From Candidatus Viadribacter manganicus (GTDB lineage: Bacteria > Pseudomonadota > Alphaproteobacteria > Caulobacterales > Aquidulcibacteraceae), in the NCBI RefSeq assembly GCF_001679665.1, contig NZ_CP013244.1, positions 1,992,980 through 2,056,979 on the forward strand: 64,000 nucleotides of DNA, in the 5' to 3' direction. The notes beneath the pieces were generated by a model. That model saw only the letters and a program-made list of their open reading frames with translations. It searched no databases and had not been told where the DNA came from. The translations under genes were made by a program, and so were the position numbers. Positions 1 to 64,000 of the stretch are shown here, piece after piece (position 1 is the first letter of the stretch; each line of letters opens with the position of its first letter).

Positions 1-427
1 GCGTATCCAGCCGTCGGGCGGTCTCTCCGACGACGACATCAAGCGCATGGTCAAGGAAGCTGAAGAGCACGCCGGCGAAGACAAATCGCGCCGTGAAATG
101 GCCGAAGCCCGCAACCAGGGCGAAGCTCTGGTCCACGCCACTGAGAAATCTCTACAGGAAAACGGTGATAAGATCCCTGCGCCAGATAAGGCCGGAATCG
201 AAGCCGCAATCGCTGCGCTGAAGGCCGCGCTCGAAACTGAAGACACCGCCGAGATCGCCAGCAAGACGCAGGCCCTGGTGCAAGCATCGATGAAGATCGG
301 TGAAGCCCTGTACGGCGGCCAAGGCGGCGGCGGTGCTGATGGCGGCGACGCCGGCGGCCCGGACAAGGAAGGTGTTGTTGACGCCGACTTCGAAGAAGTC
401 GACGGCAACAGCAAGAAGAGCGCTTAA
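1..427 (+). CDS. dnaK: Chaperone DnaK, C-terminal part (cut by window edge)
   Basis: Hsp70 chaperone of the DnaK-DnaJ-GrpE cycle, acting in the cytoplasm. The frame is open from base 2 and gives the last 141 residues. It begins in the peptide-binding domain ([11 protein letters not shown], a typical DnaK motif), runs through the helical lid ([18 protein letters not shown]), and ends in a Gly-rich linker and an acidic tail with DADFEEVD close to the end, as in DnaK proteins. The ATPase domain lies outside the window. dnaJ follows after a terminator-like hairpin, the usual dnaK-dnaJ order. Identification is secure; only the left end is missing. Confidence 0.97.
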
Positions 428-483
428 GCCAGTTACGACTTGAGGTCGCTCGATGCTGTTGCGCATCTCCCAAACTGAAATCG

Positions 484-520
484 GGCGGCTTCCCTCCTTG
501 CGAGGAAGCCGCCTCTTTCT
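484..520 (+). terminator. Hairpin between dnaK and dnaJ
   Basis: A perfect 10-bp stem (GGCGGCTTCC at 484-493 with GGAAGCCGCC at 504-513) is followed by the T-rich run TCTTTCT. It sits 57 bases after the dnaK stop and 16 bases before dnaJ, so it may partly terminate dnaK transcripts and lower dnaJ expression relative to dnaK. No separate dnaJ promoter is obvious in the short gap. Confidence 0.7.
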
Positions 521-535
521 CATCTCGGTGACAGC

Positions 536-1702
536 ATGAGTGCTGACCGTGATTATTACGAAGTGCTTGGCGTCGCGCGCGACGCTGACGCCACGACGAT
601 CAAATCAGCTTTTCGCAAACTGGCGATGAAGCTGCACCCGGACCAAAACCCGGGCTGCAAAGTCTCGGAAGATAAATTCAAAGAGCTTGGCGAAGCCTAC
701 GCCGTGCTTTCCGATCCGGAAAAGCGCGCTGCCTATGACCGCTATGGCAAAGCCGCATTTCAAGGCGGTGGACCAGGTGCAGGTGGCGGCTTCCACGGCG
801 CCGGCGCAGCTGACTTCTCCGATCTCTTCAATGAGATTTTCGGCGGCGGCTTCGAGGAAATGTTCTCGCGCGGTCGTGGCGGCGGACAGCGCAATGGTCC
901 TGCTCGCGGCGCAGATCTCCGCTACGACGTCGAGATCACGCTCGAGCAAGCCTTCCGCGGCAACGAACGCGAGATCGTCGTCCCGCGCGCACAAGCTTGT
1001 GAGCCCTGCAAAGGTTCGGGCTCGGAAGGCAACGCACCGCTCGAAACATGCGCCACCTGCCAAGGCGCCGGCCAAGTTCGCGCCCAGCAAGGCATGTTCC
1101 GCATGGTGCGCACCTGCCCTGCCTGCCACGGCCGTGGTCAATCGATCAAAACGCCGTGCCGTTCGTGCGGTGGGCGCGGGCAAACCCAAAAAGAGCGCAC
1201 GCTCTCGGTCAAGATCCCTGCTGGCGTCGAAGACGGCACGCGTATCCGTCTCTCCGGCGAGGGCGATGCTGGCGTTCGCGGCGGCCCAGCCGGAGATCTT
1301 TATCTCTTCCTCTCGGTGAAGCCGCACGCTCTGTTCGAGCGCGAAGGACCGGATCTCTACTGCCGCGCGCCCGCACCGATGGTGAAGGCAGCGCTGGGCG
1401 GTGAAATGGAAATCGCCACCATCGACGGCGAGCGCACCAAGATCGCCATTCCCGCGGGCGCACAGACCGGCCGGCGCTTCCGCGTCAAAGGCAAGGGAAT
1501 GACGCATCTACGCGGCAAGGATCGCGGTGATCTCCACGTCGAACTTTTGGTCGAAACGCCCGTGAACCTCACGGCGAAGCAGAAGAAACTGCTCGAAGAG
1601 TTCGCCAAAGATTGCAGCGAAGAAGCTCACCCGCAGACACAAGGCTTCTTCGACAGCATGAAGAAGTTCTTCGACGCCAACAGCGAACCGCCTGCGCGCT
1701 AA
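536..1702 (+). CDS. dnaJ: Co-chaperone DnaJ (Hsp40)
   Basis: Stimulates DnaK ATPase activity and delivers unfolded substrates. At 388 residues it has the full class I architecture. It has an N-terminal J domain with HPD at residues 34-36, then a Gly/Phe-rich linker (about 75-115). Four CxxCxGxG zinc repeats follow from about residue 155 to 225 (CEPCKGSG, CATCQGAG, CPACHGRG, CRSCGGRG), then the C-terminal substrate-binding domains. All eight zinc-binding cysteines are present. The ATG at 536 begins the J domain directly (MSADRDYYEVLGV). It follows dnaK and precedes dapB, the latter after a 36-base gap. Confidence 0.97.
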   Translation: MSADRDYYEVLGVARDADATTIKSAFRKLAMKLHPDQNPGCKVSEDKFKELGEAYAVLSDPEKRAAYDRYGKAAFQGGGPGAGGGFHGAGAADFSDLFNEIFGGGFEEMFSRGRGGGQRNGPARGADLRYDVEITLEQAFRGNEREIVVPRAQACEPCKGSGSEGNAPLETCATCQGAGQVRAQQGMFRMVRTCPACHGRGQSIKTPCRSCGGRGQTQKERTLSVKIPAGVEDGTRIRLSGEGDAGVRGGPAGDLYLFLSVKPHALFEREGPDLYCRAPAPMVKAALGGEMEIATIDGERTKIAIPAGAQTGRRFRVKGKGMTHLRGKDRGDLHVELLVETPVNLTAKQKKLLEEFAKDCSEEAHPQTQGFFDSMKKFFDANSEPPAR

Positions 1703-1738
1703 CTTGCCAGCCAGTGCGGCGCGGCTCACAACGGCGAT

Positions 1739-2545
1739 ATGACACTTTCCATCGCAATCGCCGGCGCTGGCGGCCGTATGGGCCGGGCGTTGGTGCGCGC
1801 GGCATCGGCTGATCCGCGCTTCCTCGTCTGCGGCGGCACCGAGCGTGGCGATGGCCAATTCCTCGGCATCGATCTTGGCGCGCTCGCGGGCGTCGCCCCG
1901 CTGATGATGAACGCCTCCGAGACCTCGAACCTCGCCGCCGACAAGGCCGAAGTCTGGATCGATTTCACAGCACCCAACGCAACCATCGAAGCGCTCGACG
2001 CCCTCGACGGCACGCCTGTCAAAGGCGCAATCATCGGCACTACCGGTCTTTCAGATGAGCAAGAAGCAAAGATCGCCGCTCACGCCGAACGCATCGCTAT
2101 CGTCCGCTCAGGCAATTTCAGTCTAGGCGTCAACCTGCTCGCGGCGCTCGTGGAACAAGCCGCGCAGCGCCTCGGTCCCGATTGGGACATTGAAATCACC
2201 GAAGCGCATCATCGGCGCAAGGTCGACGCGCCTTCAGGCACGGCCCTCCTCCTCGGCGACGCTGCCGCTCACGGGCGCAACGTGAAACTCTCCGACGCAC
2301 GCCTCAAGCCACACGACGGCATCACCGGTCCTCGGAAAGAAGGCGGCATCGGCTTCTCCGCAATTCGCGGCGGCGGCATCGTCGGCGATCACGACGTGCG
2401 CTTCATCGCCGAGCGCGAAGTCCTCACGCTTTCGCATCACGCCTCAGATCGCGCCGTGTTCGCGGATGGCGCTCTCGCCGCAGCGCTCTGGGTCGCAGAC
2501 AAACGCCCCGGCCTTTATTCGATGCGCGACGTATTGGGATTGTAA
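1739..2545 (+). CDS. dapB: 4-hydroxy-tetrahydrodipicolinate reductase DapB
   Basis: NAD(P)H-dependent reduction in the diaminopimelate/lysine pathway, supplying peptidoglycan and lysine precursors. The 268-residue length is normal for DapB. The nucleotide-binding loop GAGGRMGRAL is at residues 9-18. The catalytic/substrate block EAHHRRKVDAPSGTAL falls near residues 153-168, containing the His-His pair, the Lys and the PSGTA loop. The C-terminal half carries the conserved HHASDRAVFADGAL block. No strong Shine-Dalgarno sequence precedes the ATG, but the family N-terminus starts exactly here. Its last 31 bases overlap the convergent DUF2244 gene. Confidence 0.96.
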   Translation: MTLSIAIAGAGGRMGRALVRAASADPRFLVCGGTERGDGQFLGIDLGALAGVAPLMMNASETSNLAADKAEVWIDFTAPNATIEALDALDGTPVKGAIIGTTGLSDEQEAKIAAHAERIAIVRSGNFSLGVNLLAALVEQAAQRLGPDWDIEITEAHHRRKVDAPSGTALLLGDAAAHGRNVKLSDARLKPHDGITGPRKEGGIGFSAIRGGGIVGDHDVRFIAEREVLTLSHHASDRAVFADGALAAALWVADKRPGLYSMRDVLGL

Positions 2546-3036
2546 GGACCGCGCTTTGCCTTGCTGAGCGCCAGACTCAACGCTGCAGCAAACCCATCGC
2601 ATTCCTTCGGCGACAAGAACGCCCCAAGCCGCATTTGCCCTTCGCGCTCACGGATTAACACGCCACGTCCGTCGCGTGCGACTTGCGCCCATATCGGGTT
2701 CAACACCCAATGCGTTGCGATCCCGTCCTGATTCACCGCCGCGACATGCACCTTTCCCGGCGCAATCCGCACATATTCCGCGGCCTTCCCTGCGCGATAA
2801 TTGATCCAGTACGCCAGCCACAGCGCCAGTACATCCAGCCCCAGAAAGCCCGCGACCGGAAACGCACCCTGCACCCAGAAGAACAGCGCTACCGCCACAT
2901 TCACAGCGATCACGGCGACCAACATATATTTAAACGCCCGCGCACTCAGGCTTCGATGCGGACGCAGGCTTGCATCCATCAAAAGCGGTCCGTCCAAGAA
3001 CGGCGCGTCCGGTGAGCGTTCCCACGTCGGCCTCAT
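2515..3036 (-). CDS. DUF2244 family membrane protein
   Basis: A 173-residue predicted inner-membrane protein matching the DUF2244 family, which is common in alphaproteobacteria and of unknown function. Two adjacent hydrophobic helices lie near residues 40-85 (YMLVAVIAVNVAVALFF, then FLGLDVLALWLAYWI). They are followed by a soluble part with the family-like WVLNPIWAQV and a C-terminal SPKECDGFAAALSLAL. I chose the ATG at 3036 because MRPTWERSPDAPF begins the conserved part; the frame is open further upstream without another plausible start. It is convergent with dapB (31-base overlap) and divergent from nth (48-base gap). Confidence 0.8.
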   Translation of the reverse strand: MRPTWERSPDAPFLDGPLLMDASLRPHRSLSARAFKYMLVAVIAVNVAVALFFWVQGAFPVAGFLGLDVLALWLAYWINYRAGKAAEYVRIAPGKVHVAAVNQDGIATHWVLNPIWAQVARDGRGVLIREREGQMRLGAFLSPKECDGFAAALSLALSKAKRGPYNPNTSRIE

Positions 3037-3084
3037 GTCTCTAAGACTAACCCAGCAGCTTCGACTGCCAAGGATTGAAAACAC

Positions 3085-3783
3085 GTGGCCAAGCGCCTGA
3101 CCAAAGCCAAGGCCGAAGAGCTTTACGCCCGCCTCGCTCACGTGCGCCCAGACCCCAAGACCGAGCTGGACTACACCAACCCATATACGCTCCTCGTCGC
3201 CGTCGTACTCTCGGCCCAGGCGACCGATAAAGGCGTCAACCGCGCCACCGGCCCCCTCTTTCAGATCGCCGACACGCCGGCGAAAATGTTGAAGCTCGGC
3301 GAGGAGGGCGTGGCCGACCACATCAAGACGATCGGCCTCTGGCGCAACAAAGCCAAGAACGTCGTCGCGCTGAGTCAAAATCTGATCGACCAACACAACG
3401 GCGAAGTCCCGCGCGAACGCGACGCGCTCGAAGCCTTGCCCGGCGTTGGGCGGAAGACAGCAAACGTCGTGCTCATGGAAATTTTTGGCGAAGGCACAAT
3501 TGCGGTCGATACGCACGTGTTTCGCGTCGCCAACCGCACCGGATTGGCTTCAGGCACAACGCCCGCAGAGGTGGAAGATCAGTTGATGCGGATCACGCCG
3601 CCCAAGTACCTGCACGGCGCACACCACTGGCTGATCCTGCACGGACGCTACACGTGCTTAGCGCGCAAGCCAGAGTGCCCGCGCTGCGTCATTGCCGATC
3701 TTTGCGTGTTTCAGCCCAAGACACGTGCGATAGCGCCAACGAAAGCGTCCGCCCCTTCGGGCGCGAAATCGAAGAAGAGATAA
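3085..3783 (+). CDS. nth: Endonuclease III (base-excision repair glycosylase/AP lyase)
   Basis: Removes oxidised pyrimidines and cleaves at AP sites. At 232 residues it has the helix-hairpin-helix LPGVGRKTANVVL near residues 115-130, whose Lys is the catalytic nucleophile. VDTHVFRVANR near residue 140 holds the catalytic Asp. A C-x6-C-x2-C-x5-C [4Fe-4S] loop lies near residues 190-207 (CLARKPECPRCVIADLC). The start is GTG at 3085, preceded by AAGGA at about 3070. The Lys-rich C-terminus overlaps the convergent ATP-grasp gene by 73 bases, a long overlap for two intact genes. Confidence 0.96.
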   Translation: MAKRLTKAKAEELYARLAHVRPDPKTELDYTNPYTLLVAVVLSAQATDKGVNRATGPLFQIADTPAKMLKLGEEGVADHIKTIGLWRNKAKNVVALSQNLIDQHNGEVPRERDALEALPGVGRKTANVVLMEIFGEGTIAVDTHVFRVANRTGLASGTTPAEVEDQLMRITPPKYLHGAHHWLILHGRYTCLARKPECPRCVIADLCVFQPKTRAIAPTKASAPSGAKSKKR

Positions 3784-4592
3784 GGCTCAATCGCTTCGAT
3801 CTCGATCACGCGCCAGGCGCCGTCGTCGCCGAGCACTAAATCGATGCGTACATAAAGCAGGTCCTGCGGCGCGCGCGCCCGCGCGGCCTCTGCGGCTTGA
3901 ATGGCGGCGTGCGGCGGCGTTTCGGCTACAAATCGCGCACCGGAGACGTTTGCGAGCCAATCGCCAGCCGCCGGCACTTTTCGCACTGCATGCGAGTAAG
4001 CGCCGCCAAACCAGAACAGCGACCGCTCCCCTTCTGTCTCAATCGAACGCAGATAAGGCTGGATCATCGCTGGTCCGATCGGGCCATCGATCAGAGCGGC
4101 CTCGCTCCATGCATTACGTTTGAGCCGTACGGTACGAACCGATCCCGCACCCACTTGCGGCTTCACAACAATCTCCGCCGCGTCGAGAGCGTCGAACGCC
4201 TGCGCCACATTGTGTGCGCCGGGCTTGCCGTCGGTCCACACGGTCTCAATGGCGGAGGGTCCGAGTTCTTTCAGATAGGTCTTGCGCAAATTCCAGCGCA
4301 CGACCGCCGGCAGATTGAGGACACGCAGACCCGCACGCTCATGCGCCTCGAGCGTCGCCACGAACTGATCAGCGCGCTCGGTGTAATCCCAAGTCGTCCG
4401 GATGACGGCCAGATCAAAGCCGTGTTGCGGCAGATCCATCTCATCCCAATAGACCACTTCGAAATCGATCCCGCGCTGCTTGCCCGCGGCGAGAATGAGA
4501 TCACGGCTCTTCTCTTCAAGCGGCGGCACCACGCCCGGCCCCAGCGGCGTGCCGCGATACGAACGGCCCGTGAGATAAGCCACGCGCGCCAT
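3711..4592 (-). CDS. ATP-grasp domain protein (RimK/DcsG-like)
   Basis: A 293-residue ATP-grasp fold protein, resembling uncharacterised alphaproteobacterial relatives of the ligase DcsG/RimK. Visible marks are an N-terminal VAYLTGRS, the VIRTTWDYTERADQF block near residues 65-80, NLRKTYLKELG, the nucleotide-binding stretch EIVVKPQVGAGSVRTVRL, and the metal-ligand segment WRVIEIEAIEPYLFF near the end. ATP-grasp ligases join a carboxylate to an amine or thiol; the substrate cannot be read from sequence. The ATG overlaps the stop of the upstream lipoprotein gene (TAATG), so the two are probably translationally coupled. Confidence 0.75.
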   Translation of the reverse strand: MARVAYLTGRSYRGTPLGPGVVPPLEEKSRDLILAAGKQRGIDFEVVYWDEMDLPQHGFDLAVIRTTWDYTERADQFVATLEAHERAGLRVLNLPAVVRWNLRKTYLKELGPSAIETVWTDGKPGAHNVAQAFDALDAAEIVVKPQVGAGSVRTVRLKRNAWSEAALIDGPIGPAMIQPYLRSIETEGERSLFWFGGAYSHAVRKVPAAGDWLANVSGARFVAETPPHAAIQAAEAARARAPQDLLYVRIDLVLGDDGAWRVIEIEAIEPYLFFDFAPEGADAFVGAIARVLG

Positions 4593-4990
4593 TATGAGCG
4601 GCGCGCCGCTGCTTCCACCGCGCATTGGTCCAAGGTCGGCGCCGCAACCCCTGCCCGGCGCGCGCTTGGATGCGCCTCCTGAAGCCGCATCGCATTGCGC
4701 GCATCGGCCGCGAACAGCATCAGCAATGCGCAATTCTCGAACCGATACGTAAGCGCCGTTCCCGCACCGTCGCGGCGCACGATATCGGCCTGGCCGAAAT
4801 AGCGCTCCACATCCTGCAGCGACGGCGCATCAGCGCCTCCGGCGGCGCGCAACAATTGCGCTTGCCTGGAAGACGAGGTCGAACCCGAAGGCCCCGTGGG
4901 CGCGGCGTCGTTATTTGAGGGCGAAGTCGGCGCGGCGGTTGCGCAGGCGGCGAGCAGCGCGAGGGCTGCCAGTGAGGCGATGAATCTCAT
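4592..4990 (-). CDS. Small predicted lipoprotein, unknown function
   Basis: A 132-residue protein I do not recognise. MRFIASLAALALLAACATAA is a type II (lipoprotein) signal with lipobox LAAC, so Cys-16 should be lipidated. A Ser/Thr/Pro-rich linker follows. The C-terminal domain has LQDVERYFGQADIVRRDG and TALTYRFENCALLMLF and looks like a small alpha/beta module of the kind seen in SmpA/OmlA-like lipoproteins; that comparison is only an impression. I took the ATG at 4990, where the signal peptide begins. It overlaps the ATP-grasp gene by one base and is divergent from the PfkB gene. Confidence 0.7.
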   Translation of the reverse strand: MRFIASLAALALLAACATAAPTSPSNNDAAPTGPSGSTSSSRQAQLLRAAGGADAPSLQDVERYFGQADIVRRDGAGTALTYRFENCALLMLFAADARNAMRLQEAHPSARRAGVAAPTLDQCAVEAAARRS

Positions 4991-5081
4991 GCGCGCGAAT
5001 GTGCCGCCGCCCGCCCTGGCCCGCAATGCTTGCCACGCCTCATTCCGCGCGCTTTAAGGCCCCAACTCCAAGGATTAACTC

Positions 5082-6080
5082 ATGACAAGCTCGACCTACG
5101 ATGTCGTCGCCGTCGGCAACGCCATTATCGACATCCTGAAGCCGGTAACGGACCAGTTCCTGGCCGAAGAAGGCATCGCTAAGGGCGGAATGACTTTGAT
5201 CGACGAAGCGCGGGCCGATCACCTGACTACACGCCTCGCAGATCCTGTCGTTGCAGCGGGTGGTTCCGCCGCCAACACGGTTACCGGCGTTGCGAGCTTC
5301 GGCGGCACAGCTGGCTATATCGGCAAAGTCGCCCAAGATGATCTCGGCGCTCGCTTCACCAAGGAATTCCGCGCCGCCGGCGTTGCCTTCAACACCGCCC
5401 CGCGCCCGGGCACGCCCGGCACCGCGCGCTCATTGATCGTCGTCACACCCGATGGCCAGCGCTCCATGAATACCTATCTCGGCGCCTCCACGCTGCTAAG
5501 CGCTGAAGATCTCGATGAGGAGCTCATCCAATCGGGCCAAACACTCTTCCTCGAAGGCTACTTGTTCGATCGCGACGAAGCGAAAGCCGCATTCGTGCGC
5601 GCTGCCGAAATCGCACGCGCCGCGGACCGTAAGGTTTCACTTACCCTCTCGGATACGTTCTGCGTCGATCGCCACCGCGATAGCTTCCGCCACCTCGTGG
5701 CCGGCCACGTCGACATTCTGTTCTGCAACGAGTCCGAAATTCTCTCGCTCTACGAATGCATTGATCTTGGCGACGCGATTGCTCAGGCCCGCAAGGCCTG
5801 TCCCCTCGTTGCGGTGACGCGCTCAGAGCACGGCTCCCTCATCGTGACCAAGGACGATACCGTCGAAGCCAAAGCGTTCTCGGTTTCCAAGGTCGTCGAC
5901 ACAACAGGTGCGGGTGATCAGTACGCGGCTGGCTTCCTCTTCGGATACACGCGCGGCAGATCGCTGGCTGAGTGCGGCGCTCTCGCTTCGCTTGCAGCAG
6001 CCGAAGTCATCTCACACATGGGCCCGCGTCCCGAGACAAGCCTGCGTGAACTTGCCCAGCAACGCGGCCTCAGCATCTAA
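5082..6080 (+). CDS. PfkB-family carbohydrate/adenosine kinase
   Basis: A 332-residue ribokinase-fold kinase. The N-terminal signature [16 protein letters not shown] (about residues 62-77) and the C-terminal catalytic motif [14 protein letters not shown] (about 267-280, Asp of GAGD the general base) are both intact. [13 protein letters not shown] and FCNESEI are typical of the adenosine kinase-like branch found next to hslUV in alphaproteobacteria. The likely substrate is therefore adenosine or a sugar, but the family is broad. AAGGA stands 8 bases before the ATG. Its TAA shares three bases with the stop of convergent hslU. Confidence 0.9.
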
Positions 6081-7381
6081 AGAATAAATCGGCTCAAATC
6101 CGCGTTCTTGGCGAGCGCGCCAACATTGCTGCGGACATAGTCCGCATCGATGTGCACCGTCTCGCCACTGCGATCCGGTGCGGTATAGCTCACCTCGTCG
6201 AGTAAGCGCTCCATCACCGTCTGCAAGCGGCGCGCACCGATATTTTCGACAGTGCTGTTAACGTCCGCAGCGATGCCGGCAATTGCTTCAACGGCATCGT
6301 CGGTAATATCGAGCGTAACGCCCTCGGTTTTCAGCAATGCTTTGTACTGCGTAACCAAACTTGCTTCCGGCTCGGTCAAGATGCGGCGGAAATCTTCGCG
6401 TGTAAGCGCTTGCAACTCGACACGAATAGGCAATCGTCCCTGCAATTCAGGCAGCAAATCTGACGGTTTCGAGACGTGAAACGCGCCGGACGCAATAAAT
6501 AGAATGTGGTCCGTCTTCACCTGACCATGCTTGGTCGTAACGATCGTGCCCTCAATCAAGGGCAACAAATCGCGCTGCACGCCTTCACGACTGACATCGC
6601 CGCCGCCGACCCGTTCTGAGCGCGAGGCGATCTTGTCGATTTCATCGATGAATACGATTCCATCCTCAGCGGTAAGCGTCAGCGCCTCTTTGACCAGGGT
6701 GTCTTGATCAATGAGCTTGTCGCTCTCCTCACGCACTAGCGGCTCATAAGCTTCATCGACGGTCATCCGCACACGCTTGGTGCGCTTCCCAAACGCTTTG
6801 CCAAAGATCTCCCCGATATTGACCATGCCCATGCCGGGTTGGCCCGGGATATCGAGCCCGCCCATCGGGCTTGCGTTATCTTCGACATCAATCTCAACGG
6901 CCGAGCCGCCGAGCTCACTGTTGCGCAATTTCTTCCGGAAAGACTCGCGCGTTGCGGCGCTCGATCCCTGCCCTACGAGCGCATCAATCACCCGCTCTTC
7001 AGCTGCCGCTTCAGCGCGCGCGCGCACTTCGCGCCGCCGCCGTTCCCGAACCAAATTCAGCGACACTTCCACCAGATCGCGGATAATCTGTTCCACGTCA
7101 CGTCCGACATAGCCGACCTCTGTGAACTTCGTTGCCTCGACCTTTAGAAAGGGAGCGCCCGCGAGTTTTGCCAAACGCCGCGCGATTTCAGTTTTGCCGA
7201 CGCCCGTCGGCCCGATCATCAGAATGTTCTTCGGCGTTACCTCCTCGCGGAGGTCATCCGGCAATTGTTTACGCCGCCAGCGATTGCGCAGCGCAATTGC
7301 AACCGCGCGTTTAGCGTCGTTCTGACCGACAATGTAGCGATCCAACTCAGAAACGATTTCACGGGGCGAGAAATGGGTCAT
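6077..7381 (-). CDS. hslU: ATP-dependent protease ATPase subunit HslU
   Basis: AAA+ unfoldase of the HslUV (ClpYQ) protease. At 434 residues it has Walker A GPTGVGKT at 57-64 and Walker B VFIDEIDK about two-thirds along. The I domain lies between them (coiled [20 protein letters not shown]), and the extreme C-terminal LSRFIL tail inserts into HslV. HslV lies upstream on the same strand but is separated from hslU by a membrane-protein gene. The ATG at 7381 starts the conserved [20 protein letters not shown] region. Confidence 0.97.
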
Positions 7382-7440
7382 GGCTCGCCAGATTTAGGCG
7401 CACCCCTGCTTCGCGTGAAGTGCGGCGTCTCGTCGATAAC

Positions 7441-8625
7441 CTAGGTGGCTGGTGACGCTTCCGGCGGGAAAATTCGCGCCCATGCACCGTCAGGCTTGAC
7501 CCAACCCAAAAGCGCGCGGCGGGCGCTGTGCCAACTCGCACCAAGGATCAAAACAAATGCGCCGAGCACGATCAGCGTCGAGGCCGCTAGCGCGCCAGCG
7601 CCCATACCGACAGCATTCATCAGGATGCCGATCGCCACGCCCGTTGTGATCAATGTCGAGACAATCAGCACCCGGCGATTGATGAGCAGCGAGACGATGC
7701 CCAGCAGCAACACCACGGCTAAGGTTATGCCCGCGTGCGCAATTGCGTTGTTCCCGCCTTCGGCAGCCGATGCAACCAAAGCGCCCGACGATGAAAAACC
7801 GGCCTGCTCACCGAACATCTGGCCAATCAACCCGAACGCACCATTCAAAATGAACGGCGCCGCTGCAAAGTGAAGCCAAAAGCCGTTGTCGGAATAGCGT
7901 GTCGTCCGCGCAGGATCACGCGCATCGAACGCAACACCGGCCAGGAACAACAGCAAGCCGAGCCCAAGCTCAAGCGGCGCCAGATACTGCATCGTGAGTT
8001 CGAAATTCGCCGTCAGCGCCGCAACGATCACGAACAACGCAATGCCGCCACCGGCAAAGCCAAGTGAGAACGGCAGGCGGAAGCGCGCGTAAAACGCGAG
8101 CGGCGCTAGGAATGCAAACGCCGTTGCGACCCAAATGCCCATGCGCAATTCCGGCGGCATCGTCGACATATCGAGGCCGGTGCCGTCAAAACCGCGGCCC
8201 ACAAGCACGCCGGCATAAAGCAATGCCACAGCCATCACCGTGAACACCGTGAGCGAAATCACAATTGCGATCGCAGGCAAGAACAAACGACGGCGACGCG
8301 CGAATACTTCGCCAAGACTCCACATCACCGCGCCGCATCCTGCGAACAGCGCACCGGTCGTAATCGCGCCCGCCTGCGGACTATCTACGCCCGAGGTCGC
8401 GACATAAACCGAAACCCCAATCGCAAGACCGATCGCGAGCAAGGCGATGCCTGTCGCCAAGAAGACGTCGTGGAAATTTCTTAAGAAACGGAGATCCTCC
8501 TCCCCGCTCGGCGTCGCCGACACGCCAGCGGCGCGGGAGGCCAAAAAGTCGTGGAGCGGGCCAACCTGTTCGGCGTTGATCACACCGGCTGCGGCTGCAG
8601 CTTCCAACGCGCCACGTTCAGCCAT
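7441..8625 (-). CDS. Polytopic membrane protein between hslV and hslU (DUF2157-like)
   Basis: A 394-residue protein with a short soluble N-terminus ([20 protein letters not shown], reminiscent of the DUF2157 start) and about ten hydrophobic segments, for example [36 protein letters not shown] and [15 protein letters not shown]. Function is unknown. Its start overlaps the end of hslV by 8 bases and it ends 59 bases before hslU, so it sits inside the hslVU operon and is likely co-transcribed. A membrane protein in this position is not part of the standard hslVU arrangement. Assignment to DUF2157 is from general resemblance only. Confidence 0.75.
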
Positions 8626-9163
8626 TCAGCGTCTCCACCGTCAGATTACCGTTCGTATATACGCAAATCTGAGCCGCGATCTCCATCGCTTTGCGAGCAA
8701 TAACCTCGGGATCGTCGACATAGTCATAGAGAGCGCGCGCCGCCGCGAGGGCGTAATTGCCCCCGGAGCCCACTGCGATCACCTGATGCTCCGGCTCCAA
8801 CACATCGCCGGCGCCGGTCAAAAGCAGGGTCTCGTCCTTATCCGCCACAATCAGCATCGCATCCAAACGACGCAGCGCCCGATCAGTGCGCCAATCCTTG
8901 GCAAGCTCAACACAAGCGCGCGCCAGTTGACCGGGAAAGCGCTCCAGCTTGGTCTCCAGCCGCTCGAACAAAGCGAACGCATCGGCGGTCGAGCCGGCAA
9001 AGCCGACGATCACCGAACCTATACCGAGGGCGCGCACCTTACGTGCATTGCCTTTGAGGATCGTCGGCCCCGCCGAGACTTGCCCGTCGCCGGCGATCAC
9101 AACCTTACCGCCCTTACGCACGCACACGATGGTGGTGCCGTGCCACCCTGGCTGATCTGTCAT
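8618..9163 (-). CDS. hslV: ATP-dependent protease peptidase subunit HslV
   Basis: Threonine protease that assembles as a double ring and is capped by HslU. The 181-residue protein starts [15 protein letters not shown]; cleavage before Thr-10 in the HGTT motif would expose the catalytic N-terminal threonine. [19 protein letters not shown] and [13 protein letters not shown] are hallmark HslV blocks. It is the first gene of a three-gene minus-strand unit (hslV, membrane protein, hslU). Confidence 0.97.
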
Positions 9164-9194
9164 ATTGGAGATGTGGCGGAGCCAAGCCCGCCGA

Positions 9195-11306
9195 TCAAGC
9201 GGCGTCTTCGGCGCTCACATCATCGCCCGCCTGGCGGCGCAGAAGTTCGGCGAACTCGGGCGCAGAAACCGCGGCGCCAAAGAGGAAGCCTTGGATCCAA
9301 TGGCACCCGCGCGCCGCCATGAATTCCATGTCCTCGCGGCGTTCAACGCCTTCCGCGACGATTTCCATATTGAGCGTACGCGCCAGCGCTAGGATCATCT
9401 CAACGATCGCCGCCGATTGCGTATCGCCCTTTTCGAGCGCGCGGATGAATTGCTGATCGATCTTGATGACATCGAACGGCAGCTTCGAAAGCGCCGCCAA
9501 GCTCGAATGGCCACAGCCGAAATCGTCGATCGCCAAGCGCACGCCCGCATCGCGCAGAGGCTTGATAATCCGAAGCGCGCGGTCAGGATCGGCCATCACC
9601 ATAGACTCGGTGATCTCGAGTTCGAGATTGCTCGGCGCCAACCCAGCGTGTGCGACGACCCGGAGCACATTCTCGGCGAAACGATCGCTGCGGAACTGCA
9701 GCGCCGAAACATTGACCGCGACCTTTGCGGGCTGCCCTGCCCGCGCCCATGCCGCCGCCTTCCAACAGGCCTCGCGCATAATCGCATCTGAGAGCGCGCC
9801 GATGAGACCACTCTCTTCAGCCACAGGAATGAAACGTCCGGGGCTGATGATCGTGCGATCAGGCCTGATCCAACGCGCGAGCGCTTCGCACGCTTCGATG
9901 CGACCGGTCGCGAGATTGATCTTCGGTTGGAAGTAGGCGCGGAACTCGTTGCGTTCGAGCGCGCCTCGCATTTCCCGTTCCAGCGTCAAACGCGCCACGG
10001 CTTCGCGATCGAGCGATTGGGTGTAAATTTTTACGCGTGCGGGAGCCGCATGCGCTGCCGCCATTGCCATACGCGCGTGGCGAATGGCCGTATCGGCATC
10101 GCCGCCGTCATGCGCCGCTAAGGCAACGCCACAGCATGCGCCAAGCGTAAATTTATGACCGCGCCAGTCGAATGGCTGATCCAATGCCGCATTCAAATGC
10201 TGCGCAAAGCGCGCTGCATCAGATGCAGATAAGAGATCTGGCACGAATACGCCGAATTCAGATGCACCGAGACGAGCCGGCACGGCTGGACGATCCCCCT
10301 GCGGCCGCATTCGCACCACGCGATCCACCGTGCGCACCGATGAAACGAAGCGATCAGCGACGACGCGCAAGAATTCGCGCGCAGCGTCAGGATCAAGTGT
10401 CTGCAACAGGCGCGGCAAGCGCATGAGGTCGACAACGGCGACAGCCGCGCCACCCTTGGTCGACTGGCTCTGCAAGATGAAGAAATCCACCTCGCGAATG
10501 AAACGATCCTGGTTCGGCAACCTCGTCACTGGGTCGACGAACGCGATTTCCTGGATCTGACGCATCGATGCGTCGAGCCGGCCAGTCATATTGTTCAGCG
10601 CATTGGCGAGCGTCTCGAACTCATCGCCTGTGCGAATATTAATCGGCGGCGCCTGCCCCTCCTCGCCCACCTTCGCCGCGTAGCGCGCGAGTTCATCGAG
10701 CGGGGCAATGGTCTGGCGCACGGCATGCGAGGTCAAAGGTATCGCCGCCAAAGCCAAGCACGCGAGGATCAGCAGAAACGGCGTCAGCGACGGCACCGCA
10801 TCGAACTTGTAGGCGTCCGCCTCCCACATCCGCACCGCCACACCGATCACATGGCCTTCGCGAATAACAGGCGAAGCAACCGTGACGACACCATCGGCGC
10901 TGCGATTGTAGGCGCTCACGCGATCCGAAAGTGCGCGCTGTGTCACGCGCGCCATAATGATGTTATCTTGCGCGTCACCACCGGACTGAGCCAGCACCGC
11001 GCCCTGCGCATCGCGAATTGAAATACTGCGAACGTTACGCTGCTGGGTCGATCCCTGGATCATCATTTCGAGCACGCGCGTGTTGCCGCGCGCCATGATG
11101 TCTCCAGCGCGCGTCGCCAAGTGCTCGGTCAAATCGCGCGTAATCGAAAGCTGCTGTCGCTCACCCTCGGTCTGCGCGCCGAAAATCAAGATCGCCGCCG
11201 ACACCGCCGCCGTGACCGCCATCAGCATCGCGGTGAACACGACCGCACGCGCCTGCAAACCGCGTGGGCGGCTAAGGCTCGCGAGCTTTGGCAAGCGCAG
11301 GTTCAT
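9195..11306 (-). CDS. Membrane-bound GGDEF/EAL protein, probable c-di-GMP phosphodiesterase
   Basis: A 703-residue sensor. Transmembrane helix 1 (about 20-40) is followed by a periplasmic domain, helix 2 ([15 protein letters not shown]) and a HAMP-like region. Next come a GGDEF domain and a C-terminal EAL domain. The GGDEF signature is degenerate (GASEF), so cyclase activity is unlikely. The EAL domain keeps its signatures ([47 protein letters not shown]), so it should hydrolyse c-di-GMP. I chose the ATG at 11306, which has GGAGAG seven bases upstream, over the ATG at 11321. Confidence 0.88.
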
Positions 11307-11433
11307 CGTCTCTCCGGGCATGCATGGCGCGCACGCGCGAGGAGATTTGCGTGGTTTGGTTAGCGCGGGCCTAAAAATGCGCCCAAATTCACATAGTTAC
11401 GTGCATTTTGCGTCAACGCTTTGGTCACACGCC

Positions 11434-11964
11434 TTAATCGGAGGTTTCGCTTGGACGCTTGAGGAAGACGTAAAATGCGCCGGAGCCGCCGTGCGCCCGG
11501 TGCGCCGGCGCATACCCTGACACCAAAGGCCTGATGTCGCGCTCAGCGAGCCATTCAGGCAAACACCTTCTTAAAACGCCCACGCCGCCGCGCCCTACAC
11601 CGGTGATCACAATCACCGTGCGATCGCCGCGCCGATGTGCTGCGCGCAAAAACCGCTCAAGCACCGCGCGTCCACTTTCTTGCGTGTGCCCATGAAGATC
11701 GAACGATGCACCGATTTCCAGCTTGCCGCGGCGCACGCGCTTTTCGTTGCCACGATGTTGCGGAGGCGGCGCGGGCTTTGCGCGCGGCGCGGGCGCAGGC
11801 GCAGGCGCCTTGCTTGCAGCCGTCGGTACGGCTCGCTTAGGCGCGAGCTTTTCTTCGGCCTCCTCCACCTCAGCGGGCAAAGGACGGCGCGTCTTCACGC
11901 TTGCAGCGACACGCCGCCACAATTTCTTTTCATCTGTAGTGAGATCGCGCTGCTTTTTGCTCAC
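11434..11964 (-). CDS. Smr-domain protein (putative endonuclease)
   Basis: A 176-residue protein with a basic N-terminal region, an Ala/Pro-rich linker and a C-terminal Smr (small MutS-related) domain. FDLHGHTQE is the DLHG signature, followed by VIVITGVGRGG and a terminal HGGSGAFYVFLK. Smr domains nick or cleave nucleic acid; the target here is unknown. I chose the GTG at 11964 because it overlaps the timA stop as GTGA, the junction used repeatedly in this region. The ATG at 11991 would add 9 residues inside timA. Confidence 0.85.
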   Translation of the reverse strand: MSKKQRDLTTDEKKLWRRVAASVKTRRPLPAEVEEAEEKLAPKRAVPTAASKAPAPAPAPRAKPAPPPQHRGNEKRVRRGKLEIGASFDLHGHTQESGRAVLERFLRAAHRRGDRTVIVITGVGRGGVGVLRRCLPEWLAERDIRPLVSGYAPAHRAHGGSGAFYVFLKRPSETSD

Positions 11965-12539
11965 GCCGCCTGGACGCGTGATAGCAGCCAATTCGGATCG
12001 GCAGAGCGAACATTACGCTCGAAAGTCCAGCGTTCACGCGCATCCCGCACGCCGGTAGCGCCTTCCGCCAGCTCTGCTTCGAACTTCACCACCACGCGCG
12101 CGGTATCGCCGTTGAGTTCAGCGTCAGCGATCTCAGCTGACTTCAACCGCACGATCTCCGGGCCAACACCGTTCTGCGCTTCACGCGCCTCAATCGCCGC
12201 GACATATGAATCGTAGACACGCGGCGTCAGCAGCCCGCGCAGTGTTTCACGATCGCCCTTGGCAAAAGCGCCTACAATCATCTCGTAAGCCGAGCGCGCG
12301 CCTTGCACGAAGTAGCCCGCCTCGAAGTTGGGATCGGCGCGCTCGATCGCAGCCACACCCTCGCCTGCGGAGCCCGTCGTCATCGACGGCGTAAGCGGCG
12401 CCTGCACCGGCTCGCGCGGTAGCTCGCCCTGCGCTGGCGCCGGCTCGGGACGCTCAGCGCCGGTGCGTTTGCCAAGCGTCGTGTAGAGCCTGAACAGCAC
12501 GAAGCCGGCGATAAACGCCAGAACCAGGATTTCAATCAT
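11961..12539 (-). CDS. timA: Tim44/TimA-family membrane-anchored protein
   Basis: A 192-residue protein with an N-terminal transmembrane helix (IEILVLAFIAGFVLFRLY), a Pro-rich linker, and a C-terminal Tim44-like domain. The domain starts near DPNFEAGYFVQGARSAYEMIV and ends RWTFERNVRSADPNWLLSRV. The family is related to mitochondrial Tim44. Bacterial members are inner-membrane proteins thought to act in protein export or membrane-protein handling. The ATG at 12539 starts directly before the membrane helix. It overlaps smr by 4 bases and is divergent from secB, a pairing that supports an export role. Confidence 0.85.
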   Translation of the reverse strand: MIEILVLAFIAGFVLFRLYTTLGKRTGAERPEPAPAQGELPREPVQAPLTPSMTTGSAGEGVAAIERADPNFEAGYFVQGARSAYEMIVGAFAKGDRETLRGLLTPRVYDSYVAAIEAREAQNGVGPEIVRLKSAEIADAELNGDTARVVVKFEAELAEGATGVRDARERWTFERNVRSADPNWLLSRVQAA

Positions 12540-12696
12540 GCTCTGATCCAACGGACGCCGCTCCAATAGTGCGTGGTGGTATGCGCTGATTTAAGATAAT
12601 GCCAACAGGCAGGTTCTGCCAGCGCGGTTGCTTTGCCCCTATCGCCGCAGCATGTTAGCCGCCGGTTTTTCCGCTCCCAGCACGAGTTTCTGGCGC

Positions 12697-13185
12697 ATGA
12701 ACACGCAAAACGATGGCGCTCCGCCAGCCGATTCCCCTCACCTGAGGGTCCTGGCTCAGTATGTGAGAGAGCTGTCATTCCAAAGCATCCTAGCAGCGAC
12801 CTCCGGCTATGACGTCCAGCCCGCCATCGACATGGGCGTCGAAGTGAAGTCACGGCCCGTCGGCCAGGGCGAAGCGACCGAAGTGGACCTCTGTATCAAC
12901 GTGCAAGCCAAGCGCGCGGATCAGCCGATGTTCGCAGCGAACCTCGTCTACACGGGCTTGTTCCAATTCGTGAATGTACGCGCTGAGGACGTCGAGCCGC
13001 TGATCTGGATCGAGTGCCCTCGCCTCCTGTTTCCATTCAGCCGGCAAATCATCGCCGAGATCACGCGCGAAGGCGGCTATCCGCCATTGCTGATCAACCC
13101 GATCGATTTCACACCGCTCTATTGGCAAGAGCTCCGCGAACGTCAGAACCGCGGCGACGTTCCGCTCGCAGCAGCCGGCGGCTAG
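12697..13185 (+). CDS. secB: Protein-export chaperone SecB
   Basis: Tetrameric chaperone that keeps preproteins unfolded and passes them to SecA. At 162 residues it has the family landmarks AQYVRELSFQ, VEVKSRPV, YTGLFQF, CPRLLFPFSRQIIAEITREGGYPPLLINPIDF and YWQELRER (given here in parts of one conserved C-terminal half). The ATG at 12697 yields the usual length; the frame extends further upstream without family similarity. Stop codons of secB and convergent dnaQ share CTAG. Confidence 0.95.
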   Translation: MNTQNDGAPPADSPHLRVLAQYVRELSFQSILAATSGYDVQPAIDMGVEVKSRPVGQGEATEVDLCINVQAKRADQPMFAANLVYTGLFQFVNVRAEDVEPLIWIECPRLLFPFSRQIIAEITREGGYPPLLINPIDFTPLYWQELRERQNRGDVPLAAAGG

Positions 13186-13922
13186 CCAACCTTAAGCCAG
13201 ATCGCGTTCGGTCCGAGCTTCTCGATGAACGCCGCATGTGCAGCTTGCTCGTCTTGCGTTATCGGGGAAGGCAACGGCGTTGCGCGCGGTGTGCGCCTTG
13301 CAAGTTCGATCGGCCGCAACAACGCCGCATCAGCCGCCGCTGCAGCACCCGGATCAAACTCAAGCGCCTGCTCTCGGCCACCCTTCAGATGCAGATAAAC
13401 TTCCGCAAGGATGCGGGAGTCGACGATTGCGCCGTGACCGCCTGCACCTTTGCGCGAGGCAAGATCGAATCCATAACGATCAAGTTCAAACCGCCGCGCC
13501 AAAGCATCGAGTGAGTTCGAGGCGCCCGGAAACTTCTTTCGCGCAATCTGTAACGTGTCGACGAAGCGTTCGTCGCCGAAAGTCGGCAAACCGCACCGGC
13601 GCAGTTCAGCGTTCAAGAAACCTTGGTCGAACGAAGCATTGTGCGCGACCAGCGGCGCGTCACCCACGAATTCCAAAAAGTCTTGCACTACTTCGCTGAA
13701 GCGCTTGTGGCCACGCAGAAATTCCAGCCGCAGCCCGTGCACACGCACGACCTCTTCCGGAACATCGCGATCCGGATTGAGATAGGCGTGAAACTCGCGG
13801 CCGGTGCGCTCAAGGTTGAACACCTCAACGCAACCGATCTCAACGATGCGGTCACGTTGCTTCTCTTCCTTATGATCAGGAAAGACGCCCGTAGTTTCCG
13901 TGTCGAAGAGGATTTCGCGCAT
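13182..13922 (-). CDS. dnaQ: DNA polymerase III epsilon subunit (proofreading exonuclease)
   Basis: 3'-5' exonuclease of the replicative polymerase. At 246 residues it has Exo I FDTETTG (6-12), Exo II HNASFDQGFLN near residue 98, and Exo III HGAIVDSRIL near 165 with the catalytic His and Asp. The C-terminal tail (Ala/Pro-rich, then AAHAAFIEKLGPNAIW) probably contacts the alpha subunit. It is in the minus-strand run with coaE, aroE, maf and ppsR, separated from coaE by 9 bases. Confidence 0.96.
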   Translation of the reverse strand: MREILFDTETTGVFPDHKEEKQRDRIVEIGCVEVFNLERTGREFHAYLNPDRDVPEEVVRVHGLRLEFLRGHKRFSEVVQDFLEFVGDAPLVAHNASFDQGFLNAELRRCGLPTFGDERFVDTLQIARKKFPGASNSLDALARRFELDRYGFDLASRKGAGGHGAIVDSRILAEVYLHLKGGREQALEFDPGAAAAADAALLRPIELARRTPRATPLPSPITQDEQAAHAAFIEKLGPNAIWLKVG

Positions 13923-13931
13923 GAATCCGCG

Positions 13932-14525
13932 CTAAACCGGTTCGCGCAGAGCGTCCAGCACGGCGCGTACTTGGGTGCGCGTCTGCTCCAGTGAAACACC
14001 CGTATCGATGACGAAATCGGCCAGCGCCCGCTTTTCGGCATCAGGCATCTGCCGCGTCAAGATCGCCTCGAATTTCTCCACCGTCATGCCGGGCCGGGAC
14101 AGCACGCGCGTGCGCTGAACCTCGGCAGGAGCCGAAACCACGACGGTCTTGTTCACAAGCTTCGCCCCGCCGCCTTCGAACAGAAGCGGAATGTCCAGCA
14201 CAACGAAGGGCGCGCCGGCGTCGCGATGCTGCTGCAAGAATGCCATCTGTGCCTGACGCACCAGGGGATGAACGATCTCCTCGAGCCGCTTAATAGCCTC
14301 GGCATTGCCGACAACGCGCGCCGAAAGCGCGATGCGGTCGATCGCCCCGTCCTTAGTCACACCCGGAAAGGCGGCCTCAACCGGCCCAACCGCCGCGCCA
14401 CCCGGCGCATAGAGCGCATGCACGGCGGCATCTGAATCGAAGCCGGGCGCACCCTCTTCCGCGAACATCGAAGCGACGGTCGATTTGCCCATGCCGATCG
14501 ATCCGGTGAGGCCAATGATAATCAT
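13932..14525 (-). CDS. coaE: Dephospho-CoA kinase
   Basis: Last step of coenzyme A synthesis. The 197-residue product starts [20 protein letters not shown], with the P-loop GSIGMGKST at 8-16. The substrate-binding [10 protein letters not shown] and the lid region [12 protein letters not shown] follow, then [13 protein letters not shown] chose the ATG at 14525, which overlaps the aroE stop as ATGA. The longer frame adds 20 residues of no similarity. Confidence 0.95.
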
Positions 14526-15337
14526 CCCAGCGCCGCCAAGAGACGCTGCCGCGCCTTCGCAACATCCGGCTTGATCTCGAACCATATCTCAAACGCGCGC
14601 GCGCCCTGATGGATCAACATGCCAAGGCCATCGATCGCCTTCAGCCCACGATCGCGCGCAGCGGTCAGCAACGGCGTGTTCAGGGGGCGATAGACAATGT
14701 CCGCAACAATCGCATTCGGTCTGCAGAACGAAACCGGCCACGCCATCTCAGGCTGACCCGCCATACCGAGTGTCGTCGTTTGAACAATGAGGTCCGCGTG
14801 CCCGAATGCACGCTCAAGATCGTCCCAGCGCGTGGTTCGACCATTGGGGATTGAAGCGGCGGTCTGCTCACCCCGATCGGCAGTCCGGTTTGCGAAATGC
14901 ACCGTATCCACGAATGGCGAAAGCGCTGCGCCGATCCCCAGCGCCGCGCCGCCCGCCCCGACAATCAACGCCCGCCGCACATGCGAGCGCCAGCTCGGCG
15001 CGCTTTCCGTAAGCGAGTCCAAAAAGCCCTGCCCGTCCGTATTAAAAGCCGAGAACCTGCCGTCATCCTCGCGCCGCAATACGTTCGCCACTGCCGCTTC
15101 GCTGCGCGCCGCTGCCTTCGCCGCCGCTTCCTTGTGCGGAACGGTCACGTTCAGTCCAGCAAAACCATTGAGTGCACGAATGGCTACTACGGCGTCATCG
15201 CTTCGCAGCGGCAGCGCGACGTAAACAGCGTCAATCCGATGGTCAGCGATCCAGCCATTGTGCATCACCGGCGACAACGAATGCGTCACCGGATCGCCAA
15301 TCACACCATAGACTTTAGTTGCAGCAGTAATGCTCAT
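14522..15337 (-). CDS. aroE: Shikimate dehydrogenase
   Basis: NADP-dependent reduction of 3-dehydroshikimate in aromatic amino acid synthesis. At 271 residues it has SLSPVMHN (shikimate binding, about 18-25), [10 protein letters not shown] with the catalytic Lys near residue 69, AFNTDGQGF, and the nucleotide loop [11 protein letters not shown] near 127-137. The C-terminal [19 protein letters not shown] block is complete. It overlaps maf (upstream) and coaE (downstream) by 4 bases each. Confidence 0.96.
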
Positions 15338-15924
15338 GGCCGCGCAATACCGTGTTCACGCAAGAAGGCGAGCAGCGGCAGCAGTTGTAGACCGAGCACC
15401 GAGAAATAATCACCATCAACACGCTCGAACAATTGCGCACCTAAACCTTCAAGCTGGTAAGCGCCCACGGACCGCAGCACCTGATCCCCTGCTTGCGCCA
15501 GATAATCATCCAGAAAGGCGTCGCTGAAATTCCGCATCCTAAGTTTCGGCGTATCGACATGCCGCCAGATGATAGCGCCTTCGCGCGCGATTACGGCCGC
15601 CGTCACCAATTCATGGGTCCGCCCACGCAGGAGCAACAAATGCTCGCGTGCTTCCTCAGCGCTTTTCGGCTTGTCGAATACATCATCGCCAAGCGCCAAC
15701 ATCTGATCGGCGCCAATTACAAAATCGGGTCGCGACCGTGAAACACTGAGCGCCTTCAGTTCCGCCAGAGCGTCAGCCTGATCGCGCGGACGCAGAGCCT
15801 CGGCGCGCAAACTTGCCTTCGCGGCTTCTTCATCAACGCGCGGAACCTCGACTTCAAAGCTCAAGCCCGCAGCTTCGAGCAGGCGTCTGCGTGCAGCGCT
15901 TCCGGACGCAAGGACAAGGCTCAC
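15334..15924 (-). CDS. maf: Maf-family nucleotide pyrophosphatase
   Basis: House-cleaning nucleoside triphosphate pyrophosphatase that hydrolyses modified or non-canonical NTPs. The 196-residue protein begins (V)SLVLASGSAARRRLLEAAG, containing the Maf signature SxSxxR. The catalytic-site IGADQML is near residue 77 and VGAYQLEG is towards the C-terminus. The start is GTG at 15924, overlapping the ppsR stop as GTGA. Confidence 0.93.
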   Translation of the reverse strand: MSLVLASGSAARRRLLEAAGLSFEVEVPRVDEEAAKASLRAEALRPRDQADALAELKALSVSRSRPDFVIGADQMLALGDDVFDKPKSAEEAREHLLLLRGRTHELVTAAVIAREGAIIWRHVDTPKLRMRNFSDAFLDDYLAQAGDQVLRSVGAYQLEGLGAQLFERVDGDYFSVLGLQLLPLLAFLREHGIARP

Positions 15925-16748
15925 GTGGCGCGATCCGCGAGGAGGTTAAGCACCGCTGCAGCCGTCTCCTCGATCGAGCGGCGGGAGACATCGATCGTCG
16001 GCCACCCTTCCCGCTCAAACAGCTTCTGCGCGTCCATCACCTCACGCCGCACCGCGTCTTCATCCGTATAACTGCCTGCGCGGGTTTCCTTCATCGACGC
16101 CAGGCGATTGCGACGAATGTGAATAAGGCGATCGGCCGAGATCAAAAGTCCAACCACCAGTGGGCCGTCTTTTGAGAACACCTCCGGCGGCAAAGGCACG
16201 CCCGGCACCATTGGCACGTTCGCGGCCTTCACGCCACGGTGAGCCAGATACACGCAAGTCGGCGTTTTCGACGTTCTGCTCACCCCAACAAGAATAACGT
16301 CAGCAACGGCCAAATCGACATGCTGCTGCCCATCATCGTGGTACATGGCAAAGTCGAGCGCATCGATCCGCTTGAAATACTCAGCATTCAGTTTGCGCGG
16401 GTTACCCACCCGATGATTCATCTCAACGCCGAGATAGCGTGACGTCATATCAAGCACCGGATCGAGCACCGCAACGCAAGGCATATCCATCTCGCGGCAC
16501 GCATCTTCCAGCTGAGCCCGATGCTCCAGGTTCGAGAGCGTGAACATGACCACACCTGGCGCCGCGGCGATTTCCGTAATCACCCGCTCCAACTGGCGGG
16601 CCGACCGCACCAGGAAGTACGAGTGCTCAACCGGCATCACATTGTCGAACTGAGCGCAGGTCGCTCGCAACACGCCAGCTAGCGTCTCCCCTGTTGAGTC
16701 GGAAACGAGGTGGAAGTTCGCAAAGATGCCGAGCCGGTCGTGCGTCAT
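15921..16748 (-). CDS. ppsR: PPDK/PEP synthetase regulatory kinase-pyrophosphorylase (DUF299)
   Basis: Bifunctional ADP-dependent Ser/Thr kinase and Pi-dependent phosphorylase that switches pyruvate phosphate dikinase or PEP synthase off and on. At 275 residues it has FHLVSDSTGETL at the N-terminus and the P-loop-like GVSRTSKTPTCVYLAHRG near 158-175. The C-terminal REGWPTIDVSRRSIEETAA is typical of the family. It is the first gene of the leftward operon leaving the candidate origin; ppsR-maf-aroE-coaE overlap each other by 4 bases. Confidence 0.93.
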   Translation of the reverse strand: MTHDRLGIFANFHLVSDSTGETLAGVLRATCAQFDNVMPVEHSYFLVRSARQLERVITEIAAAPGVVMFTLSNLEHRAQLEDACREMDMPCVAVLDPVLDMTSRYLGVEMNHRVGNPRKLNAEYFKRIDALDFAMYHDDGQQHVDLAVADVILVGVSRTSKTPTCVYLAHRGVKAANVPMVPGVPLPPEVFSKDGPLVVGLLISADRLIHIRRNRLASMKETRAGSYTDEDAVRREVMDAQKLFEREGWPTIDVSRRSIEETAAAVLNLLADRAT

Positions 16749-16774
16749 CGTTCACATATCAGGCCAGTTAGGAT

Positions 16775-16783
16775 TGTGGACAA
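16775..16783 (-). promoter_or_regulatory. DnaA-box-like 9-mer in candidate oriC
   Basis: TGTGGACAA, the reverse complement of TTGTCCACA, differs from the consensus TTATCCACA at one position. Confidence 0.5.
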
Positions 16784-16995
16784 GCTGTTGGGTGCGGCGC
16801 CAGAAAAGAGACATATGAGAACGAACAGCCACCAAGAGCGATTTTCACTTCTCCTCCCTGGCGATTCCTCCAAACCTTGCTCACAGCGCGACATTCTGGT
16901 CGCCCAGGAATCGCACGCGACTCAAGCACCCCTCAAGCCATTCCCACCAAAGACAATTCCGCCGCAGTGCGCGAAGGACAAGTCAGGGGATAAGA

Positions 16996-17004
16996 TGTGG
17001 AGAA
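16996..17004 (-). promoter_or_regulatory. DnaA-box-like 9-mer in candidate oriC
   Basis: TGTGGAGAA, the reverse complement of TTCTCCACA, has one mismatch to consensus. It lies at the left edge of the A/T-rich segment, overlapping the end of a weaker GGGGATAA match. Confidence 0.5.
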
Positions 17005-17048
17005 AGATTTTGTCCCGCAAACAAAGTCGCATCAACAACGAGTCCTCA

Positions 17049-17063
17049 TTAATCAGGATTCAA
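17049..17063 (+). promoter_or_regulatory. CtrA-like site in front of hemE
   Basis: TTAA-TCAGGAT-TCAA matches the CtrA pattern TTAA-N7-TTAA at seven of eight fixed positions. It lies 26 bases before the hemE start, inside the candidate origin, and contains a GATTC (GANTC) methylation site. In Caulobacter, CtrA binds the origin next to hemE and blocks initiation. The regulator gene itself is not in this window. Confidence 0.45.
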
Positions 17064-17088
17064 ATTCTAAGAAGTTGGGAAGAGGCGA

Positions 17089-18129
17089 ATGGGTAGTCGG
17101 GAAGGAGTTCCCGCGCTGATACGGGTCCTGAACGGAGAGAGGCTGGATCCTCCTCCGGTTTGGATCATGCGTCAGGCTGGACGATATCTGCCGGAGTACC
17201 GGGAGCTTCGGACGCGTGCGAAGAGCTTCCTGGACTTTTGCTATTCCCCTGCCCTGGCGACGGAAGCTGTGATGCAGCCTCTCCGCCGTTTCCCGCTCGA
17301 CGCAGCGATTTTGTTCTCTGACATTTTGGTCGTCCCAGACGCGCTTGGCCGAAAGGTCTGGTTCGTCGAGGGCGAAGGCCCGCGTCTCAATCCTTTGAGC
17401 GAGGAAGAGACCTGGCGCTTCGATGACCCGACACGCGGGCTTCAACGTCTAGCGCCCGTGTACGAAGCTGTTGAACGGATCAAAGCCGCGATCCCAAAAG
17501 ATATCGCGCTGATCGGTTTTTGCGGCGGTCCATGGACTGTTGCGACCTACATGCTTCAAGGAGAAGGCGGCGACAAAGAGCGCGCACGGCGTGTTGTTTA
17601 CGACCGTCCAGCTGACGTCGATGTCCTCCTCGAAACTCTGATCGAGATGAGTGCTCAGCATTTGACGGCGCAAGTGAAAGCCGGCGCGGATTGCCTACAG
17701 ATATTCGAAAGCTGGTCTGAAGGATTGCCGCCGGCGCAATTCCAACAGCTCATCATTGGACCGACACGTAAGCTCATGAACCGCTTGCGCGATCTCGGTG
17801 TGACGGTGCCGATCATTGGATTTCCGCGTGGCTCGGGTGCGCAGCTTGGCGCTTACGCAGATGAAACAGGCGTCACCGCGCTTGGCATCGATACGCAGAC
17901 GCCGGCTGATTTTGCGATTCAGGCAGCGCCTAGCGGCATGCCGCTTCAGGGCAATCTTGATCCTCTCGCCCTAGTGGTGGGCGGTGAAGCGCTGGAGCGC
18001 GCAGCTCGTGATGTACTTCAGGCTTTTAAAGACGCGCCGCACATTTTCAATCTTGGCCACGGCATAACTCCGCAAGCGACGCCGGAAAACATGGCGCGTT
18101 TGATCCAAGTGGTGAAAGGCGGCGTATGA
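17089..18129 (+). CDS. hemE: Uroporphyrinogen decarboxylase
   Basis: Converts uroporphyrinogen III to coproporphyrinogen III in haem synthesis. The 346-residue length is normal. The N-terminal PPVWIMRQAGRYLPEYRELR signature carries the substrate-binding Arg residues. ILFSDILVVPDALG contains the essential Asp, and GFCGGPWTVATYMLQG is conserved. AGAGG lies a few bases before the ATG. It opens the hemE-hemH-hemJ operon leaving the origin to the right, overlapping hemH by 4 bases (ATGA). Confidence 0.97.
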   Translation: MGSREGVPALIRVLNGERLDPPPVWIMRQAGRYLPEYRELRTRAKSFLDFCYSPALATEAVMQPLRRFPLDAAILFSDILVVPDALGRKVWFVEGEGPRLNPLSEEETWRFDDPTRGLQRLAPVYEAVERIKAAIPKDIALIGFCGGPWTVATYMLQGEGGDKERARRVVYDRPADVDVLLETLIEMSAQHLTAQVKAGADCLQIFESWSEGLPPAQFQQLIIGPTRKLMNRLRDLGVTVPIIGFPRGSGAQLGAYADETGVTALGIDTQTPADFAIQAAPSGMPLQGNLDPLALVVGGEALERAARDVLQAFKDAPHIFNLGHGITPQATPENMARLIQVVKGGV

Positions 18130-19226
18130 GCGCCGTGCCGCTAGAAGATTCGCCCCCCCCTGAATCCGACAAGGGTCCAGGTCTCCGCGTTATGACGTCA
18201 CGACGCGTGGCGATCATTCTCTTCAATCTTGGTGGACCGGACAAACAAGAATCCGTGCGCCCTTTTCTGTTCAATCTCTTCAACGACAAAGCCATCATTG
18301 GCCTGCCGCAGCCATTTCGTTTCTTCATCGCGCAATTGATATCGCGCTCTCGCGAAAAGCTGGCGAAAGCCAATTACGCACTCATGGGCGGCGGCTCACC
18401 CATCTTGCCTGAGACCTTTAAACAAGCTGATGCGTTAGAGCAGGCGATCGCCAAGCGCGTCTCGAACGTGACCTTCAAATGCTTCCCGGCGATGCGCTAT
18501 TGGAAGCCGTTCACGAAAGACACAGCGAAGGCCGTTGAAAAGTGGGGCGCGACCGATGTCATTCTGTTGCCGCTCTATCCGCAATTCTCGAGCACGACGA
18601 CAGCGTCATCGCTGAATGCATGGCGCACAGCATCAAAACTGCCGGCTTCAACGATCTGCTGTTATCCGGCCGGTGCGAAGTTCGCACAGGCGCATGCGGA
18701 CGCCATTCTCAAGACTTGGCGCGAAAACGGATCGCCGCCCTCGCCCCGTTTGCTCTTCTCAGCTCACGGCTTGCCACAGAGCGTGATCGCGCGTGGCGAT
18801 CCCTATCAGTGGCAAGTCGAGCAGAGCGTTGCGGCCGTCCGCAAACTGCTGCCCCCTGATTGGGACATCCGTACCTGCTACCAATCGCGTGTCGGTCCAA
18901 TGAAATGGATCGGCCCCTCGACTGAGGAAGAAATCCACCAAGCTGGTAAGGATGGCGTGGGCGTCGTCCTGACCCCCATCGCATTCGTGTCCGAGCACGT
19001 CGAAACCCTGGTCGAACTCGACCTTGAGTATGCTCAAGTTGCCCGCGGGCTTGGTCTGCCATATTACCTCCGCGCTCCGGCTCTCGGCGCCGACCCGCGC
19101 TTCATCGACGCGTTAGCGGATTTGGTGGAGCGTGCTCTGGGCGCCCCGGGTAAGGTCCAAAGCGAATCCGGCGAACGGATTTGCCCGGCCGTGAATGGGC
19201 TTTGCGCACAAGGGGGCGCTCGCTGA
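18126..19226 (+). CDS. hemH: Ferrochelatase
   Basis: Inserts ferrous iron into protoporphyrin IX. The 366-residue protein has an extra N-terminal stretch of about 25 residues before the family start (RRVAIILFNLGGPDKQESV). FSAHGLPQSVI carries the catalytic His and SEHVETLVELD the conserved acidic residues. The last 20 residues contain two cysteines (CPAVNGLC), a pattern seen in alphaproteobacterial ferrochelatases and possibly tied to an Fe-S centre. The second in-frame ATG (18192, MTSRRVAI) is an alternative start, but the ATGA junction with hemE favours 18126. Confidence 0.95.
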   Translation: MSAVPLEDSPPPESDKGPGLRVMTSRRVAIILFNLGGPDKQESVRPFLFNLFNDKAIIGLPQPFRFFIAQLISRSREKLAKANYALMGGGSPILPETFKQADALEQAIAKRVSNVTFKCFPAMRYWKPFTKDTAKAVEKWGATDVILLPLYPQFSSTTTASSLNAWRTASKLPASTICCYPAGAKFAQAHADAILKTWRENGSPPSPRLLFSAHGLPQSVIARGDPYQWQVEQSVAAVRKLLPPDWDIRTCYQSRVGPMKWIGPSTEEEIHQAGKDGVGVVLTPIAFVSEHVETLVELDLEYAQVARGLGLPYYLRAPALGADPRFIDALADLVERALGAPGKVQSESGERICPAVNGLCAQGGAR

Positions 19227-19696
19227 TGGAACACGTGATCGGCTACGATCTCGCGAGAGGCCTGCACATCATCGCCATCATCGCCTGGGTGTCGGGCCTT
19301 CTGATGCTGCCGCGTTTCTACGCCTACATCACGGGCTCACAGGCCGGCGGCGAGCTTGAGCAGGCGATGCTCAAGGCCGCCCGTAGCCTTCGCATGATCA
19401 TCCTGACGCCGAGCCTGGTGCTGGCATGGGCTTTCGGCATTTTCCTTTTCGCCACCTACCTGGTCGCCGATTGGTCGCGCCCCTTCCCGGATATCGTCGC
19501 CAGCGTGCCGCACTGGTTCTGGGGCAAGCTTATCCTTGTGTTAGGCTTGTCCGGTTACCACGGCTTCCTATCTGCAGAAGGTCGCAAGCTCGCCTCAGGG
19601 CAGCGGCGCCATTCAGAACGCTACTGGCGGTTGATGAGCGAGATCCCGTTTCTCGTGGCGATCGCCGTGGTTCTCCTGGCTACGCTGGAACCCTAA
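19226..19696 (+). CDS. hemJ: Protoporphyrinogen oxidase HemJ
   Basis: Membrane protoporphyrinogen IX oxidase of the HemJ type, feeding ferrochelatase. At 156 residues it has four hydrophobic helices. Conserved marks are LHIIAIIAWVSGLLMLPRFY in the first helix (His and family motif), then SLRMIILTPSLVLAWAFGI and WGKLILVLGLSGYHGFL with the second conserved His. The ATG at 19226 overlaps the hemH stop as TGATG and follows AGGGGG; the longer frame lies within hemH. Confidence 0.92.
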   Translation: MEHVIGYDLARGLHIIAIIAWVSGLLMLPRFYAYITGSQAGGELEQAMLKAARSLRMIILTPSLVLAWAFGIFLFATYLVADWSRPFPDIVASVPHWFWGKLILVLGLSGYHGFLSAEGRKLASGQRRHSERYWRLMSEIPFLVAIAVVLLATLEP

Positions 19697-19787
19697 CACC
19701 TGAGGCTTTCAGCGGCTTGACGCTCCCCGCGCGGTGTGGTGTGGCTGTCCGTGCGTGCTCCGGCATGCTCGCGACGGCGGCGCCAGC

Positions 19788-19846
19788 CAACTTCTCCTAA
19801 CCGCCGGTTCTTCCTTCCATCTCCAGTCCCTGCCCGCGCCCTACGT
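19788..19846 (+). promoter_or_regulatory. C-rich, G-poor rho leader (candidate rut site)
   Basis: In the 184-base gap between hemJ and rho, bases 19791-19842 contain 26 C and 7 G out of 52, including CTTCCTTCCATCTCC. Such C-rich, G-poor unstructured RNA is what Rho binds. Rho is known to limit its own expression through its leader in several bacteria. The start of the transcript is not evident. Confidence 0.4.
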
Positions 19847-19880
19847 GCGCCTGGTGTCCAGGGTCACCCTGAGAAATCTC

Positions 19881-21173
19881 ATGACTGAAACACAAGCACT
19901 CGAAGAGCTCACCTCACTCACGCTGCAAGAGCTCAAGCGTAAGCCGCCGGCTGAATTGCTGGCGCTCGCCGAAACCCTCGAGATCGAGGGCGCGAACACG
20001 CTGCGCAGCCAAGACATGATGTTCGCCATCCTGAAAACCGTCGCTGAGCGCGGCGTTGAGATCGGTGGTGCGGGCGTCGTTGAAATCTTGTCCGACGGCT
20101 TCGGCTTCCTGCGCTCGCCGCAATCGAACTACTTGCCGGGTCCGGACGACATTTACGTCTCGCCTCAGCAGATCCGTAAATTTGGTCTCCGCACCGGCGA
20201 CACCGTCGAAGGCCAGATCAAATCTCCGAAAGACGGCGAACGCTATTTCGCCCTGACCAAGGTGAACTCGGTCAATTTCGAGGATCCCGAACGCGTTCGG
20301 CACAAGGTTCACTTCGATAACCTGACGCCGCTCTACCCGACCGAGCGCCTCAAGATGGAGCTCGACGATCCGACCATCAAAGACAAAACCGGCCGCATCA
20401 TCGACATTGTCGCGCCGATCGGCAAAGGCCAGCGTTCACTGATCGTCGCGCAGCCGCGTACGGGTAAAACCGTCATCATGCAGAACATCGCCAAGGCGAT
20501 CGAAGCAAACCACCCGGAAGTGTTTCTGATCGTTCTGCTGATCGACGAACGCCCCGAAGAAGTCACCGACATGCAGCGCAGCGTGAAGGGCGAAGTCGTT
20601 GCCTCCACGTTCGACGAGCCGGCCACGCGTCACGTTGCGGTTGCGGAAATGGTGATTGAGAAAGCCAAGCGCCTCGCCGAACACGGAAAGGATGTTGTGA
20701 TCCTGCTCGACTCGGTTACGCGCCTCGGCCGCGCCTACAACACCGTCGTGCCCTCCTCGGGCAAGGTGCTGACTGGCGGTGTCGATGCTAACGCGCTGCA
20801 ACGTCCGAAGCGTTTCTTCGGCGCCGCGCGTAATCTCGAAGAAGGCGGCTCGCTCACCATCATCGCGACGGCCCTCATCGATACCGGCTCGCGCATGGAC
20901 GAAGTCATCTTCGAAGAGTTCAAGGGCACGGGTAACAGCGAACTCCAACTCGACCGTAAGGTCGCGGACCGCCGCATCTTCCCGGCCATCGATGTCTTGA
21001 AGTCCGGCACGCGCAAGGATGAGCTCATCACGCCGAAGGAGCACCTGCAGAAGATGTACGTGCTCCGCCGCATCCTCAGCCCGATGGGCACGCAGGACGC
21101 GATCGAGTTCCTCTTGGACAAGCTCAAAGGCTCGAAGAACAACGACGACTTCTTCCAGTCGATGAACACCTAA
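19881..21173 (+). CDS. rho: Transcription termination factor Rho
   Basis: Hexameric RNA helicase ending untranslated transcripts. I use the ATG at 19881 ([20 protein letters not shown]), giving 430 residues, the normal length; the frame is open for 49 more codons upstream with no similarity. The N-terminal RNA-binding domain contains [20 protein letters not shown]. The Walker A loop is QPRTGKTV near residue 193, the Walker B and R loops follow ([16 protein letters not shown]), and the Q-loop region [12 protein letters not shown] is present. It is followed by a strong hairpin terminator. Confidence 0.97.
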
Positions 21174-21197
21174 CTTCGCCACCAAAGGTGACGTTGA

Positions 21198-21226
21198 GAG
21201 GCGCGGCGCAAGTCGCGCCTCTTTTG
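21198..21226 (+). terminator. Intrinsic terminator after rho
   Basis: GAGGCGCG (21198-21205) pairs perfectly with CGCGCCTC (21214-21221) and is followed by TTTT. Confidence 0.8.
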
Positions 21227-21230
21227 TGCG

Positions 21231-21270
21231 TCGATCCAGGATCCCGGGTCTCGCGGGGCCAGGATGACGA
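21231..21270. repeat. Partial copy of the GGGTCCCG/CCGGGATGACG-type palindromic repeat
   Basis: ATCCAGGATCCCGGGTC and CCAGGATGACGA resemble the right half of the repeat inserted in mnmG (words GGGTCCCGGAT and CCGGGATGACG). It lies between the rho terminator and the GST gene. The match is by eye and partial. Confidence 0.4.
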
Positions 21271-21315
21271 TGGCCCGCCGCAATGCTAGATCCTCCGGCA
21301 ACCGGAGGAACGCCC

Positions 21316-21921
21316 ATGCTCAAGATTTATCACTCGCAAGGCGCCCGCTCGCTGCGCGTATTGTGGCTCTGCGAAGAGATGGGCGTTCCGTACGAAACCG
21401 CCGAAGCTTCGTTCATGAAGCCGAGCGACGAGTTCAAAGCCATCAACCCACTGCGCACAGTGCCGGTGATGCAAGACGGCGACGTCACCATGATCGAGTC
21501 CGTCGCGATGATGATCTACATCATGGCGAAGTACGGCCCGACCGATCTCGAAGTGAAGCCGAACGAGGCGGGCTACGGCGATTACCTGCAATATCTTTTG
21601 TTCGGTGAAGCTGGCATCGCGGCCTACGGCAATCCCCTTGTCGGCACCCGCTTCATGGCGCCCGCCGATCAGAAAGAAAACTGGACCGCCGGCTATCTCA
21701 AGGGCGCAATTTTGAAACGCTTAGAATTCGTCGGCGAGCGTCTCGCCGGCAAACCCTATGTCGCAGCCAATCGCTTCACCGCCGCAGACATCTCGGTTTC
21801 ATACATCGCCACCGGCGCGAAGTTCGCGGGCATCGCCGACGAACTCCCCGCCACCATCAAAACTTACATCGACAATCTCTGGCAGCGCCCAGCCTTCCAA
21901 CGCGCCGCTGCTGTGAAGTAA
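21316..21921 (+). CDS. Glutathione S-transferase family protein
   Basis: A 201-residue cytosolic GST fold. The thioredoxin-like N-terminal domain runs MLKIYHSQGARSLRVLWLCEE, with NPLRTVPVMQDGD (cis-Pro glutathione contact) and ESVAMMIYIMAKY (glutathione gamma-Glu site). The all-helical C-terminal domain carries the capping motif RFTAADISVSYI. The substrate cannot be told. GGAGGA stands 9 bases before the ATG at 21316; the frame opens earlier (21283) inside non-coding sequence. Confidence 0.9.
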   Translation: MLKIYHSQGARSLRVLWLCEEMGVPYETAEASFMKPSDEFKAINPLRTVPVMQDGDVTMIESVAMMIYIMAKYGPTDLEVKPNEAGYGDYLQYLLFGEAGIAAYGNPLVGTRFMAPADQKENWTAGYLKGAILKRLEFVGERLAGKPYVAANRFTAADISVSYIATGAKFAGIADELPATIKTYIDNLWQRPAFQRAAAVK

Positions 21922-21945
21922 GCGCGCGGCGTTGCGCCAGAAATC

Positions 21946-21974
21946 GCGTCACCCTGGGCTTGTCGGGGTGACGC
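21946..21974. terminator. Hairpin between convergent GST and quinone oxidoreductase genes
   Basis: GCGTCACCC (21946-21954) pairs perfectly with GGGTGACGC (21966-21974). It may act as a bidirectional terminator, although neither side has a clear T tract. It also resembles the short GTCATCC/GGATGAC type of repetitive palindrome. Confidence 0.5.
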
Positions 21975-21980
21975 TAAATC

Positions 21981-22949
21981 CTACGGAACGAGCACCGAGC
22001 TTCCCGTCGTTCTGCGTCCTTCGAGATCAGCATGCGCCTTCGCGGCGTCGGCCAATGCGTAACGCGCCGGCGCTGCCACCTTCACCGCTCCGCTCGCAAG
22101 CACCGCAAACAAATCCGCTGCGGTCTCATCCAAAGTCTCGGCCGTCGAGACGTAGTTGAACATCGTCGGCCGCGTCAAAAATAGCGAGCCGCGTTGCGCC
22201 AGCGCGAGCGGGTTGATATCCGGCGGCGGCCCCGACGCATTGCCGAACGAAACCAGCATCCCGAGCGGACGCAAGCTATCGAGCGACGCCATGAAGGTGT
22301 CCTTGCCAACGCTATCGTAGACGACATGCGCGCCGGCGCCGGTGATCTCCCGAACGCGCTTGGCAATATCCTCGCGCGCAGGAATGATCGTGTGATCCGC
22401 GCCGAGCTTACGCGCGATCTCTGCTTTCTCATCACTGCCAACAACCGCGATGACGTTTGCACCAAGATGCTTTGCCCATTGCACGGCGATCTGACCAACG
22501 CCGCCGGCGGCCGCGTGGATTACAACGTCGTGGCCGCGTTCCACGCGAAACGTCTTACGCAAAAGGAAACGCGCGGTCATGCCTTTGAGCAAAGAGGCGG
22601 CTGCAATATCGAACGCAATCGCGTCCGGCAACTTCACCGCTTGCGTCTCGTTCACAACGTGCGTCTCGGCATAAGCGCCGATCGGGCCGCTCGCATAAGT
22701 GATGCGATCGTCTGCGTTGAAGCGCGTCACATCGGCGCCAACGGCTTCGACAATCCCCGCGCCTTCGAGGCCTAAGCCCATCGGCAGCGCGTTTTTGTAC
22801 AAGCCTGTGCGATGATAGACATCGATGAAGTTCACGCCGATCGCGTGATTGCGCACGCGCACCTGATGCGGGCCCGGCTCGCGCGTTTCAACCTCGGTGA
22901 GGGCGATGACCTCCGGTCCGCCATGGCTCTCGATCCGCATTGCTTTCAT
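21981..22949 (-). CDS. NADPH:quinone oxidoreductase (MDR superfamily, Qor-like)
   Basis: A 322-residue zinc-free medium-chain dehydrogenase/reductase. Qor-type landmarks are GVNFIDVYHRTGLY, GLEGAGIVEAVGADV, LLKGMTARFLLRKTF, the nucleotide loop HAAAGGVGQIAVQWAK near residue 145, and GADHTI. Likely one-electron quinone reduction with NADPH. I chose the ATG at 22949, preceded by AGGAGA at good spacing, over the longer frame to 23012. Confidence 0.9.
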   Translation of the reverse strand: MKAMRIESHGGPEVIALTEVETREPGPHQVRVRNHAIGVNFIDVYHRTGLYKNALPMGLGLEGAGIVEAVGADVTRFNADDRITYASGPIGAYAETHVVNETQAVKLPDAIAFDIAAASLLKGMTARFLLRKTFRVERGHDVVIHAAAGGVGQIAVQWAKHLGANVIAVVGSDEKAEIARKLGADHTIIPAREDIAKRVREITGAGAHVVYDSVGKDTFMASLDSLRPLGMLVSFGNASGPPPDINPLALAQRGSLFLTRPTMFNYVSTAETLDETAADLFAVLASGAVKVAAPARYALADAAKAHADLEGRRTTGSSVLVP

Positions 22950-22993
22950 GGATGTCTCCTGCCCGACGCATGTGTGGTCGAGGTGGTCGCGCT

Positions 22994-23911
22994 TCAATTC
23001 TCCATCGCGCACTGAAACACGCCGTTGCCCTCGTCGCCGTCCGCTTCGTCGAGGTCGCGCACTGCCTCGGCCGCATTTTCGACGGCGACGATCTGTGCAT
23101 GCGCCCGCGCGGCTTCGACGTAGTTGCGATCATGGCCGAACATGCCGAACCGCGTCTCAACGCCTCGCGCCGCCAGCGCCGACACCAATGATGCGGCCGG
23201 CGTATCTGTCCCGGTCCAGGCGACGATGTGCGAGAGATCGACGTTGCGCCGTTCGAGCGTGTCGAGCTCGCGGGCATTTGAGATCGTCGTGTAGATCATT
23301 GCCTGTGGCGCGAGGCGCGCCAGGCGCGCCGCGGCATCGACGCTGTAGGTCACGAAGACCACCCGGCCCATCGCGTTGGCCGCTTCCACTTCGCTGACCA
23401 CATCCTCAAAGCGAACGCTGCGCTTGATGTCGAGTTCGAGGATCGTCTTGCCATCGGCCCATTCAAGCGCTTCGGCCAAGGTTGGCGCGCGCGCGTCGAC
23501 GCGCTGGCCGCTTTCGTCTTCAAGCTGGAAAGTCAGCAGCTGCGCCAGGTCGAGATCGGCAATTGCGCCTGTGCCCGTCGTCGTGCGCTCGGCGCGATCG
23601 TCGTGCATGAGTACGAGCACGCCATCCGCTGTCCGCGAGATGTCGACCTCGAGAAAGGCGCTTGGCGCGACGCTGAGTGTGTTCTCGAACGTTGGGATCG
23701 CATTCTCGGCAAAGCCCGGCGCCGGGCCGCCGCGATGCACCGACACCGCCGTGACGCCGCGATCGCGCAGGCAGTCGAAGTAAGCATTGAGATTGGACGG
23801 CACAGCAACGCCGGCGCTCGATGGCGCCTGACCAATGCTGGCGCCGTCACCACCAATCTGTTCACCGCACGCAGCGAGCACCAGCGTTGCAGCAATCAGC
23901 GCCCGCTTCAT
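22994..23911 (-). CDS. Glycerophosphodiester phosphodiesterase family lipoprotein
   Basis: A 305-residue exported protein. MKRALIAATLVLAACGEQ is a lipoprotein signal with lipobox LAAC. The GDPD TIM-barrel motifs follow: HRGGPAPGFAENAIPTFENT (catalytic His and Glu-Asn), EVDISRTADGVLVLMHDD (metal-binding Glu/Asp and second His), and LELDIKRS. It probably cleaves glycerophosphodiesters or related phosphoesters at the membrane. The ATG overlaps the stop of the dienelactone hydrolase gene by 4 bases, so the two are an operon. Confidence 0.87.
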   Translation of the reverse strand: MKRALIAATLVLAACGEQIGGDGASIGQAPSSAGVAVPSNLNAYFDCLRDRGVTAVSVHRGGPAPGFAENAIPTFENTLSVAPSAFLEVDISRTADGVLVLMHDDRAERTTTGTGAIADLDLAQLLTFQLEDESGQRVDARAPTLAEALEWADGKTILELDIKRSVRFEDVVSEVEAANAMGRVVFVTYSVDAAARLARLAPQAMIYTTISNARELDTLERRNVDLSHIVAWTGTDTPAASLVSALAARGVETRFGMFGHDRNYVEAARAHAQIVAVENAAEAVRDLDEADGDEGNGVFQCAMEN

Positions 23912-24597
23912 GCGAGTGCCTTGTTCAAGAACGCGATCGTCCGTCCATCCGCGAGCTGCTTAGCGCCCTCATCGTAGTGCGCGCCGCCTTCACGCGTGAA
24001 GGCGTGATCCTGCTCGGCGTACTCGCACACGGTGACGAGCGGATTGTTCTTCAGCGTTTCGCGAATGGTGTTGAGCGCGTCTGCCGGGATGAAGCCGTCC
24101 TTCATCGGGTTGTGGAGCATCACCGGCTTCTTGATCGCGCCGGCTTCGCCAAGCGCGGTGTGGATTCCGCCGCCATGGTAGGCGACGCTCGCGTCCGTAT
24201 CGGTCCGGCATGCCGTAAGGAACGCGATATAGCCGCCCATGCAATAGCCGAGCACGCCGGCTTTGCTGACGCCTTGAGTGCGCGCCCAAGTCAGAGTGGC
24301 CTGCACGTCTTTGACGCTCGCGCTTTTGTCGAGCTGGTTCATGTAGTCGAGCGCCTGCTTCCACTCGGCCTCGCTCTGGTCGGTCAGATCTATGCCCGGC
24401 TTGATCCGCCAGAACAGATCCGGCGACACCGCCAGGAAGCCCTCGCGCGCTAGCCAGTCGGCCTTGCCGCGCATCACCGCGTTGACGCCGAAGATCTCCT
24501 GGATCGCCACGACCGCGCCCTTGGGCGTTCCCGAGGGCCGCGCGACGTACGCCTTGAACGCCCCGTCCGGACCCTGGACTTCAACCCATTCACCCAT
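23908..24597 (-). CDS. Dienelactone hydrolase family protein
   Basis: A 229-residue alpha/beta hydrolase. The nucleophile is the Cys in GYCMGG (near residue 117), and the His lies in QDHAFTREGG near 202, the usual DLH triad places. AIQEIFGVN is the family N-terminal block and DLFWRIKPG follows. Members hydrolyse dienelactone or unrelated esters; the substrate here is unknown. It lies upstream of, and overlaps, the GDPD lipoprotein gene. Confidence 0.88.
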   Translation of the reverse strand: MGEWVEVQGPDGAFKAYVARPSGTPKGAVVAIQEIFGVNAVMRGKADWLAREGFLAVSPDLFWRIKPGIDLTDQSEAEWKQALDYMNQLDKSASVKDVQATLTWARTQGVSKAGVLGYCMGGYIAFLTACRTDTDASVAYHGGGIHTALGEAGAIKKPVMLHNPMKDGFIPADALNTIRETLKNNPLVTVCEYAEQDHAFTREGGAHYDEGAKQLADGRTIAFLNKALA

Positions 24598-24665
24598 AGC
24601 TCGCTCCTTGGCTTTGGCCGCGTTATAGACCGGCAGTGCGCAGATCGCGCGAAGGAATTGGACCC

Positions 24666-24926
24666 ATGAAGTTCACCGTCAATGTGGAGTGCAGCCCCGA
24701 GGAAGCCCGCCGCTTCATGGGCCTGCCGGATGTCACGCCGATCAACGAAGCGCTCGTCGCCGAGATGGGCAAGCGCATGGAAAAGAACCTCGCGCTGATG
24801 AGCGGCGAGTCGATGATGAGCTCGTGGATGAGCGTCGGCACGCAGGCTCAGGACGCCTTCGTGAAGCTGATGACCTCCGGTGCGAGCATGGCCGCTGGCG
24901 CGACTGCTCCACGTGAAAAGCCCTAA
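24666..24926 (+). CDS. DUF6489 family small protein
   Basis: An 86-residue protein, MKFTVNVECSPEEARRFMGL at its start, matching a small alphaproteobacterial family of unknown function (DUF6489) often found near mnmE. It has a beta-strand start, the conserved RRFMGLPDVTPIN block, then amphipathic helical segments rich in Met (KRMEKNLALMSGESMMSSWM), which may associate with membranes or granules. AAGGA precedes the ATG at 24666. It is 21 bases before mnmE. Confidence 0.8.
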   Translation: MKFTVNVECSPEEARRFMGLPDVTPINEALVAEMGKRMEKNLALMSGESMMSSWMSVGTQAQDAFVKLMTSGASMAAGATAPREKP

Positions 24927-24945
24927 TCCGGCTTTAGTCGTTTTC
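24917..24945 (+). terminator. Hairpin between DUF6489 and mnmE
   Basis: AAAGCC (24917-24922) pairs with GGCTTT (24930-24935), followed by AGTCGTTTT. The outer bases GTGAAAA (24913-24919) and TTTTCAC (24941-24947) are also inversely repeated. It could terminate DUF6489 transcripts, or be part of a ParB-binding cluster, since GTGAAA/TTTCAC are parS half-sites. Confidence 0.4.
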
Positions 24946-24947
24946 AC

Positions 24948-26258
24948 ATGAAACCGGAGACCATCGTCGCGCTCGCGACTGGCGCTGGCCGCGCCGGCGT
25001 CGCGGTGATCCGCCTGTCCGGACCCGCCGCTGGCGCTGCTCTGAGCGCGCTGACGGCCCGAGATCTGCCCAAGCCGCGCATGGCGACGCGCGAGGCGTTC
25101 TGTGATCCCCGCACCGGCGTTTCGCTCGATGACGGCCTGGCGCTCTGGTTTCCCGGACCCCACAGCTTCACCGGCGAGGACGTCGTCGAACTCCACATCC
25201 ACGGCGGCTCGGCCGTCATTGCCGCCGTCATCGACGCGGCCCTGAGCCAGCCTGGCGTCCGGCCAGCGGAGCCGGGCGAGTACACCCGCCGCGCCTTCGA
25301 GAACGGCAAGCTCGACCTGGCCGAAGCCGAGGGCCTCGCAGACCTCGTAGACGCCGAAACCGAAGGCCAACGCCGCCAAGCCCTTCGGCAGCGGCGCGGG
25401 GCTTTGAGCGCCGTCTACGAGGGCTGGCGCGCCCGCCTGATCGAAGCGGCCGCCCTGATCGAAGCCGAGATAGATTTCCCGGACGAGGACCTCCCAGGCG
25501 CGCTGGCGCAGCGGGCGGGGCCGATCCTCCGAGCCCTTGCCGACGACATGGGCCGGCACCTCAACGACGCCCACCGCGGCGAGCGCGTCCGCGACGGATT
25601 CCGCATCGCCATTTTGGGCGAGCCCAATGTCGGCAAGTCGAGCCTGCTGAATGCTCTGGCTCAGCGCGAGGCCGCGATCGTCAGCGACATTCCAGGCACC
25701 ACACGCGACATCGTTGAGACGCGTCGGGTGATGGCGGGCTTCCCAGTCTGGATCGCCGATACTGCGGGGCTGCGGGAAGCGGCGGATGCGATCGAAGCCG
25801 AGGGCATAAGTCGGGCGCTGGCGCGGGCCGAGGAGGCCGATCTCAGGATCGTGTTGGTGGAAGCAGACAACGCCACCGTCCCGGCACTGTTGACCGCGCT
25901 CGGCGAGGGCGACCTGGTGGTGAAGTCGAAGGCAGACCTGACCGGCGACAGCGGCCACCTCACGATCTCGACCAAGACCGGCCAGGGCATCCCCGAACTG
26001 GAGGCGCTGATCGCCGCGCGCGTCGCCGAAGCGCTGGGCCGCGAAGAGGCGCCAGTGCTCACCCGCGCCCGTCACCGCCGTCTGGTGGAAGAGGCGCGTG
26101 CCGCGCTTTCGCGCGCGATCCCTGCACTCGATCTCGGCCCCGAACTCGCCGCCGAAGACGTGCGCGTTGCCGCCGATCAGATCGGCCGTTTGACAGGACG
26201 CATCGATGTCGAAGATCTGCTCGGCGAGATCTTCTCAAGCTTTTGCATCGGCAAATAG
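24948..26258 (+). CDS. mnmE: tRNA modification GTPase MnmE
   Basis: With MnmG forms the cmnm5 modification at U34 of certain tRNAs. The 436-residue protein has the N-terminal tetrahydrofolate-binding domain (ETIVALATGAGRAGVAVIR, SFTGEDVVELHIHGG, PAEPGEYTRRAFENGKLDL). The inserted G domain carries G1 GEPNVGKSSLLNAL near 223, DIPGTTRD and DTAGLREAADAIE. The C-terminal helix ends in the catalytic FCIGK. The G4 position reads SKAD rather than NKxD. The start codon is embedded in a parS-like sequence. Confidence 0.96.
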   Translation: MKPETIVALATGAGRAGVAVIRLSGPAAGAALSALTARDLPKPRMATREAFCDPRTGVSLDDGLALWFPGPHSFTGEDVVELHIHGGSAVIAAVIDAALSQPGVRPAEPGEYTRRAFENGKLDLAEAEGLADLVDAETEGQRRQALRQRRGALSAVYEGWRARLIEAAALIEAEIDFPDEDLPGALAQRAGPILRALADDMGRHLNDAHRGERVRDGFRIAILGEPNVGKSSLLNALAQREAAIVSDIPGTTRDIVETRRVMAGFPVWIADTAGLREAADAIEAEGISRALARAEEADLRIVLVEADNATVPALLTALGEGDLVVKSKADLTGDSGHLTISTKTGQGIPELEALIAARVAEALGREEAPVLTRARHRRLVEEARAALSRAIPALDLGPELAAEDVRVAADQIGRLTGRIDVEDLLGEIFSSFCIGK

Positions 26259-26288
26259 CCCTGCACGAAAACCCGCATGGAATGGGCC

Positions 26289-26302
26289 GTTTCACGCGAA
26301 AC
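26289..26302. promoter_or_regulatory. Candidate parS (ParB-binding) site
   Basis: GTTTCACGCGAAAC matches the parS core GTTTCACGTGAAAC at 13 of 14 positions. It is in the mnmE-mnmG gap, about 3.6 kb before parA and 9.3 kb from the candidate origin, the expected neighbourhood. By a simple base-probability estimate such a match is expected about 0.01 times in 64 kb. Confidence 0.65.
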
Positions 26303-26362
26303 TGGTGAACCGAAATTAGCGGGTTGCACGTGAAGCGCACGCTCTTCGCATCAAGCACCATA

Positions 26363-26490
26363 CCCATTCCCGGAGCGACGCGAAGCGTCGAATCCGGGAC
26401 CCATAAACGCCTCGGTTGGTCATGAGAGCACAACGCCGATCCCCACGCGCCTATGGGTCCCGCACTGCGTTTCGCGCATCCGGGAATGGG
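26363..26490. repeat. Intergenic palindromic repeat element upstream of mnmG
   Basis: Two arms of about 45 bases are inversely repeated around a centre of similar length. The left arm carries CCCATTCCCGG (26363-26373) and CCGGGACCCATA (26394-26405). The right arm carries TATGGGTCCCG (26452-26462) and CCGGGAATGGG (26480-26490). The vocabulary (CATTCC, GGGACCC, GGGTCCC, CCGGGA) is shared with the 103-bp element inside mnmG, so the two look like members of one family. The rest of the 300-base gap (26259-26558) holds the parS candidate and nothing else I can name. Confidence 0.75.
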
Positions 26491-26558
26491 TGGTGTGTGT
26501 TGGTGCAGGGCGCATCGCAGTGACGCCGTGCGGCGCGTCCTATATGAAGCCCCGGCAC

Positions 26559-28523
26559 ATGAGTTCTGAGCGCTCCTACGACGTCATCGTCATCGGCGGT
26601 GGCCATGCTGGCTGCGAGGCTGCGGCGGCCTCCGCGCGCCTCGGCGCGCGCACGCTGCTGCTCACCCATAAGCTCGAGACCATCGGCGAGATGAGCTGCA
26701 ACCCGGCAATTGGCGGTCTCGGGAAGGGCCACCTGGTCCGCGAGATCGATGCCCTCGATGGCGTCATGGGCCGCGTGGCCGATGCCGCCGGCATCCAGTT
26801 CCGGCTGCTCAATCGCTCCAAGGGACCAGCCGTCCGCGGCCCCCGCGCCCAGTCCGACCGCAAGCTCTATCGTGAAGCCATGCAAGCGGCTTTGGCCGGG
26901 CAGGCCAACCTCACCATTCTGGCTGCCGCCGTTGAAGACCTCATCACCGTCGTCATTCCGGGACGGCCGGAGGCCGAGCCTGGAACCCAAGGGCAAACAA
27001 CTGAGCTTGAGACCCCTGGGTCCCGGATACCGCTCCGTAGCTCCGGGATGACGGAAGTGGTGGGTGTTCGGACCGCGAGCGGCCGCGAGTTCGCCGCCCC
27101 CCGCATCGTCCTCACCACCGGCACCTTCCTGAAGGGCGTCATCCATATCGGCGACAAGCGAATCCCCGCCGGCCGCCACGGCGAGGCGCCCGCCATAGGC
27201 CTCTCGGATCGCTTGTATGGCGCGGGTTTCGCGATGGGGCGCCTGAAAACCGGCACGCCGGCGCGCCTGCAATCTAGCTCTATTGATTGGGCTTCTTTGG
27301 AGAAGCAGCTGGGCGATGAAGAGCCGTCGCCATTTTCGTTCCTGACTGACCGCATCACCAATGAGCAGGTCGCTTGCGGCGTCACCTACACGAACGAAGA
27401 TACCCACCGGATCATCGAAGAGTCGCTTTCTAAGAGCGCCGTGTACTCCGGCGCGATCAGCGGGCGAGGGCCGCGCTATTGCCCGTCGATCGAAGACAAG
27501 GTCGTGCGCTTTGCCGACAAGTCCGCACACCAGATCTTCCTCGAACCCGAGGGCCTTGATGACGACACCGTCTATCCGAACGGCATCAGCACCTCGCTAC
27601 CGGAGGACGTGCAGGAGCGCTTCATCCGCACGATCCCTGGGCTCGAGAACGTCGTCATCACACGCCACGCCTATGCGATCGAATATGACTACGTCGATCC
27701 GCGCGAACTCATGCCGACGCTAGAGACCAAACGCATCAAAGGTCTCCACCTCGCGGGCCAGATCAACGGCACGACCGGCTATGAAGAGGCGGCAGCACAA
27801 GGCCTCGTCGCGGGCCTCAACGCTGCGCGCGCCGCTTCTGGAGCAGGGCCGTTCGAGGTGACGCGCGCCGAGGGTTATATCGGCGTGATGATCGATGACC
27901 TCGTTACGCGCGGCGTCACCGAGCCCTATCGCATGTTCACCTCGCGCGCCGAGTATCGCCTTTCGCTGCGCGCCGACAATGCCGATCAGCGCCTTACGCC
28001 AAAGGGCATCAAACTTGGTTGCGTGGGCCCAGAGCGCACGCGCAAATTCGCCGATAAAATGCGGGAAATCGAGGCCGCGCGCGAACTGGCGCGCACGCTC
28101 AATCTGACGCCCGCGCAAGCGCAAGCACGTGGTCTGCTGGTGAACCAGGACGGCCAGCGCCGCGATGCCTTGGCGCTGCTCGCGTATCCGTCGATCAGCT
28201 TCGAACAGCTCTCGGGCATCTGGCCCGAGCTCGGCTCGCTCAGTGGTCAAGCTCGCGAGCAGCTTGAGATCGACGCGCTCTATTCTGGCTATCTCGAACG
28301 CCAGGCGCTCGACGTGGAAGCCTTCAAGCGCGACGAAGATCTGCGTCTTTCGCCCGATCTCGATTACGCCGTCGTTGGCGGTCTCTCCAACGAAGTGCGC
28401 GAAAAGCTTGCGCATGCAAAACCCGTTACGCTCGGCCAAGCCTCGCGCATCGAAGGCGTGACGCCCGGCGCGCTCACCGCATTGCTGGCGCATGTGAAGC
28501 GCGAACAAAGGAAACGTGCATGA
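26559..28523 (+). CDS. mnmG: tRNA uridine-5-carboxymethylaminomethyl synthase MnmG (GidA), with internal repeat insertion
   Basis: FAD-dependent partner of MnmE. The N-terminal dinucleotide fold is [14 protein letters not shown], followed by [42 protein letters not shown] and the C-terminal [15 protein letters not shown] are present. At 654 residues it is longer than usual (about 620). The excess is a stretch of roughly 35 residues (about 131-165, [17 protein letters not shown] to RSSGMTEV) encoded by a palindromic repeat, lying between AAAVEDLI and [12 protein letters not shown], which are adjacent in normal MnmG. The start is at 26559 (MSSERSYDV); 26544 is possible. Confidence 0.95.
26951..27053. 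repeat. 103-bp palindromic repeat inserted in frame in mnmG
   Basis: The ends are inverted repeats: CGTCATTCCGGGA at 26951-26963 against CTCCGGGATGACG at 27041-27053 (11 of 13 positions pair, near-identical arms). Inner words TGGAACCCA (26981-26989) and TGGGTCCCGGAT (27017-27028) pair again. The same vocabulary occurs at 26363-26490 and 21231-21270. It keeps the mnmG frame open and adds roughly 35 codons relative to normal MnmG. The arrangement resembles the Rickettsia palindromic elements that sit inside genes. Confidence 0.8.
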
Positions 28524-28870
28524 GCTTAAGTCGCGATACGCTCTTCATCATCAAAGCGCCGTTCGAGGATCGGGCGCTTGAAGGCACGTGGTTCTGCACA
28601 TCGTGCGCAACCATGGAAGGCGCGCTGCTCGCCAATCCGCACTGGGCCAATCGCATCGATGTTCGCCGCAGCGAGTTTCCGCGCCCGCGCCGCGAGATCA
28701 TCAATCTGATCGGCGAAGGCAATCAATCGATGCCAGTGCTCGTGCTAGCCGGTGGCGCAACGCCGCCAGCCGACGCCAAGGAATTCGAAGGCCGCTACTT
28801 CCTCGACGAACCCAAGCCCATCACCCGCTATCTCGCCGCCACCTACGGCGGAGCAGGGCCGCATCCGTGA
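28520..28870 (+). CDS. DUF3088 family protein
   Basis: A 116-residue protein of the DUF3088 family (unknown function; thioredoxin/GST-like look). [17 protein letters not shown] carries a CxxC, followed by [20 protein letters not shown] and [12 protein letters not shown], where the Pro would be the cis-Pro of a thioredoxin fold, and a C-terminal [12 protein letters not shown]. This suggests thiol chemistry, but no activity is known to me. It overlaps mnmG upstream (ATGA) and the SnoaL-like gene downstream (GTGA). Confidence 0.8.
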
Positions 28871-29223
28871 GCCCGCGGGATCGCGTCCGCGCCTGGGTCG
28901 AAGCCTTCAACAACGCCGACGTTGAAGGCCTCGCGGCGATGTATTCCGAGGACGCCATCAACCACCAAGTCGCCAACGAGCCCGTCGTCGGTCGCGACGC
29001 CATACGCACCATGTTTGCCGAGGGTTTTGCGCAGGCCGAGATGGTCTGCATCTCGGACAACATCTTCGAGGAGGGTGATTGGGCGATCCTCGAATGGCGC
29101 GATCCCAAGGGTCTGCGAGGCTGCGGCTTCTTCCAATTCCAGGCCGACAAAATCGTCTTCCAGCGTGGGTATTGGGATAAGCTGAGCTTCATCAAGCTGC
29201 ACGGCTTGGAGCAGGGTTCTTGA
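28867..29223 (+). CDS. SnoaL/NTF2-like domain protein
   Basis: A 118-residue cone-fold protein of the SnoaL-like type. It has the opening helix RDRVRAWVEAFNNADVEGLAAMY, SEDAINHQVANEPVVGRDAIRTMF, and strands WAILEWRD and GCGFFQFQADKIVFQRGYWD. Members bind small molecules or act as isomerases/hydrolases; no ligand can be named. The start is GTG at 28867, overlapping the DUF3088 stop; its stop overlaps the TTG start of rsmG. All four genes from mnmG to rsmG are chained by 4-base overlaps. Confidence 0.8.
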   Translation: MSPRDRVRAWVEAFNNADVEGLAAMYSEDAINHQVANEPVVGRDAIRTMFAEGFAQAEMVCISDNIFEEGDWAILEWRDPKGLRGCGFFQFQADKIVFQRGYWDKLSFIKLHGLEQGS

Positions 29224-29861
29224 CCTACGGCCCTGACGAGTTCCAGCGGGACCTCGGTTTCACCGTTCCCCGTGAAACAATCGCTCGCCTCGAAATTCAC
29301 CACAGGCTTCTCGGAGAGTGGTCGGAGCGGATGAACTTGGTCGGGCCTAAGGAGCTGGAGCTTTTCTGGTCCCGCCACGCCCTGGACAGCGCGCAGCTCA
29401 TTAAATTCGCCTCACAGGCGAAAAGGTGGGTCGACCTCGGATCGGGCGCCGGCTTTCCAGCCCTCGTGGTCGCGGCGTTCTTGGCTGATCAACCCGATAC
29501 CACCGTCCATCTGGTGGAATCCACTGGAAAGAAAGCCGCTTTTCTCCGCGCCGTGGGTGAGGCGGCGGGGCTTCCGATCAAGGTTTTCAACCAGCGGATC
29601 GAGGATTTTGGCGCTGGCGAAGGTCCCTATGAGGTGGTTACCGCCCGTGCTTTGGCTCCCTTGAACCGACTCATCCCCTATGCGAAGCCGATTCTAGATC
29701 GCGGCGCGCAAGGTCTCTTCCATAAAGGCGCTGACTTAGACGCCGAGCTGGCCGCCGCGAAACACGTCCTAAATGGTGGGGCGTACCGGGCAGACGTGCT
29801 GGAGAGCCTCAGCGATCCGCGCGGCCGCATTGTTCGCATAACAAAGGCCACGCGTTCCTGA
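29220..29861 (+). CDS. rsmG: 16S rRNA (guanine-N7) methyltransferase RsmG (GidB)
   Basis: Methylates G527 of 16S rRNA using S-adenosylmethionine. At 213 residues it has RMNLVGPKELELFWSRHALDS (family signature, in two parts), the SAM loop WVDLGSGAGFPALVVA near 70-85, and VTARALAPLNRLIPY. The start is TTG at 29220 in a TTGA overlap; an in-frame ATG would cost much of the domain. Codons 13-20 contain a parS-like inverted repeat. Confidence 0.93.
   Translation: MTYGPDEFQRDLGFTVPRETIARLEIHHRLLGEWSERMNLVGPKELELFWSRHALDSAQLIKFASQAKRWVDLGSGAGFPALVVAAFLADQPDTTVHLVESTGKKAAFLRAVGEAAGLPIKVFNQRIEDFGAGEGPYEVVTARALAPLNRLIPYAKPILDRGAQGLFHKGADLDAELAAAKHVLNGGAYRADVLESLSDPRGRIVRITKATRS
29257..29279. promoter_or_regulatory. 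parS-like inverted repeat inside rsmG
   Basis: GTTTCAC (29257-29263) and GTGAAAC (29272-29278) are perfect inverted repeats separated by 8 bases. The right part also reads CGTTCCCCGTGAAACA (29264-29279), 13 of 16 matches to the parS consensus. It lies 0.6 kb before parA. It may be a degenerate or spaced ParB site. Confidence 0.45.
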
Positions 29862-29885
29862 GGCTCCGCAAAGGAGAACGGGGAC

Positions 29886-30674
29886 ATGCGTACTTTGGCG
29901 ATCGCCAACCAGAAGGGTGGCGTGGGCAAGACGACGACCGCAATCAATCTCGGTACCGCGCTTGCGGCCGCCGGTAAGGGCGTCTTGATCTTCGACACCG
30001 ATCCGCAAGGCAACGCCTCGACCGGTCTCGACATCCATCCGCACGATCGCAACGTCACCAGCTATGACGTGCTCGTTGGCCAGCTGCCGCTGTCGAAAGC
30101 GGTGTTGCCGACGAAAGTCCCCAACTTGTACATCACGCCTGGCGACGCGCGTTTGTCGGGCGTTGAAGGCGAACTCATGGGTGAGGCGCAGCCGCAATTC
30201 TTTCTGCGCAATGCGATCGAGAAATTCCGCTCGGAATCCACACTGGGCGTCGATTACATCCTTATCGATTGCCCGCCGTCATTGAACGTTTTGACGGTGA
30301 ACGCGCTCACTGCGGCCGACGGTGTGTTGGTGCCGCTGCAAACGGAATACTTCGCGCTTGAAGGCCTCGCGCAGCTCGTTGCGACGATCAACGCGGTGAA
30401 GGTGAACCTCAATCAGACGCTCGAAATCCAAGGCGTCGTGCTCACCATGTTCGACAAGCGCACCACGCTTTCAGAGCAGGTGGCCCAAGAGGTGAGGGCG
30501 CACTTCCCGGACAAGGTCTACGAGACCGTCATTCCGCGGAACGTTCGTATCAGCGAGGCGCCGTCCCACGGCCTGCCCGCAATCATTTACGATCAGAATG
30601 CCTCCGGCAGCAAAGCCTACATCAAGCTTGCCAAAGAACTGATCGAACGCGAGCGCCTCCTCAACGCGGCGTAG
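29886..30674 (+). CDS. parA: Chromosome partitioning ATPase ParA
   Basis: Walker-type ATPase that positions ParB-parS complexes after replication. At 262 residues the deviant Walker A KGGVGKTT is at 10-17, with DTDPQGNASTGL and DCPPSLNVLTVNAL (Walker B region) following. The C-terminal VIPRNVRISEAPSHGLPAI is typical of chromosomal ParA. GGAGAACGGGGAC precedes the ATG. It stands between rsmG and parB, the standard order. Confidence 0.97.
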   Translation: MRTLAIANQKGGVGKTTTAINLGTALAAAGKGVLIFDTDPQGNASTGLDIHPHDRNVTSYDVLVGQLPLSKAVLPTKVPNLYITPGDARLSGVEGELMGEAQPQFFLRNAIEKFRSESTLGVDYILIDCPPSLNVLTVNALTAADGVLVPLQTEYFALEGLAQLVATINAVKVNLNQTLEIQGVVLTMFDKRTTLSEQVAQEVRAHFPDKVYETVIPRNVRISEAPSHGLPAIIYDQNASGSKAYIKLAKELIERERLLNAA

Positions 30675-30698
30675 GAAACAAGTCGGAAATTTTTACCC

Positions 30699-30717
30699 AT
30701 GGGCAAGGTTTGCCCAT
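30699..30717. promoter_or_regulatory. Perfect inverted repeat between parA and parB
   Basis: ATGGGCAA (30699-30706), spacer GGT, TTGCCCAT (30710-30717). It lies 25 bases after the parA stop and 49 bases before parB and is preceded by a T-rich ATTTTT. There is no T tract after it, so a terminator on the plus strand is unlikely; an operator or mRNA-stability hairpin setting the ParA:ParB ratio is possible. Confidence 0.45.
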
Positions 30718-30766
30718 CAAATTCTTAAGCATACCGAATCGGGTCGGGTCAGAGACGAGGGCTAGA

Positions 30767-31840
30767 ATGAGCGACATGAGACCGAGAGGGTTGGGCCGAG
30801 GCCTCTCCGCTCTGCTTGGCGAACCGGTGAAGACCGAAGCGCCGAAGCCAGCCAATGTGTTTGGCCAGCCTCAACCGCAAACTGAACCGGTGCGCGCGCC
30901 GATCGAGCCGCCGCGCAACGTGTTCGAACTGCCGATCACGCAATCTGCGCCTGCGCCAATCCAAGCGCCGGCGAACGAACCGGTTTCGCCGCCTGTCGCC
31001 GCCGCGCCGCCAATTGCCGCGCCCGCGCCCGTTGAGGCCGCCGGCGATGTCGGCCCGCGTTCGATTCCGATCGATCTCGTGCAACGCAATCCGCAACAGC
31101 CGCGTAAGCATTTCGACGAAGCTGAGCTCAACGATCTCTCGTCCTCGATCAAGACGCACGGCATCTTGCAACCGATCCTCGTGCGCCCGATCGCCGATGG
31201 GAAGTATGAGATCGTCGCCGGTGAGCGCCGTTGGCGCGCGGCGCAGCGCGCGGGCCTGCACTCAATTCCGGCGGTGATCCGCGAGCTCAACGAAGTTGAA
31301 GTGCTTGAGATCGCAATCGTCGAAAACGTCCAGCGTATGGACCTGAACCCGATCGAAGAAGCGCAAGGCTTCCAAGCCCTCATCGATCGCTTCGGCCGTA
31401 CGCAACAAGAGATCGCCGATGCTGTCGGCAAGTCGCGTCCGCACATCGCCAACATGCTGCGCCTGCTGCAGCTGCCGGACGATCTGCAAGAGATGGTGCG
31501 CGATGGCCGTCTCAGCTCCGGTCACGCTCGCGCCATTCTCACCGCGCCCGATCCGCGCGGCCTGGCGCAGCGCGCGATCAGCGAAGGCTTGAACGTTCGC
31601 GACATCGAGCGTTTGGCTCAGCAAGCCAAGGACGAAAAGCACGGTCCGCGTGTTTCGCCCGGCGGCTCGTCGACAGAGTCTAAGAGCGCCGACACGCGGG
31701 CTTTGGAACAGTCACTCTCCAACGCGCTCGGGCTCGACGTCACGATCAACGACAAGGCCGGCGCAGGGGAGGTGAAAATCTCCTACAAGACGCTCGAGCA
31801 ACTCGATGACGTCATTCGCCGTCTGCGAGGCGGGTTCTAA
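30767..31840 (+). CDS. parB: Chromosome partitioning protein ParB
   Basis: CTPase/DNA-binding protein that loads at parS and spreads. The 357-residue protein starts MSDMRPRGLGRGLSALLGE (ParA-interacting N-terminus). A Pro/Ala-rich linker to about residue 95 follows. The core has IPIDLVQRNPQQPRKHFDE, GERRWRAAQRAG (the CTP-binding GERRxRA motif) and the helix-turn-helix QQEIADAVGKSRPHIANMLRL. The C-terminal dimerisation segment ends EQLDDVIRRLRGGF. The ATG at 30767 follows GAGGG; the frame opens at 30710 within the parA-parB gap. Confidence 0.97.
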   Translation: MSDMRPRGLGRGLSALLGEPVKTEAPKPANVFGQPQPQTEPVRAPIEPPRNVFELPITQSAPAPIQAPANEPVSPPVAAAPPIAAPAPVEAAGDVGPRSIPIDLVQRNPQQPRKHFDEAELNDLSSSIKTHGILQPILVRPIADGKYEIVAGERRWRAAQRAGLHSIPAVIRELNEVEVLEIAIVENVQRMDLNPIEEAQGFQALIDRFGRTQQEIADAVGKSRPHIANMLRLLQLPDDLQEMVRDGRLSSGHARAILTAPDPRGLAQRAISEGLNVRDIERLAQQAKDEKHGPRVSPGGSSTESKSADTRALEQSLSNALGLDVTINDKAGAGEVKISYKTLEQLDDVIRRLRGGF

Positions 31841-32928
31841 CGTAGGACCCGCGTCGCATCGACGACCTCGACATCGCTCATCATCGAGAGATATGCGTCA
31901 AACCAAGGTTTGTGCGCTGATCCGACGATGACCAAAATCCGCCCGCCCGGATAGCGCGCGGAAACTTCGCGGATGTTCGCGATCATACGCAGATTGCGTG
32001 TTTCCCACGCCGCAACACGCGCGCGCCCGACTTGGCTCGGGCTGGCGCGATTGATCATGTTGAGCCACTGACCGTTCGCATCCGTGCGCCCAGTGCGTGC
32101 GCTATTGATGAAACGGTAGGTCGCTAGTGCTTCTTCCGGCGTTGTCAAATGTTGTCCCGCTTCACGCAGCGGCGTGAAATTGGGATCCGCCATCAGCGCA
32201 GCGAACCACGGCTCTCCGATGAACGCTTCCATGTTCGTTTCGAAGTCCGGCGCCACATCGTCACTCTGATCGTCGGTCGGATAGACGCGTTCATGTCCCA
32301 AGCGCACGGCGAGCCGTGCGGCGATCAATTGATCTTCATTCTTTCTGGCCGGCGTCTCATAGGTCGCGAGCTGTTCGGCGAGCAGCCGCGAAATGTTTTC
32401 ATCGGCTATGCGCTCACTCGGTTCCAACCGCCACCATTGCACGATTGCTGAAGCCGGTTCTCCCGCCGCGACGAAGAGTGCGGTAAGTCTGCGGCGTTGC
32501 GCTGGAGTCGGGGAGGCGGGCCAGTCGGCCAGTACGCGCCGGATCTCGGCATTGGCCTCCGCCATATCCATACCGACCAATCCGCGCGAAATGCCGGAGA
32601 GCGCCATGGCGCGCCCACCATATTGTTGCGCTGTCTGCGGATAGCTTTCGCGGAACTGCCACATCTGCTCGATGCTTCGACCCGGCAGCGCCTCGATTGC
32701 GATGGCGTCCGGATGAAACGCTTGCAGCCTCTGCAGCAATGGTTCGAGCACCGCGGGATCGAAATTCTCAGGCGTGCCGCTGAGGTGCGGCGTGCCGATC
32801 ACGAGGATCTGCGTCGCCTCGCCGACATGCCGGCCTTGATACTCACGCGGATCGAAAGGCCGATTTTGCGCAGACGCGGGCGCCACGGCGGCAAGCGTCA
32901 GCGCCGCCGCGATAAACAAAGATTTCAT
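31837..32928 (-). CDS. DUF5694 family exported protein
   Basis: A 363-residue protein with a cleavable signal peptide (LFIAAALTLAAVAPASAQ). The body matches the DUF5694 type: QILVIGTPHLSG near residue 42, then PDAIAIEALPG, and near the C-terminus RILVIVGSAHKPWFDAYL. The two His-containing motifs on beta strands recall TraB/GumN-like proteins (GSxH), suggesting a metal-dependent hydrolase, but no activity is established to my knowledge. It is convergent with parB (stop codons share CTAA) and divergent from the aminotransferase gene. Confidence 0.75.
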   Translation of the reverse strand: MKSLFIAAALTLAAVAPASAQNRPFDPREYQGRHVGEATQILVIGTPHLSGTPENFDPAVLEPLLQRLQAFHPDAIAIEALPGRSIEQMWQFRESYPQTAQQYGGRAMALSGISRGLVGMDMAEANAEIRRVLADWPASPTPAQRRRLTALFVAAGEPASAIVQWWRLEPSERIADENISRLLAEQLATYETPARKNEDQLIAARLAVRLGHERVYPTDDQSDDVAPDFETNMEAFIGEPWFAALMADPNFTPLREAGQHLTTPEEALATYRFINSARTGRTDANGQWLNMINRASPSQVGRARVAAWETRNLRMIANIREVSARYPGGRILVIVGSAHKPWFDAYLSMMSDVEVVDATRVLR

Positions 32929-33032
32929 CCAAAGTCCTCCGCATGAGAGGACGCTTACGCCGCCGCTTTTGGATGCAAAGACGGTAACACTTGCGACGAA
33001 CGACAGCGCGGGCCGGCGTGCTAAGGAGAGCC

Positions 33033-34181
33033 ATGAACAGCGTCTACGCCTCGCTCGGCGCCACCATCTTCGACGTCATGTCCCGGCTTGCGGCGGAGAA
33101 GGGCGCGATCAATCTGGGCCAAGGCTTTCCTGAAAGCGACGGCCCGCGCGACATTCTCGAAGCCGCAGCGCGCGCCACGCTCGATGGTCCCAACCAATAC
33201 CCGCCAATGCGCGGTCTCCCCGATCTCCGCCTGGCCGTCGCCGCCCACTATAACGAGCATCACGGGCTCGACCTCGATTGGTCGCGTGAAGTCACCATCA
33301 CCAGCGGCGCCACGGAAGCCATCGCCGCCGCATTGCTCGCATTCATCGAACCAGGCGACGAAGTCGTTCTCTTTGAGCCGCTCTATGACGCTTATCTGCC
33401 GATGGTGAGAAGGGCAGGCGGCGTGCCGCGCATCGTGCGCCTGCAACCACCCCATTGGCGCTTCGAACGTGAAACGGTCGCGGCCGCCTTCTCCGATAAG
33501 ACTCGCGTCGTCGTTATCAACACGCCGCTCAATCCCAGCGCCAGCGTCATGAGCCGCGCCGAGATCGAACTCGTCGCCGAACTTTGCCGCGCACACAATG
33601 CGATCTGTGTCAGTGATGAAGTTTGGGAGCATTTACTTTTCGACGGCGCCGAGCACGTCTCAATGCTCTCGGCGCTGCGTGATCGTACATTGAAGATCGG
33701 TTCCGCCGGTAAGATGTTTTCGCTAACGGCCTGGAAGGTCGGCTTTGCTTGCGCTGCACCGGAGCTGACGGAGCTTTTCACGAAGGCCCACCAATTCCTC
33801 ACCTTCACCACCCCGCCCAATCTTCAACGCGGTGTTGCGCACGGTCTCGGTAAGGATCGAAGCTATTTTGAAGACATGCGCGCCGGCTTTCAGCGCTCGC
33901 GCGATCGCCTCAAGGCGGCGCTCGAAGGGGAGGGGTTCGCAACCCTACCCGCGCGCGGCGCATACTTTTTGAGCATCGACCTTGCTGCGTCCGGCATCGC
34001 ACTGAGCGAGGCCGACTTTGCCCGTCACGCTATCGATCACGGCGTCGCAACCATTCCGATCTCAGCATTTTACGCCGCGCCCGGAGCTCCCGCTCTCGTG
34101 CGCCTGTGCTTTGCCAAGAGCGACGCCACGCTTGATCGCGGCGCCGAGGCCTTGATCAAGGCCAAGCGCGCCCTCGCCTGA
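33033..34181 (+). CDS. PLP-dependent aminotransferase (class I/II, methionine/kynurenine type)
   Basis: A 382-residue fold-type I enzyme. The N-terminus NLGQGFPESDGP matches the methionine/kynurenine aminotransferase (YbdL/KAT) group. ITSGATEAIAAALLAF, VINTPLNPSA, the PLP-phenol Asp in CVSDEVWEHL and the Schiff-base Lys in GSAGKMFSLTAWKVG are intact, and the C-terminal VRLCFAKSD holds the carboxylate-binding Arg. It likely uses methionine or an aromatic amino acid. AAGGAG lies six bases before the ATG at 33033. Confidence 0.9.
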   Translation: MNSVYASLGATIFDVMSRLAAEKGAINLGQGFPESDGPRDILEAAARATLDGPNQYPPMRGLPDLRLAVAAHYNEHHGLDLDWSREVTITSGATEAIAAALLAFIEPGDEVVLFEPLYDAYLPMVRRAGGVPRIVRLQPPHWRFERETVAAAFSDKTRVVVINTPLNPSASVMSRAEIELVAELCRAHNAICVSDEVWEHLLFDGAEHVSMLSALRDRTLKIGSAGKMFSLTAWKVGFACAAPELTELFTKAHQFLTFTTPPNLQRGVAHGLGKDRSYFEDMRAGFQRSRDRLKAALEGEGFATLPARGAYFLSIDLAASGIALSEADFARHAIDHGVATIPISAFYAAPGAPALVRLCFAKSDATLDRGAEALIKAKRALA

Positions 34182-34266
34182 GTTTGTTTGCAGCGCAGCA
34201 AGATCGCGCGCGGCCTTCGTTGTGTTTTCGCTTCCGATGTGACGGTCCGCCAGCTAAGCGGTCTGG

Positions 34267-35559
34267 ATGCAACGCTTCCTGACCCTCTTCGTTCTCGCTG
34301 GCCTCATCCTCGGTGTTGGCGTCGGCTATGTGCTCCACGAGCAGCAACCTTCCGAGCAATGGCCGGAGATCGCGTCGAACTTCAAATTGGTTACCGACGT
34401 CTTCCTGCGTCTGATCAAGATGATCATCGCGCCACTGGTATTCTCGACGCTGGTCGTCGGTATCGCGCACATGGGTGGAACGGGTTCCCTTGGCCGCGTC
34501 GGCGTGCGTACATTGCTTTGGTTCGTCACCGCGTCGGTCTTCTCGCTGGTGCTGGGTCTCGCCGTTGTTCACCTCTTGCAGCCCGGCATCGGCCTGCAGC
34601 TGCCGATCCCGGAGGAGGCGACAGCCCCGCAGGCGTCAGCGCTCAACCTTCGCGACTTCGTCACGCATCTGGTGCCGACCTCCATCTTCGATGCGATGGC
34701 CACCAACCAGATCTTGCAGATCGTTGTCTTCTCACTCTTCGTCGGTGTCGCGCTCGCTGCGCTTGGTGAGCAAGTGAAGCCCCTGGTCGAGATGGCCGAG
34801 CAAGTTTCACACGTGATGCTGCGCGTCACCGGCTACGTGATGAATTTTGCGCCACTGGCCGTGTTCGCCGCGATCGCCGCGACGGTCACCGAAAATGGCC
34901 TCGATATCCTCGTCACCTACGGCAAGTTCATCGGCGGCTTCTATCTCGGCCTTGGTATTCTTTGGGTGATCCTGATCGGCGCCGGCTTGCTCATCGTCGG
35001 TCCGCGCATCCTTCGCATGCTCGGCCTCATTCGCGATCCCATCGTGTTGGCGTTCTCGACAGCAAGTTCTGAAGCTGCTTATCCGCGCACCTTCGAAGCG
35101 CTGCAAAAGTTCGGCGTTTCGCGCCGCATTGCCGGTTTCGTTCTGCCGCTTGGCTATTCGTTCAATCTCGATGGCTCGATGATGTATTGCACCTTTGCGG
35201 TGCTGTTCATCGCTCAGGTTTACGGCATCGAACTCACCATCGCCCAACAAGTCACGATGCTGTTGCTGCTGATGGTGACCTCAAAAGGCATGGCCGGCGT
35301 ACCCCGCGCCTCGCTTGTCGTCATCGCCGCAACGCTGACGCAGTTCGGTATGCCGGAAGCTGGCTTGCTTCTGATCCTCGGCGTCGACCATTTCCTCGAC
35401 ATGGGCCGCAGCGCCACCAACGTCGTAGGCAACTCGGTCGCCACCGCGGTTGTCGCCAAGTGGGAAAAGGAACTCGGCCCTGAGCGTCCGGAGGCGCCGC
35501 TGCCTGCAGCTGCAGCGCCCACGCTCGAAGATCAGGGTGATACCGAGATCGGGCGCTAG
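34267..35559 (+). CDS. Dicarboxylate/amino acid:cation symporter (DAACS family)
   Basis: A 430-residue glutamate/C4-dicarboxylate type secondary transporter with eight expected helices and two re-entrant loops. Motifs: FLRLIKMIIAPLVFSTLVVG, STASSEAAYPRTFEAL (serine-rich re-entrant loop), GYSFNLDGSMMYCTFAVLF, KGMAGVPRASLVVIAATL, and FLDMGRSATNVVGNSVAT with the substrate-binding Asp, Arg and Asn. It could carry glutamate, aspartate or succinate/malate; which one is not decidable. It ends one base before the convergent serine hydrolase gene. Confidence 0.92.
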   Translation: MQRFLTLFVLAGLILGVGVGYVLHEQQPSEQWPEIASNFKLVTDVFLRLIKMIIAPLVFSTLVVGIAHMGGTGSLGRVGVRTLLWFVTASVFSLVLGLAVVHLLQPGIGLQLPIPEEATAPQASALNLRDFVTHLVPTSIFDAMATNQILQIVVFSLFVGVALAALGEQVKPLVEMAEQVSHVMLRVTGYVMNFAPLAVFAAIAATVTENGLDILVTYGKFIGGFYLGLGILWVILIGAGLLIVGPRILRMLGLIRDPIVLAFSTASSEAAYPRTFEALQKFGVSRRIAGFVLPLGYSFNLDGSMMYCTFAVLFIAQVYGIELTIAQQVTMLLLLMVTSKGMAGVPRASLVVIAATLTQFGMPEAGLLLILGVDHFLDMGRSATNVVGNSVATAVVAKWEKELGPERPEAPLPAAAAPTLEDQGDTEIGR

Positions 35560-35560
35560 C

Positions 35561-37243
35561 TCAGCTGAAGCGTCGCACGTACGGCGAGCCGGAGAGCATC
35601 AAGCGGGTAGGGCGGCCGTCGACGAGGCCGTCAAAGCGGATGCGTTCTGGGCTCCATTCGTCCGCGCCGGCGCGCCATGAGCCGTCGCTCAGTAAGGTCA
35701 GCGGCTCTGCATTGTTGAGCCAAAGCTTGCCGGCGCGCGCGATCACCCAAACCGTGCCCGACCACGCATTGTCGCTGTCATAGATGCCGGCAAGCTGTTT
35801 CAGCTCGTCGCTCGGCTGTGCCTGATACGCGTGCGGCGGCGGCCCGCGTAGAAATTCCACATCATCGGCCCAGGCGCGCACCACGTCGCTTTCTTCCGCT
35901 TCAAAGAGAACGCCGCTGGTCGCAAACCGCGGATCGGCGCTGACAAAGAATGGTCCTGCCAAGCTTTGCATCCGGCTCCTCGCGCCGTGGCGGACCATTG
36001 CCACCTGATCAGCGCCATCGGCTTGGACCTCAAATGTTTCGCCAGATTGCGCGGTGTAAACGCCGGTTAAGCGCGCGGGATCGCTGATCGTGGAGCGCGT
36101 CGGCGCCGCCGCTGCAACTTCACCACCCTCACGCGCCGCGTGAAACAATCGGCACGCCTGCAGAGTGATGTCGCGCGGGCGATAGCCAAAATCGAAACTC
36201 ACATTGCTCGACGCAAACGCCGCAACACCTGCTTCGGTGTCGACATGCATCGATGATGAGAACGACACCATCCCGCCCGTGTGGTGGAGATAGTGCCGGT
36301 CATCGACGGTGAGCCGCGCAAGGCCGTTGCCGTAAAGCGCTGTCTCTGACCATCCCGGCGCTGCCGCCGGGTTCGCCATAAACGCCGCCGCCGTTGCGTC
36401 AGAAAACACCGGTCCTCCGCGCCCCTGCGCCAGCTCCATCAGGAAGCGCAGGAACTTCGCCATGTCCGCGGACGTGGCCGCGACACAACCTGCGCCAGTT
36501 TCAACATCAACCCACGGCGCTGGTCCAACAGGGAAGGGGCGAAACGAGGGACGATCCGAATAGAGCACTTCATAGCCTTGCGCGTAGCGTGGCCGATCGA
36601 TTGTTTGGATGGCGCCGCGCGAGTCATCCATGCCGAGCGGGCGCAGCACGCGCGCTTCCAGCGACTCAAAAAAGCGCGTCCCGTCCGCCTGCGCCACCGC
36701 GCGCGAGAGCAATTCATAGCCCGTGTTGCTGTAGGCCCAGTGCTCGCCCGGCGTATAGCCGGACCACAATCCGCCATCCGTCACGATCGGCGCATTGCCC
36801 GGCAAGCCAGACGTGTGATTGAGCAAATGCTGGAGCGTCACCGCTTCTGCGTCGCGGATTTGGATGTCCTGCAACACCGCGCGCACGCGCGCTTCGGGCG
36901 AGAGCTTGCCTTCCTCATGCAGCGCGTACAGCGTGAGCGCCGTGAACACCTTGCTGATCGAGCCGATCTGAAAGAGGTGCTCCGGCCGCACCGGTATACG
37001 CGTTTCCTTGTTTGCGTAACCGCTGGTGATGAACCCCGCATAGCCGTCGCGATCGACCACGCACACGGTCAGCCCCGGCAGGCCCCAATCGCGAACGTGC
37101 TGTTCCGCATAACGGGTCAGCGCCGAGAGGGCAGTGCGATGCGCGCGTCCTCCGCCAGTGCTGTGCGTTGCGGCTTCCGCCGTTCCGCCTGCCGCGATCG
37201 CTGCTGCGCCCGCGCCTAAAACCAGCCTGCGATTGAGTTTCAT
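35561..37243 (-). CDS. Secreted beta-lactamase-fold serine hydrolase
   Basis: A 560-residue exported enzyme of the class C beta-lactamase/EstB/DD-peptidase superfamily. A Tat-like signal is at the N-terminus (NRRLVLGAGAAAIAAGGTAEA). The SxxK nucleophile lies in IGSISKVFTAL near residue 95, the YxN motif in WAYSNTGYELL near 170, and the HTGG motif (in place of KTG) near 280. A C-terminal beta-rich domain of about 170 residues follows (ARLTGVYTAQSGETFEVQ). Probably an esterase or D-aminopeptidase rather than a resistance enzyme. Confidence 0.87.
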   Translation of the reverse strand: MKLNRRLVLGAGAAAIAAGGTAEAATHSTGGGRAHRTALSALTRYAEQHVRDWGLPGLTVCVVDRDGYAGFITSGYANKETRIPVRPEHLFQIGSISKVFTALTLYALHEEGKLSPEARVRAVLQDIQIRDAEAVTLQHLLNHTSGLPGNAPIVTDGGLWSGYTPGEHWAYSNTGYELLSRAVAQADGTRFFESLEARVLRPLGMDDSRGAIQTIDRPRYAQGYEVLYSDRPSFRPFPVGPAPWVDVETGAGCVAATSADMAKFLRFLMELAQGRGGPVFSDATAAAFMANPAAAPGWSETALYGNGLARLTVDDRHYLHHTGGMVSFSSSMHVDTEAGVAAFASSNVSFDFGYRPRDITLQACRLFHAAREGGEVAAAAPTRSTISDPARLTGVYTAQSGETFEVQADGADQVAMVRHGARSRMQSLAGPFFVSADPRFATSGVLFEAEESDVVRAWADDVEFLRGPPPHAYQAQPSDELKQLAGIYDSDNAWSGTVWVIARAGKLWLNNAEPLTLLSDGSWRAGADEWSPERIRFDGLVDGRPTRLMLSGSPYVRRFS

Positions 37244-37290
37244 GCCCCGCCTCCCGCCATCAAACTAGCCGGGCGAGGCGCTTGTGCAAC

Positions 37291-38319
37291 CTAGTTGCCA
37301 ACGAGTTTGGCGACGTTGCGGTACGCATCCGCCGCAATCAGTTCCTGCGGCGCGCCCGCCGTCTTGCTGCGCATCTCAGCCGCCCACAATACGTCGTAGG
37401 CCGCGTTCAGTTTCTTCGAAGACCAGAGTCGCGCCTGTGACGCCACCGCATCGCGTTCCTTCCAGAACACCGGCGGGCGCAACTTCGCCACCGCATCTTC
37501 CGAACTCATGCCGCCATCGATCAGGATCCGTGCATCGCGCAATTGGTGCAGCCGCCGCAGCAACGCGCGCAATGCCGAGACACCGGAAAGTGCATCGATC
37601 CGCGCCAGCGATTCAACCGCCTTCGCTGCTTTGCCCTGCGCCGCCGCCAGGCTCGCCGCATCGAGCGCGCTTTCCGCCTCCGAAGCCATCAGCGTCTCAA
37701 GATCCTCAACGCTGATATTGCGTCCAAGGTTGTGCGCATAGAGCGCTAACTTCTCGATCTCCTGCCGCGCCAAGCCGCGATCCGAGGGTAGGGTGGAGAG
37801 GAAATAGTCCTCCGCATCGCGGTCGAAGGTGATGGTAAGTTCCTTGGCCAACGCCTTGGCATAAACAGCCCGCTCCGCGTCGGTCTCTTCGTAGAACGCG
37901 ATAACCGAAGCATGCGTCGCCGCGCCGAACTTCTTTACGATCTCCGCCGAGCCGCCGAGATCGCCTGCTTCGACGATGAGATAGCCGCTTGGCTCGCCGC
38001 GCTCGATCCCAGCCAGCGCATCAAGGATTGCCTCGTCCGCACCCTTGCCGCTGATCCGCGCCCACACGATCGTCGGCCCACCTAGCAGCGATTGCGCCGC
38101 TAATGCATCGGCCAGCCGCGCGCTGTCGCGCTTGATCTCATCTTCGCCAAGCTTGGTGATAGCATAGGGATCGTCGGATTTGCCGAGCGCCCATGCCGCG
38201 AGCCTCTGCGCTGCCTCATGTGCGACGCTTTCATTCGGGCCGTAAAGAAGGATAGCGCGAACGCTTTTGTCCGGCTTGTCGAGGAAGCGCCGGATCGAAG
38301 CGCCTTTGATTTGCGCCAC
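37291..38319 (-). CDS. holA: DNA polymerase III delta subunit
   Basis: Clamp-loader wrench that opens the sliding clamp. At 342 residues it has the delta-type N-terminus (IRRFLDKPDKSVRAILLYGP), the degenerate nucleotide-binding region, DLGGSAEIVKKF, and the C-terminal SGVSALRALLRRLHQL, WKERDAVASQARLW and AYDVLWAAEMRSKT typical of HolA. It is transcribed after leuS and lptE, the usual order in alphaproteobacteria; only 3 bases separate it from lptE. Confidence 0.93.
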   Translation of the reverse strand: MAQIKGASIRRFLDKPDKSVRAILLYGPNESVAHEAAQRLAAWALGKSDDPYAITKLGEDEIKRDSARLADALAAQSLLGGPTIVWARISGKGADEAILDALAGIERGEPSGYLIVEAGDLGGSAEIVKKFGAATHASVIAFYEETDAERAVYAKALAKELTITFDRDAEDYFLSTLPSDRGLARQEIEKLALYAHNLGRNISVEDLETLMASEAESALDAASLAAAQGKAAKAVESLARIDALSGVSALRALLRRLHQLRDARILIDGGMSSEDAVAKLRPPVFWKERDAVASQARLWSSKKLNAAYDVLWAAEMRSKTAGAPQELIAADAYRNVAKLVGN

Positions 38320-38322
38320 GCC

Positions 38323-38805
38323 TTAGCCTTGACGTGCTTGCGCGATGCGCAGCGCGAGCTCAGCGCGGAAACGCTGCGCCATGCTCTCTGCCGCGCGTTC
38401 GCGCGCATCGTCTTGCGCCGTGATTTCACCGAACGCGGCGCGCGGGATGTCGTAGTTCACCACCGTCGACACCGATCCGCGCATCACTCGTGCGCCCGCT
38501 TGCGCCGGCGTTAGAATGTAGTTCGCCGTCAACCGCAGCTCCGAGCGCGTCGCCGATTCGTCGATCCGGATGCCGAGCGGCGTCACCACTTCCGTCAGTG
38601 TCACTTGCAGGTTCGCCGGCGGCGAGCCGTCATTTTCGGCAGCCAGGATGCGCGTGAGCTCGGTGCGCAACACGTGACCTGCGCGCCCTTCGATCTCGGC
38701 GATCTGCACCGGGCCAATTGCGTTGGCGCCATCCACCGGCGCGTACATCGGCTGGAAGCCGCACGCCGTGAGCAAAAGGGTAAGACTGGCGAGCAATACG
38801 CGCAT
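38323..38805 (-). CDS. lptE: LPS assembly lipoprotein LptE
   Basis: Outer-membrane lipoprotein that plugs LptD and helps deliver LPS to the surface. The 160-residue protein starts MRVLLASLTLLLTACGFQPMY with lipobox LTAC and the family-typical CGFxPMY. It then has VLRTELTRIL, SELRLTANYIL and VVNYDIPRAAFGEITAQDDA, ending in a helix. It lies between leuS (18 bases) and holA. Confidence 0.92.
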   Translation of the reverse strand: MRVLLASLTLLLTACGFQPMYAPVDGANAIGPVQIAEIEGRAGHVLRTELTRILAAENDGSPPANLQVTLTEVVTPLGIRIDESATRSELRLTANYILTPAQAGARVMRGSVSTVVNYDIPRAAFGEITAQDDARERAAESMAQRFRAELALRIAQARQG

Positions 38806-38823
38806 CTGGGGTTTCTCCCGCCG

Positions 38824-41466
38824 CTAACTGGCGACGATATTGACGATCCTATCCGGGACCACAATCACCTTGCGAACGGTAACGCCCTCGAGAAAGGGCT
38901 TCACCGCGCTGTGTTGCAGCGCCAGCTCACGAATATCGGCTTCCGCCGCGCCTTTCGGCGCTTCGATCTCGGCACGTTTCTTACCGTTCACTTGGATCGG
39001 CAGCGTAACCGTGTTGCGCGCCGCCAGGGCCGGGTCCGCAACCGGCCACGGCGCGGTCGCGACAAAGCCCTCGCCGCCCAACGTCTCCCAGCATTCTTCC
39101 GCCAGGTGCGGCATGAAAGGGGAGATCAGCTGCGCGAGAATCCGCAAGGCTTCACCGCGCGCGAACACAGCGCCCTCGTCGTCGCCCTTCAGTTTGGCGA
39201 TGGCGTTGACCAGTTCATAGCCGCGCGCGACCGCGACGTTGAAACGGAAGTTCTCGATATCATCGGTGACGGATTGAATGGCGCGGTGCGCGAGCTGGCG
39301 CAATGCCAGCGCCTCGCCGGCGTTCGCGGACGCCGGCGCCGCATCACCTGGTTTCGGTGCGGGCCGCCCGTGCGCTTCGGTGAGTGACCAGACGCGCTGC
39401 ACGTAACCCCACGAGCCGCGGACGCCAGAGGCCGTCCACTCAACATCACGCTCCGGCGGTGAGTCCGACAACACAAACCAGCGCGCGACGTCAGCGCCGA
39501 AGTCCGTCACGAACGCATCGAGATCGACGACATTCTTCTTCGATTTCGACATCTTCTCGATCGCGCCGACCTCAACCGCCGAGCCGGTCTTCAGATCAAC
39601 GCGCTTGCCTTCTTTGATGTCTGTCTCTTCTGGCAACAGCCAAGCGCCAGCTTGTGATTTATAGGTCTCGTGAACGACCATGCCTTGCGTGAACAAGCTC
39701 CGGAACGGCTCGCCATCGGCCGGACCCTCGAGGAAGCCGCAATCGCGCATGCCGCGCGTGAAGAAACGCGCGTACAGCAAGTGCAGCACCGCGTGCTCAA
39801 CGCCGCCCACATATTGATCGACCGGCAGCCAATAGCCCGCGAGCGTCTTGTCGAACGGCGCGTCCGCGTTCTTCGCGTCGGTGAAGCGCGCGAAATACCA
39901 GCTCGAATCCACGAACGTATCGAGCGTGTCGGTCTCGCGCGTTGCCGCGCCTTTGCACTGCGGGCAGGTCGTGTGTTTCCAAGTCGGGTGCCGATCCAGC
40001 GGATTGCCCGGCTTGTCTTTGTCGAACGTGACGTCTTCCGGCAGTGCGATCGGCAGGCTCTCCTCTGGCGCCGGCACGACCCCGCATGTCGCACAATGGA
40101 TCGCCGGAATAGGGCAGCCCCAATAGCGTTGCCGTGAAACACCCCAATCGCGCAGACGCCACTGCGTCGTCGCTTCGCCGGCTTCGCGCTTCACCAGCTC
40201 GGCGATCGCCGCCTTGATCGCATCACGCGTTGAAAGGCCATCGAGGAATTTCGAATTGTAGATCGTGCCGTCTTCGGTGAACGCGTCCTTGTCGATCTTA
40301 TACGTCGCCGCGTCCGCGCCAGGCGGCAGCACCACTGGCTTGAACGGCAATTTGTATTTGTTTGCGAAGTCGAGGTCGCGCTGATCGCCCGCGGGCGAAG
40401 CGAAGATCGCGCCTGTGCCATACGTGGAGAGCACGAAATTCGCGCCCCACACCGGCAAAATCCAATCTGGATCGAAAGGGTGACGCACGCGCACGCCAAG
40501 ATCGACGCCGAATTTCGGCGCCTTTTCAATATCCGCTTCGGACGTGCCGAGCTGCGCGCACTGCTCAACGAACTTCGCGACTTCAGGATTGTGCTCGGCA
40601 ATTGCTTTGGTCAGTGGATGGTCCGGCGCCAGCGCCAGGAAGCTTGCGCCGAACAGCGTGTCGGGCCGTGTTGTGTAAACTTCGATCGGGTCGCGCGTGT
40701 GGCACGGCTCGCCCGCCGGTGTCTGCGCCAAAAAGGAGGGGGCATCTACGATGTCCCACCAGATCTTCGCGCCTTGGCTTTTGCCGATCCAATTGGTCTG
40801 CATCAGCCGGACTTTGTCGGGCCACTTCTCCAGCTTCTCGAGCGCTGCCAGAAGATCGTCGGCGTAGGCTGTGACCTTGAACATCCATTGCTCAAGCTCA
40901 CGCGTTTCAACCGGCGCGCCGGAGCGCCAACCCTTGCCGTCGACCACCTGCTCGTTCGCGAGCACGGTGTTATCGACCGGGTCCCAGTTCACCTTCTGCT
41001 TCTTGCGATAGACGAGGCCCTTCTTCCAAAAGGCCAAGAACATCGCTTGCTGGTGCTTGTAGTAAGCCGCATCGCAGGTCGCGATTTCGCGCGACCAATC
41101 GATGGCGAGGCCCAGCAATTTCAGCTGTTCGCGCATCGCGGCGATGTTGTCGTAGGTCCAACCTTTCGGATGGATGCCGCGCTCCATGGCGGCGTTTTCG
41201 GCCGGCAAGCCGAACGCATCCCAGCCCATGGGGTGGAGCACGTTGTAGCCGTTCGAGCGGCGGAAGCGGGCGATGACGTCGCCCATCGTGTAGTTGCGCG
41301 AATGGCCTACGTGGATGCGTCCCGACGGATAGGGAAACATCTCGAGCACGTAGGCTTTCTTTTTGCCTTTAGCGTCTTCAGGCGAAAGCGCGCGATCGAT
41401 GCCGGCGGCGGCCCAACGCTCGCGCCACTTCGGTTCGACTTCGCGGTGATTGTACCTGGACGACAT
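38824..41466 (-). CDS. leuS: Leucyl-tRNA synthetase
   Basis: Class I synthetase. At 880 residues it has the HIGH-type [16 protein letters not shown] near 45-60, the editing domain ([20 protein letters not shown]), and an inserted zinc-ribbon-like segment with CATC and CPQC. The KMSKS motif lies in [15 protein letters not shown] near residue 638 and the anticodon-binding C-terminal domain ends [15 protein letters not shown]. First gene of the leuS-lptE-holA unit. Confidence 0.97.
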
Positions 41467-41522
41467 ACTTGCTCACGCCCCATTCCTTGGAGCGTTTTGG
41501 TGACGGCAAACGCTCGTTGTGT

Positions 41523-42035
41523 CTAGCGGACGTTGCTAAGGCGCAGTTCGCGAGCGCGCTGCAGGATCGCGTTTTCGATCTGAATCTCGGTGTCCGGATC
41601 GACCGACGCGTCCGACCATTGGCCGTTCGTGTTGGTTTGACGGAAGATTGAGACGTTCAGCGCGTCAGCGCGAAGGCGCGTGTCGAGGATATACACCGTC
41701 GCCTTGAAGCGCTCGTTCGGCGTGGTTGGGGCCGAGTACCAGTCGGTGATGATCACGCCGCCGAACGGATCAGCCGAGCCGAGCGGCATGAAGTTCAGCG
41801 TGTCGAGCGACGCGCGCCAGAGGTACGAGTTGACGCCGATGCCATCTTCGCTGGCGCGGCCGCCACCGCCGACGCCGAAAATTCCACCGCCGCCGCTGTT
41901 GCTGCTGCGGCCGGCATTGTCGTCGGCGCGGGATTGGCCGCTGTCATCGGCTCGGAACATTGAGCAGCCCGAGAGCGCCACGGCCGCGACCATGAAAATC
42001 GCGCCCTTCAGAAGTGTGCGCCCAGCCTGCATCAT
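41523..42035 (-). CDS. DUF3576 family lipoprotein
   Basis: A 170-residue exported protein. The signal is ALSGCSMFRADD with lipobox LSGC, then a low-complexity Gly/Ser/Asn linker (GRSSNSGGGGIFGVGGGGR). A conserved domain follows: VNSYLWRASLDTLNFMPLGS, GGVIITDWYSAP, NERFKATVYILDTRLRADAL and IENAILQRARELR. This is the DUF3576 family, alphaproteobacterial, function unknown, usually next to leuS. The ATG at 42035 has GGAGGAA just upstream; the frame is open to 42104 without a site. Confidence 0.85.
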   Translation of the reverse strand: MMQAGRTLLKGAIFMVAAVALSGCSMFRADDSGQSRADDNAGRSSNSGGGGIFGVGGGGRASEDGIGVNSYLWRASLDTLNFMPLGSADPFGGVIITDWYSAPTTPNERFKATVYILDTRLRADALNVSIFRQTNTNGQWSDASVDPDTEIQIENAILQRARELRLSNVR

Positions 42036-42163
42036 TCGAATTCCTCCGCCGTCGTCGGCGCCATCCCCGGCGCTTTGGCCCGCCCATATATCATGGGCTA
42101 GCAACTGAGCCAGGGGTCAGCTGCGAACCCGGCTATGTTGTGGCGGCAGCTCCCATTTATGGT

Positions 42164-42172
42164 TTATCCACA
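42164..42172 (+). promoter_or_regulatory. Perfect DnaA-box 9-mer upstream of ntrZ
   Basis: TTATCCACA, the exact consensus, lies in the gap between the divergent DUF3576 and ntrZ genes. About 0.5 exact hits are expected by chance in 64 kb on two strands, so this may be accidental or a DnaA-regulated promoter. Confidence 0.35.
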
Positions 42173-42289
42173 CCTGTGTGCCTACCTTTCGCCGCAAATT
42201 TCCTGGCTGGCTGTGTCCTAAAGTTCACTGCGGATCAGCCCGTCATGCGTTATGTTGGTTCGCTGAGTGAGTGCTGAGGGGTAGGAAAC

Positions 42290-42745
42290 GTGTCTCGGGC
42301 GTCTGCAGTTGTGATCGCGGGAGTCGCCATTTTGGCGACGGCCGGCGTCGCGCAGGCGCAGGAACGCGTGCCAACCCCAGTGACGCCTGCCCAAGCGAGC
42401 GAGTCGTCGGTACCCTGGTACCAACGCTTCACCACCTCCAACGGCGTGACTGAATCCATCGCCGGTGACCAGGAAGCTGGCCTGTTGGCGCCAGCCTGGA
42501 CGTTGAGCCAGCGTTGGGGTGTCACGGTGGACGTTCGCGAAGCGCAACGTATTGAGCGTGCGCCCGACGGCGGCCACGGCGATCAAACTTCAGTCGGCGC
42601 CTACTATCAGTTCACGCCGAACATCAGCGTCGGCGGCCAGTTCAATCTGGAAACGACGCCAGCGCCGGGCGTAGCGCCCGTGGCGCGCGCCAACGAAGAC
42701 GAGCCGCGCGCTGACGTGCGGATCGAGTCGGCGTTCCGCTTCTAA
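42290..42745 (+). CDS. ntrZ: NtrZ-family periplasmic regulator
   Basis: A 151-residue periplasmic protein: a cleavable signal peptide (VVIAGVAILATAGVAQAQ), a Pro/Thr linker, then W-x-LSQRWGVTVDVREAQ and SVGAYYQFTPNISVGGQFNL, which resemble the C-terminal region of Caulobacter NtrZ. NtrZ holds the NtrY histidine kinase in kinase mode by inhibiting its phosphatase. Start GTG at 42290 behind GTAGGA. It shares its CTAA stop overlap with the convergent thiE-like gene. The family call is from remembered similarity and position near leuS/cenR. Confidence 0.7.
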   Translation: MSRASAVVIAGVAILATAGVAQAQERVPTPVTPAQASESSVPWYQRFTTSNGVTESIAGDQEAGLLAPAWTLSQRWGVTVDVREAQRIERAPDGGHGDQTSVGAYYQFTPNISVGGQFNLETTPAPGVAPVARANEDEPRADVRIESAFRF

Positions 42746-43341
42746 ACTTCAATCAATGCATCAACTGCGGCGACGCCGGCAAAGCCGCGTCCAATGAGCC
42801 GCGTTGCGTTGCTCGCATTCACGCCGCCCAGCGCAATCACCGGCACAGCGCTGGCGCGTGCAATCTGGCTCGCGCGAAACACACCAAGCTCGCGTTGCGC
42901 TGAAGCGCTGCGGCTTGGGAAGATCGGACTGAGCACACACGCGTCGAGCTTTGCGGCGTTTGCCCGCAATACGGCCCCAGCATCGTGCACCGCCGTTGAT
43001 TCAAGCCGAAACACATTGCTTCGCGCGCTCGGCATCATTCGCTCTGGCCAATGCACGCCGTCCGCGTCGCATGCCGTCGCCAATTCCGGGTCGGCGCCGA
43101 TCAGCAGATAAAGCCCGCGCAGACGGCAAACTGCCGATAGCTTCCGCGCCACGCGCGCGCGGTCGTCTGCGCCAAAATGCCTGTAAACCACAGCGGTTTT
43201 GCGCGGGAGCCGGCCGGCGATTGCGACTGGGTTGGGTGTTCGCTCCGGATCCGTGAAAAAATACAGCGCCGGAATGCTGATCGCGCCCGCATCACGGTTG
43301 AGCCGCGCCGCTGTCGCCGCTAGCACTTGGACTGACCGCAT
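42742..43341 (-). CDS. Thiamine phosphate synthase family protein (ThiE/TenI-like)
   Basis: A 199-residue TIM-barrel protein: ALYFFTDPERTPNP, GLYLLIGADPELA, CDADGVHWPE, LSPIFPSRSA and PVIALGGVNASNATRLIGRG match the ThiE/TenI fold (phosphate-binding GGV). The pyrophosphate-binding residues of true ThiE are poorly preserved, so it may be a relative of unknown substrate rather than the biosynthetic enzyme. I chose the ATG at 43341, whose CAT/ATG overlaps the start of divergent yggS. Confidence 0.8.
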   Translation of the reverse strand: MRSVQVLAATAARLNRDAGAISIPALYFFTDPERTPNPVAIAGRLPRKTAVVYRHFGADDRARVARKLSAVCRLRGLYLLIGADPELATACDADGVHWPERMMPSARSNVFRLESTAVHDAGAVLRANAAKLDACVLSPIFPSRSASAQRELGVFRASQIARASAVPVIALGGVNASNATRLIGRGFAGVAAVDALIEV

Positions 43342-44035
43342 GAGCGTTCCTTCCGACATCGCCGCGGCGCGCGCCGCCATCCTTAACCGCATGGCGAAAG
43401 CAGCGGCCGAAGCAGGGCGCGCGCCGCAAGGCGTCACGCTCATCGCAGTCTCCAAACAACAGCCCGACGGCCGTGTCGAGGCCATGCTCGCAACAGGCCA
43501 ACGCGTGTTCGGTGAAAACCGAGTCCACGAGGCGCAAGCCCGCTGGACCTCGCGACGTTCGGACTACGCGCACTTGCAGCTCCGCCTCATTGGCCCGCTT
43601 CAGTCCAATAAGGCCGCCGATGCGGTGGCGCTGTTCGATGTGATCGAGAGCCTCGACCGCCCAAAGCTCGCCGCGGCGCTCGCCGACGAAGCGCAAAAAC
43701 AGGGCCGCTGCCCCGAGATTCTGATCCAGGTAAACACCGGCGAAGAAGCGCAGAAGACCGGCGTCCCGCCGCTTGAGGCGGACGCCTTCATCAAGTCCGC
43801 CCGCGAAACCTACGGCCTGCCGCTACGCGGCCTCATGTGCATCCCGCCGGTCGATGAGGAACCGGCCATGCACTTTGCCCTGCTCGCCAAGATCGCCGCT
43901 CGCAACGGTCTCGCCACCCTCAGTATGGGGATGAGCGATGATTTCGAGACCGCTATCCGCTTCGGCGCTACGCACGTAAGAATAGGGTCGGCGCTGTTCG
44001 GAACGCGGCCCGGATCCGCCCAGTTGACCGAGTAG
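43340..44035 (+). CDS. yggS: YggS/PLPBP-family PLP-binding protein
   Basis: Pyridoxal-phosphate homeostasis protein with an alanine-racemase-like barrel. At 231 residues it has the Schiff-base Lys in LIAVSKQQP near residue 37, FGENRVHEAQ, HLQLRLIGPLQSNKA, LIQVNTGEEAQKTGV and LSMGMSDDFETAIRFGATHVRIGSALFG (in parts), all typical. It starts at 43340 in a CATG shared with the minus-strand thiE-like gene. Confidence 0.93.
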   Translation: MSVPSDIAAARAAILNRMAKAAAEAGRAPQGVTLIAVSKQQPDGRVEAMLATGQRVFGENRVHEAQARWTSRRSDYAHLQLRLIGPLQSNKAADAVALFDVIESLDRPKLAAALADEAQKQGRCPEILIQVNTGEEAQKTGVPPLEADAFIKSARETYGLPLRGLMCIPPVDEEPAMHFALLAKIAARNGLATLSMGMSDDFETAIRFGATHVRIGSALFGTRPGSAQLTE

Positions 44036-44139
44036 TGATCGCTCCGGGACGCCTGAGGCGGGCGTCAAAGGTTGCAAATCACTGATCCGCCGTGGTCATT
44101 TCCATTCAAATAAACTTTAAGCCTGACACTCGGGGCCCA

Positions 44140-44829
44140 ATGTCACGCGAAACAACCATCCTCGTGATCGATGACGACGCCGACCTCCGTCAGGCATTGG
44201 TCGAGCAGTTTGAGTTGGAGGAGGGCTTCGGCGCCGTCGGCGCCTCCACGGCCGCCGAAGGCTTCGCTGCCGCCGCCGAGCACAAGCCGGCGGCCGTTGT
44301 GCTGGACGTGAGCCTGCCGGACATGGACGGCTTCGAAGCTTGCAAGGCGCTCCGCGATCAAGGCGTCAAAGCCCCGATCATCATGCTGACCGGCGCCGCG
44401 CAGGAAGAAGAGCAGCAGGTCCAAGGCCTCGACGCCGGGGCCAACGATTACGTGCTGAAGCCGTTCAAGTTCTCCGTGCTGCTCGCCCGTATTCGCGCGC
44501 ACCTGCGCAGCCACGAAGCCAGCGAAGACGCAGTTTACAAAATCGGTCCGTACGAGTTTCGGCCGGCCATGCGTCTCTTGGTCGATCCGGCGCAGAAGAA
44601 GGTCCGCCTCACCGACAAGGAAGCGTCGATCCTGCGCTACCTTTATCGCTCCGGCGAAAAGCCCGTCGGCCGCGAAGAGCTGCTGCGCGAAGTCTGGGGC
44701 TACAACGCCAACGTCACCACCCATACGCTCGAGACGCACATTTACCGTCTGCGTCAAAAGATTGAGCCGGACGCACAAAGCCCCAAGCTTTTGATCACCG
44801 AAACTGGTGGCTACCGCTTACAGGTGTAA
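44140..44829 (+). CDS. cenR: OmpR-family response regulator, CenR-like
   Basis: A 229-residue two-component regulator. The receiver domain has the acidic pocket DDD at 11-13, phospho-acceptor Asp-56 in VVLDVSLPDMDGFE, Thr in IMLTGA and Lys in YVLKPFKF. The C-terminal winged helix has LTDKEASILRYLYR, GREELLREVWGYNANVTTHTLE and IYRLRQKIEP. The strong resemblance to Caulobacter CenR (essential envelope regulator) and location near leuS support that name; no histidine kinase gene lies nearby, and CenK is likewise unlinked in Caulobacter. Start ATG 44140, 48 bases inside a longer open frame. Confidence 0.78.
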   Translation: MSRETTILVIDDDADLRQALVEQFELEEGFGAVGASTAAEGFAAAAEHKPAAVVLDVSLPDMDGFEACKALRDQGVKAPIIMLTGAAQEEEQQVQGLDAGANDYVLKPFKFSVLLARIRAHLRSHEASEDAVYKIGPYEFRPAMRLLVDPAQKKVRLTDKEASILRYLYRSGEKPVGREELLREVWGYNANVTTHTLETHIYRLRQKIEPDAQSPKLLITETGGYRLQV

Positions 44830-44833
44830 CTCA

Positions 44834-45757
44834 ATGAAGAACTGGCTGATTGGCTTGTGCGCGCTCTTTGGCGCGTGCGCGACGCCGCCGAATTGTGAAG
44901 CGCAGCATTCGCCAACAGGCGCAGCGCGCTCAACCCCAATCACCATCGGCACAAGCTACATCCTGCAATCCACGACACTCGGCGATGAACGCCAGATCAA
45001 CGTCTGGGTCCCGTCCGATTACGGCGCCGCCGACAACGCCAACCGGCGCTACAACGTGCTCTATGTTCTCGACGGCGCGCTCGATCAGGACTTTCAGCAC
45101 ATTGCCGGCCTCGGCCAGCTCGGCGCCCTGAGCTGGACCTATGAGCCGCTCATCGTCGTTGGCATCCAAACCAAGGACCGCCGCGCCGAACTCACGCGCC
45201 GTCCGGAAAATGCCCGCCACGGTGCCGAATTTCCGCAAGCAGGGGGCGCGCGCCGCTTCCAGGACTTCATCGCCAGCGAAGTCATCCCGTTCATCGACGC
45301 CAATTATCGAACAGGCGAGGGGCGCGCTCTAATGGGCGAGTCGCTCGCCGGCCTCTTCGTTGTCGACACCTTCCTCCACCGTCCACAGCTCTTCCGCGAC
45401 TACATCGCCATCAGTCCGAGCCTTTGGTGGGACGAGCAGCACTTCGCCCGCGATGGCGGTCGCGATATCCAGGGCCGTGCGTCATCCAACACGCGCATCT
45501 ATCTCGCCATCGCCAACGAAGGCGACGCTACACAAGCGGGGATGAACCGTTTTTTGGGGCTGCTCGAAGCCGCGCCGCCAGGTAGCGTCACGTTCCGCTA
45601 CAGTGATCGCAGCGCCACCGAAACGCACGCGACCATTTATCACGCTGCCGCGCTCGACGCGCTTCGCTGGCTCTACGCCGCGCCCGAGCCGAATTACGGC
45701 CCGTCCCCGTGGTACTACCTCGAAGAGGCCAACCGCCCCGCCGCCCAGGCTCAATAG
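44834..45757 (+). CDS. Exported alpha/beta hydrolase (esterase D/Fes-like)
   Basis: A 307-residue putative esterase. The N-terminus MKNWLIGLCALFGACATPP is a lipoprotein signal with lipobox FGAC. The body fits the esterase D/enterochelin-esterase type: LGDERQINVWVPSDY, YNVLYVLDGALDQDF, EVIPFIDANYRTGEGRALMG and the nucleophile GESLAG near residue 160. ISPSLWWDEQ follows and a His (THATIYHAA) near the end completes the triad. The substrate is unknown. It follows cenR by 4 bases. Confidence 0.83.
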   Translation: MKNWLIGLCALFGACATPPNCEAQHSPTGAARSTPITIGTSYILQSTTLGDERQINVWVPSDYGAADNANRRYNVLYVLDGALDQDFQHIAGLGQLGALSWTYEPLIVVGIQTKDRRAELTRRPENARHGAEFPQAGGARRFQDFIASEVIPFIDANYRTGEGRALMGESLAGLFVVDTFLHRPQLFRDYIAISPSLWWDEQHFARDGGRDIQGRASSNTRIYLAIANEGDATQAGMNRFLGLLEAAPPGSVTFRYSDRSATETHATIYHAAALDALRWLYAAPEPNYGPSPWYYLEEANRPAAQAQ

Positions 45758-45803
45758 GTCTTTATAGGTTTGTTCGTGCGGTAAGGCCGAACTCACAAAA
45801 GAT

Positions 45804-45835
45804 GAAGGCCCGGCTTTCGCCAGGCCTTCTGTCTT
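45804..45835 (+). terminator. Terminator after the esterase gene
   Basis: GAAGGCC (45804-45810) pairs with GGCCTTC (45823-45829), followed by TGTCTT. Confidence 0.7.
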
Positions 45836-45974
45836 CCGAGTGGATTCTTCATCAGCGCTGGCCGTGCGCGGTTAAAAAGGCCAGTGCGGATTTGAACCGG
45901 GAAGCTCCGATTTTCCGGAGCGGCTGTGTTCAGGTGGTTTCGATCGCCGCCCCCTCATTCCGATAAGAGCAAGA

Positions 45975-46150
45975 TGGAGCGTTGCGCGCCGAACCAATGT
46001 GCCCGTGGTCACATGATGTGTTTCGACCACAGGCGCCGGGATTGCGCTGACGACGGCTATCAGGGCGCGCGCGTTAGGGCTAGCAAGGTGGCGGAGCCGG
46101 GGGGCTCTACTACGAAAGCGGTCTTCTCCAGCGATGGAGGAGGCCGTTTT
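45975..46150 (+). ncRNA. Candidate structured non-coding RNA ending in an intrinsic terminator
   Basis: The 517-base gap 45758-46274 has no credible protein gene. It contains a chain of helices. An outer pair is GCGCGCC (45984-45990) with GGCGCGC (46064-46070). Inside is GCCCGTGGTC (46001-46010) with GACCACAGGC (46025-46034, one mismatch). GAGCC-GGGG-GGCTC follows at 46094-46107. A 12-bp hairpin with a GCGA loop at 46119-46146 is then followed by TTTT. That terminator has no protein gene upstream to serve. I recognise no known RNA family (6S, SRP, RNase P and tmRNA signatures were not found). The 5' end is a guess. Confidence 0.38.
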
Positions 46151-46218
46151 CATAAGCGCAACCCGTCAGCGAATACGCCCGCCGCTTGCGGCCACATCAC
46201 GGCGTCAACGCAACGCGC

Positions 46219-46224
46219 TATAAT
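46219..46224 (+). promoter_or_regulatory. TATAAT -10 element before the flippase gene
   Basis: A consensus TATAAT, without a good -35 at 16-18 bases. Transcription would start near 46231, so the ATG at 46233 would be leaderless and the ATG at 46275 would have a 44-base leader. Confidence 0.4.
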
Positions 46225-46274
46225 GCGCACGCATGAGCGGCAGCGATCCGATTTTCGAACCAAGGGCAGGGTCG

Positions 46275-47741
46275 ATGCAGACCCATGCCATCAACGGCGC
46301 GCTCGCCATCGGCATCGCTCAGCTGATCAAGCTACCCTTCCAAATCGGCTCGCTCATCGTGCTGCCGCGGCTGTTGCAGCCGATTGATTACGGTATCTAC
46401 GCGATGATCGATCCGATTGTTGCGATCGCCGCGCTCATTCTCAACTTCGGCATCAGCCAGGCGCTTATCCAGGCGCCGGCGCTTCAGCGTAACCAAGTCG
46501 CCGGTATTTTCTGGATCACCGTGATCGCAAGCTGTGCCGCCGGCGCATTGATGCTCGCCTCCTCGCCGTTAGTGGCCTCGCTCTATCACGAACCGCGCGT
46601 CGCGCTCGTTGCCGCGGTATCGTCGCTGTTTCTCATCTTCACCGGCTTCACTAACGTTCACGAGTCGCTGCTCAACCGCAAAATGAAGTTCGCATGGGTG
46701 GCGATGATCAGCGCGGTCGGCATGGCGCTTGGCTTCGGCGTCAGTCTGATCGCCGCCTATCTCGGGGCCGGATATTGGTCGCTGGCGTTGGGCTTCGCCG
46801 CTCAGCAAGTGGTGAGCCTCGTGGGGTGTTGGCTCGGCGTTGGCTGGATACCGCGCGAGAAGCCGTCGTTCGCAGGGCTCTTCAATTTCTACAAGTTCGG
46901 CGGCCCCGTGATGCTGGCGGATCTCGCAACCGTCACCTCGCGCGAAGCCGACAGTATGCTGATTGGCCGCTACGTCGGCGCTGCCGCGCTCGGCAACTAT
47001 GATCGCGGCAACAAGCTCGCCATCGTTCCGATTCAGCGCATCAACACGGTGCTGCAGCAGCTCCTATTGCCGATCCTTTCGCGCCTGAACGAGGAGGGGG
47101 AACGCTATCGCTACGCCTATCTCCGCATCATCCGCCAGCTCATGCTCTACATCACGCCCGGCGTCGTTGCGGTCGGCGTCACCGCGCCCACCTTGGTGCC
47201 GTTCGTGATCGGCGAACAATGGGCGCCCGCCGCGCCGATCTTCGCGTGGCTCACGCTCGCCGCTCTGCACCGCCCCGTCAGCATGACGATGGACATGCTC
47301 TTCATCAGCCAAGCCCGTACGCGCGACTACATGATTTGGAGCGCCTTCAGCACAATCACCAGCCTCATCTCGTTCGTCATCGGCTTGCGTTGGGGCGTTG
47401 TCGGCGTAGCGGCGGCCTTCGGCATTAGCGATCTTCTACTGCGCATGCCGGCGCTCTGGTGGTGGGTCTCGCGCCGCGGCCCGATCCGCATGGCCGATCT
47501 TTATCTCAGCGCCGCGCCGTTCGCCGCCGGCAGCACCGTGGCTTTCGCCATCGTGAGCGGCTTGCAGCGCATCGCGTTTCCGGGCGTCTTCCAGCAACTC
47601 GCCGCGAGCGCCATCGCTGCTTACGTCGTCGCTTGGGGCACGATTGCACTGTTCAAGCGCGGCCGTTCCACCATGGCTGACAGCGTTCGACTCGTGCGTT
47701 CCGAACTGCCGCGCCTCTTGCGCGGCAAGCGCGCCGCCTAA
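46275..47741 (+). CDS. Oligosaccharide flippase (Wzx/MATE-like polysaccharide transporter)
   Basis: A 488-residue membrane protein of the MVF/MATE polysaccharide-transport superfamily, moving lipid-linked sugar units across the inner membrane. It has the typical start GALAIGIAQLIKLPFQIGSLIVLPRLL, then IDYGIYAMIDPIVAIAALILNFGISQALIQ (given in parts), about 12-14 helices, and FYKFGGPVMLADLATVTSREADSMLIGRYVG in the middle. I prefer the ATG at 46275 (AAGGG upstream) to 46233. No glycosyltransferases adjoin it, so its substrate is open. Confidence 0.82.
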   Translation: MQTHAINGALAIGIAQLIKLPFQIGSLIVLPRLLQPIDYGIYAMIDPIVAIAALILNFGISQALIQAPALQRNQVAGIFWITVIASCAAGALMLASSPLVASLYHEPRVALVAAVSSLFLIFTGFTNVHESLLNRKMKFAWVAMISAVGMALGFGVSLIAAYLGAGYWSLALGFAAQQVVSLVGCWLGVGWIPREKPSFAGLFNFYKFGGPVMLADLATVTSREADSMLIGRYVGAAALGNYDRGNKLAIVPIQRINTVLQQLLLPILSRLNEEGERYRYAYLRIIRQLMLYITPGVVAVGVTAPTLVPFVIGEQWAPAAPIFAWLTLAALHRPVSMTMDMLFISQARTRDYMIWSAFSTITSLISFVIGLRWGVVGVAAAFGISDLLLRMPALWWWVSRRGPIRMADLYLSAAPFAAGSTVAFAIVSGLQRIAFPGVFQQLAASAIAAYVVAWGTIALFKRGRSTMADSVRLVRSELPRLLRGKRAA

Positions 47742-47747
47742 AGAAAA

Positions 47748-47778
47748 CGGCCGCCAGCTCTCGCCAGCGGCCGCATTT
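47748..47778. terminator. Terminator between convergent flippase and pckA genes
   Basis: CGGCCGC (47748-47754) pairs with GCGGCCG (47767-47773), followed by CATTT on the plus strand; the reverse side has GTTTTCTT, so it may serve both genes. Confidence 0.65.
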
Positions 47779-47795
47779 CAGTCCGTCATGCTTGC

Positions 47796-49694
47796 TCAGG
47801 TCGCTGAAGCGTTGCCCGCAACTTGGCGCGGCGCTGCCGCCGCGCGTGCAGCCGCTGCCTTCATCGGCTTGCCGGAGCGCGCTTCACCCAAACGCTCGAT
47901 CAAAGCGGCGTACTCATCCCACAGACGTTGCGGGAGGCGGTCGCCGAACTTCTCGTAGTGCGCCGGGATAAGATCGGCTTCTTCGCCCCACACGTCGAGA
48001 TCGACGCTGGTCAAAGTTTGCATGGCCTCGTCGGTGATCGTGAGCCCGCTGATATCGAGCGCGCCCTTGGCAGGCACAAGGCCGATTGCGGTTTCGTGCG
48101 CTTCAGCTGTGCCGTCGAGACGATCGCTGATCCACTTTAGAACGCGGCTGTTGTCGCCGAAGCCCGGCCAGATGAACTTGCCGTCTTGGTCTTTGCGGAA
48201 CCAGTTCACGAAGTAGATCTTCGGAAGTTGCGCGCCCTGCCGCTCACCGACTTTGAGCCAGTGTGAGAAATAGTCGCCCATATTGTAGCCGCAGAACGGC
48301 AGCATCGCGAACGGGTCGTAGCGAAGTTCGCCGACCTTGTTCTCAGCCGCCGCCGTGCCTTCCGACGCGACGTTCGACGCGAGGAACACGCCATGCGCCC
48401 AATCGAACGCTTCCGTCACCAGCGGCACAGCGCTTGCGCGGCGGCCGCCAAACAGGATCGCATCGATCGGAACGCCCGCCGGATCTTCCCACTCGGGGGC
48501 GATCACGGGGCATTGGCCAGCCGGCACGGCGAAGCGCGAGTTCGGGTGCGCCGCCGGGAATTTTGAATCCGGCAGCCACGCATTGCCTTGCCAGTCAGTG
48601 AGACCCGCCGGCGGTTCTTTGGTCAGGCCTTCCCACCAAACGTCGCCGTCCTTGGTGAGCGCGACGTTAGTGAACACGGTGTTGGAGTGCAGCGTGTCGA
48701 GCGCCGATTTGTTGGTTTTCGAACCGGTGCCCGGCGCAACGCCGAAAAAGCCCGCTTCCGGGTTGATCGCGTAGAGCTTGCCGTCGTCGCCAAAACGCAT
48801 CCAGCAAATGTCGTCGCCGATCGTCTCGGCCTTCCAGCCTGGGATCGTCGGTTGCAGCATGGCGAGATTGGTCTTGCCGCAGGCGGACGGGAACGCCGCC
48901 GCGACGTACTTCACGTCGCCCTTCGGGTTCGTCAGCTTCAAGATCAGCATGTGCTCGGCGAGCCAACCCTCATCGCGCGCCATCACCGAAGCGATGCGCA
49001 GCGCAAAGCACTTCTTACCCAGCAGCGCGTTGCCGCCGTAGCCGGAGCCGTAGCTCCAAATCTCGCGCGTTTCCGGGAAATGGACGATCCACTTTTCTTC
49101 GTTGCAAGGCCAAGCCACATCTTTTTGGCCCGGCTGCAAAGGCGCGCCGAGCGTGTGCACTGCCGGCACGAAGAAGCCGTCTTCGCCCATTTCATCGAGC
49201 GCGCCTTTGCCCATGCGGGTCATGATGCGCATCGAAGCGGCGACGTAACCGGAATCGGTGATCTCGACGCCGAGCTGTGAAATCTTCGAGCCCAGTGGAC
49301 CCATGCAGAACGGCACGACGTACATCGTGCGGCCGCGCATGCAGCCATCGAACAGCGTGCCAAGCTTGGCGCGCATTTCCGTTGGCGCCATCCAATTGTT
49401 GGTCGGGCCGGCGTCGGCTTTGTTTTCAGGGCAGATGTAAGTCTGCTTCTCGACGCGTGCGACATCCTTTGGATCGGATGCAGCGTAGAACGAGTTCGGA
49501 CGCGCCTCCGGATTAAGCTGCTTTAGCGTGCCGGCCGCGACGAGCTCTTTCGTCAGGCGATGCCACTCAAGCTCCGAGCCGTCGCACCAATAGACGCGAT
49601 CAGGCTTGGTCAGCGCTGCAATTTCCTCAACCCAAGCGATGAGCTTTTTATGGTTCGTCGGGGCGGGGTGCAGGCCGGCGATGTGTTGCGTCAC
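47796..49694 (-). CDS. pckA: Phosphoenolpyruvate carboxykinase (GTP-type)
   Basis: Converts oxaloacetate to PEP with GTP, the gluconeogenic entry step. At 632 residues it has [39 protein letters not shown], the GTP-PEPCK P-loop [14 protein letters not shown] near residue 270, and [16 protein letters not shown]. This is the GTP form; the ATP form common in other alphaproteobacteria has a different P-loop. The start is GTG at 49694 after GGAGGG. Its leader contains a hairpin (49708-49728) just before the ribosome-binding site and a TTGACA on the minus strand at 49772-49777. Confidence 0.96.
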
Positions 49695-49707
49695 AGAATC
49701 CCTCCAG

Positions 49708-49728
49708 GCGCCGCATTTTTGGCGGCGC
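49708..49728 (-). promoter_or_regulatory. Leader hairpin in front of the pckA ribosome-binding site
   Basis: GCGCCGC (49708-49714) pairs with GCGGCGC (49722-49728). On the mRNA the hairpin ends 2-3 bases before GGAGGG, so it could affect translation or message stability. The possible -35 TTGACA (49772-49777, minus strand) lacks a convincing -10. Confidence 0.35.
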
Positions 49729-49902
49729 TCCAGTCGCGTTTCTTCCCAAAGTCTAGGCTGCGGCTTTTATGTCAAACGCGTTCTTCGGGCCACTGTGACA
49801 GAGGCAACAATACACCAATGACACCGGTGGCAATTGCGTTTGAGGGGCTGCCTTGCGCAGTTGGCGCCCTTCACGCCGCGCGTTGCTCGAGAACGCTTGG
49901 AG

Positions 49903-51741
49903 TTAACCTTGCGCCGCCGCCCAATCGTGCAGGACCCGCTCCAACACAGAGAGCGGCACCGCGCCATTCGCGAGCATCGTGTCGTGGAAGGTCTTGAGAT
50001 CGAAGCGCGGCCCAAGCGTGGTCGTAGCTTGTTGCCGTATGCGATTAATCGCCTGGCGGCCGATCATGTACGCGCAGGCTTGGCCTGGGTTCACGCAATA
50101 GCGCTCGATTTCCGTCGTCACCGAAGATTCCAGATCGCCGGTTGCTTCCATCATCGATTGGATCGCCTGCTCACGCGTCCAGCGCTTGTGGTGAAGGCCC
50201 GTGTCGCAGACTAGGCGCGAGGCGCGGAACGTCGCCGATTGCAGATACCCCAAACGTCCGAGCCGGTTGTTGGCATAGGCGCCAAGTTCATCAGCGAGTT
50301 GCTCCGCATAAAGCCCCCAACCTTCGCTGAAGGCCGAGAAGCCAAGCATGGCGCTACGAATGAACGGAATTGAGCCGGATTCTTGTTGGATTGAGATCTG
50401 CCAGTGATGACCCGGAACGCCTTCATGATAGTTCAGTGTCGGCAGCGTAAAGCGCGGCCATTCGCCGGTGTCGCGCAGATTGATGAAATATGCGCCCGGC
50501 CGTGAACCATCGAGCGCCGCGCGCTGATAGTAGCCGCCCGGCGCACCCGCTTCCGTAAACGGCGGTACCCGGCGTATTTCGAGCTGCGCGCGCGCAAGTG
50601 TGTTGAATGCGCGTGGCATCATTGCTTCGATTTCGCGCGTTTGTGCGTTGAGATCGGTAAGGATCTGTTCGCGGCCTGCATCGGTGTTCGGATAGAGCTG
50701 ATCCGGCCGGCGCGAGAGTTCTTGCACGCGTTGCGCAACACTGCCGCGTGTCATGCCTTCGGCGCGCAAAATGGCGGCCATTTCGCTGTTGAACTGCGCG
50801 ATCAGTTCAAGGCCGACATTGTGGATCTCATCCGGCGACATGTTCGTTGTCGTCCGTGAACGCAGCGCCACGGCGTACATCTCCGCGCCTTGCGGCAAAC
50901 GCCAGATACCTGCGTCATGCACGGCTTGCGGCCGCACGCGTTGAAGCGCTGCGATTTGGCGCTGGACGGCAGGGATTACGCGCTCACGCACCGCCGCTTC
51001 GGCGCGGCTCATATAGCCGGCGCGTGACGCCTCGGGGATCGCTTGCACATCAGGCAAGCGGCGCACCAATGATTGCACTAAAATATTTTGGTTAGGTGCG
51101 CCCTCAGCGAAGCGCCCAAGCTGAAGCACCGCCTTGTCGATCGCGAAATCCGGCGGAATGACGCCCGCCGCCGCATCCTCCGCGATGATCGCCGTCTCAG
51201 CGTCAAGCTGACCGACAAAGCCGTCAATCCGGGCAAGATACCCGTCGGCTTCATCAACGCTGCGAAGTGGATGCTGCTCGTTGAGGAAGTTCGGCATCGA
51301 GCGATAAGCGCCCGTGAGCTGCGTCACCACATAAGGCGAGCCAGCGCCGCCGCCGACTTCGAAAGCGCTGCTATCCAACGAGTTGACCCATGCGGTCTCA
51401 ACCACATCGTACGTCACCCGATCTCGCGGCGTGAGCGCGTCGCGGTTGATCGCGCGCAATTCATTCAACGAGGTTTGCTGTAGCGCCCGCGCCTCGCGTG
51501 CCGCGGCTTTTGAAGCATCGCTCACTTTGTCGATGAAGCGATAGCCGGCCCGCTCTTCGGTTAAACCAAGGCTGGTGCACCGTTCTGGCGAACGGCGAAG
51601 TGAGTTGGCGACGGATCGATCCAGCACGGCGTTGAACGTGGCGCTCACATCTGGTGTTGGCCTCGCCGCTGTTGCGCAGCCTGAAAGCACCGCGATGCTG
51701 GCCGCGCCTGCGCCCAAAACGGCGCGCCGAGAAATGTGCAT
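49903..51741 (-). CDS. DUF885 family exported lipoprotein (predicted metallopeptidase-like)
   Basis: A 612-residue protein. The Tat-type lipoprotein signal is SRRAVLGAGAASIAVLSGCA (twin Arg and lipobox LSGC). The DUF885 landmarks are NYHEGVPGHHWQ near 395 and SEGWGLYAEQLADELGAY near 425, a His/Glu arrangement like zinc peptidases, plus YMIGRQAINRIRQQA. Family activity is not established to my knowledge. I chose the ATG at 51741 at the signal peptide; the frame extends to 51783. Confidence 0.85.
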   Translation of the reverse strand: MHISRRAVLGAGAASIAVLSGCATAARPTPDVSATFNAVLDRSVANSLRRSPERCTSLGLTEERAGYRFIDKVSDASKAAAREARALQQTSLNELRAINRDALTPRDRVTYDVVETAWVNSLDSSAFEVGGGAGSPYVVTQLTGAYRSMPNFLNEQHPLRSVDEADGYLARIDGFVGQLDAETAIIAEDAAAGVIPPDFAIDKAVLQLGRFAEGAPNQNILVQSLVRRLPDVQAIPEASRAGYMSRAEAAVRERVIPAVQRQIAALQRVRPQAVHDAGIWRLPQGAEMYAVALRSRTTTNMSPDEIHNVGLELIAQFNSEMAAILRAEGMTRGSVAQRVQELSRRPDQLYPNTDAGREQILTDLNAQTREIEAMMPRAFNTLARAQLEIRRVPPFTEAGAPGGYYQRAALDGSRPGAYFINLRDTGEWPRFTLPTLNYHEGVPGHHWQISIQQESGSIPFIRSAMLGFSAFSEGWGLYAEQLADELGAYANNRLGRLGYLQSATFRASRLVCDTGLHHKRWTREQAIQSMMEATGDLESSVTTEIERYCVNPGQACAYMIGRQAINRIRQQATTTLGPRFDLKTFHDTMLANGAVPLSVLERVLHDWAAAQG

Positions 51742-51815
51742 GATCGATCCCCGTATTGCTTGGCGTTCACTGTAGCGATGCAATCGTGCGTCTCAATTGG
51801 CGCGCGACGAAAGTC

Positions 51816-52607
51816 TCAAAGTTTCAAACCGGCCACGACCGGAACATGGTCGCTCGGCCGCTCCCACGAGCGCACCGGCACGTGAATATGAAACGCAGCT
51901 GCTTGTGAGGTCACAGCGATATCGCTTGTGGCCCAGATGTGATCGAGACGGCGACCACGATTGTTCTTGGTCCAGTCGGGGCTGCGATAGCTCCACCAGG
52001 TAAAGAGCTTTTCCGGATCAGGTTTGTGCGCACGCGCTAAGTCAACAAAGCCGCCCAGATCGCGCACGGCGTTCAGGCGGTCGGTTTCACCCGGCGTATG
52101 CGACACGACGTTGAGCAATTGCTTGTGGCTCCAAACGTCGAACTCCCCCGGCGCCACATTGAGATCGCCAACAAGCACTGTCGGCGTTCCACCTTTGCGC
52201 TTCTTGTAGAGCGTTTTCATCCTGTCGAGCACGTTGAGCTTGTGGGCGAACTTTGGGTTCGTCAGCTCCGGCACGTCCGCGCCCGCGGGCACATAAAGAT
52301 TGTGCACTTCGATGCCCTCAATCAGCGCGGCTGCAATGCGCGCTTCTTTCTTCGGACAGATCGCTGGCGCTTCGACCGGTTCGAGCTTCACGCGAGAAAC
52401 GATGGCAACGCCATGCCAGCCTTTCTGGCCGACCACGTGCATGTGCTTGTAGCCCGCCTCCTTGAAAGCCTTGGCCGGAAACTCGCCATCGCGGCATTTG
52501 ATTTCCTGCAGGCATAAAACGTCGGGCTTCGCTTCGGCCAGGAAGCGGCAAACCATGCCAATGCGCAGGCGCACGGAATTGATGTTCCAGGTCGCGATTT
52601 TCAGCAT
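51816..52607 (-). CDS. xthA: Exodeoxyribonuclease III / AP endonuclease
   Basis: Repairs abasic sites. At 263 residues it has KIATWNINSVRLR (metal-site Asn), CLQEIKCRDGEFP (catalytic Glu), GDLNVAPGEFDVW, GRRLDHIWAT and WERPSDHVPVVA (catalytic Asp-His). The ATG at 52607 gives the standard length; the frame continues 69 codons upstream through a hairpin terminator and is not coding there. The upstream region holds a candidate small RNA or attenuator. Confidence 0.95.
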   Translation of the reverse strand: MLKIATWNINSVRLRIGMVCRFLAEAKPDVLCLQEIKCRDGEFPAKAFKEAGYKHMHVVGQKGWHGVAIVSRVKLEPVEAPAICPKKEARIAAALIEGIEVHNLYVPAGADVPELTNPKFAHKLNVLDRMKTLYKKRKGGTPTVLVGDLNVAPGEFDVWSHKQLLNVVSHTPGETDRLNAVRDLGGFVDLARAHKPDPEKLFTWWSYRSPDWTKNNRGRRLDHIWATSDIAVTSQAAAFHIHVPVRSWERPSDHVPVVAGLKL

Positions 52608-52644
52608 CGAATGTGTTTGGCGGTTTGAGAGCTCAGATTCAAAG

Positions 52645-52806
52645 GGCCAAGAAAAAGAAAGAGGCCCGATCGCAGTCCGCGACCGGGCCTCGATTTTTGC
52701 GCCTTTAAGGGGGCGCTTTCTCGCCGGCAGGGGATTCCGGCAAAGCCGCCGCGCTGGATCCGTCAGCGGGGGGACGACGCCATCCAGGGGATGAGCGGCG
52801 GCTCGA
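52645..52806 (-). ncRNA. Candidate small RNA or attenuated leader upstream of xthA
   Basis: On the minus strand a promoter-like pair (see 52812-52840) is followed by a chain of helices. These are GCCGCCGC/GCGGCGGC (52795-52802 with 52745-52752), an inner CTGGAT/ATCCAG (52782-52787 with 52754-52759), CCGGC-type and GCGCC/GGCGC hairpins, and a terminator. The unpaired parts are C-rich (TCCCCCC in the inner loop, ATCCCC twice), as in alphaproteobacterial sRNAs that bind Shine-Dalgarno sequences. Length is about 155 nt. The terminator ends 43 bases before the xthA ATG, so it could instead be a regulated leader of xthA. No known family recognised. Confidence 0.55.
52651..52691 (-). terminator. Strong terminator of the candidate small RNA (possibly bidirectional)
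   Basis: On the minus strand GAGGCCCG and CGGGCCTC (52684-52691 and 52661-52668) pair. The stem extends through TCGC/GCGA to about 13 bp and is followed by TTTCTTTTTCTT. On the plus strand the same stem is followed by GATTTTT, but no plus-strand gene precedes it. Confidence 0.8.
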
Positions 52807-52811
52807 TGTTG

Positions 52812-52840
52812 CATATACGCTACATGGGCGGAAAAAGCAA
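52812..52840 (-). promoter_or_regulatory. Promoter-like -35/-10 pair for the candidate small RNA
   Basis: TTGCTT (52835-52840) and TATATG (52812-52817) on the minus strand, separated by 17 bases, predict a start near 52805. Directly upstream is a perfect 14-base palindrome TTTCATTAATGAAA (52843-52856), a possible operator. Confidence 0.55.
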
Positions 52841-52883
52841 GATTTCATTAATGAAACTTCTTGCCCTCCTTCGCCTTAATTCG

Positions 52884-53516
52884 TCAGCGGCGGCTCGGCG
52901 CAACCACGTCTTCGAGACGGAAGAGACTACGGTCGAAACTTGCCGGCTGCGTGATGTCTGAAAGCGTAATCCGCGTCCGGGCGCCGGTTGCGTCGATGAC
53001 GTCCCATGAACGCAGTTCGGCGTTCGGACCTTGGAATTGCAGCGTGATCTGGCCGTCGGTTTGACCCGAACGATCGCGCGCGGTGATCATAAGCCAGGGC
53101 CCTGCGCGCGAAACACGCAGCACCCGCGCATCGCGCTCAAGATTGATGGTTTGGCCGAGAATGAGGTTCAGCGGTGTTGAACGGATTGGCGTTCGTTCTG
53201 TTGTGCGAAGCTCGGTATCGCGCATCGCGACGACGCTGCCGTCTGCAACGATCAGCAAAGTTGCAGGAGGATCGTACTGGAAGCGCAAACGCCCTGGCCG
53301 CTGCATGTAGAACATGCCGCTTGCACGCGCGCCGCCGGGCGAGCTTTGAATGAATCGGCCCTGCAGCCGCTGAACTGCGTTCAAGGAGCGGTTCGCGAGC
53401 GCCAAACCTTCGGCGCGATCTGCGCCTTCGAGCACGACGGGAGTCGCCTGCTGCGCGTAAGCGGCTGGAGCAAGCACGAGGGCGGAAAGGCCCAGGAGGG
53501 CGAAGCGTCTGTTCAT
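52884..53516 (-). CDS. lolA: Outer-membrane lipoprotein carrier LolA
   Basis: Periplasmic chaperone carrying lipoproteins to the outer membrane. The 210-residue protein has a signal peptide NRRFALLGLSALVLAPAAYA. The LolA body follows: QRLQGRFIQSSPGG, SGMFYMQRPGRLRFQYDPPA, LLIVADGSVVAMRD, RSTPLNLILGQ and ITLQFQGPNAELRSWDVIDA. I chose the ATG at 53516; 53525 and 53540 are in frame and none has a good ribosome-binding site. The candidate small RNA gene lies just downstream on the same strand. Confidence 0.88.
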   Translation of the reverse strand: MNRRFALLGLSALVLAPAAYAQQATPVVLEGADRAEGLALANRSLNAVQRLQGRFIQSSPGGARASGMFYMQRPGRLRFQYDPPATLLIVADGSVVAMRDTELRTTERTPIRSTPLNLILGQTINLERDARVLRVSRAGPWLMITARDRSGQTDGQITLQFQGPNAELRSWDVIDATGARTRITLSDITQPASFDRSLFRLEDVVAPSRR

Positions 53517-53639
53517 GTGGGTCATGTGCCCAAAACGCATGGCGAAAAAAAGGGTTCACGTTGCCCAGAAATGGCCTTTTCGCTTCAGTTTCGGTTCAGG
53601 TAGACCGGGAGGCGATTTGGCTTCGCGGGGGCGGCAAAC

Positions 53640-54317
53640 ATGTTCGGCGATATGACGCGGGAGCTGCCGTCCGTTGGATGGGCCGGGTTTTTGGATACTG
53701 AGGCGCTTGGGCAGTCGTTCCTGTCACTGGTGCTGGCGATTTTCCTCGGGGCCGTGATCGCGTTTCACCCGACGACGGCGCGAACCGTCGATACCCGGGA
53801 AGAAGCTGAGCTTCCGAAGGTGCTCATCATGTACGCGCTCGTGGGCGCTGTGGTGGGTGAGATCGTGCTGCAATACGGCATGGTCGTTGGCTTTGTGATC
53901 TTCGGGCTTGGCGGGCTGATGCGGTTTCGGACCGACGCGGCTTCGACGCGGGACACCGGCCGCCTGATCATGGTGACTTTGATTGGCCTCATCTCGGGGC
54001 TCAATCTTCCGCACTTTGCGGTGATGGCCGCCGCGTTTTCGTGGCTGTTGATCTACGCATTCGACGGGCGTCCAGTCTGTGAGCTTGAGGTCAGCGAGAT
54101 CCCGAAGGGCAAAGTGAAGGAAGCGGCCGAAGCTTATCGCGTCGAGCTTGCGAAGCTCGGCTGCAAGGTGATCAGCGAAGATCGCTCGTTCACGAAGAAC
54201 CGGGTGATCTTCGTGCTTCGTGCACCGCGAAACCAAACCGAAACGCGGATGACGGCGGCGCTTTGCGAACATGTGCCGGCGGAAGTCCGCGGCGAGATCG
54301 ACTGGGAAGTCGAGTAA
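53640..54317 (+). CDS. DUF4956-like membrane protein
   Basis: A 225-residue protein with about four hydrophobic helices in the first 145 residues (FLSLVLAIFLGAVIAF, VLIMYALVGAVVGEIVL, MVVGFVIFGLGGLMRF, LIMVTLIGLISGLNL) and the DUF4956-like RFRTDAASTRDTGRL. It has an 80-residue cytoplasmic C-terminal domain of alpha/beta type (AAEAYRVELAKLGCKVISED, NRVIFVLRAP). Function unknown; relatives sit in polyphosphate/CotH-type or magnesium contexts, but nothing here points to either. It abuts the convergent cpaE-like gene. Confidence 0.65.
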   Translation: MFGDMTRELPSVGWAGFLDTEALGQSFLSLVLAIFLGAVIAFHPTTARTVDTREEAELPKVLIMYALVGAVVGEIVLQYGMVVGFVIFGLGGLMRFRTDAASTRDTGRLIMVTLIGLISGLNLPHFAVMAAAFSWLLIYAFDGRPVCELEVSEIPKGKVKEAAEAYRVELAKLGCKVISEDRSFTKNRVIFVLRAPRNQTETRMTAALCEHVPAEVRGEIDWEVE

Positions 54318-55982
54318 TCAGGTCCTATAAGCGCCGCCGGCTTCTTGCGGGGCCGGGTTCGGACTTGTGTGCTGACCTGCGTACCAAACCCCGACAGCGA
54401 CGAGAGCCGCGACGGCTCCGACGGCGCGGATGAGGCCGCTGGAGCGGCGCTTTTCCGGTAGGGGCGCCTGCAGAGCGATGAAGCCGCTGCGGGCGACGCG
54501 TTGCCGCCGCGATTGGGGTTGGATTGGAGTGACGAGTTCGAGCACGGGCGGAGCTTTGGGTTCGTGACCGGTCAGCATCGTCGCCAGCGTATCGAGTTGC
54601 AGCGCGGCTTTTGAATCCGGCATCGCCTCGAAAATCGTTTGCCCATCGGCTTCGGCGGCGCCGAACAATTCGGGCTCGAAGCTGAACGACATCACCGGAT
54701 CGGACTTCAGCGCTTGCGCGAAATCCTTCAGCGGAATTTCCGGCCGCTTTGGCAGCTCGTTCATCGAGAGCACCACGGCCGGCATGCTGGGCCGATCGCG
54801 CTCGGAGCGGAGCAACTTCAGCATGTTATCGGCATTGCGCAGGCTGGCGAGATCGGGGCCAGCGACGATGACGATCTCGTCCGCGTCACGGAGCGCGGTT
54901 CGCACCCACGGCTCCCAGGCGTGCGGCAGATCCAGCACGACAAAGTGTGCAGTACGCCGGAGGTTCGCCATCAGCTCATCGAAGGCGTCCTGCGGGATGT
55001 CGAGCGCGTCGATGTGCTTGGGCGCGGCGAGGAGGTGGAGGCGCGGCGTGACCGCGGTAAGCGATTGGGTGAGGGTTTGTTCGACGTCTGCGGAGACTAA
55101 CACATCCCGCACAGCTGCGGATGGCGACTGGCGAAAATTATGCGCGGCGGTTCCGAGAGAGAGATCGAGATCCACCAGTGTCGTTCGCTGCTGCTGACGT
55201 TCGGCGATCACCCAGGCGAGGTTTTGCGCCAGGGTTGAAGCGCCAATGCCGCCGCGCGCGCCGATGACGGCGATGACGTGGGCGGGCTCGACATCTTCGA
55301 AGAGCGCACACAATGAACGCGCGATCCGATCGGCGCCAGCTGGGGGCACGATGTAATCGCTGACATGACGTGCGGCGAGATCGCGGAGGAGCGCGATATC
55401 GTTGACGGCGCCGAGGATGACGACGTTTGCGGTGGGCGCATGAGCGCGGAGGCGATCGAGCGCCGCCAGCATCGGGCCGCGTTCTAAGGTGGTATCGAGG
55501 ACGTAGAGATCGGCGCAGTGATCGAGCGCGGCTTCGATGCCGCCGCGGGCGATTTGCATTTCAGCGCGCGCAAGGCGCGGATCGGCGGCGAGTTCTTTTA
55601 GAAGCGCTTGGGATTCCGGGCGATCGTAAGCGGCGAAGATCGAGATCGCGGGGAGAAGGCGATCGCGCTGCGGCTGCGGTTCGGGTTCTGGCGTCGCAAT
55701 TGGCGCGACCGCCACGGGCGGCGGAGGTTCGGGTGGGGGCACGGCCAGGAAACCTCTGCCAGTTTCATCTTCGAACTCGAATTCCGGCGGATCGAACGGC
55801 GCTTCGTCGTCCTCGGCTTCTTCGCAGCCAAAAATATCATCGAGCGGCGGCGGCTCAAACGGCGCCTCTTCGGCATCGGCGGCGATCACATCGCCGGCGG
55901 TAAGCTCAAGCGTCGCTTCCGCTTTCGCGGGACGCGTGCGCTGACGGGCGCGAGATTTGGCTTTCTGAGCGGCAGTGAGCAA
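54318..55982 (-). CDS. CpaE/TadZ-like pilus-localisation ATPase with C-terminal membrane anchor
   Basis: A 554-residue protein. It has an N-terminal acidic, Pro-rich region (to about 105), a receiver-like domain lacking obvious phospho-site residues (RLLPAISIFAAYDRPESQALL, LYVLDTTLERGP), and a MinD/ParA-type ATPase. The ATPase has a deviant Walker A IGARGGIGASTLAQNLAWVI near 242, DLDLSLGTAAHNF and FVVLDLPHAWEPW. This is the CpaE/TadZ plan for Flp/Tad pilus placement. Unusually, a hydrophobic helix (LIRAVGAVAALVAVGVWYAG) ends the protein. No other tad/cpa genes are in the window. Confidence 0.8.
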   Translation of the reverse strand: MLTAAQKAKSRARQRTRPAKAEATLELTAGDVIAADAEEAPFEPPPLDDIFGCEEAEDDEAPFDPPEFEFEDETGRGFLAVPPPEPPPPVAVAPIATPEPEPQPQRDRLLPAISIFAAYDRPESQALLKELAADPRLARAEMQIARGGIEAALDHCADLYVLDTTLERGPMLAALDRLRAHAPTANVVILGAVNDIALLRDLAARHVSDYIVPPAGADRIARSLCALFEDVEPAHVIAVIGARGGIGASTLAQNLAWVIAERQQQRTTLVDLDLSLGTAAHNFRQSPSAAVRDVLVSADVEQTLTQSLTAVTPRLHLLAAPKHIDALDIPQDAFDELMANLRRTAHFVVLDLPHAWEPWVRTALRDADEIVIVAGPDLASLRNADNMLKLLRSERDRPSMPAVVLSMNELPKRPEIPLKDFAQALKSDPVMSFSFEPELFGAAEADGQTIFEAMPDSKAALQLDTLATMLTGHEPKAPPVLELVTPIQPQSRRQRVARSGFIALQAPLPEKRRSSGLIRAVGAVAALVAVGVWYAGQHTSPNPAPQEAGGAYRT

Positions 55983-56115
55983 GACGCACTTCGTTCGCTT
56001 TCAAATGGCCCCCGCGTATCAATCTGGCGGCAATGTCTTGCAAAGAAGCTAGCAAGGAAAGTGAACGCTGCGTTTGTCATGCGTCTACGCATCCGCACTG
56101 GCTGGCGCGGGTGAT

Positions 56116-56866
56116 TCAGTTAGCGGCGTCTTTGCCTATCTGGCCGAGCTGAAATGCATCGGCCAGGCGTCTTCCGCGCACGCGCCTGTGAGTTTGATCG
56201 ATGCGGTTCACGGCTTTTGGCGGTGCGCGCATCGCGTTCTTGATGGGCTCCGGCTTGGCGTGAAGCCGCGTCGCGAGCCGCTTTGCATAAGCGGCGGGAT
56301 CGTTGAAGACGCGGATCAGCGCTTCGAAGCGTTCAGCCAGCGCCCAGGCGGAGCACAATTGCTGCGGCTCCAGCCATTCCGTGCGCCAAAGGTCATCGCG
56401 CGAGGGGCAGTTGTGCTTTGGCGCGCTGCGCTTCATTGGCTGACGAAAAGCAGCGGAACGAAACGCGCCATTCTTTGGGCTTGGCGGCTTCGAAGCTCAG
56501 CCAGAAGCGCACGCTCTCGCGCGGCGTCCACAACCTCTGGCGCGGTGTGCGCTTTGGATAAGCCACCGCCTCGATCATCAACAGCCGACGCAAAAAGGCC
56601 TCGGCGCAGCGCAGCCATGAGGCGAGGCGCGTGTGCGCCCGCAGCGTCAGCATGGGATGGGCCGCGATTTCCTCCGGTGCGCCGAAGATGGCGTGCAAAA
56701 ACGCACTCGCAATCAGCCACAGCTCAGGCGGTGCTACGCGATCAGAAAGGGATGCAGCCTCGTTTGCATCGGCGCGAGATGTTACGCGCGGTGCGGTAGG
56801 GGGAGGATAGATTATTTGGGGGGCGACGGGACTGAGGCTCGCCGCGTTCTGCGGCGAGACCCAACT
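56116..56866 (-). pseudogene. Frame-disrupted gene of unknown function
   Basis: Directly after the amber stop of the 53-residue gene (56867-56869) the same frame stays open for 158 codons to a TGA at 56393. The end reads protein-like (APPELWLIASAFLHAIFGAP, RLWTPRESVRFWLSFEAAK). The next frame (start 56436, stop 56116; 106 codons) continues with TEWLEPQQLCSAWALAERFE and FNDPAAYAKRLATRLHAKP. The two join by a +1 shift in a GCGCGC run near 56395-56410. A broken single gene, two overlapping genes, or a sequencing indel are possible. I do not recognise the family; it lacks a clear start codon. Confidence 0.45.
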
Positions 56867-57028
56867 CTAGCGTTTATCGAGCATTTCGAGAGCGTATAGC
56901 GCCGCTAGCTCGAAGAGGCGCGTCAGTTTTCGCGAGTGCGGCCTGCACAGGTTCGCCAGTTCTTCGGCGCGGTCTGCGATCCGCTCCCAAAAGCGTTCAT
57001 CGGTTGGTGTGTGGTTCTGTATAGACAT
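56867..57028 (-). CDS. Small 53-residue soluble protein, unknown
   Basis: Begins MSIQNHTPTDERFWERIADR and ends ELAALYALEMLDKR; charged, helical, with two amphipathic segments (ERIADRAEELANLCRPH and KLTRLFELAALYALEML). A strong AAGGAGG lies ten bases before the ATG, and that site is in the loop of a 10-bp hairpin. It ends in TAG, after which the frame continues open. No family recognised. The strong ribosome-binding site is the main reason to believe it. Confidence 0.62.
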   Translation of the reverse strand: MSIQNHTPTDERFWERIADRAEELANLCRPHSRKLTRLFELAALYALEMLDKR

Positions 57029-57029
57029 G

Positions 57030-57056
57030 GGATCGCCCCCTCCTTAGGGGCGATCC
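57030..57056 (-). promoter_or_regulatory. Hairpin presenting the Shine-Dalgarno of the 53-residue gene
   Basis: GGATCGCCCC (minus strand 57056-57047) pairs perfectly with GGGGCGATCC (57039-57030), loop TAAGGAG. The AAGGAG of the ribosome-binding site forms the loop, and the stem ends one base before the ATG's CCC. This could control translation. The rest of the 219-base gap to ftsK holds another inverted repeat, TTCACAG/CTGTGAA (57071-57092), and no gene with a usable start. Confidence 0.55.
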
Positions 57057-57247
57057 AGTCAAGGCAGTTATTCACAGGCAGCCCTCTGTGAATTTGCGCA
57101 CACGTCAAAGAAGTGGAGCCAAAGCGGTGCCGTTGCGAGCGCGGCGATCAAGACCACGGCGATTGAGACCTTAAGCGGTGTGTTTGAGGTGACAGCGACG
57201 AACTGCCAGCGGTTCGCACGAAAGAGCTAAATGCGGCCGGTTGGCTA

Positions 57248-59752
57248 TCAATCCTCGTCGATCACATCGACCAAGATATCCCGCTTACCCGCCGCATTCG
57301 CCTCTGAGATAATCCCAGCCTTTTCCATCTTTTCGATGAGCGTGGCGGCGCGGTTGTAGCCGATGCTTAGGCGGCGCTGCAGGTAGCTTGTGCTGGCCTT
57401 GCGGTCGCGTTGGACGATCTCGACGGCGCGGTCGAACAATTCGTCGCCGCCGCCTTCGCCATCGGCGAACAATTCCGGATTGTCGTCGTCGCCCGCGTTC
57501 TCGTTCGGCTCGGCGGTGACGTCGGTGCGATATTGCGGCGCGCCTTGCTCTTTCAGCATGGCGACGACGCGCTCGACTTCAGCGTCGGTGACGAACGGCC
57601 CGTGGAGACGGCGGATGCGGCCGCCGCCGGCCATGAACAGCAAGTCGCCCTGGCCGAGGAGTTGTTCGGCGCCTTGTTCGCCAAGGATGGTGCGCGAGTC
57701 GATCTTGCTTGTGACCTGATAGGAGATACGAGTCGGGAAGTTGGCCTTGATCGTGCCGGTGATGACGTCGACCGAGGGACGCTGCGTCGCCATGATGACG
57801 TGGATGCCGGCGGCGCGCGCCATTTGCGCGAGACGCTGCACGGCGGCTTCGATTTCCTTGCCGGCCGTGATCATGAGATCGGCCATCTCGTCGATGACGA
57901 CGACGATGTACGGCATCGGCTCCAAGGGGAGCTCGCGGGTTTCGTAGATCGGCTCGCCGCTGGTGGGATCGAAGCCGGCGTGCACGGTGCGCTCAAGGCG
58001 TTCGCCGCGCTCAAGCGCATCGGAGACGCGATCATTGTAGCCGGAGATATTGCGCACGCCGAGCTTGGACATGCGGCGGTATCGATCCTCCATCTCGCGC
58101 ACGACCCATTTCAGCGCGACGACGGCCTTCTTGGGATCGGTCACGACCGGGTGGAGGAGGTGGGGAATGCCTTCATAGACGCTGAGCTCCAGCATCTTCG
58201 GATCGATCATGATGAAGCGGCACTCATCAGGCGTGTGCTTGTAGAGCAGCGACAAGATCATGGCGTTGATGCCGACCGACTTGCCCGAGCCGGTGGTGCC
58301 GGCGATGAGCAGGTGGGGCATCTTGGTGAGATCGGCGGCGAAGGGATCGCCTTCGATGGTTTCGCCGAGCGCTAGCGGCAGATCGCCTTGCGTGCCGGCG
58401 AAGCTGGTGCTGTTGAGCAGTGAGCGCAGGTAAACGGTTTCGCGCTTTGAATTCGGCAGTTCGATGCCGATGGCGTTGCGGCCCGGGATGACGGCGACGC
58501 GGGCTGCGGTCGCGTTCATGGTGCGGGCGATGTCGTCGCTAAGGCCGATGACGCGTGAGGATTTCACGCCGGCTGCGGGTTCGAACTCGAACAGGGTGAC
58601 GACGGGGCCGGGGCGCGCGGACAAGACTTCGCCTTGCACGCCGAAGTCGGCGAGCACGGTTTCGAGCTGGCGGCTCATGGCGTGCAGCGTTTGCGCGTCG
58701 GTCTGGTTGGTGCGCTGCTTGGGTTGAGCGAGCAGCTCAGCGTCGGGCAGATCGAACTCGCGGCCGAAGGCGAAGGTCGAGTGCTGCTTTTCTTTCTTTT
58801 GCGGGCGCGGCGCGGCGGCGGTCCGGCGCACTTCGGCCGCTTCACGCTGCGGCGGCGCTGCAGGGCGCGGTGCGCGTGGGGCGCGCGGACGCGGCGCTTC
58901 TTCTTGGTTTTGCTCGCGCTCGGCGATCGGCGCGCGACGGTAAGACGTTTCCTCGGGCTCGGGCTCGCGGCGCGTCTTCTCCGAGACGTAACCGATGGCG
59001 CGTTGTGTGGCTTGTGCGCCGCCTTGAGCTGCGCGGCGGGCGGCGTCAGCGGCGTTGCGCACGTCTGAGGCGCGCACTTGGAATGACCAGCCGACAGCCA
59101 AGACACCGCCAATGGCGCAGACGATACCGGTGAGAACATGCGGGAACGGCAGGCCAGGCATCGAGGCAAGGCCGCTGATGATGCCGGCGAGGCCGTCGCC
59201 GAAGAGACCGCCGAAGCCGGTCGCGAGCGGCCAGCCTTCCGGCGTCGGGATCGTGGTGGCGGCGGCGGCGAGCAGAAGGATGCCGCCGGTTGCAGCGCCG
59301 ATTCGGCGCTTGTCGATGCGCATGACGAGCTGGCGGCGCATGACGCGCATCACGCCGGCTGCAAGCAACGCGGCCATCATCAACGGCGCGGCGGCGCCAA
59401 GCGCTTGAATGGCGAGGTCAGCGACGACAGCGCCGGGGCCGCCGAACAAATTGTGCGGCACGCTGTCAGCGGCGGTGTTGAGGCTCGGATCTTCCGGTGA
59501 ATAGGTCAGCACGGCGCCGAGGCCGTATGCGCCAACGACACCTGCCCCGATGGCGAGCGTTGCGCGCTTCAGCGCCAGCCGCGCTGCGGCAGAACTGTTC
59601 GCGGCGGGGATTCTTCCCCGTTCTGTGTAAGCCTCGTCAGTCATGTCGTAGAAGCGCTCGCTTTGTGCAGAGAGTTCGAGCGTGGAATGTTCGCTCTCCC
59701 GGTAAATGAGCGATGAATTTTCGGGTGCGAACAGAGTTACCGGCGCATTCAT
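57248..59752 (-). CDS. ftsK: DNA translocase FtsK
   Basis: Septal DNA pump that clears the terminus and activates XerCD. The protein is 834 residues from the ATG at 59752. The N-terminal membrane domain has four to five helices (for example [34 protein letters not shown]), followed by a long Pro/Arg/Ala-rich linker (about 245-330). The motor has Walker [17 protein letters not shown] near 482 and Walker [12 protein letters not shown], then [17 protein letters not shown]. The C-terminal winged-helix gamma domain is [13 protein letters not shown] ([21 protein letters not shown] in two parts). The start is uncertain: 59644 ([10 protein letters not shown]) is an alternative. Confidence 0.95.
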
Positions 59753-59782
59753 CTGCGTCGCGGAAGTTCCGATTAATAAAGG

Positions 59783-59820
59783 TAAAAAGAAAAGAGCGCG
59801 GACCGGAACGATCCGCGCTC
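59783..59820 (-). terminator. Terminator after amt
   Basis: On the minus strand GAGCGCGGA (59820-59812) pairs with TCCGCGCTC (59802-59794), followed by TTTTCTTTTTACC. It ends about 30 bases before the chosen ftsK start, so ftsK needs its own promoter or readthrough. Confidence 0.85.
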
Positions 59821-59843
59821 TGAAGGTGAGGGAGAGTTGCCGG

Positions 59844-61364
59844 TTAGGTGTGGTAGGCGACCTCGCCGTGCTCGGCGTAGTCGACGCCCTCTGCTTCAAC
59901 CTCTTTGCTGACGCGTCCGCCTGTGAGCACACGCGCGATAATCCACACGATGGCGCTGCCGACGCCGGACCAGACGATGGTGACGAGAACGCCCTTGGCT
60001 TGCGCGATCACTTGCGGAACGAGCCCTGGATAGACGGCGATTCCGCCGGCTGCGTAATCGACGATGCCGGCGCCGCCGAAGGCTGGATTGACGACGATGC
60101 CGGTGCCGATGGCGCCGACGATGCCTCCAATGCCGTGAATGCCGAAGACGTCGAGGCTGTCATCGTACTTGAGCCAGCTCTTCAGCGCCGAGCAGGCGAA
60201 CAAGCAGATCGGGCCAACAACGAGGCCGAGGATGAGCGCACCGACTGGGCCGGCAAAACCGGCGGCCGGCGTCACCGCAACGAGACCCGCAACCGCGCCT
60301 GACGCCAAACCGAGCAGGCTTGGTTTGCCCTTCGTCAGCCATTCGGTGAGCGTCCACGAAAGCGCGGCGCCGGCTGGGGCGACGAAGGTGTTGATCAGCG
60401 CCAGCGCCGCGTAGGCGTTGGATTCAAGGTTTGAACCGGCGTTGAAGCCAACCCAGCCAACCCACAGAAGGCCCGCGCCGATCACCGTGAAGGTGAGGTT
60501 GTGCGGCGGCATCGGTTCTTTGCGATAGCCGGTGCGCGAACCGAGGATCAGCGCGCCGACGAGCGCGGCGATGCCGGAGTTGATGTGAACGACGGTGCCA
60601 CCGGCGAAATCGAGTGCGCCAAAGCTCCAGATGAGGCCAGCGCCGGCAGCGAGTGCTTCAGCATTGGCGGGATCGGACGCCATGATCGGACCGCCCCACC
60701 ACCAGACCATGTGCGCCATCGGATAATAGACGATGACGGGCCAGAGGATCGAGAAGATCACGATGGTGCTGAACTTCACGCGCTCGGCGACGCCGCCGAG
60801 CACGAGCGCCGCGGTGATGCACGCGAATGTCATCTGGAACGCGACGAAAACCAGCTCTGGTATGGAGATTCCGACCGAGAAGGTTTCGACCAGAGTGGTT
60901 GTGTCGACGCCGTTGAGGAAGGCTTTGCTCAAGCCGCCGACGAAGCGGTTCAAGCCGCCGCCGTCGGTGAAGGCGAGCGAGTAGCCGATCAGCAGCCACA
61001 TAACCATGCCGATGGCGGTGACGACAAAAACCTGGCTCAGCAGCGAGACCATGTTCTTGGCGCGCACCAGGCCGCCGTAGAAGAGCGCTAGGCCGGGGAT
61101 GATCATCATCAACACGATGACGGTGGAGATGAGCATCCAGCCAGTGTCGCCCTTGTCGACGACAGGCGATGTTGGCGCCGCTTCCTCAACCGCGGCCTCG
61201 ACGGCAACGGCATCAGGCGCAGCGTCCGTTGCGGCCGCTTCGACAGCTGCGGTGGTTTCCTGTGCGAATGCTAGCTCCGGCGCCGTTGCGCCTAGCGCGA
61301 CCGCGCCGACCAGCGCCAATGCTGCGATCCGCAGCGAGCGCCAGAGCCCCTTGGTTTTTGTCAT
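59844..61364 (-). CDS. amt: Ammonium transporter (AmtB family)
   Basis: A 506-residue channel-like ammonium transporter. The signal peptide [20 protein letters not shown] is followed by an unusual Ala/Glu-rich stretch of about 40 residues before the first Amt helix ([32 protein letters not shown] in parts). Amt signatures are [19 protein letters not shown] (pore His), [16 protein letters not shown] and [19 protein letters not shown] (second His). GAGGAG precedes the ATG at 61364. No glnK lies beside it. It is divergent from ubiH. Confidence 0.95.
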
Positions 61365-61543
61365 TGCCCCGCTCCTCAAACGATCGATGGGGCGATTGGT
61401 CGAGGCGCTGGGCGATCCGGCAAGCAAACCGGGCTCGCTCTTTGTGCAGTGCAGCAGCTTCGCTCAAAAAAGTGGCGCCCTGCCTCAAGCTTGCGCGTCA
61501 GCGCCGCATCGACGCTGTGGCGGGCGCGGCGCTATCGTTAGGT

Positions 61544-62794
61544 ATGAGCAATGGTCGCGGTTTCGACGCCGATGTGATTCTGAGCGGCGGCGGTCTGGTG
61601 GGGCAGACTTTGGCCCTGGCGCTGGATCAGGCGGGTTTATCCGTTGCGGTGATCGACGCTTCGAAGCCGGCGGAAACGCTGGCGCCGGCGTTTGACGGTC
61701 GCGCTTTCGCGATCGCGTTTGCCTCGTACCGGATGTGGCGGACGCTCGGGCTCGGCGCGCAACTTGATGAAGTAGCGCAGCCGATCGAACAGATCATGGT
61801 CACGGACGGCAAGCTCGGGCGCGGGCCGTCCTTGCTGCATCTCCATTTCGATCGCGCCGAGATGCGCGACACCGATGAGCCGCTTGGACTGATGCTGGAG
61901 GCGCGGCACGTGCGGCTGGCTCTGGATAGCGCCGTGAAGGCGCGGCCGAGCATCAATATGATCCAGCCGATGTCGGTGAGCGCGATTGAACGCGATCCGG
62001 CGGGCGCAAGCGTGACGCTGGCCGATGGCCGCAAGCTGCGCGCGCCGCTGCTGGTCGGCACCGATGGGCGCCGTTCGTTCGTCCGCGGCGCTGTTGGTAT
62101 CCGCACGATCGGTTGGGATTATCCGGTGACGGCGATCGTCACGACGATCAAGCACGAACGTTCGCATGGCGCGGTGGCGCATGAATTCTTCCTGCCGAAC
62201 GGACCGTTCGCGATTCTGCCGCTGAAAGGCGAGCGTTCGAACATCGTGTGGGCCGAACCGCGCGCGGCGGCGGAAGCGCTGCTGAAAATGAACGAAGCTG
62301 ATTTCATCGCCGAGTTGCGCAAGCGCTTCGGCGATTTCCTGGGCGAACTTTCGCTGGAAGGGCCGCGCTTTGGCTATCCGCTGTCGCTGCAATTGGCCGA
62401 GCGCATGATCGATCAGCGCGTTGTGCTCGCCGGCGATAGCGCGCACGGCATTCATCCGCTCGCCGGGCAAGGCTTGAACCTTGGCTTGAAGGATTGCGCG
62501 GCGCTCGCCGAATGCATCGCCGATGGCGTTTCTCTGGGCTTGGACCCTGGTGATGTCTCGATCCTCGAGCGTTATCAGCGCTGGCGGCGCTTCGATAACG
62601 TGACGATGGCGCTCGGCATGGAGTTTTTCGACAAGCTGTTCTCGAACGACATCAAGCCGCTTCGCGCGGCGCGCACATTGGGGCTCGCGGCTGTCAACGC
62701 CGTCGGCCCGGCCCGGCGTTTCTTCATGAAATACGCCGGCGGCGGCGCCGGCGATTTGCCGAAGCTGCTGCGCGGCGAAAGCTTGGCGGCTTAG
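61544..62794 (+). CDS. ubiH: UbiH/UbiF/COQ6-type FAD monooxygenase (ubiquinone synthesis)
   Basis: A 416-residue flavoprotein hydroxylase of the ubiquinone ring. The FAD loop VILSGGGLVGQTLALAL is at the N-terminus, the GTDGRRSFVRGAVG motif is near 168, and the second FAD motif VVLAGDSAHGIHPLAGQGLN is near 287 (HPxAGQGxN is the family signature). Which ring position it hydroxylates cannot be told within UbiH/UbiF/UbiI/UbiL. I chose the ATG at 61544 because the dinucleotide fold starts there; the frame is open much further upstream. Confidence 0.9.
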   Translation: MSNGRGFDADVILSGGGLVGQTLALALDQAGLSVAVIDASKPAETLAPAFDGRAFAIAFASYRMWRTLGLGAQLDEVAQPIEQIMVTDGKLGRGPSLLHLHFDRAEMRDTDEPLGLMLEARHVRLALDSAVKARPSINMIQPMSVSAIERDPAGASVTLADGRKLRAPLLVGTDGRRSFVRGAVGIRTIGWDYPVTAIVTTIKHERSHGAVAHEFFLPNGPFAILPLKGERSNIVWAEPRAAAEALLKMNEADFIAELRKRFGDFLGELSLEGPRFGYPLSLQLAERMIDQRVVLAGDSAHGIHPLAGQGLNLGLKDCAALAECIADGVSLGLDPGDVSILERYQRWRRFDNVTMALGMEFFDKLFSNDIKPLRAARTLGLAAVNAVGPARRFFMKYAGGGAGDLPKLLRGESLAA

Positions 62795-62895
62795 TTTTCG
62801 CTCGTCGGTACCGTGTCGGCAGGGATCAGCGCCAGTAACGCCGCAAGCCCGAGGTAGGGCGCGAGTGCGAGTAGCGGTGTGAAAATCTCGCTCAT
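62791..62895 (-). CDS. Putative 34-residue membrane peptide
   Basis: MSEIFTPLLALAPYLGLAAL begins a 34-residue frame with a single hydrophobic helix and an acidic tail ending PTSEN. Its TAA shares three bases with the ubiH stop (TTAG). The ribosome-binding site is weak. It lies beyond the hairpin that follows the two micropeptide genes. The composition is membrane-like, but real expression is uncertain. Confidence 0.35.
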   Translation of the reverse strand: MSEIFTPLLALAPYLGLAALLALIPADTVPTSEN

Positions 62896-62982
62896 GGGGT
62901 TCTGCTCGGTCGCGAAGCTCGAACAACTTTGCCCATGAGACTGCGTTCCGGGGGAACCTGATGTTCCGCGTTTCAGACATGC

Positions 62983-63019
62983 GAAGAGCGCGAAGGGGGA
63001 GCAATCCTTCGCGCTCTTC
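62983..63019. terminator. 14-bp perfect hairpin downstream of the micropeptide pair
   Basis: GAAGAGCGCGAAGG (62983-62996) pairs perfectly with CCTTCGCGCTCTTC (63006-63019). There is little T-richness on either side, so it may be a terminator or an mRNA-end stabiliser for the minus-strand micropeptide transcript. Confidence 0.5.
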
Positions 63020-63074
63020 TGTCGTCCAAGGCCGCGCTATCTGGGGCCAGAAGGATCGTGCTGCTTTTGGGAGC

Positions 63075-63167
63075 TTAAGCGACGATCTGCGCGGCTTGGG
63101 TCATCACGCTGAGGGCGACCGGAGCAAACACGGCGCAGGCAGCGATGAGGGCGAAAAATTTGGTCAT
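63075..63167 (-). CDS. 30-residue membrane micropeptide, copy 1 of a tandem pair
   Basis: Begins MTKFFALIAACAVFAP and ends QAAQIVA; one hydrophobic helix covering most of the chain. It aligns without gaps over all 30 residues to the neighbouring peptide at 63221-63313, with 16 identities (MTKF, L, A, A, AP, A, M, QAA, VA). Equal length, same strand and conserved ends argue that both are translated and homologous. Function unknown. The upstream ribosome-binding site is weak, so coupling to copy 2 is possible. A 14-base palindrome lies between them. Confidence 0.65.
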   Translation of the reverse strand: MTKFFALIAACAVFAPVALSVMTQAAQIVA

Positions 63168-63179
63168 TGGATGAGCTTT

Positions 63180-63193
63180 CAAATTCGAATTTG
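63180..63193. promoter_or_regulatory. Perfect 14-base palindrome between the two micropeptide genes
   Basis: CAAATTCGAATTTG. A/T-rich and symmetric, 13 bases before the start of copy 1 on the minus strand. Possible operator or RNA processing site. Confidence 0.35.
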
Positions 63194-63220
63194 TTTAAGG
63201 ATGAGTGCGGCGGCGATCGC

Positions 63221-63313
63221 TTAGGCGACCATCATCGCGGCTTGGTGCATCGTGGCCCAGGCCATCGGGGCTAACAAAGCCGCCGCCAACATCAGGGAAT
63301 AAAACTTTGTCAT
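63221..63313 (-). CDS. 30-residue membrane micropeptide, copy 2 of a tandem pair
   Basis: Begins MTKFYSLMLAAALLAP and ends HQAAMMVA; hydrophobic and Met-rich. GAGGAG lies nine bases before the ATG, a good ribosome-binding site. It is the first gene of the pair on the minus strand, 53 bases before copy 1. A perfect TGTGA-N6-TCACA operator lies about 80 bases upstream. It resembles a short single-pass membrane protein or an uncleaved signal-like peptide; no known family recognised. Confidence 0.68.
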   Translation of the reverse strand: MTKFYSLMLAAALLAPMAWATMHQAAMMVA

Positions 63314-63390
63314 TGCTCTTGCTCCTCTTGGTGAGACCCGATGGCCTCATCTTCGATGAGGAGAAGGTAGCTGTGCGTTGACCTTATCGC

Positions 63391-63406
63391 TGTGACGGTG
63401 GTCACA
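63391..63406. promoter_or_regulatory. CRP/FNR-family operator upstream of the micropeptide genes
   Basis: TGTGACGGTGGTCACA contains exactly TGTGA-N6-TCACA, the CRP consensus half-sites, in a fully symmetric 16-mer apart from its centre. Ten fixed bases are expected about 0.06 times by chance in 64 kb. On the minus strand a -10-like GATAAG (63388-63383) or TACCTT (63369-63364) follows; with the latter, the operator centre would be at about -41.5 from the start, the class II activator position. Confidence 0.55.
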
Positions 63407-63553
63407 AGGGGCGCGTGGCACGCTTTCAGTCGCCGGTTTGGCCCACTATTGCCGTTCGATCTCAAGCGGATTGAACAAACTCTGAGTGGCCATTCTGGGC
63501 CGCGCGCCGGATAGTTGATCGCGGCGATGCGGCGCACGATCTCAGGCCCCTCG

Positions 63554-63814
63554 TCACGGCGGCGCCGCAATTGCTTGTGCCGATCGTGTAGTCCTCCGCG
63601 CGCGCCCAGCGGGGTCATCATTCGCAGCGCATTGGGTTTGGAGCGCGATCCGCAAGGTGGCGTAGCCTTCGCCCGCATCCATGCGCGCCCGGATGCCCGC
63701 GTCATCTTGCGGATAATAACGCTCCTGCAGCATTGGAAATTCCGGCAAGGGCGCTGCAGCGGCGGCGGTGCTGAGACCGAGCGCGAGGCAGAGCTGGGCG
63801 ATGATGATGCGCAT
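63554..63814 (-). CDS. Hypothetical small exported protein (uncertain, possibly frame-disrupted)
   Basis: An 86-residue frame with a convincing signal peptide, IIAQLCLALGLSTAAAAAPL, then LPEFPMLQERYYPQDDAGIRA (in parts) and TLRIALQTQC. The last 20 residues are low-complexity (RRTTRSAQAIAAPP) and the neighbouring frame continues with DEGPEIVRRIAAIN and GPEWPLRV, so the true protein may be longer with a frameshift near 63600. No ribosome-binding site is obvious. The stretch 63407-63553 holds nothing else I can name. Confidence 0.4.
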   Translation of the reverse strand: MRIIIAQLCLALGLSTAAAAAPLPEFPMLQERYYPQDDAGIRARMDAGEGYATLRIALQTQCAANDDPAGRARRTTRSAQAIAAPP

Positions 63815-63933
63815 GGGCGAACGTCTGCGTCAGGCGCGCTGCAAACTCAATGCTGTGAGGCTGGTATCGTTGGTGCGGGTAGGCACGAGCGTTTGTTGTT
63901 GTAGAGGCGCTGAGTGTGGACGAAGGAGTGGTG

Positions 63934-64000
63934 ATGGCGAGTGCGTTTCCGATTGGCGTGGCCGGGCGTGCCTGGGGCGAGCGGGAACGCGCGCAATGGC
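63934..64000 (+). CDS. Start of a gene cut by the window edge
   Basis: ATG at 63934 with AAGGAG five bases upstream opens a frame to the window end, beginning MASAFPIGVAGRAWGERERA. The opening (FPIG...PWG/AWG..E...W) looks like the start of some alphaproteobacterial M14-type peptidase or DUF2817-like proteins, but 22 residues are too few to name it. Confidence 0.5.
   Translation, partial: MASAFPIGVAGRAWGERERAQW

Follow-up and report, generated by a model that had tools for sequence, protein, structure and literature searches.

The pair of 30-codon open reading frames (ORFs) described here lies in the window, the whole 64,000-nucleotide stretch of Candidatus Viadribacter manganicus DNA that was analyzed, and is best explained as one transcription unit of a multi-copy peptide family. 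We read this family as a new micropeptide regulon that is likely cyclic-nucleotide controlled. According to this explanation, to which we assign a joint probability of roughly 0.6, the family would be a regulon under a CRP-type activator, and its products would be membrane peptides with the N-terminus in, acting via their C-terminal tail. Comparison of sequences established the family, the near-fixed length of its peptides, the selection acting on them, the constant spacing between a palindrome and a -10 box, and a covarying hairpin in most two-copy units. The preliminary description of the pair was right but understated the case: how large the family is, its common promoter, its candidate regulator, and the hairpin in the RNA all went unnoticed.

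The micropeptide pair and its family

ORF1 (63221-63313, minus strand) encoded the 30-residue micropeptide MTKFYSLMLAAALLAPMAWATMHQAAMMVA and ORF2 (63075-63167, minus strand) the 30-residue micropeptide MTKFFALIAACAVFAPVALSVMTQAAQIVA, each in 30 codons plus a stop codon, with homologues and signs of selection for both. Coordinates and alignment confirmed that the two same-strand frames lie 53 bases apart and share 16 of 30 residues without a gap. The GAGGAG-type site that had been noted for one of the frames was likewise present, as the ORF1 ribosome-binding site GAGGAGCAAGAG at 63316-63327 (minus strand), read from the sequence; the ribosome site of ORF2 was a weak purine stretch only. As regards a mobile-element origin, two relatives retained the window unit in one block (62981-63406), and the flanks fetched from them did not match the window's neighbor gene. 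In an alignment of the unit with genomes G003 and G007, conservation spanned the stretch between palindrome and hairpin and extended little further. A 34-residue hydrophobic ORF, MSEIFTPLLALAPYLGLAALLALIPADTVPTSEN, at window positions 62791-62895 on the minus strand, overlapped the 3' end of a ubiH-like gene and by eye was unlike the family.

The paralogues that the preliminary description had proposed to look for were found with ORF1 as the query. The organism's own genome (G000; one contig, 3.73 Mb) held ten family copies at six places, comprising the window pair and one other pair, an array of three copies, and three copies standing alone. ORF1 matched itself with an E value of 1.6e-13, its best paralogue with 1.3e-8, and ORF2 with 8.5e-4. 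The family peptides in this genome were 30 to 35 residues long, and one copy carried a five-residue N-terminal extension.

Within the family-level bacterial group, the family was present in 34 of 60 genomes at E ≤ 1e-5, with 1 to 23 copies each, and the highest count, 26 copies at E ≤ 0.1, came from one relative in that group. A search of 41 genomes (the own genome, 24 of the same genus, and 16 from other families of the order) returned matches in 24 of the 25 genomes of the genus and in 2 of the 16 others, all of the latter at E > 0.1. Across the order, 73 of 249 genomes matched at E ≤ 0.1. The genus accounted for 22 of them and the rest of the family-level group for 10; 41 lay outside that group. 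These 41 genomes had E values of 0.0014 or worse, and all but one had a single match. Their rate was above that expected by chance (ca. ten per hundred genomes at E ≤ 0.1, with at most 198 such genomes searched), and we suppose that these weak matches perhaps reflect a signal-peptide-like composition; two of the loci concerned (L058 and L060) gave no score in our own family scan. Outside the family-level group, no searched genome passed E ≤ 0.001, and in a class-wide search of 385 genomes the own genome alone matched at that threshold. Scanning named species genomes by pattern, a method limited to close relatives, found 72 loci, all labeled Hyphomonadaceae, Caulobacterales, Caulobacteraceae, Alphaproteobacteria, or Terricaulis.

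The three family peptides that were compared with Pfam, NCBIfam, and PADLOC had no match at E ≤ 1, and neither did the family profile in the PDB. PHROGs returned a single match, for ORF2 (E 0.074), which was dismissed. A literature search aimed at such peptides gave no report of the family among the matches listed. The loci fetched for closer comparison yielded 143 members in 82 units, of which 42 were two-copy units, and represent a part of all copies in all genomes. Arrays of three to five copies adjoined a gene that by eye was penicillin-binding-protein-like (L083 in G000, L078 in G019, and L090 in G024). At two loci (L073 and L095, from G019 and G024), a divergent second member with an N-terminal extension ended in NQIA instead of the usual tail.

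The proposal that a tandem pair of fixed length implies function was supported by conservation, kept length, and purifying selection. Neither an absence of conservation nor interrupting stop codons in orthologues was encountered; the family was conserved, and no internal stop occurred among the relatives listed, though the search reads through stops. The ratio pN/pS was 0.37 over 126 distinct ungapped family coding sequences (members below 36 bits or not gapless over the full length were left out, so that 127 of the 143 were kept, 126 of them distinct), versus 1.06 and 1.73 in the other two forward frames and 1.08, 0.60, and 1.82 in the reverse frames. Among 173 close pairs, pS was 0.235 versus a pN of 0.025. 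The peptides are under strong purifying selection, and P16, A18, Q24, A25, and A26 were nearly invariant in the 126 coding sequences.

Ribosome sites differed with position in the unit. GGAG, GAGG, AGGA, or GGGA stood before 76 of the 82 first ORFs; among the second ORFs of two-copy units, 6 of 42 had a GGAG-type site and 35 of 42 had a site only by a loose purine criterion. The best match in another genome stood at the same position for 38 of 42 first and 38 of 42 second ORFs, which suggests that first and second ORFs are two kept lineages. Likeness within a pair (19.5 of 30) was as high as that between same-position members across genomes (19.3), and some exchange within pairs is therefore likely.

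The common promoter and its candidate regulator

Upstream of ORF1, the minus strand carried the CRP-type palindrome GTGACCACCGTCAC at 63392-63405, one of 11 exact sites in the genome, followed after 22 bases by the -10 box TACCTT (63364-63369). The transcription start predicted from this -10 box lies at 63357 (minus strand), placing the center of the palindrome at ca. -41.5, the position of a class II CRP site. The same arrangement headed nearly the whole family. GTGAC-N4-GTCAC with at most one mismatch was found in 78 of the 82 fetched units (exact in 50, where it sat 78 to 107 bases ahead of the start codon), and a -10 box of the form TA-N2-[TG][TC] followed at identical spacing in 73 of these 78. 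The family units of G022, G207, and G216 had no palindrome. In the own genome, the 11 exact palindromes, versus 2 for a reversed-pattern control, included six at the six family places. When the pattern was relaxed, 27 palindromes were found (control 12), and only the six family promoters carried the -10 box, there of the form TA-N2-TT; the 21 others, five of them exact, had none at the right place and were set aside. As the six places carry the same palindrome, a single cAMP-type regulator likely turns them all on together.

The constant spacing between palindrome and -10 box therefore yielded a prediction that could fail, and it was by promoter that the units of G061 (genus g15) were found. 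The sequence profile gave weak matches in this genome (best E 0.0015). Of its 20 exact palindromes, 16 had the -10 box, and in 15 of these the ORF that followed was exactly 30 codons long and had a purine-rich ribosome site; in the remaining one its length was 53. The 14 distinct G061 peptides kept R3, A10, A25, and A26 and mostly V29 and A30, with the proline at position 20 (16 in genus g1) and with K, T, V, or A at position 24, so that Q24 was not kept. The promoter alone thus predicts divergent family members. In G185, three of eight palindrome sites led to peptides of 33, 33, and 41 residues, and in G216, one of 11 exact palindromes had the -10 box and led to no similar peptide.

In the own genome, 12 proteins of the CRP helix-turn-helix family were over the cut-off, three of them with an R-E-x-V-x-R recognition helix (by eye), a helix that a reading rule links to GTGA. 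The candidate regulator, at G000:661588-662274, had orthologues (E < 1e-40) in 35 of the 60 genomes and contained a cNMP_binding domain. Its best sequence matches in the PDB were CRP/FNR-family chains, aligned through "GASRExVN", which we take to be mycobacterial Crp. For mycobacterial Crp, the reported binding site is TGTGA-N6-TCACA (PMC4218801), and for the alphaproteobacterial Clr the reported core motif is GTNNCNNNNGNNAC, at distances resembling those of class I and class II sites (PMC10127613). The second CRP-type gene, L118, whose recognition helix is similar, was rejected as the candidate; its distribution was patchy (14 of 60 genomes) and did not track the family. The third (L120) was a homologue of L118.

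The presence of the regulator followed that of the family. Both were found in 31 of the 60 genomes, the regulator only in 4, the family only in 3, and neither in 22, giving a Fisher p of 2.8e-9, a value that ignores phylogeny, presence following a few sister genera. The three genomes with the family and no detected regulator were G012, G013, and G230, two of which were less than 85% complete. Those with the regulator and no profile-detected family were G061, G185, G202, and G148, and G061 and G185 have divergent members by promoter. Palindromes outnumbered the reversed-pattern control by 312 to 46 in regulator-positive genomes, versus 72 to 50 in the rest; G135, with 8 palindromes versus a control of 0, had no regulator match.

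Of 12 regulator loci, four (G000, G009, G021, and G061) also had a family-type promoter in the flanks that were fetched, and the other eight had none. The promoter was always within 2.4 kb: ca. 2.3 kb away in G000 and G009 and ca. 150 bases away in G021, whereas in G061 promoter and micropeptide immediately preceded the regulator gene on its own strand. At a generous density, 0.24 such linkages would be expected by chance for all twelve loci. Because the linkage in G000 and G061 was known before the loci were chosen, it is weaker evidence, and the unbiased count is 2 of 10. Three ORFs beside the regulator were tested for a nucleotide cyclase domain, with a match in G061 and G084 and none in G153. 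From these sequence comparisons, we consider it highly probable that the family forms one regulon under one CRP-type activator, likely cyclic-nucleotide controlled.

Several other genes were seen near the regulator. In G000, it lay directly downstream of a DNA methyltransferase gene that by eye resembled CcrM (L082, 2441-3529). A gene for an exported, M1-type-like peptidase (by eye) stood between the regulator and the linked 35-residue micropeptide in G000 (L277, 4668-6530) and G009 (L273, 3812-5683). In G185, an S49 (SppA-type) peptidase gene lay ca. 40 bases downstream of the regulator on the same strand (L272, G185:C181, about 1027-3716).

Peptide topology, RNA hairpin, and alternative explanations

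The family peptides had a hydrophobic core with a basic residue near the N-terminus, and in 99 of 107 acidic residues were absent and a single basic residue was present (107 of 109 peptides were kept, those whose stop fell at position 30 being left out). With small residues at -3 and -1, they have the features of a Sec signal sequence: a positive n-region, a hydrophobic core, and small residues before the cleavage point. As the peptides are short and hydrophobic, with one basic and no acidic residue, an inner-membrane location is predicted, with the conserved tail outside. The commonest tail was TLNQAAQIVA, and the tail was more conserved than the core (mean entropy 0.90 versus 1.35). We find it probable that the peptides are targeted to the membrane. 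The earlier reading of a small membrane peptide was thus strengthened as to membrane targeting, at the level of sequence, by the N-terminal positive residue, the lack of acidic residues, and the hydrophobic core. The companion suggestion, the tail of a subunit of a membrane complex, was disfavored, as was a small subunit of the CydX or KdpF kind: in four genomes, judged by eye, the ORFs did not lie in the operon of a complex, and the neighbors varied from place to place.

At the 3' end of the window unit, a terminator-like hairpin (62983-63019, minus strand) had a 14-bp stem, no T run after it, and the loop ATTGCTCCC, complementary in sequence to the GGAGCAA within the ribosome site of ORF1. 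Immediately behind the ORF2 stop codon stood GCTCCC (63069-63074, minus strand), the complement of a GGGAGC-type ribosome site, and 21 of the 42 two-copy units had GCTCC or CTCCC no more than 12 bases beyond their last stop. GCUCC stood in or at the hairpin loop in 30 of 42 two-copy units; among 32 single-copy units it did so in four, one of which counted only through the flank, and 12 of the 32 single-copy hairpins had a GNRA tetraloop. Among 32 distinct hairpins of the GCUCC class (a few of them single-copy), at least three Watson-Crick pair types were found at seven of 14 stem positions, with up to four types at a position, and GCUCC was kept in every loop but one (GCGC). In 28 of 42 two-copy units, six or more bases around the loop were complementary to the ribosome site of the same unit (commonly GGAGCA); the figure for single-copy units was 3 of 32. 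Each copy in the three-copy array of the own genome had a terminator-like hairpin after it. An Rfam scan of 901 bases gave one weak match far below the gathering score, which was dismissed. The complementarity suggests that the hairpin loop may give feedback on translation.

In the mechanism that we propose, the regulator at G000:661588-662274 and its orthologues would, when loaded with cAMP or cGMP, bind the palindrome and act as class II activators. RNA polymerase would then make a transcript of ca. 380 nt from the window unit, and both ORF1 and ORF2 would be translated. K3, the hydrophobic core, and the P-x-A-x-A segment would target the chain to the inner membrane with the N-terminus in, so that the tail would face the periplasm; it would either remain the end of a single helix or be cut loose by signal peptidase I. 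Through this conserved C-terminal periplasmic tail, the peptides would serve as small regulators or, if released, as signals. The hairpin loop of a two-copy unit would also bind GGAGCA ribosome sites, both in its own unit and in others, providing feedback or a second function at the RNA level. A bolder picture is speculative, and we consider it rather unlikely. In it, ten or more small transcripts would be turned on by a cyclase together with a dedicated CRP, tails of 10 to 12 residues would be released outside the inner membrane as a signal, and the RNA loops of two-copy units would limit translation of the family.

Other explanations weigh the same features differently. The peptides could be exported signals or effectors, residues 1-20 being a Sec signal peptide and signal peptidase I cutting after A-x-A to release a 10-residue peptide to the periplasm or the medium. 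The (-3,-1) rule, read from the sequence, held at positions 18 and 20 in 102 of 107 peptides, and the stronger conservation of the tail over the core agrees with export. G061 has an A-x-A-like pair at 16 and 18 in 12 of 14 distinct peptides, and a site was therefore kept there though the proline moved. However, position 20 was V or P in 5 of 126 coding sequences, a chain of 30 residues is very short for Sec export, and the S49 signal-peptide-peptidase-type gene that follows the regulator in G185, which could be counted in favor, was seen as a neighbor in that one genome only. We hold export to be a minority possibility, and release of the tail by cleavage to be doubtful. Less probable again is a dual-function RNA whose main effector is the 3' hairpin, with the GCUCC(C) loop pairing with GGAG-type ribosome sites in trans and the peptides secondary. 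The covarying stem that keeps GCUCC in its loop (30 of 42 two-copy units) and the excess of complementarity to the own ribosome site in two-copy units fit such an RNA, as does the precedent of VcdRP, reported to be CRP-linked, with a 29-residue peptide and a C-run in the pairing site (PMC8672173). Nevertheless, purifying selection acts on the peptide, and 28 of the 32 single-copy units have no GCUCC loop, making this account improbable.

The type I toxin that the preliminary description had suggested, a hydrophobic peptide that would damage the membrane unless restrained by an antisense RNA, fits the small size, hydrophobicity, and copy number of the partly tandem family, and nothing positive was found beyond these. 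A single common activator-type promoter heads nearly all units, and a GGAG-type ribosome site precedes 76 of 82 first ORFs; both speak weakly against a toxin, which we judge very improbable. That the pair represents chance open frames in GC-rich DNA could be argued from the many short frames in the window, but it is refuted by homologues with kept length, selection, promoter, and ribosome site, and its probability is negligible.

Known systems and significance

Among known systems, Ldr and Ibs are type I toxins that are short, hydrophobic, and multi-copy, with some copies in tandem. The family shares short hydrophobic peptides in several copies, some of them tandem, and differs in having one common activator-type promoter and a conserved C-terminal tail. 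CcsR RNAs carry a C-rich motif, and a CIN1/DUF1127-CcsR locus was considered and rejected, as neither DUF1127 nor any other Pfam family matched the three peptides compared at E ≤ 1. The CIN1 locus resembles the family in having a small ORF upstream of a structured RNA on one transcript in alphaproteobacteria; it has DUF1127 and an RpoH promoter, whereas the family has a CRP-type promoter and no DUF1127 (PMC10253847).

From this comparison, the family would seem to work most like VcdRP of Vibrio cholerae, a CRP-repressed dual-function RNA whose 29-residue peptide binds citrate synthase (PMC8672173). Both combine a peptide of about this size (29 residues in VcdRP) on a small transcript with CRP involvement and a C-rich pairing site in the 3' part. 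In contrast, CRP represses VcdRP, and the family has a predicted activator site, many dispersed copies, and membrane-type peptides. Clr, the cAMP/cGMP receptor of Sinorhizobium meliloti, offers a likeness on the side of the promoter, as its core site GTNNCNNNNGNNAC covers GTGACNNNNGTCAC and lies at class I-like and class II-like distances; Clr is reported to have hundreds of candidate sites, whereas the correctly spaced sites found in the own genome head micropeptide units only (PMC10127613).

Small membrane peptides, CRP sites, and anti-ribosome-site loops each have precedents. In the literature searched, no precedent was found, among the matches listed, for a regulon whose correctly spaced sites found all head micropeptide copies. 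Our findings add a large gene family in the 30-codon range, confined to one family-level bacterial group in the searches made, and an unseen gene class thereby becomes testable. They also raise the question of why one cell should maintain a 30-residue peptide in ten to twenty-six copies.
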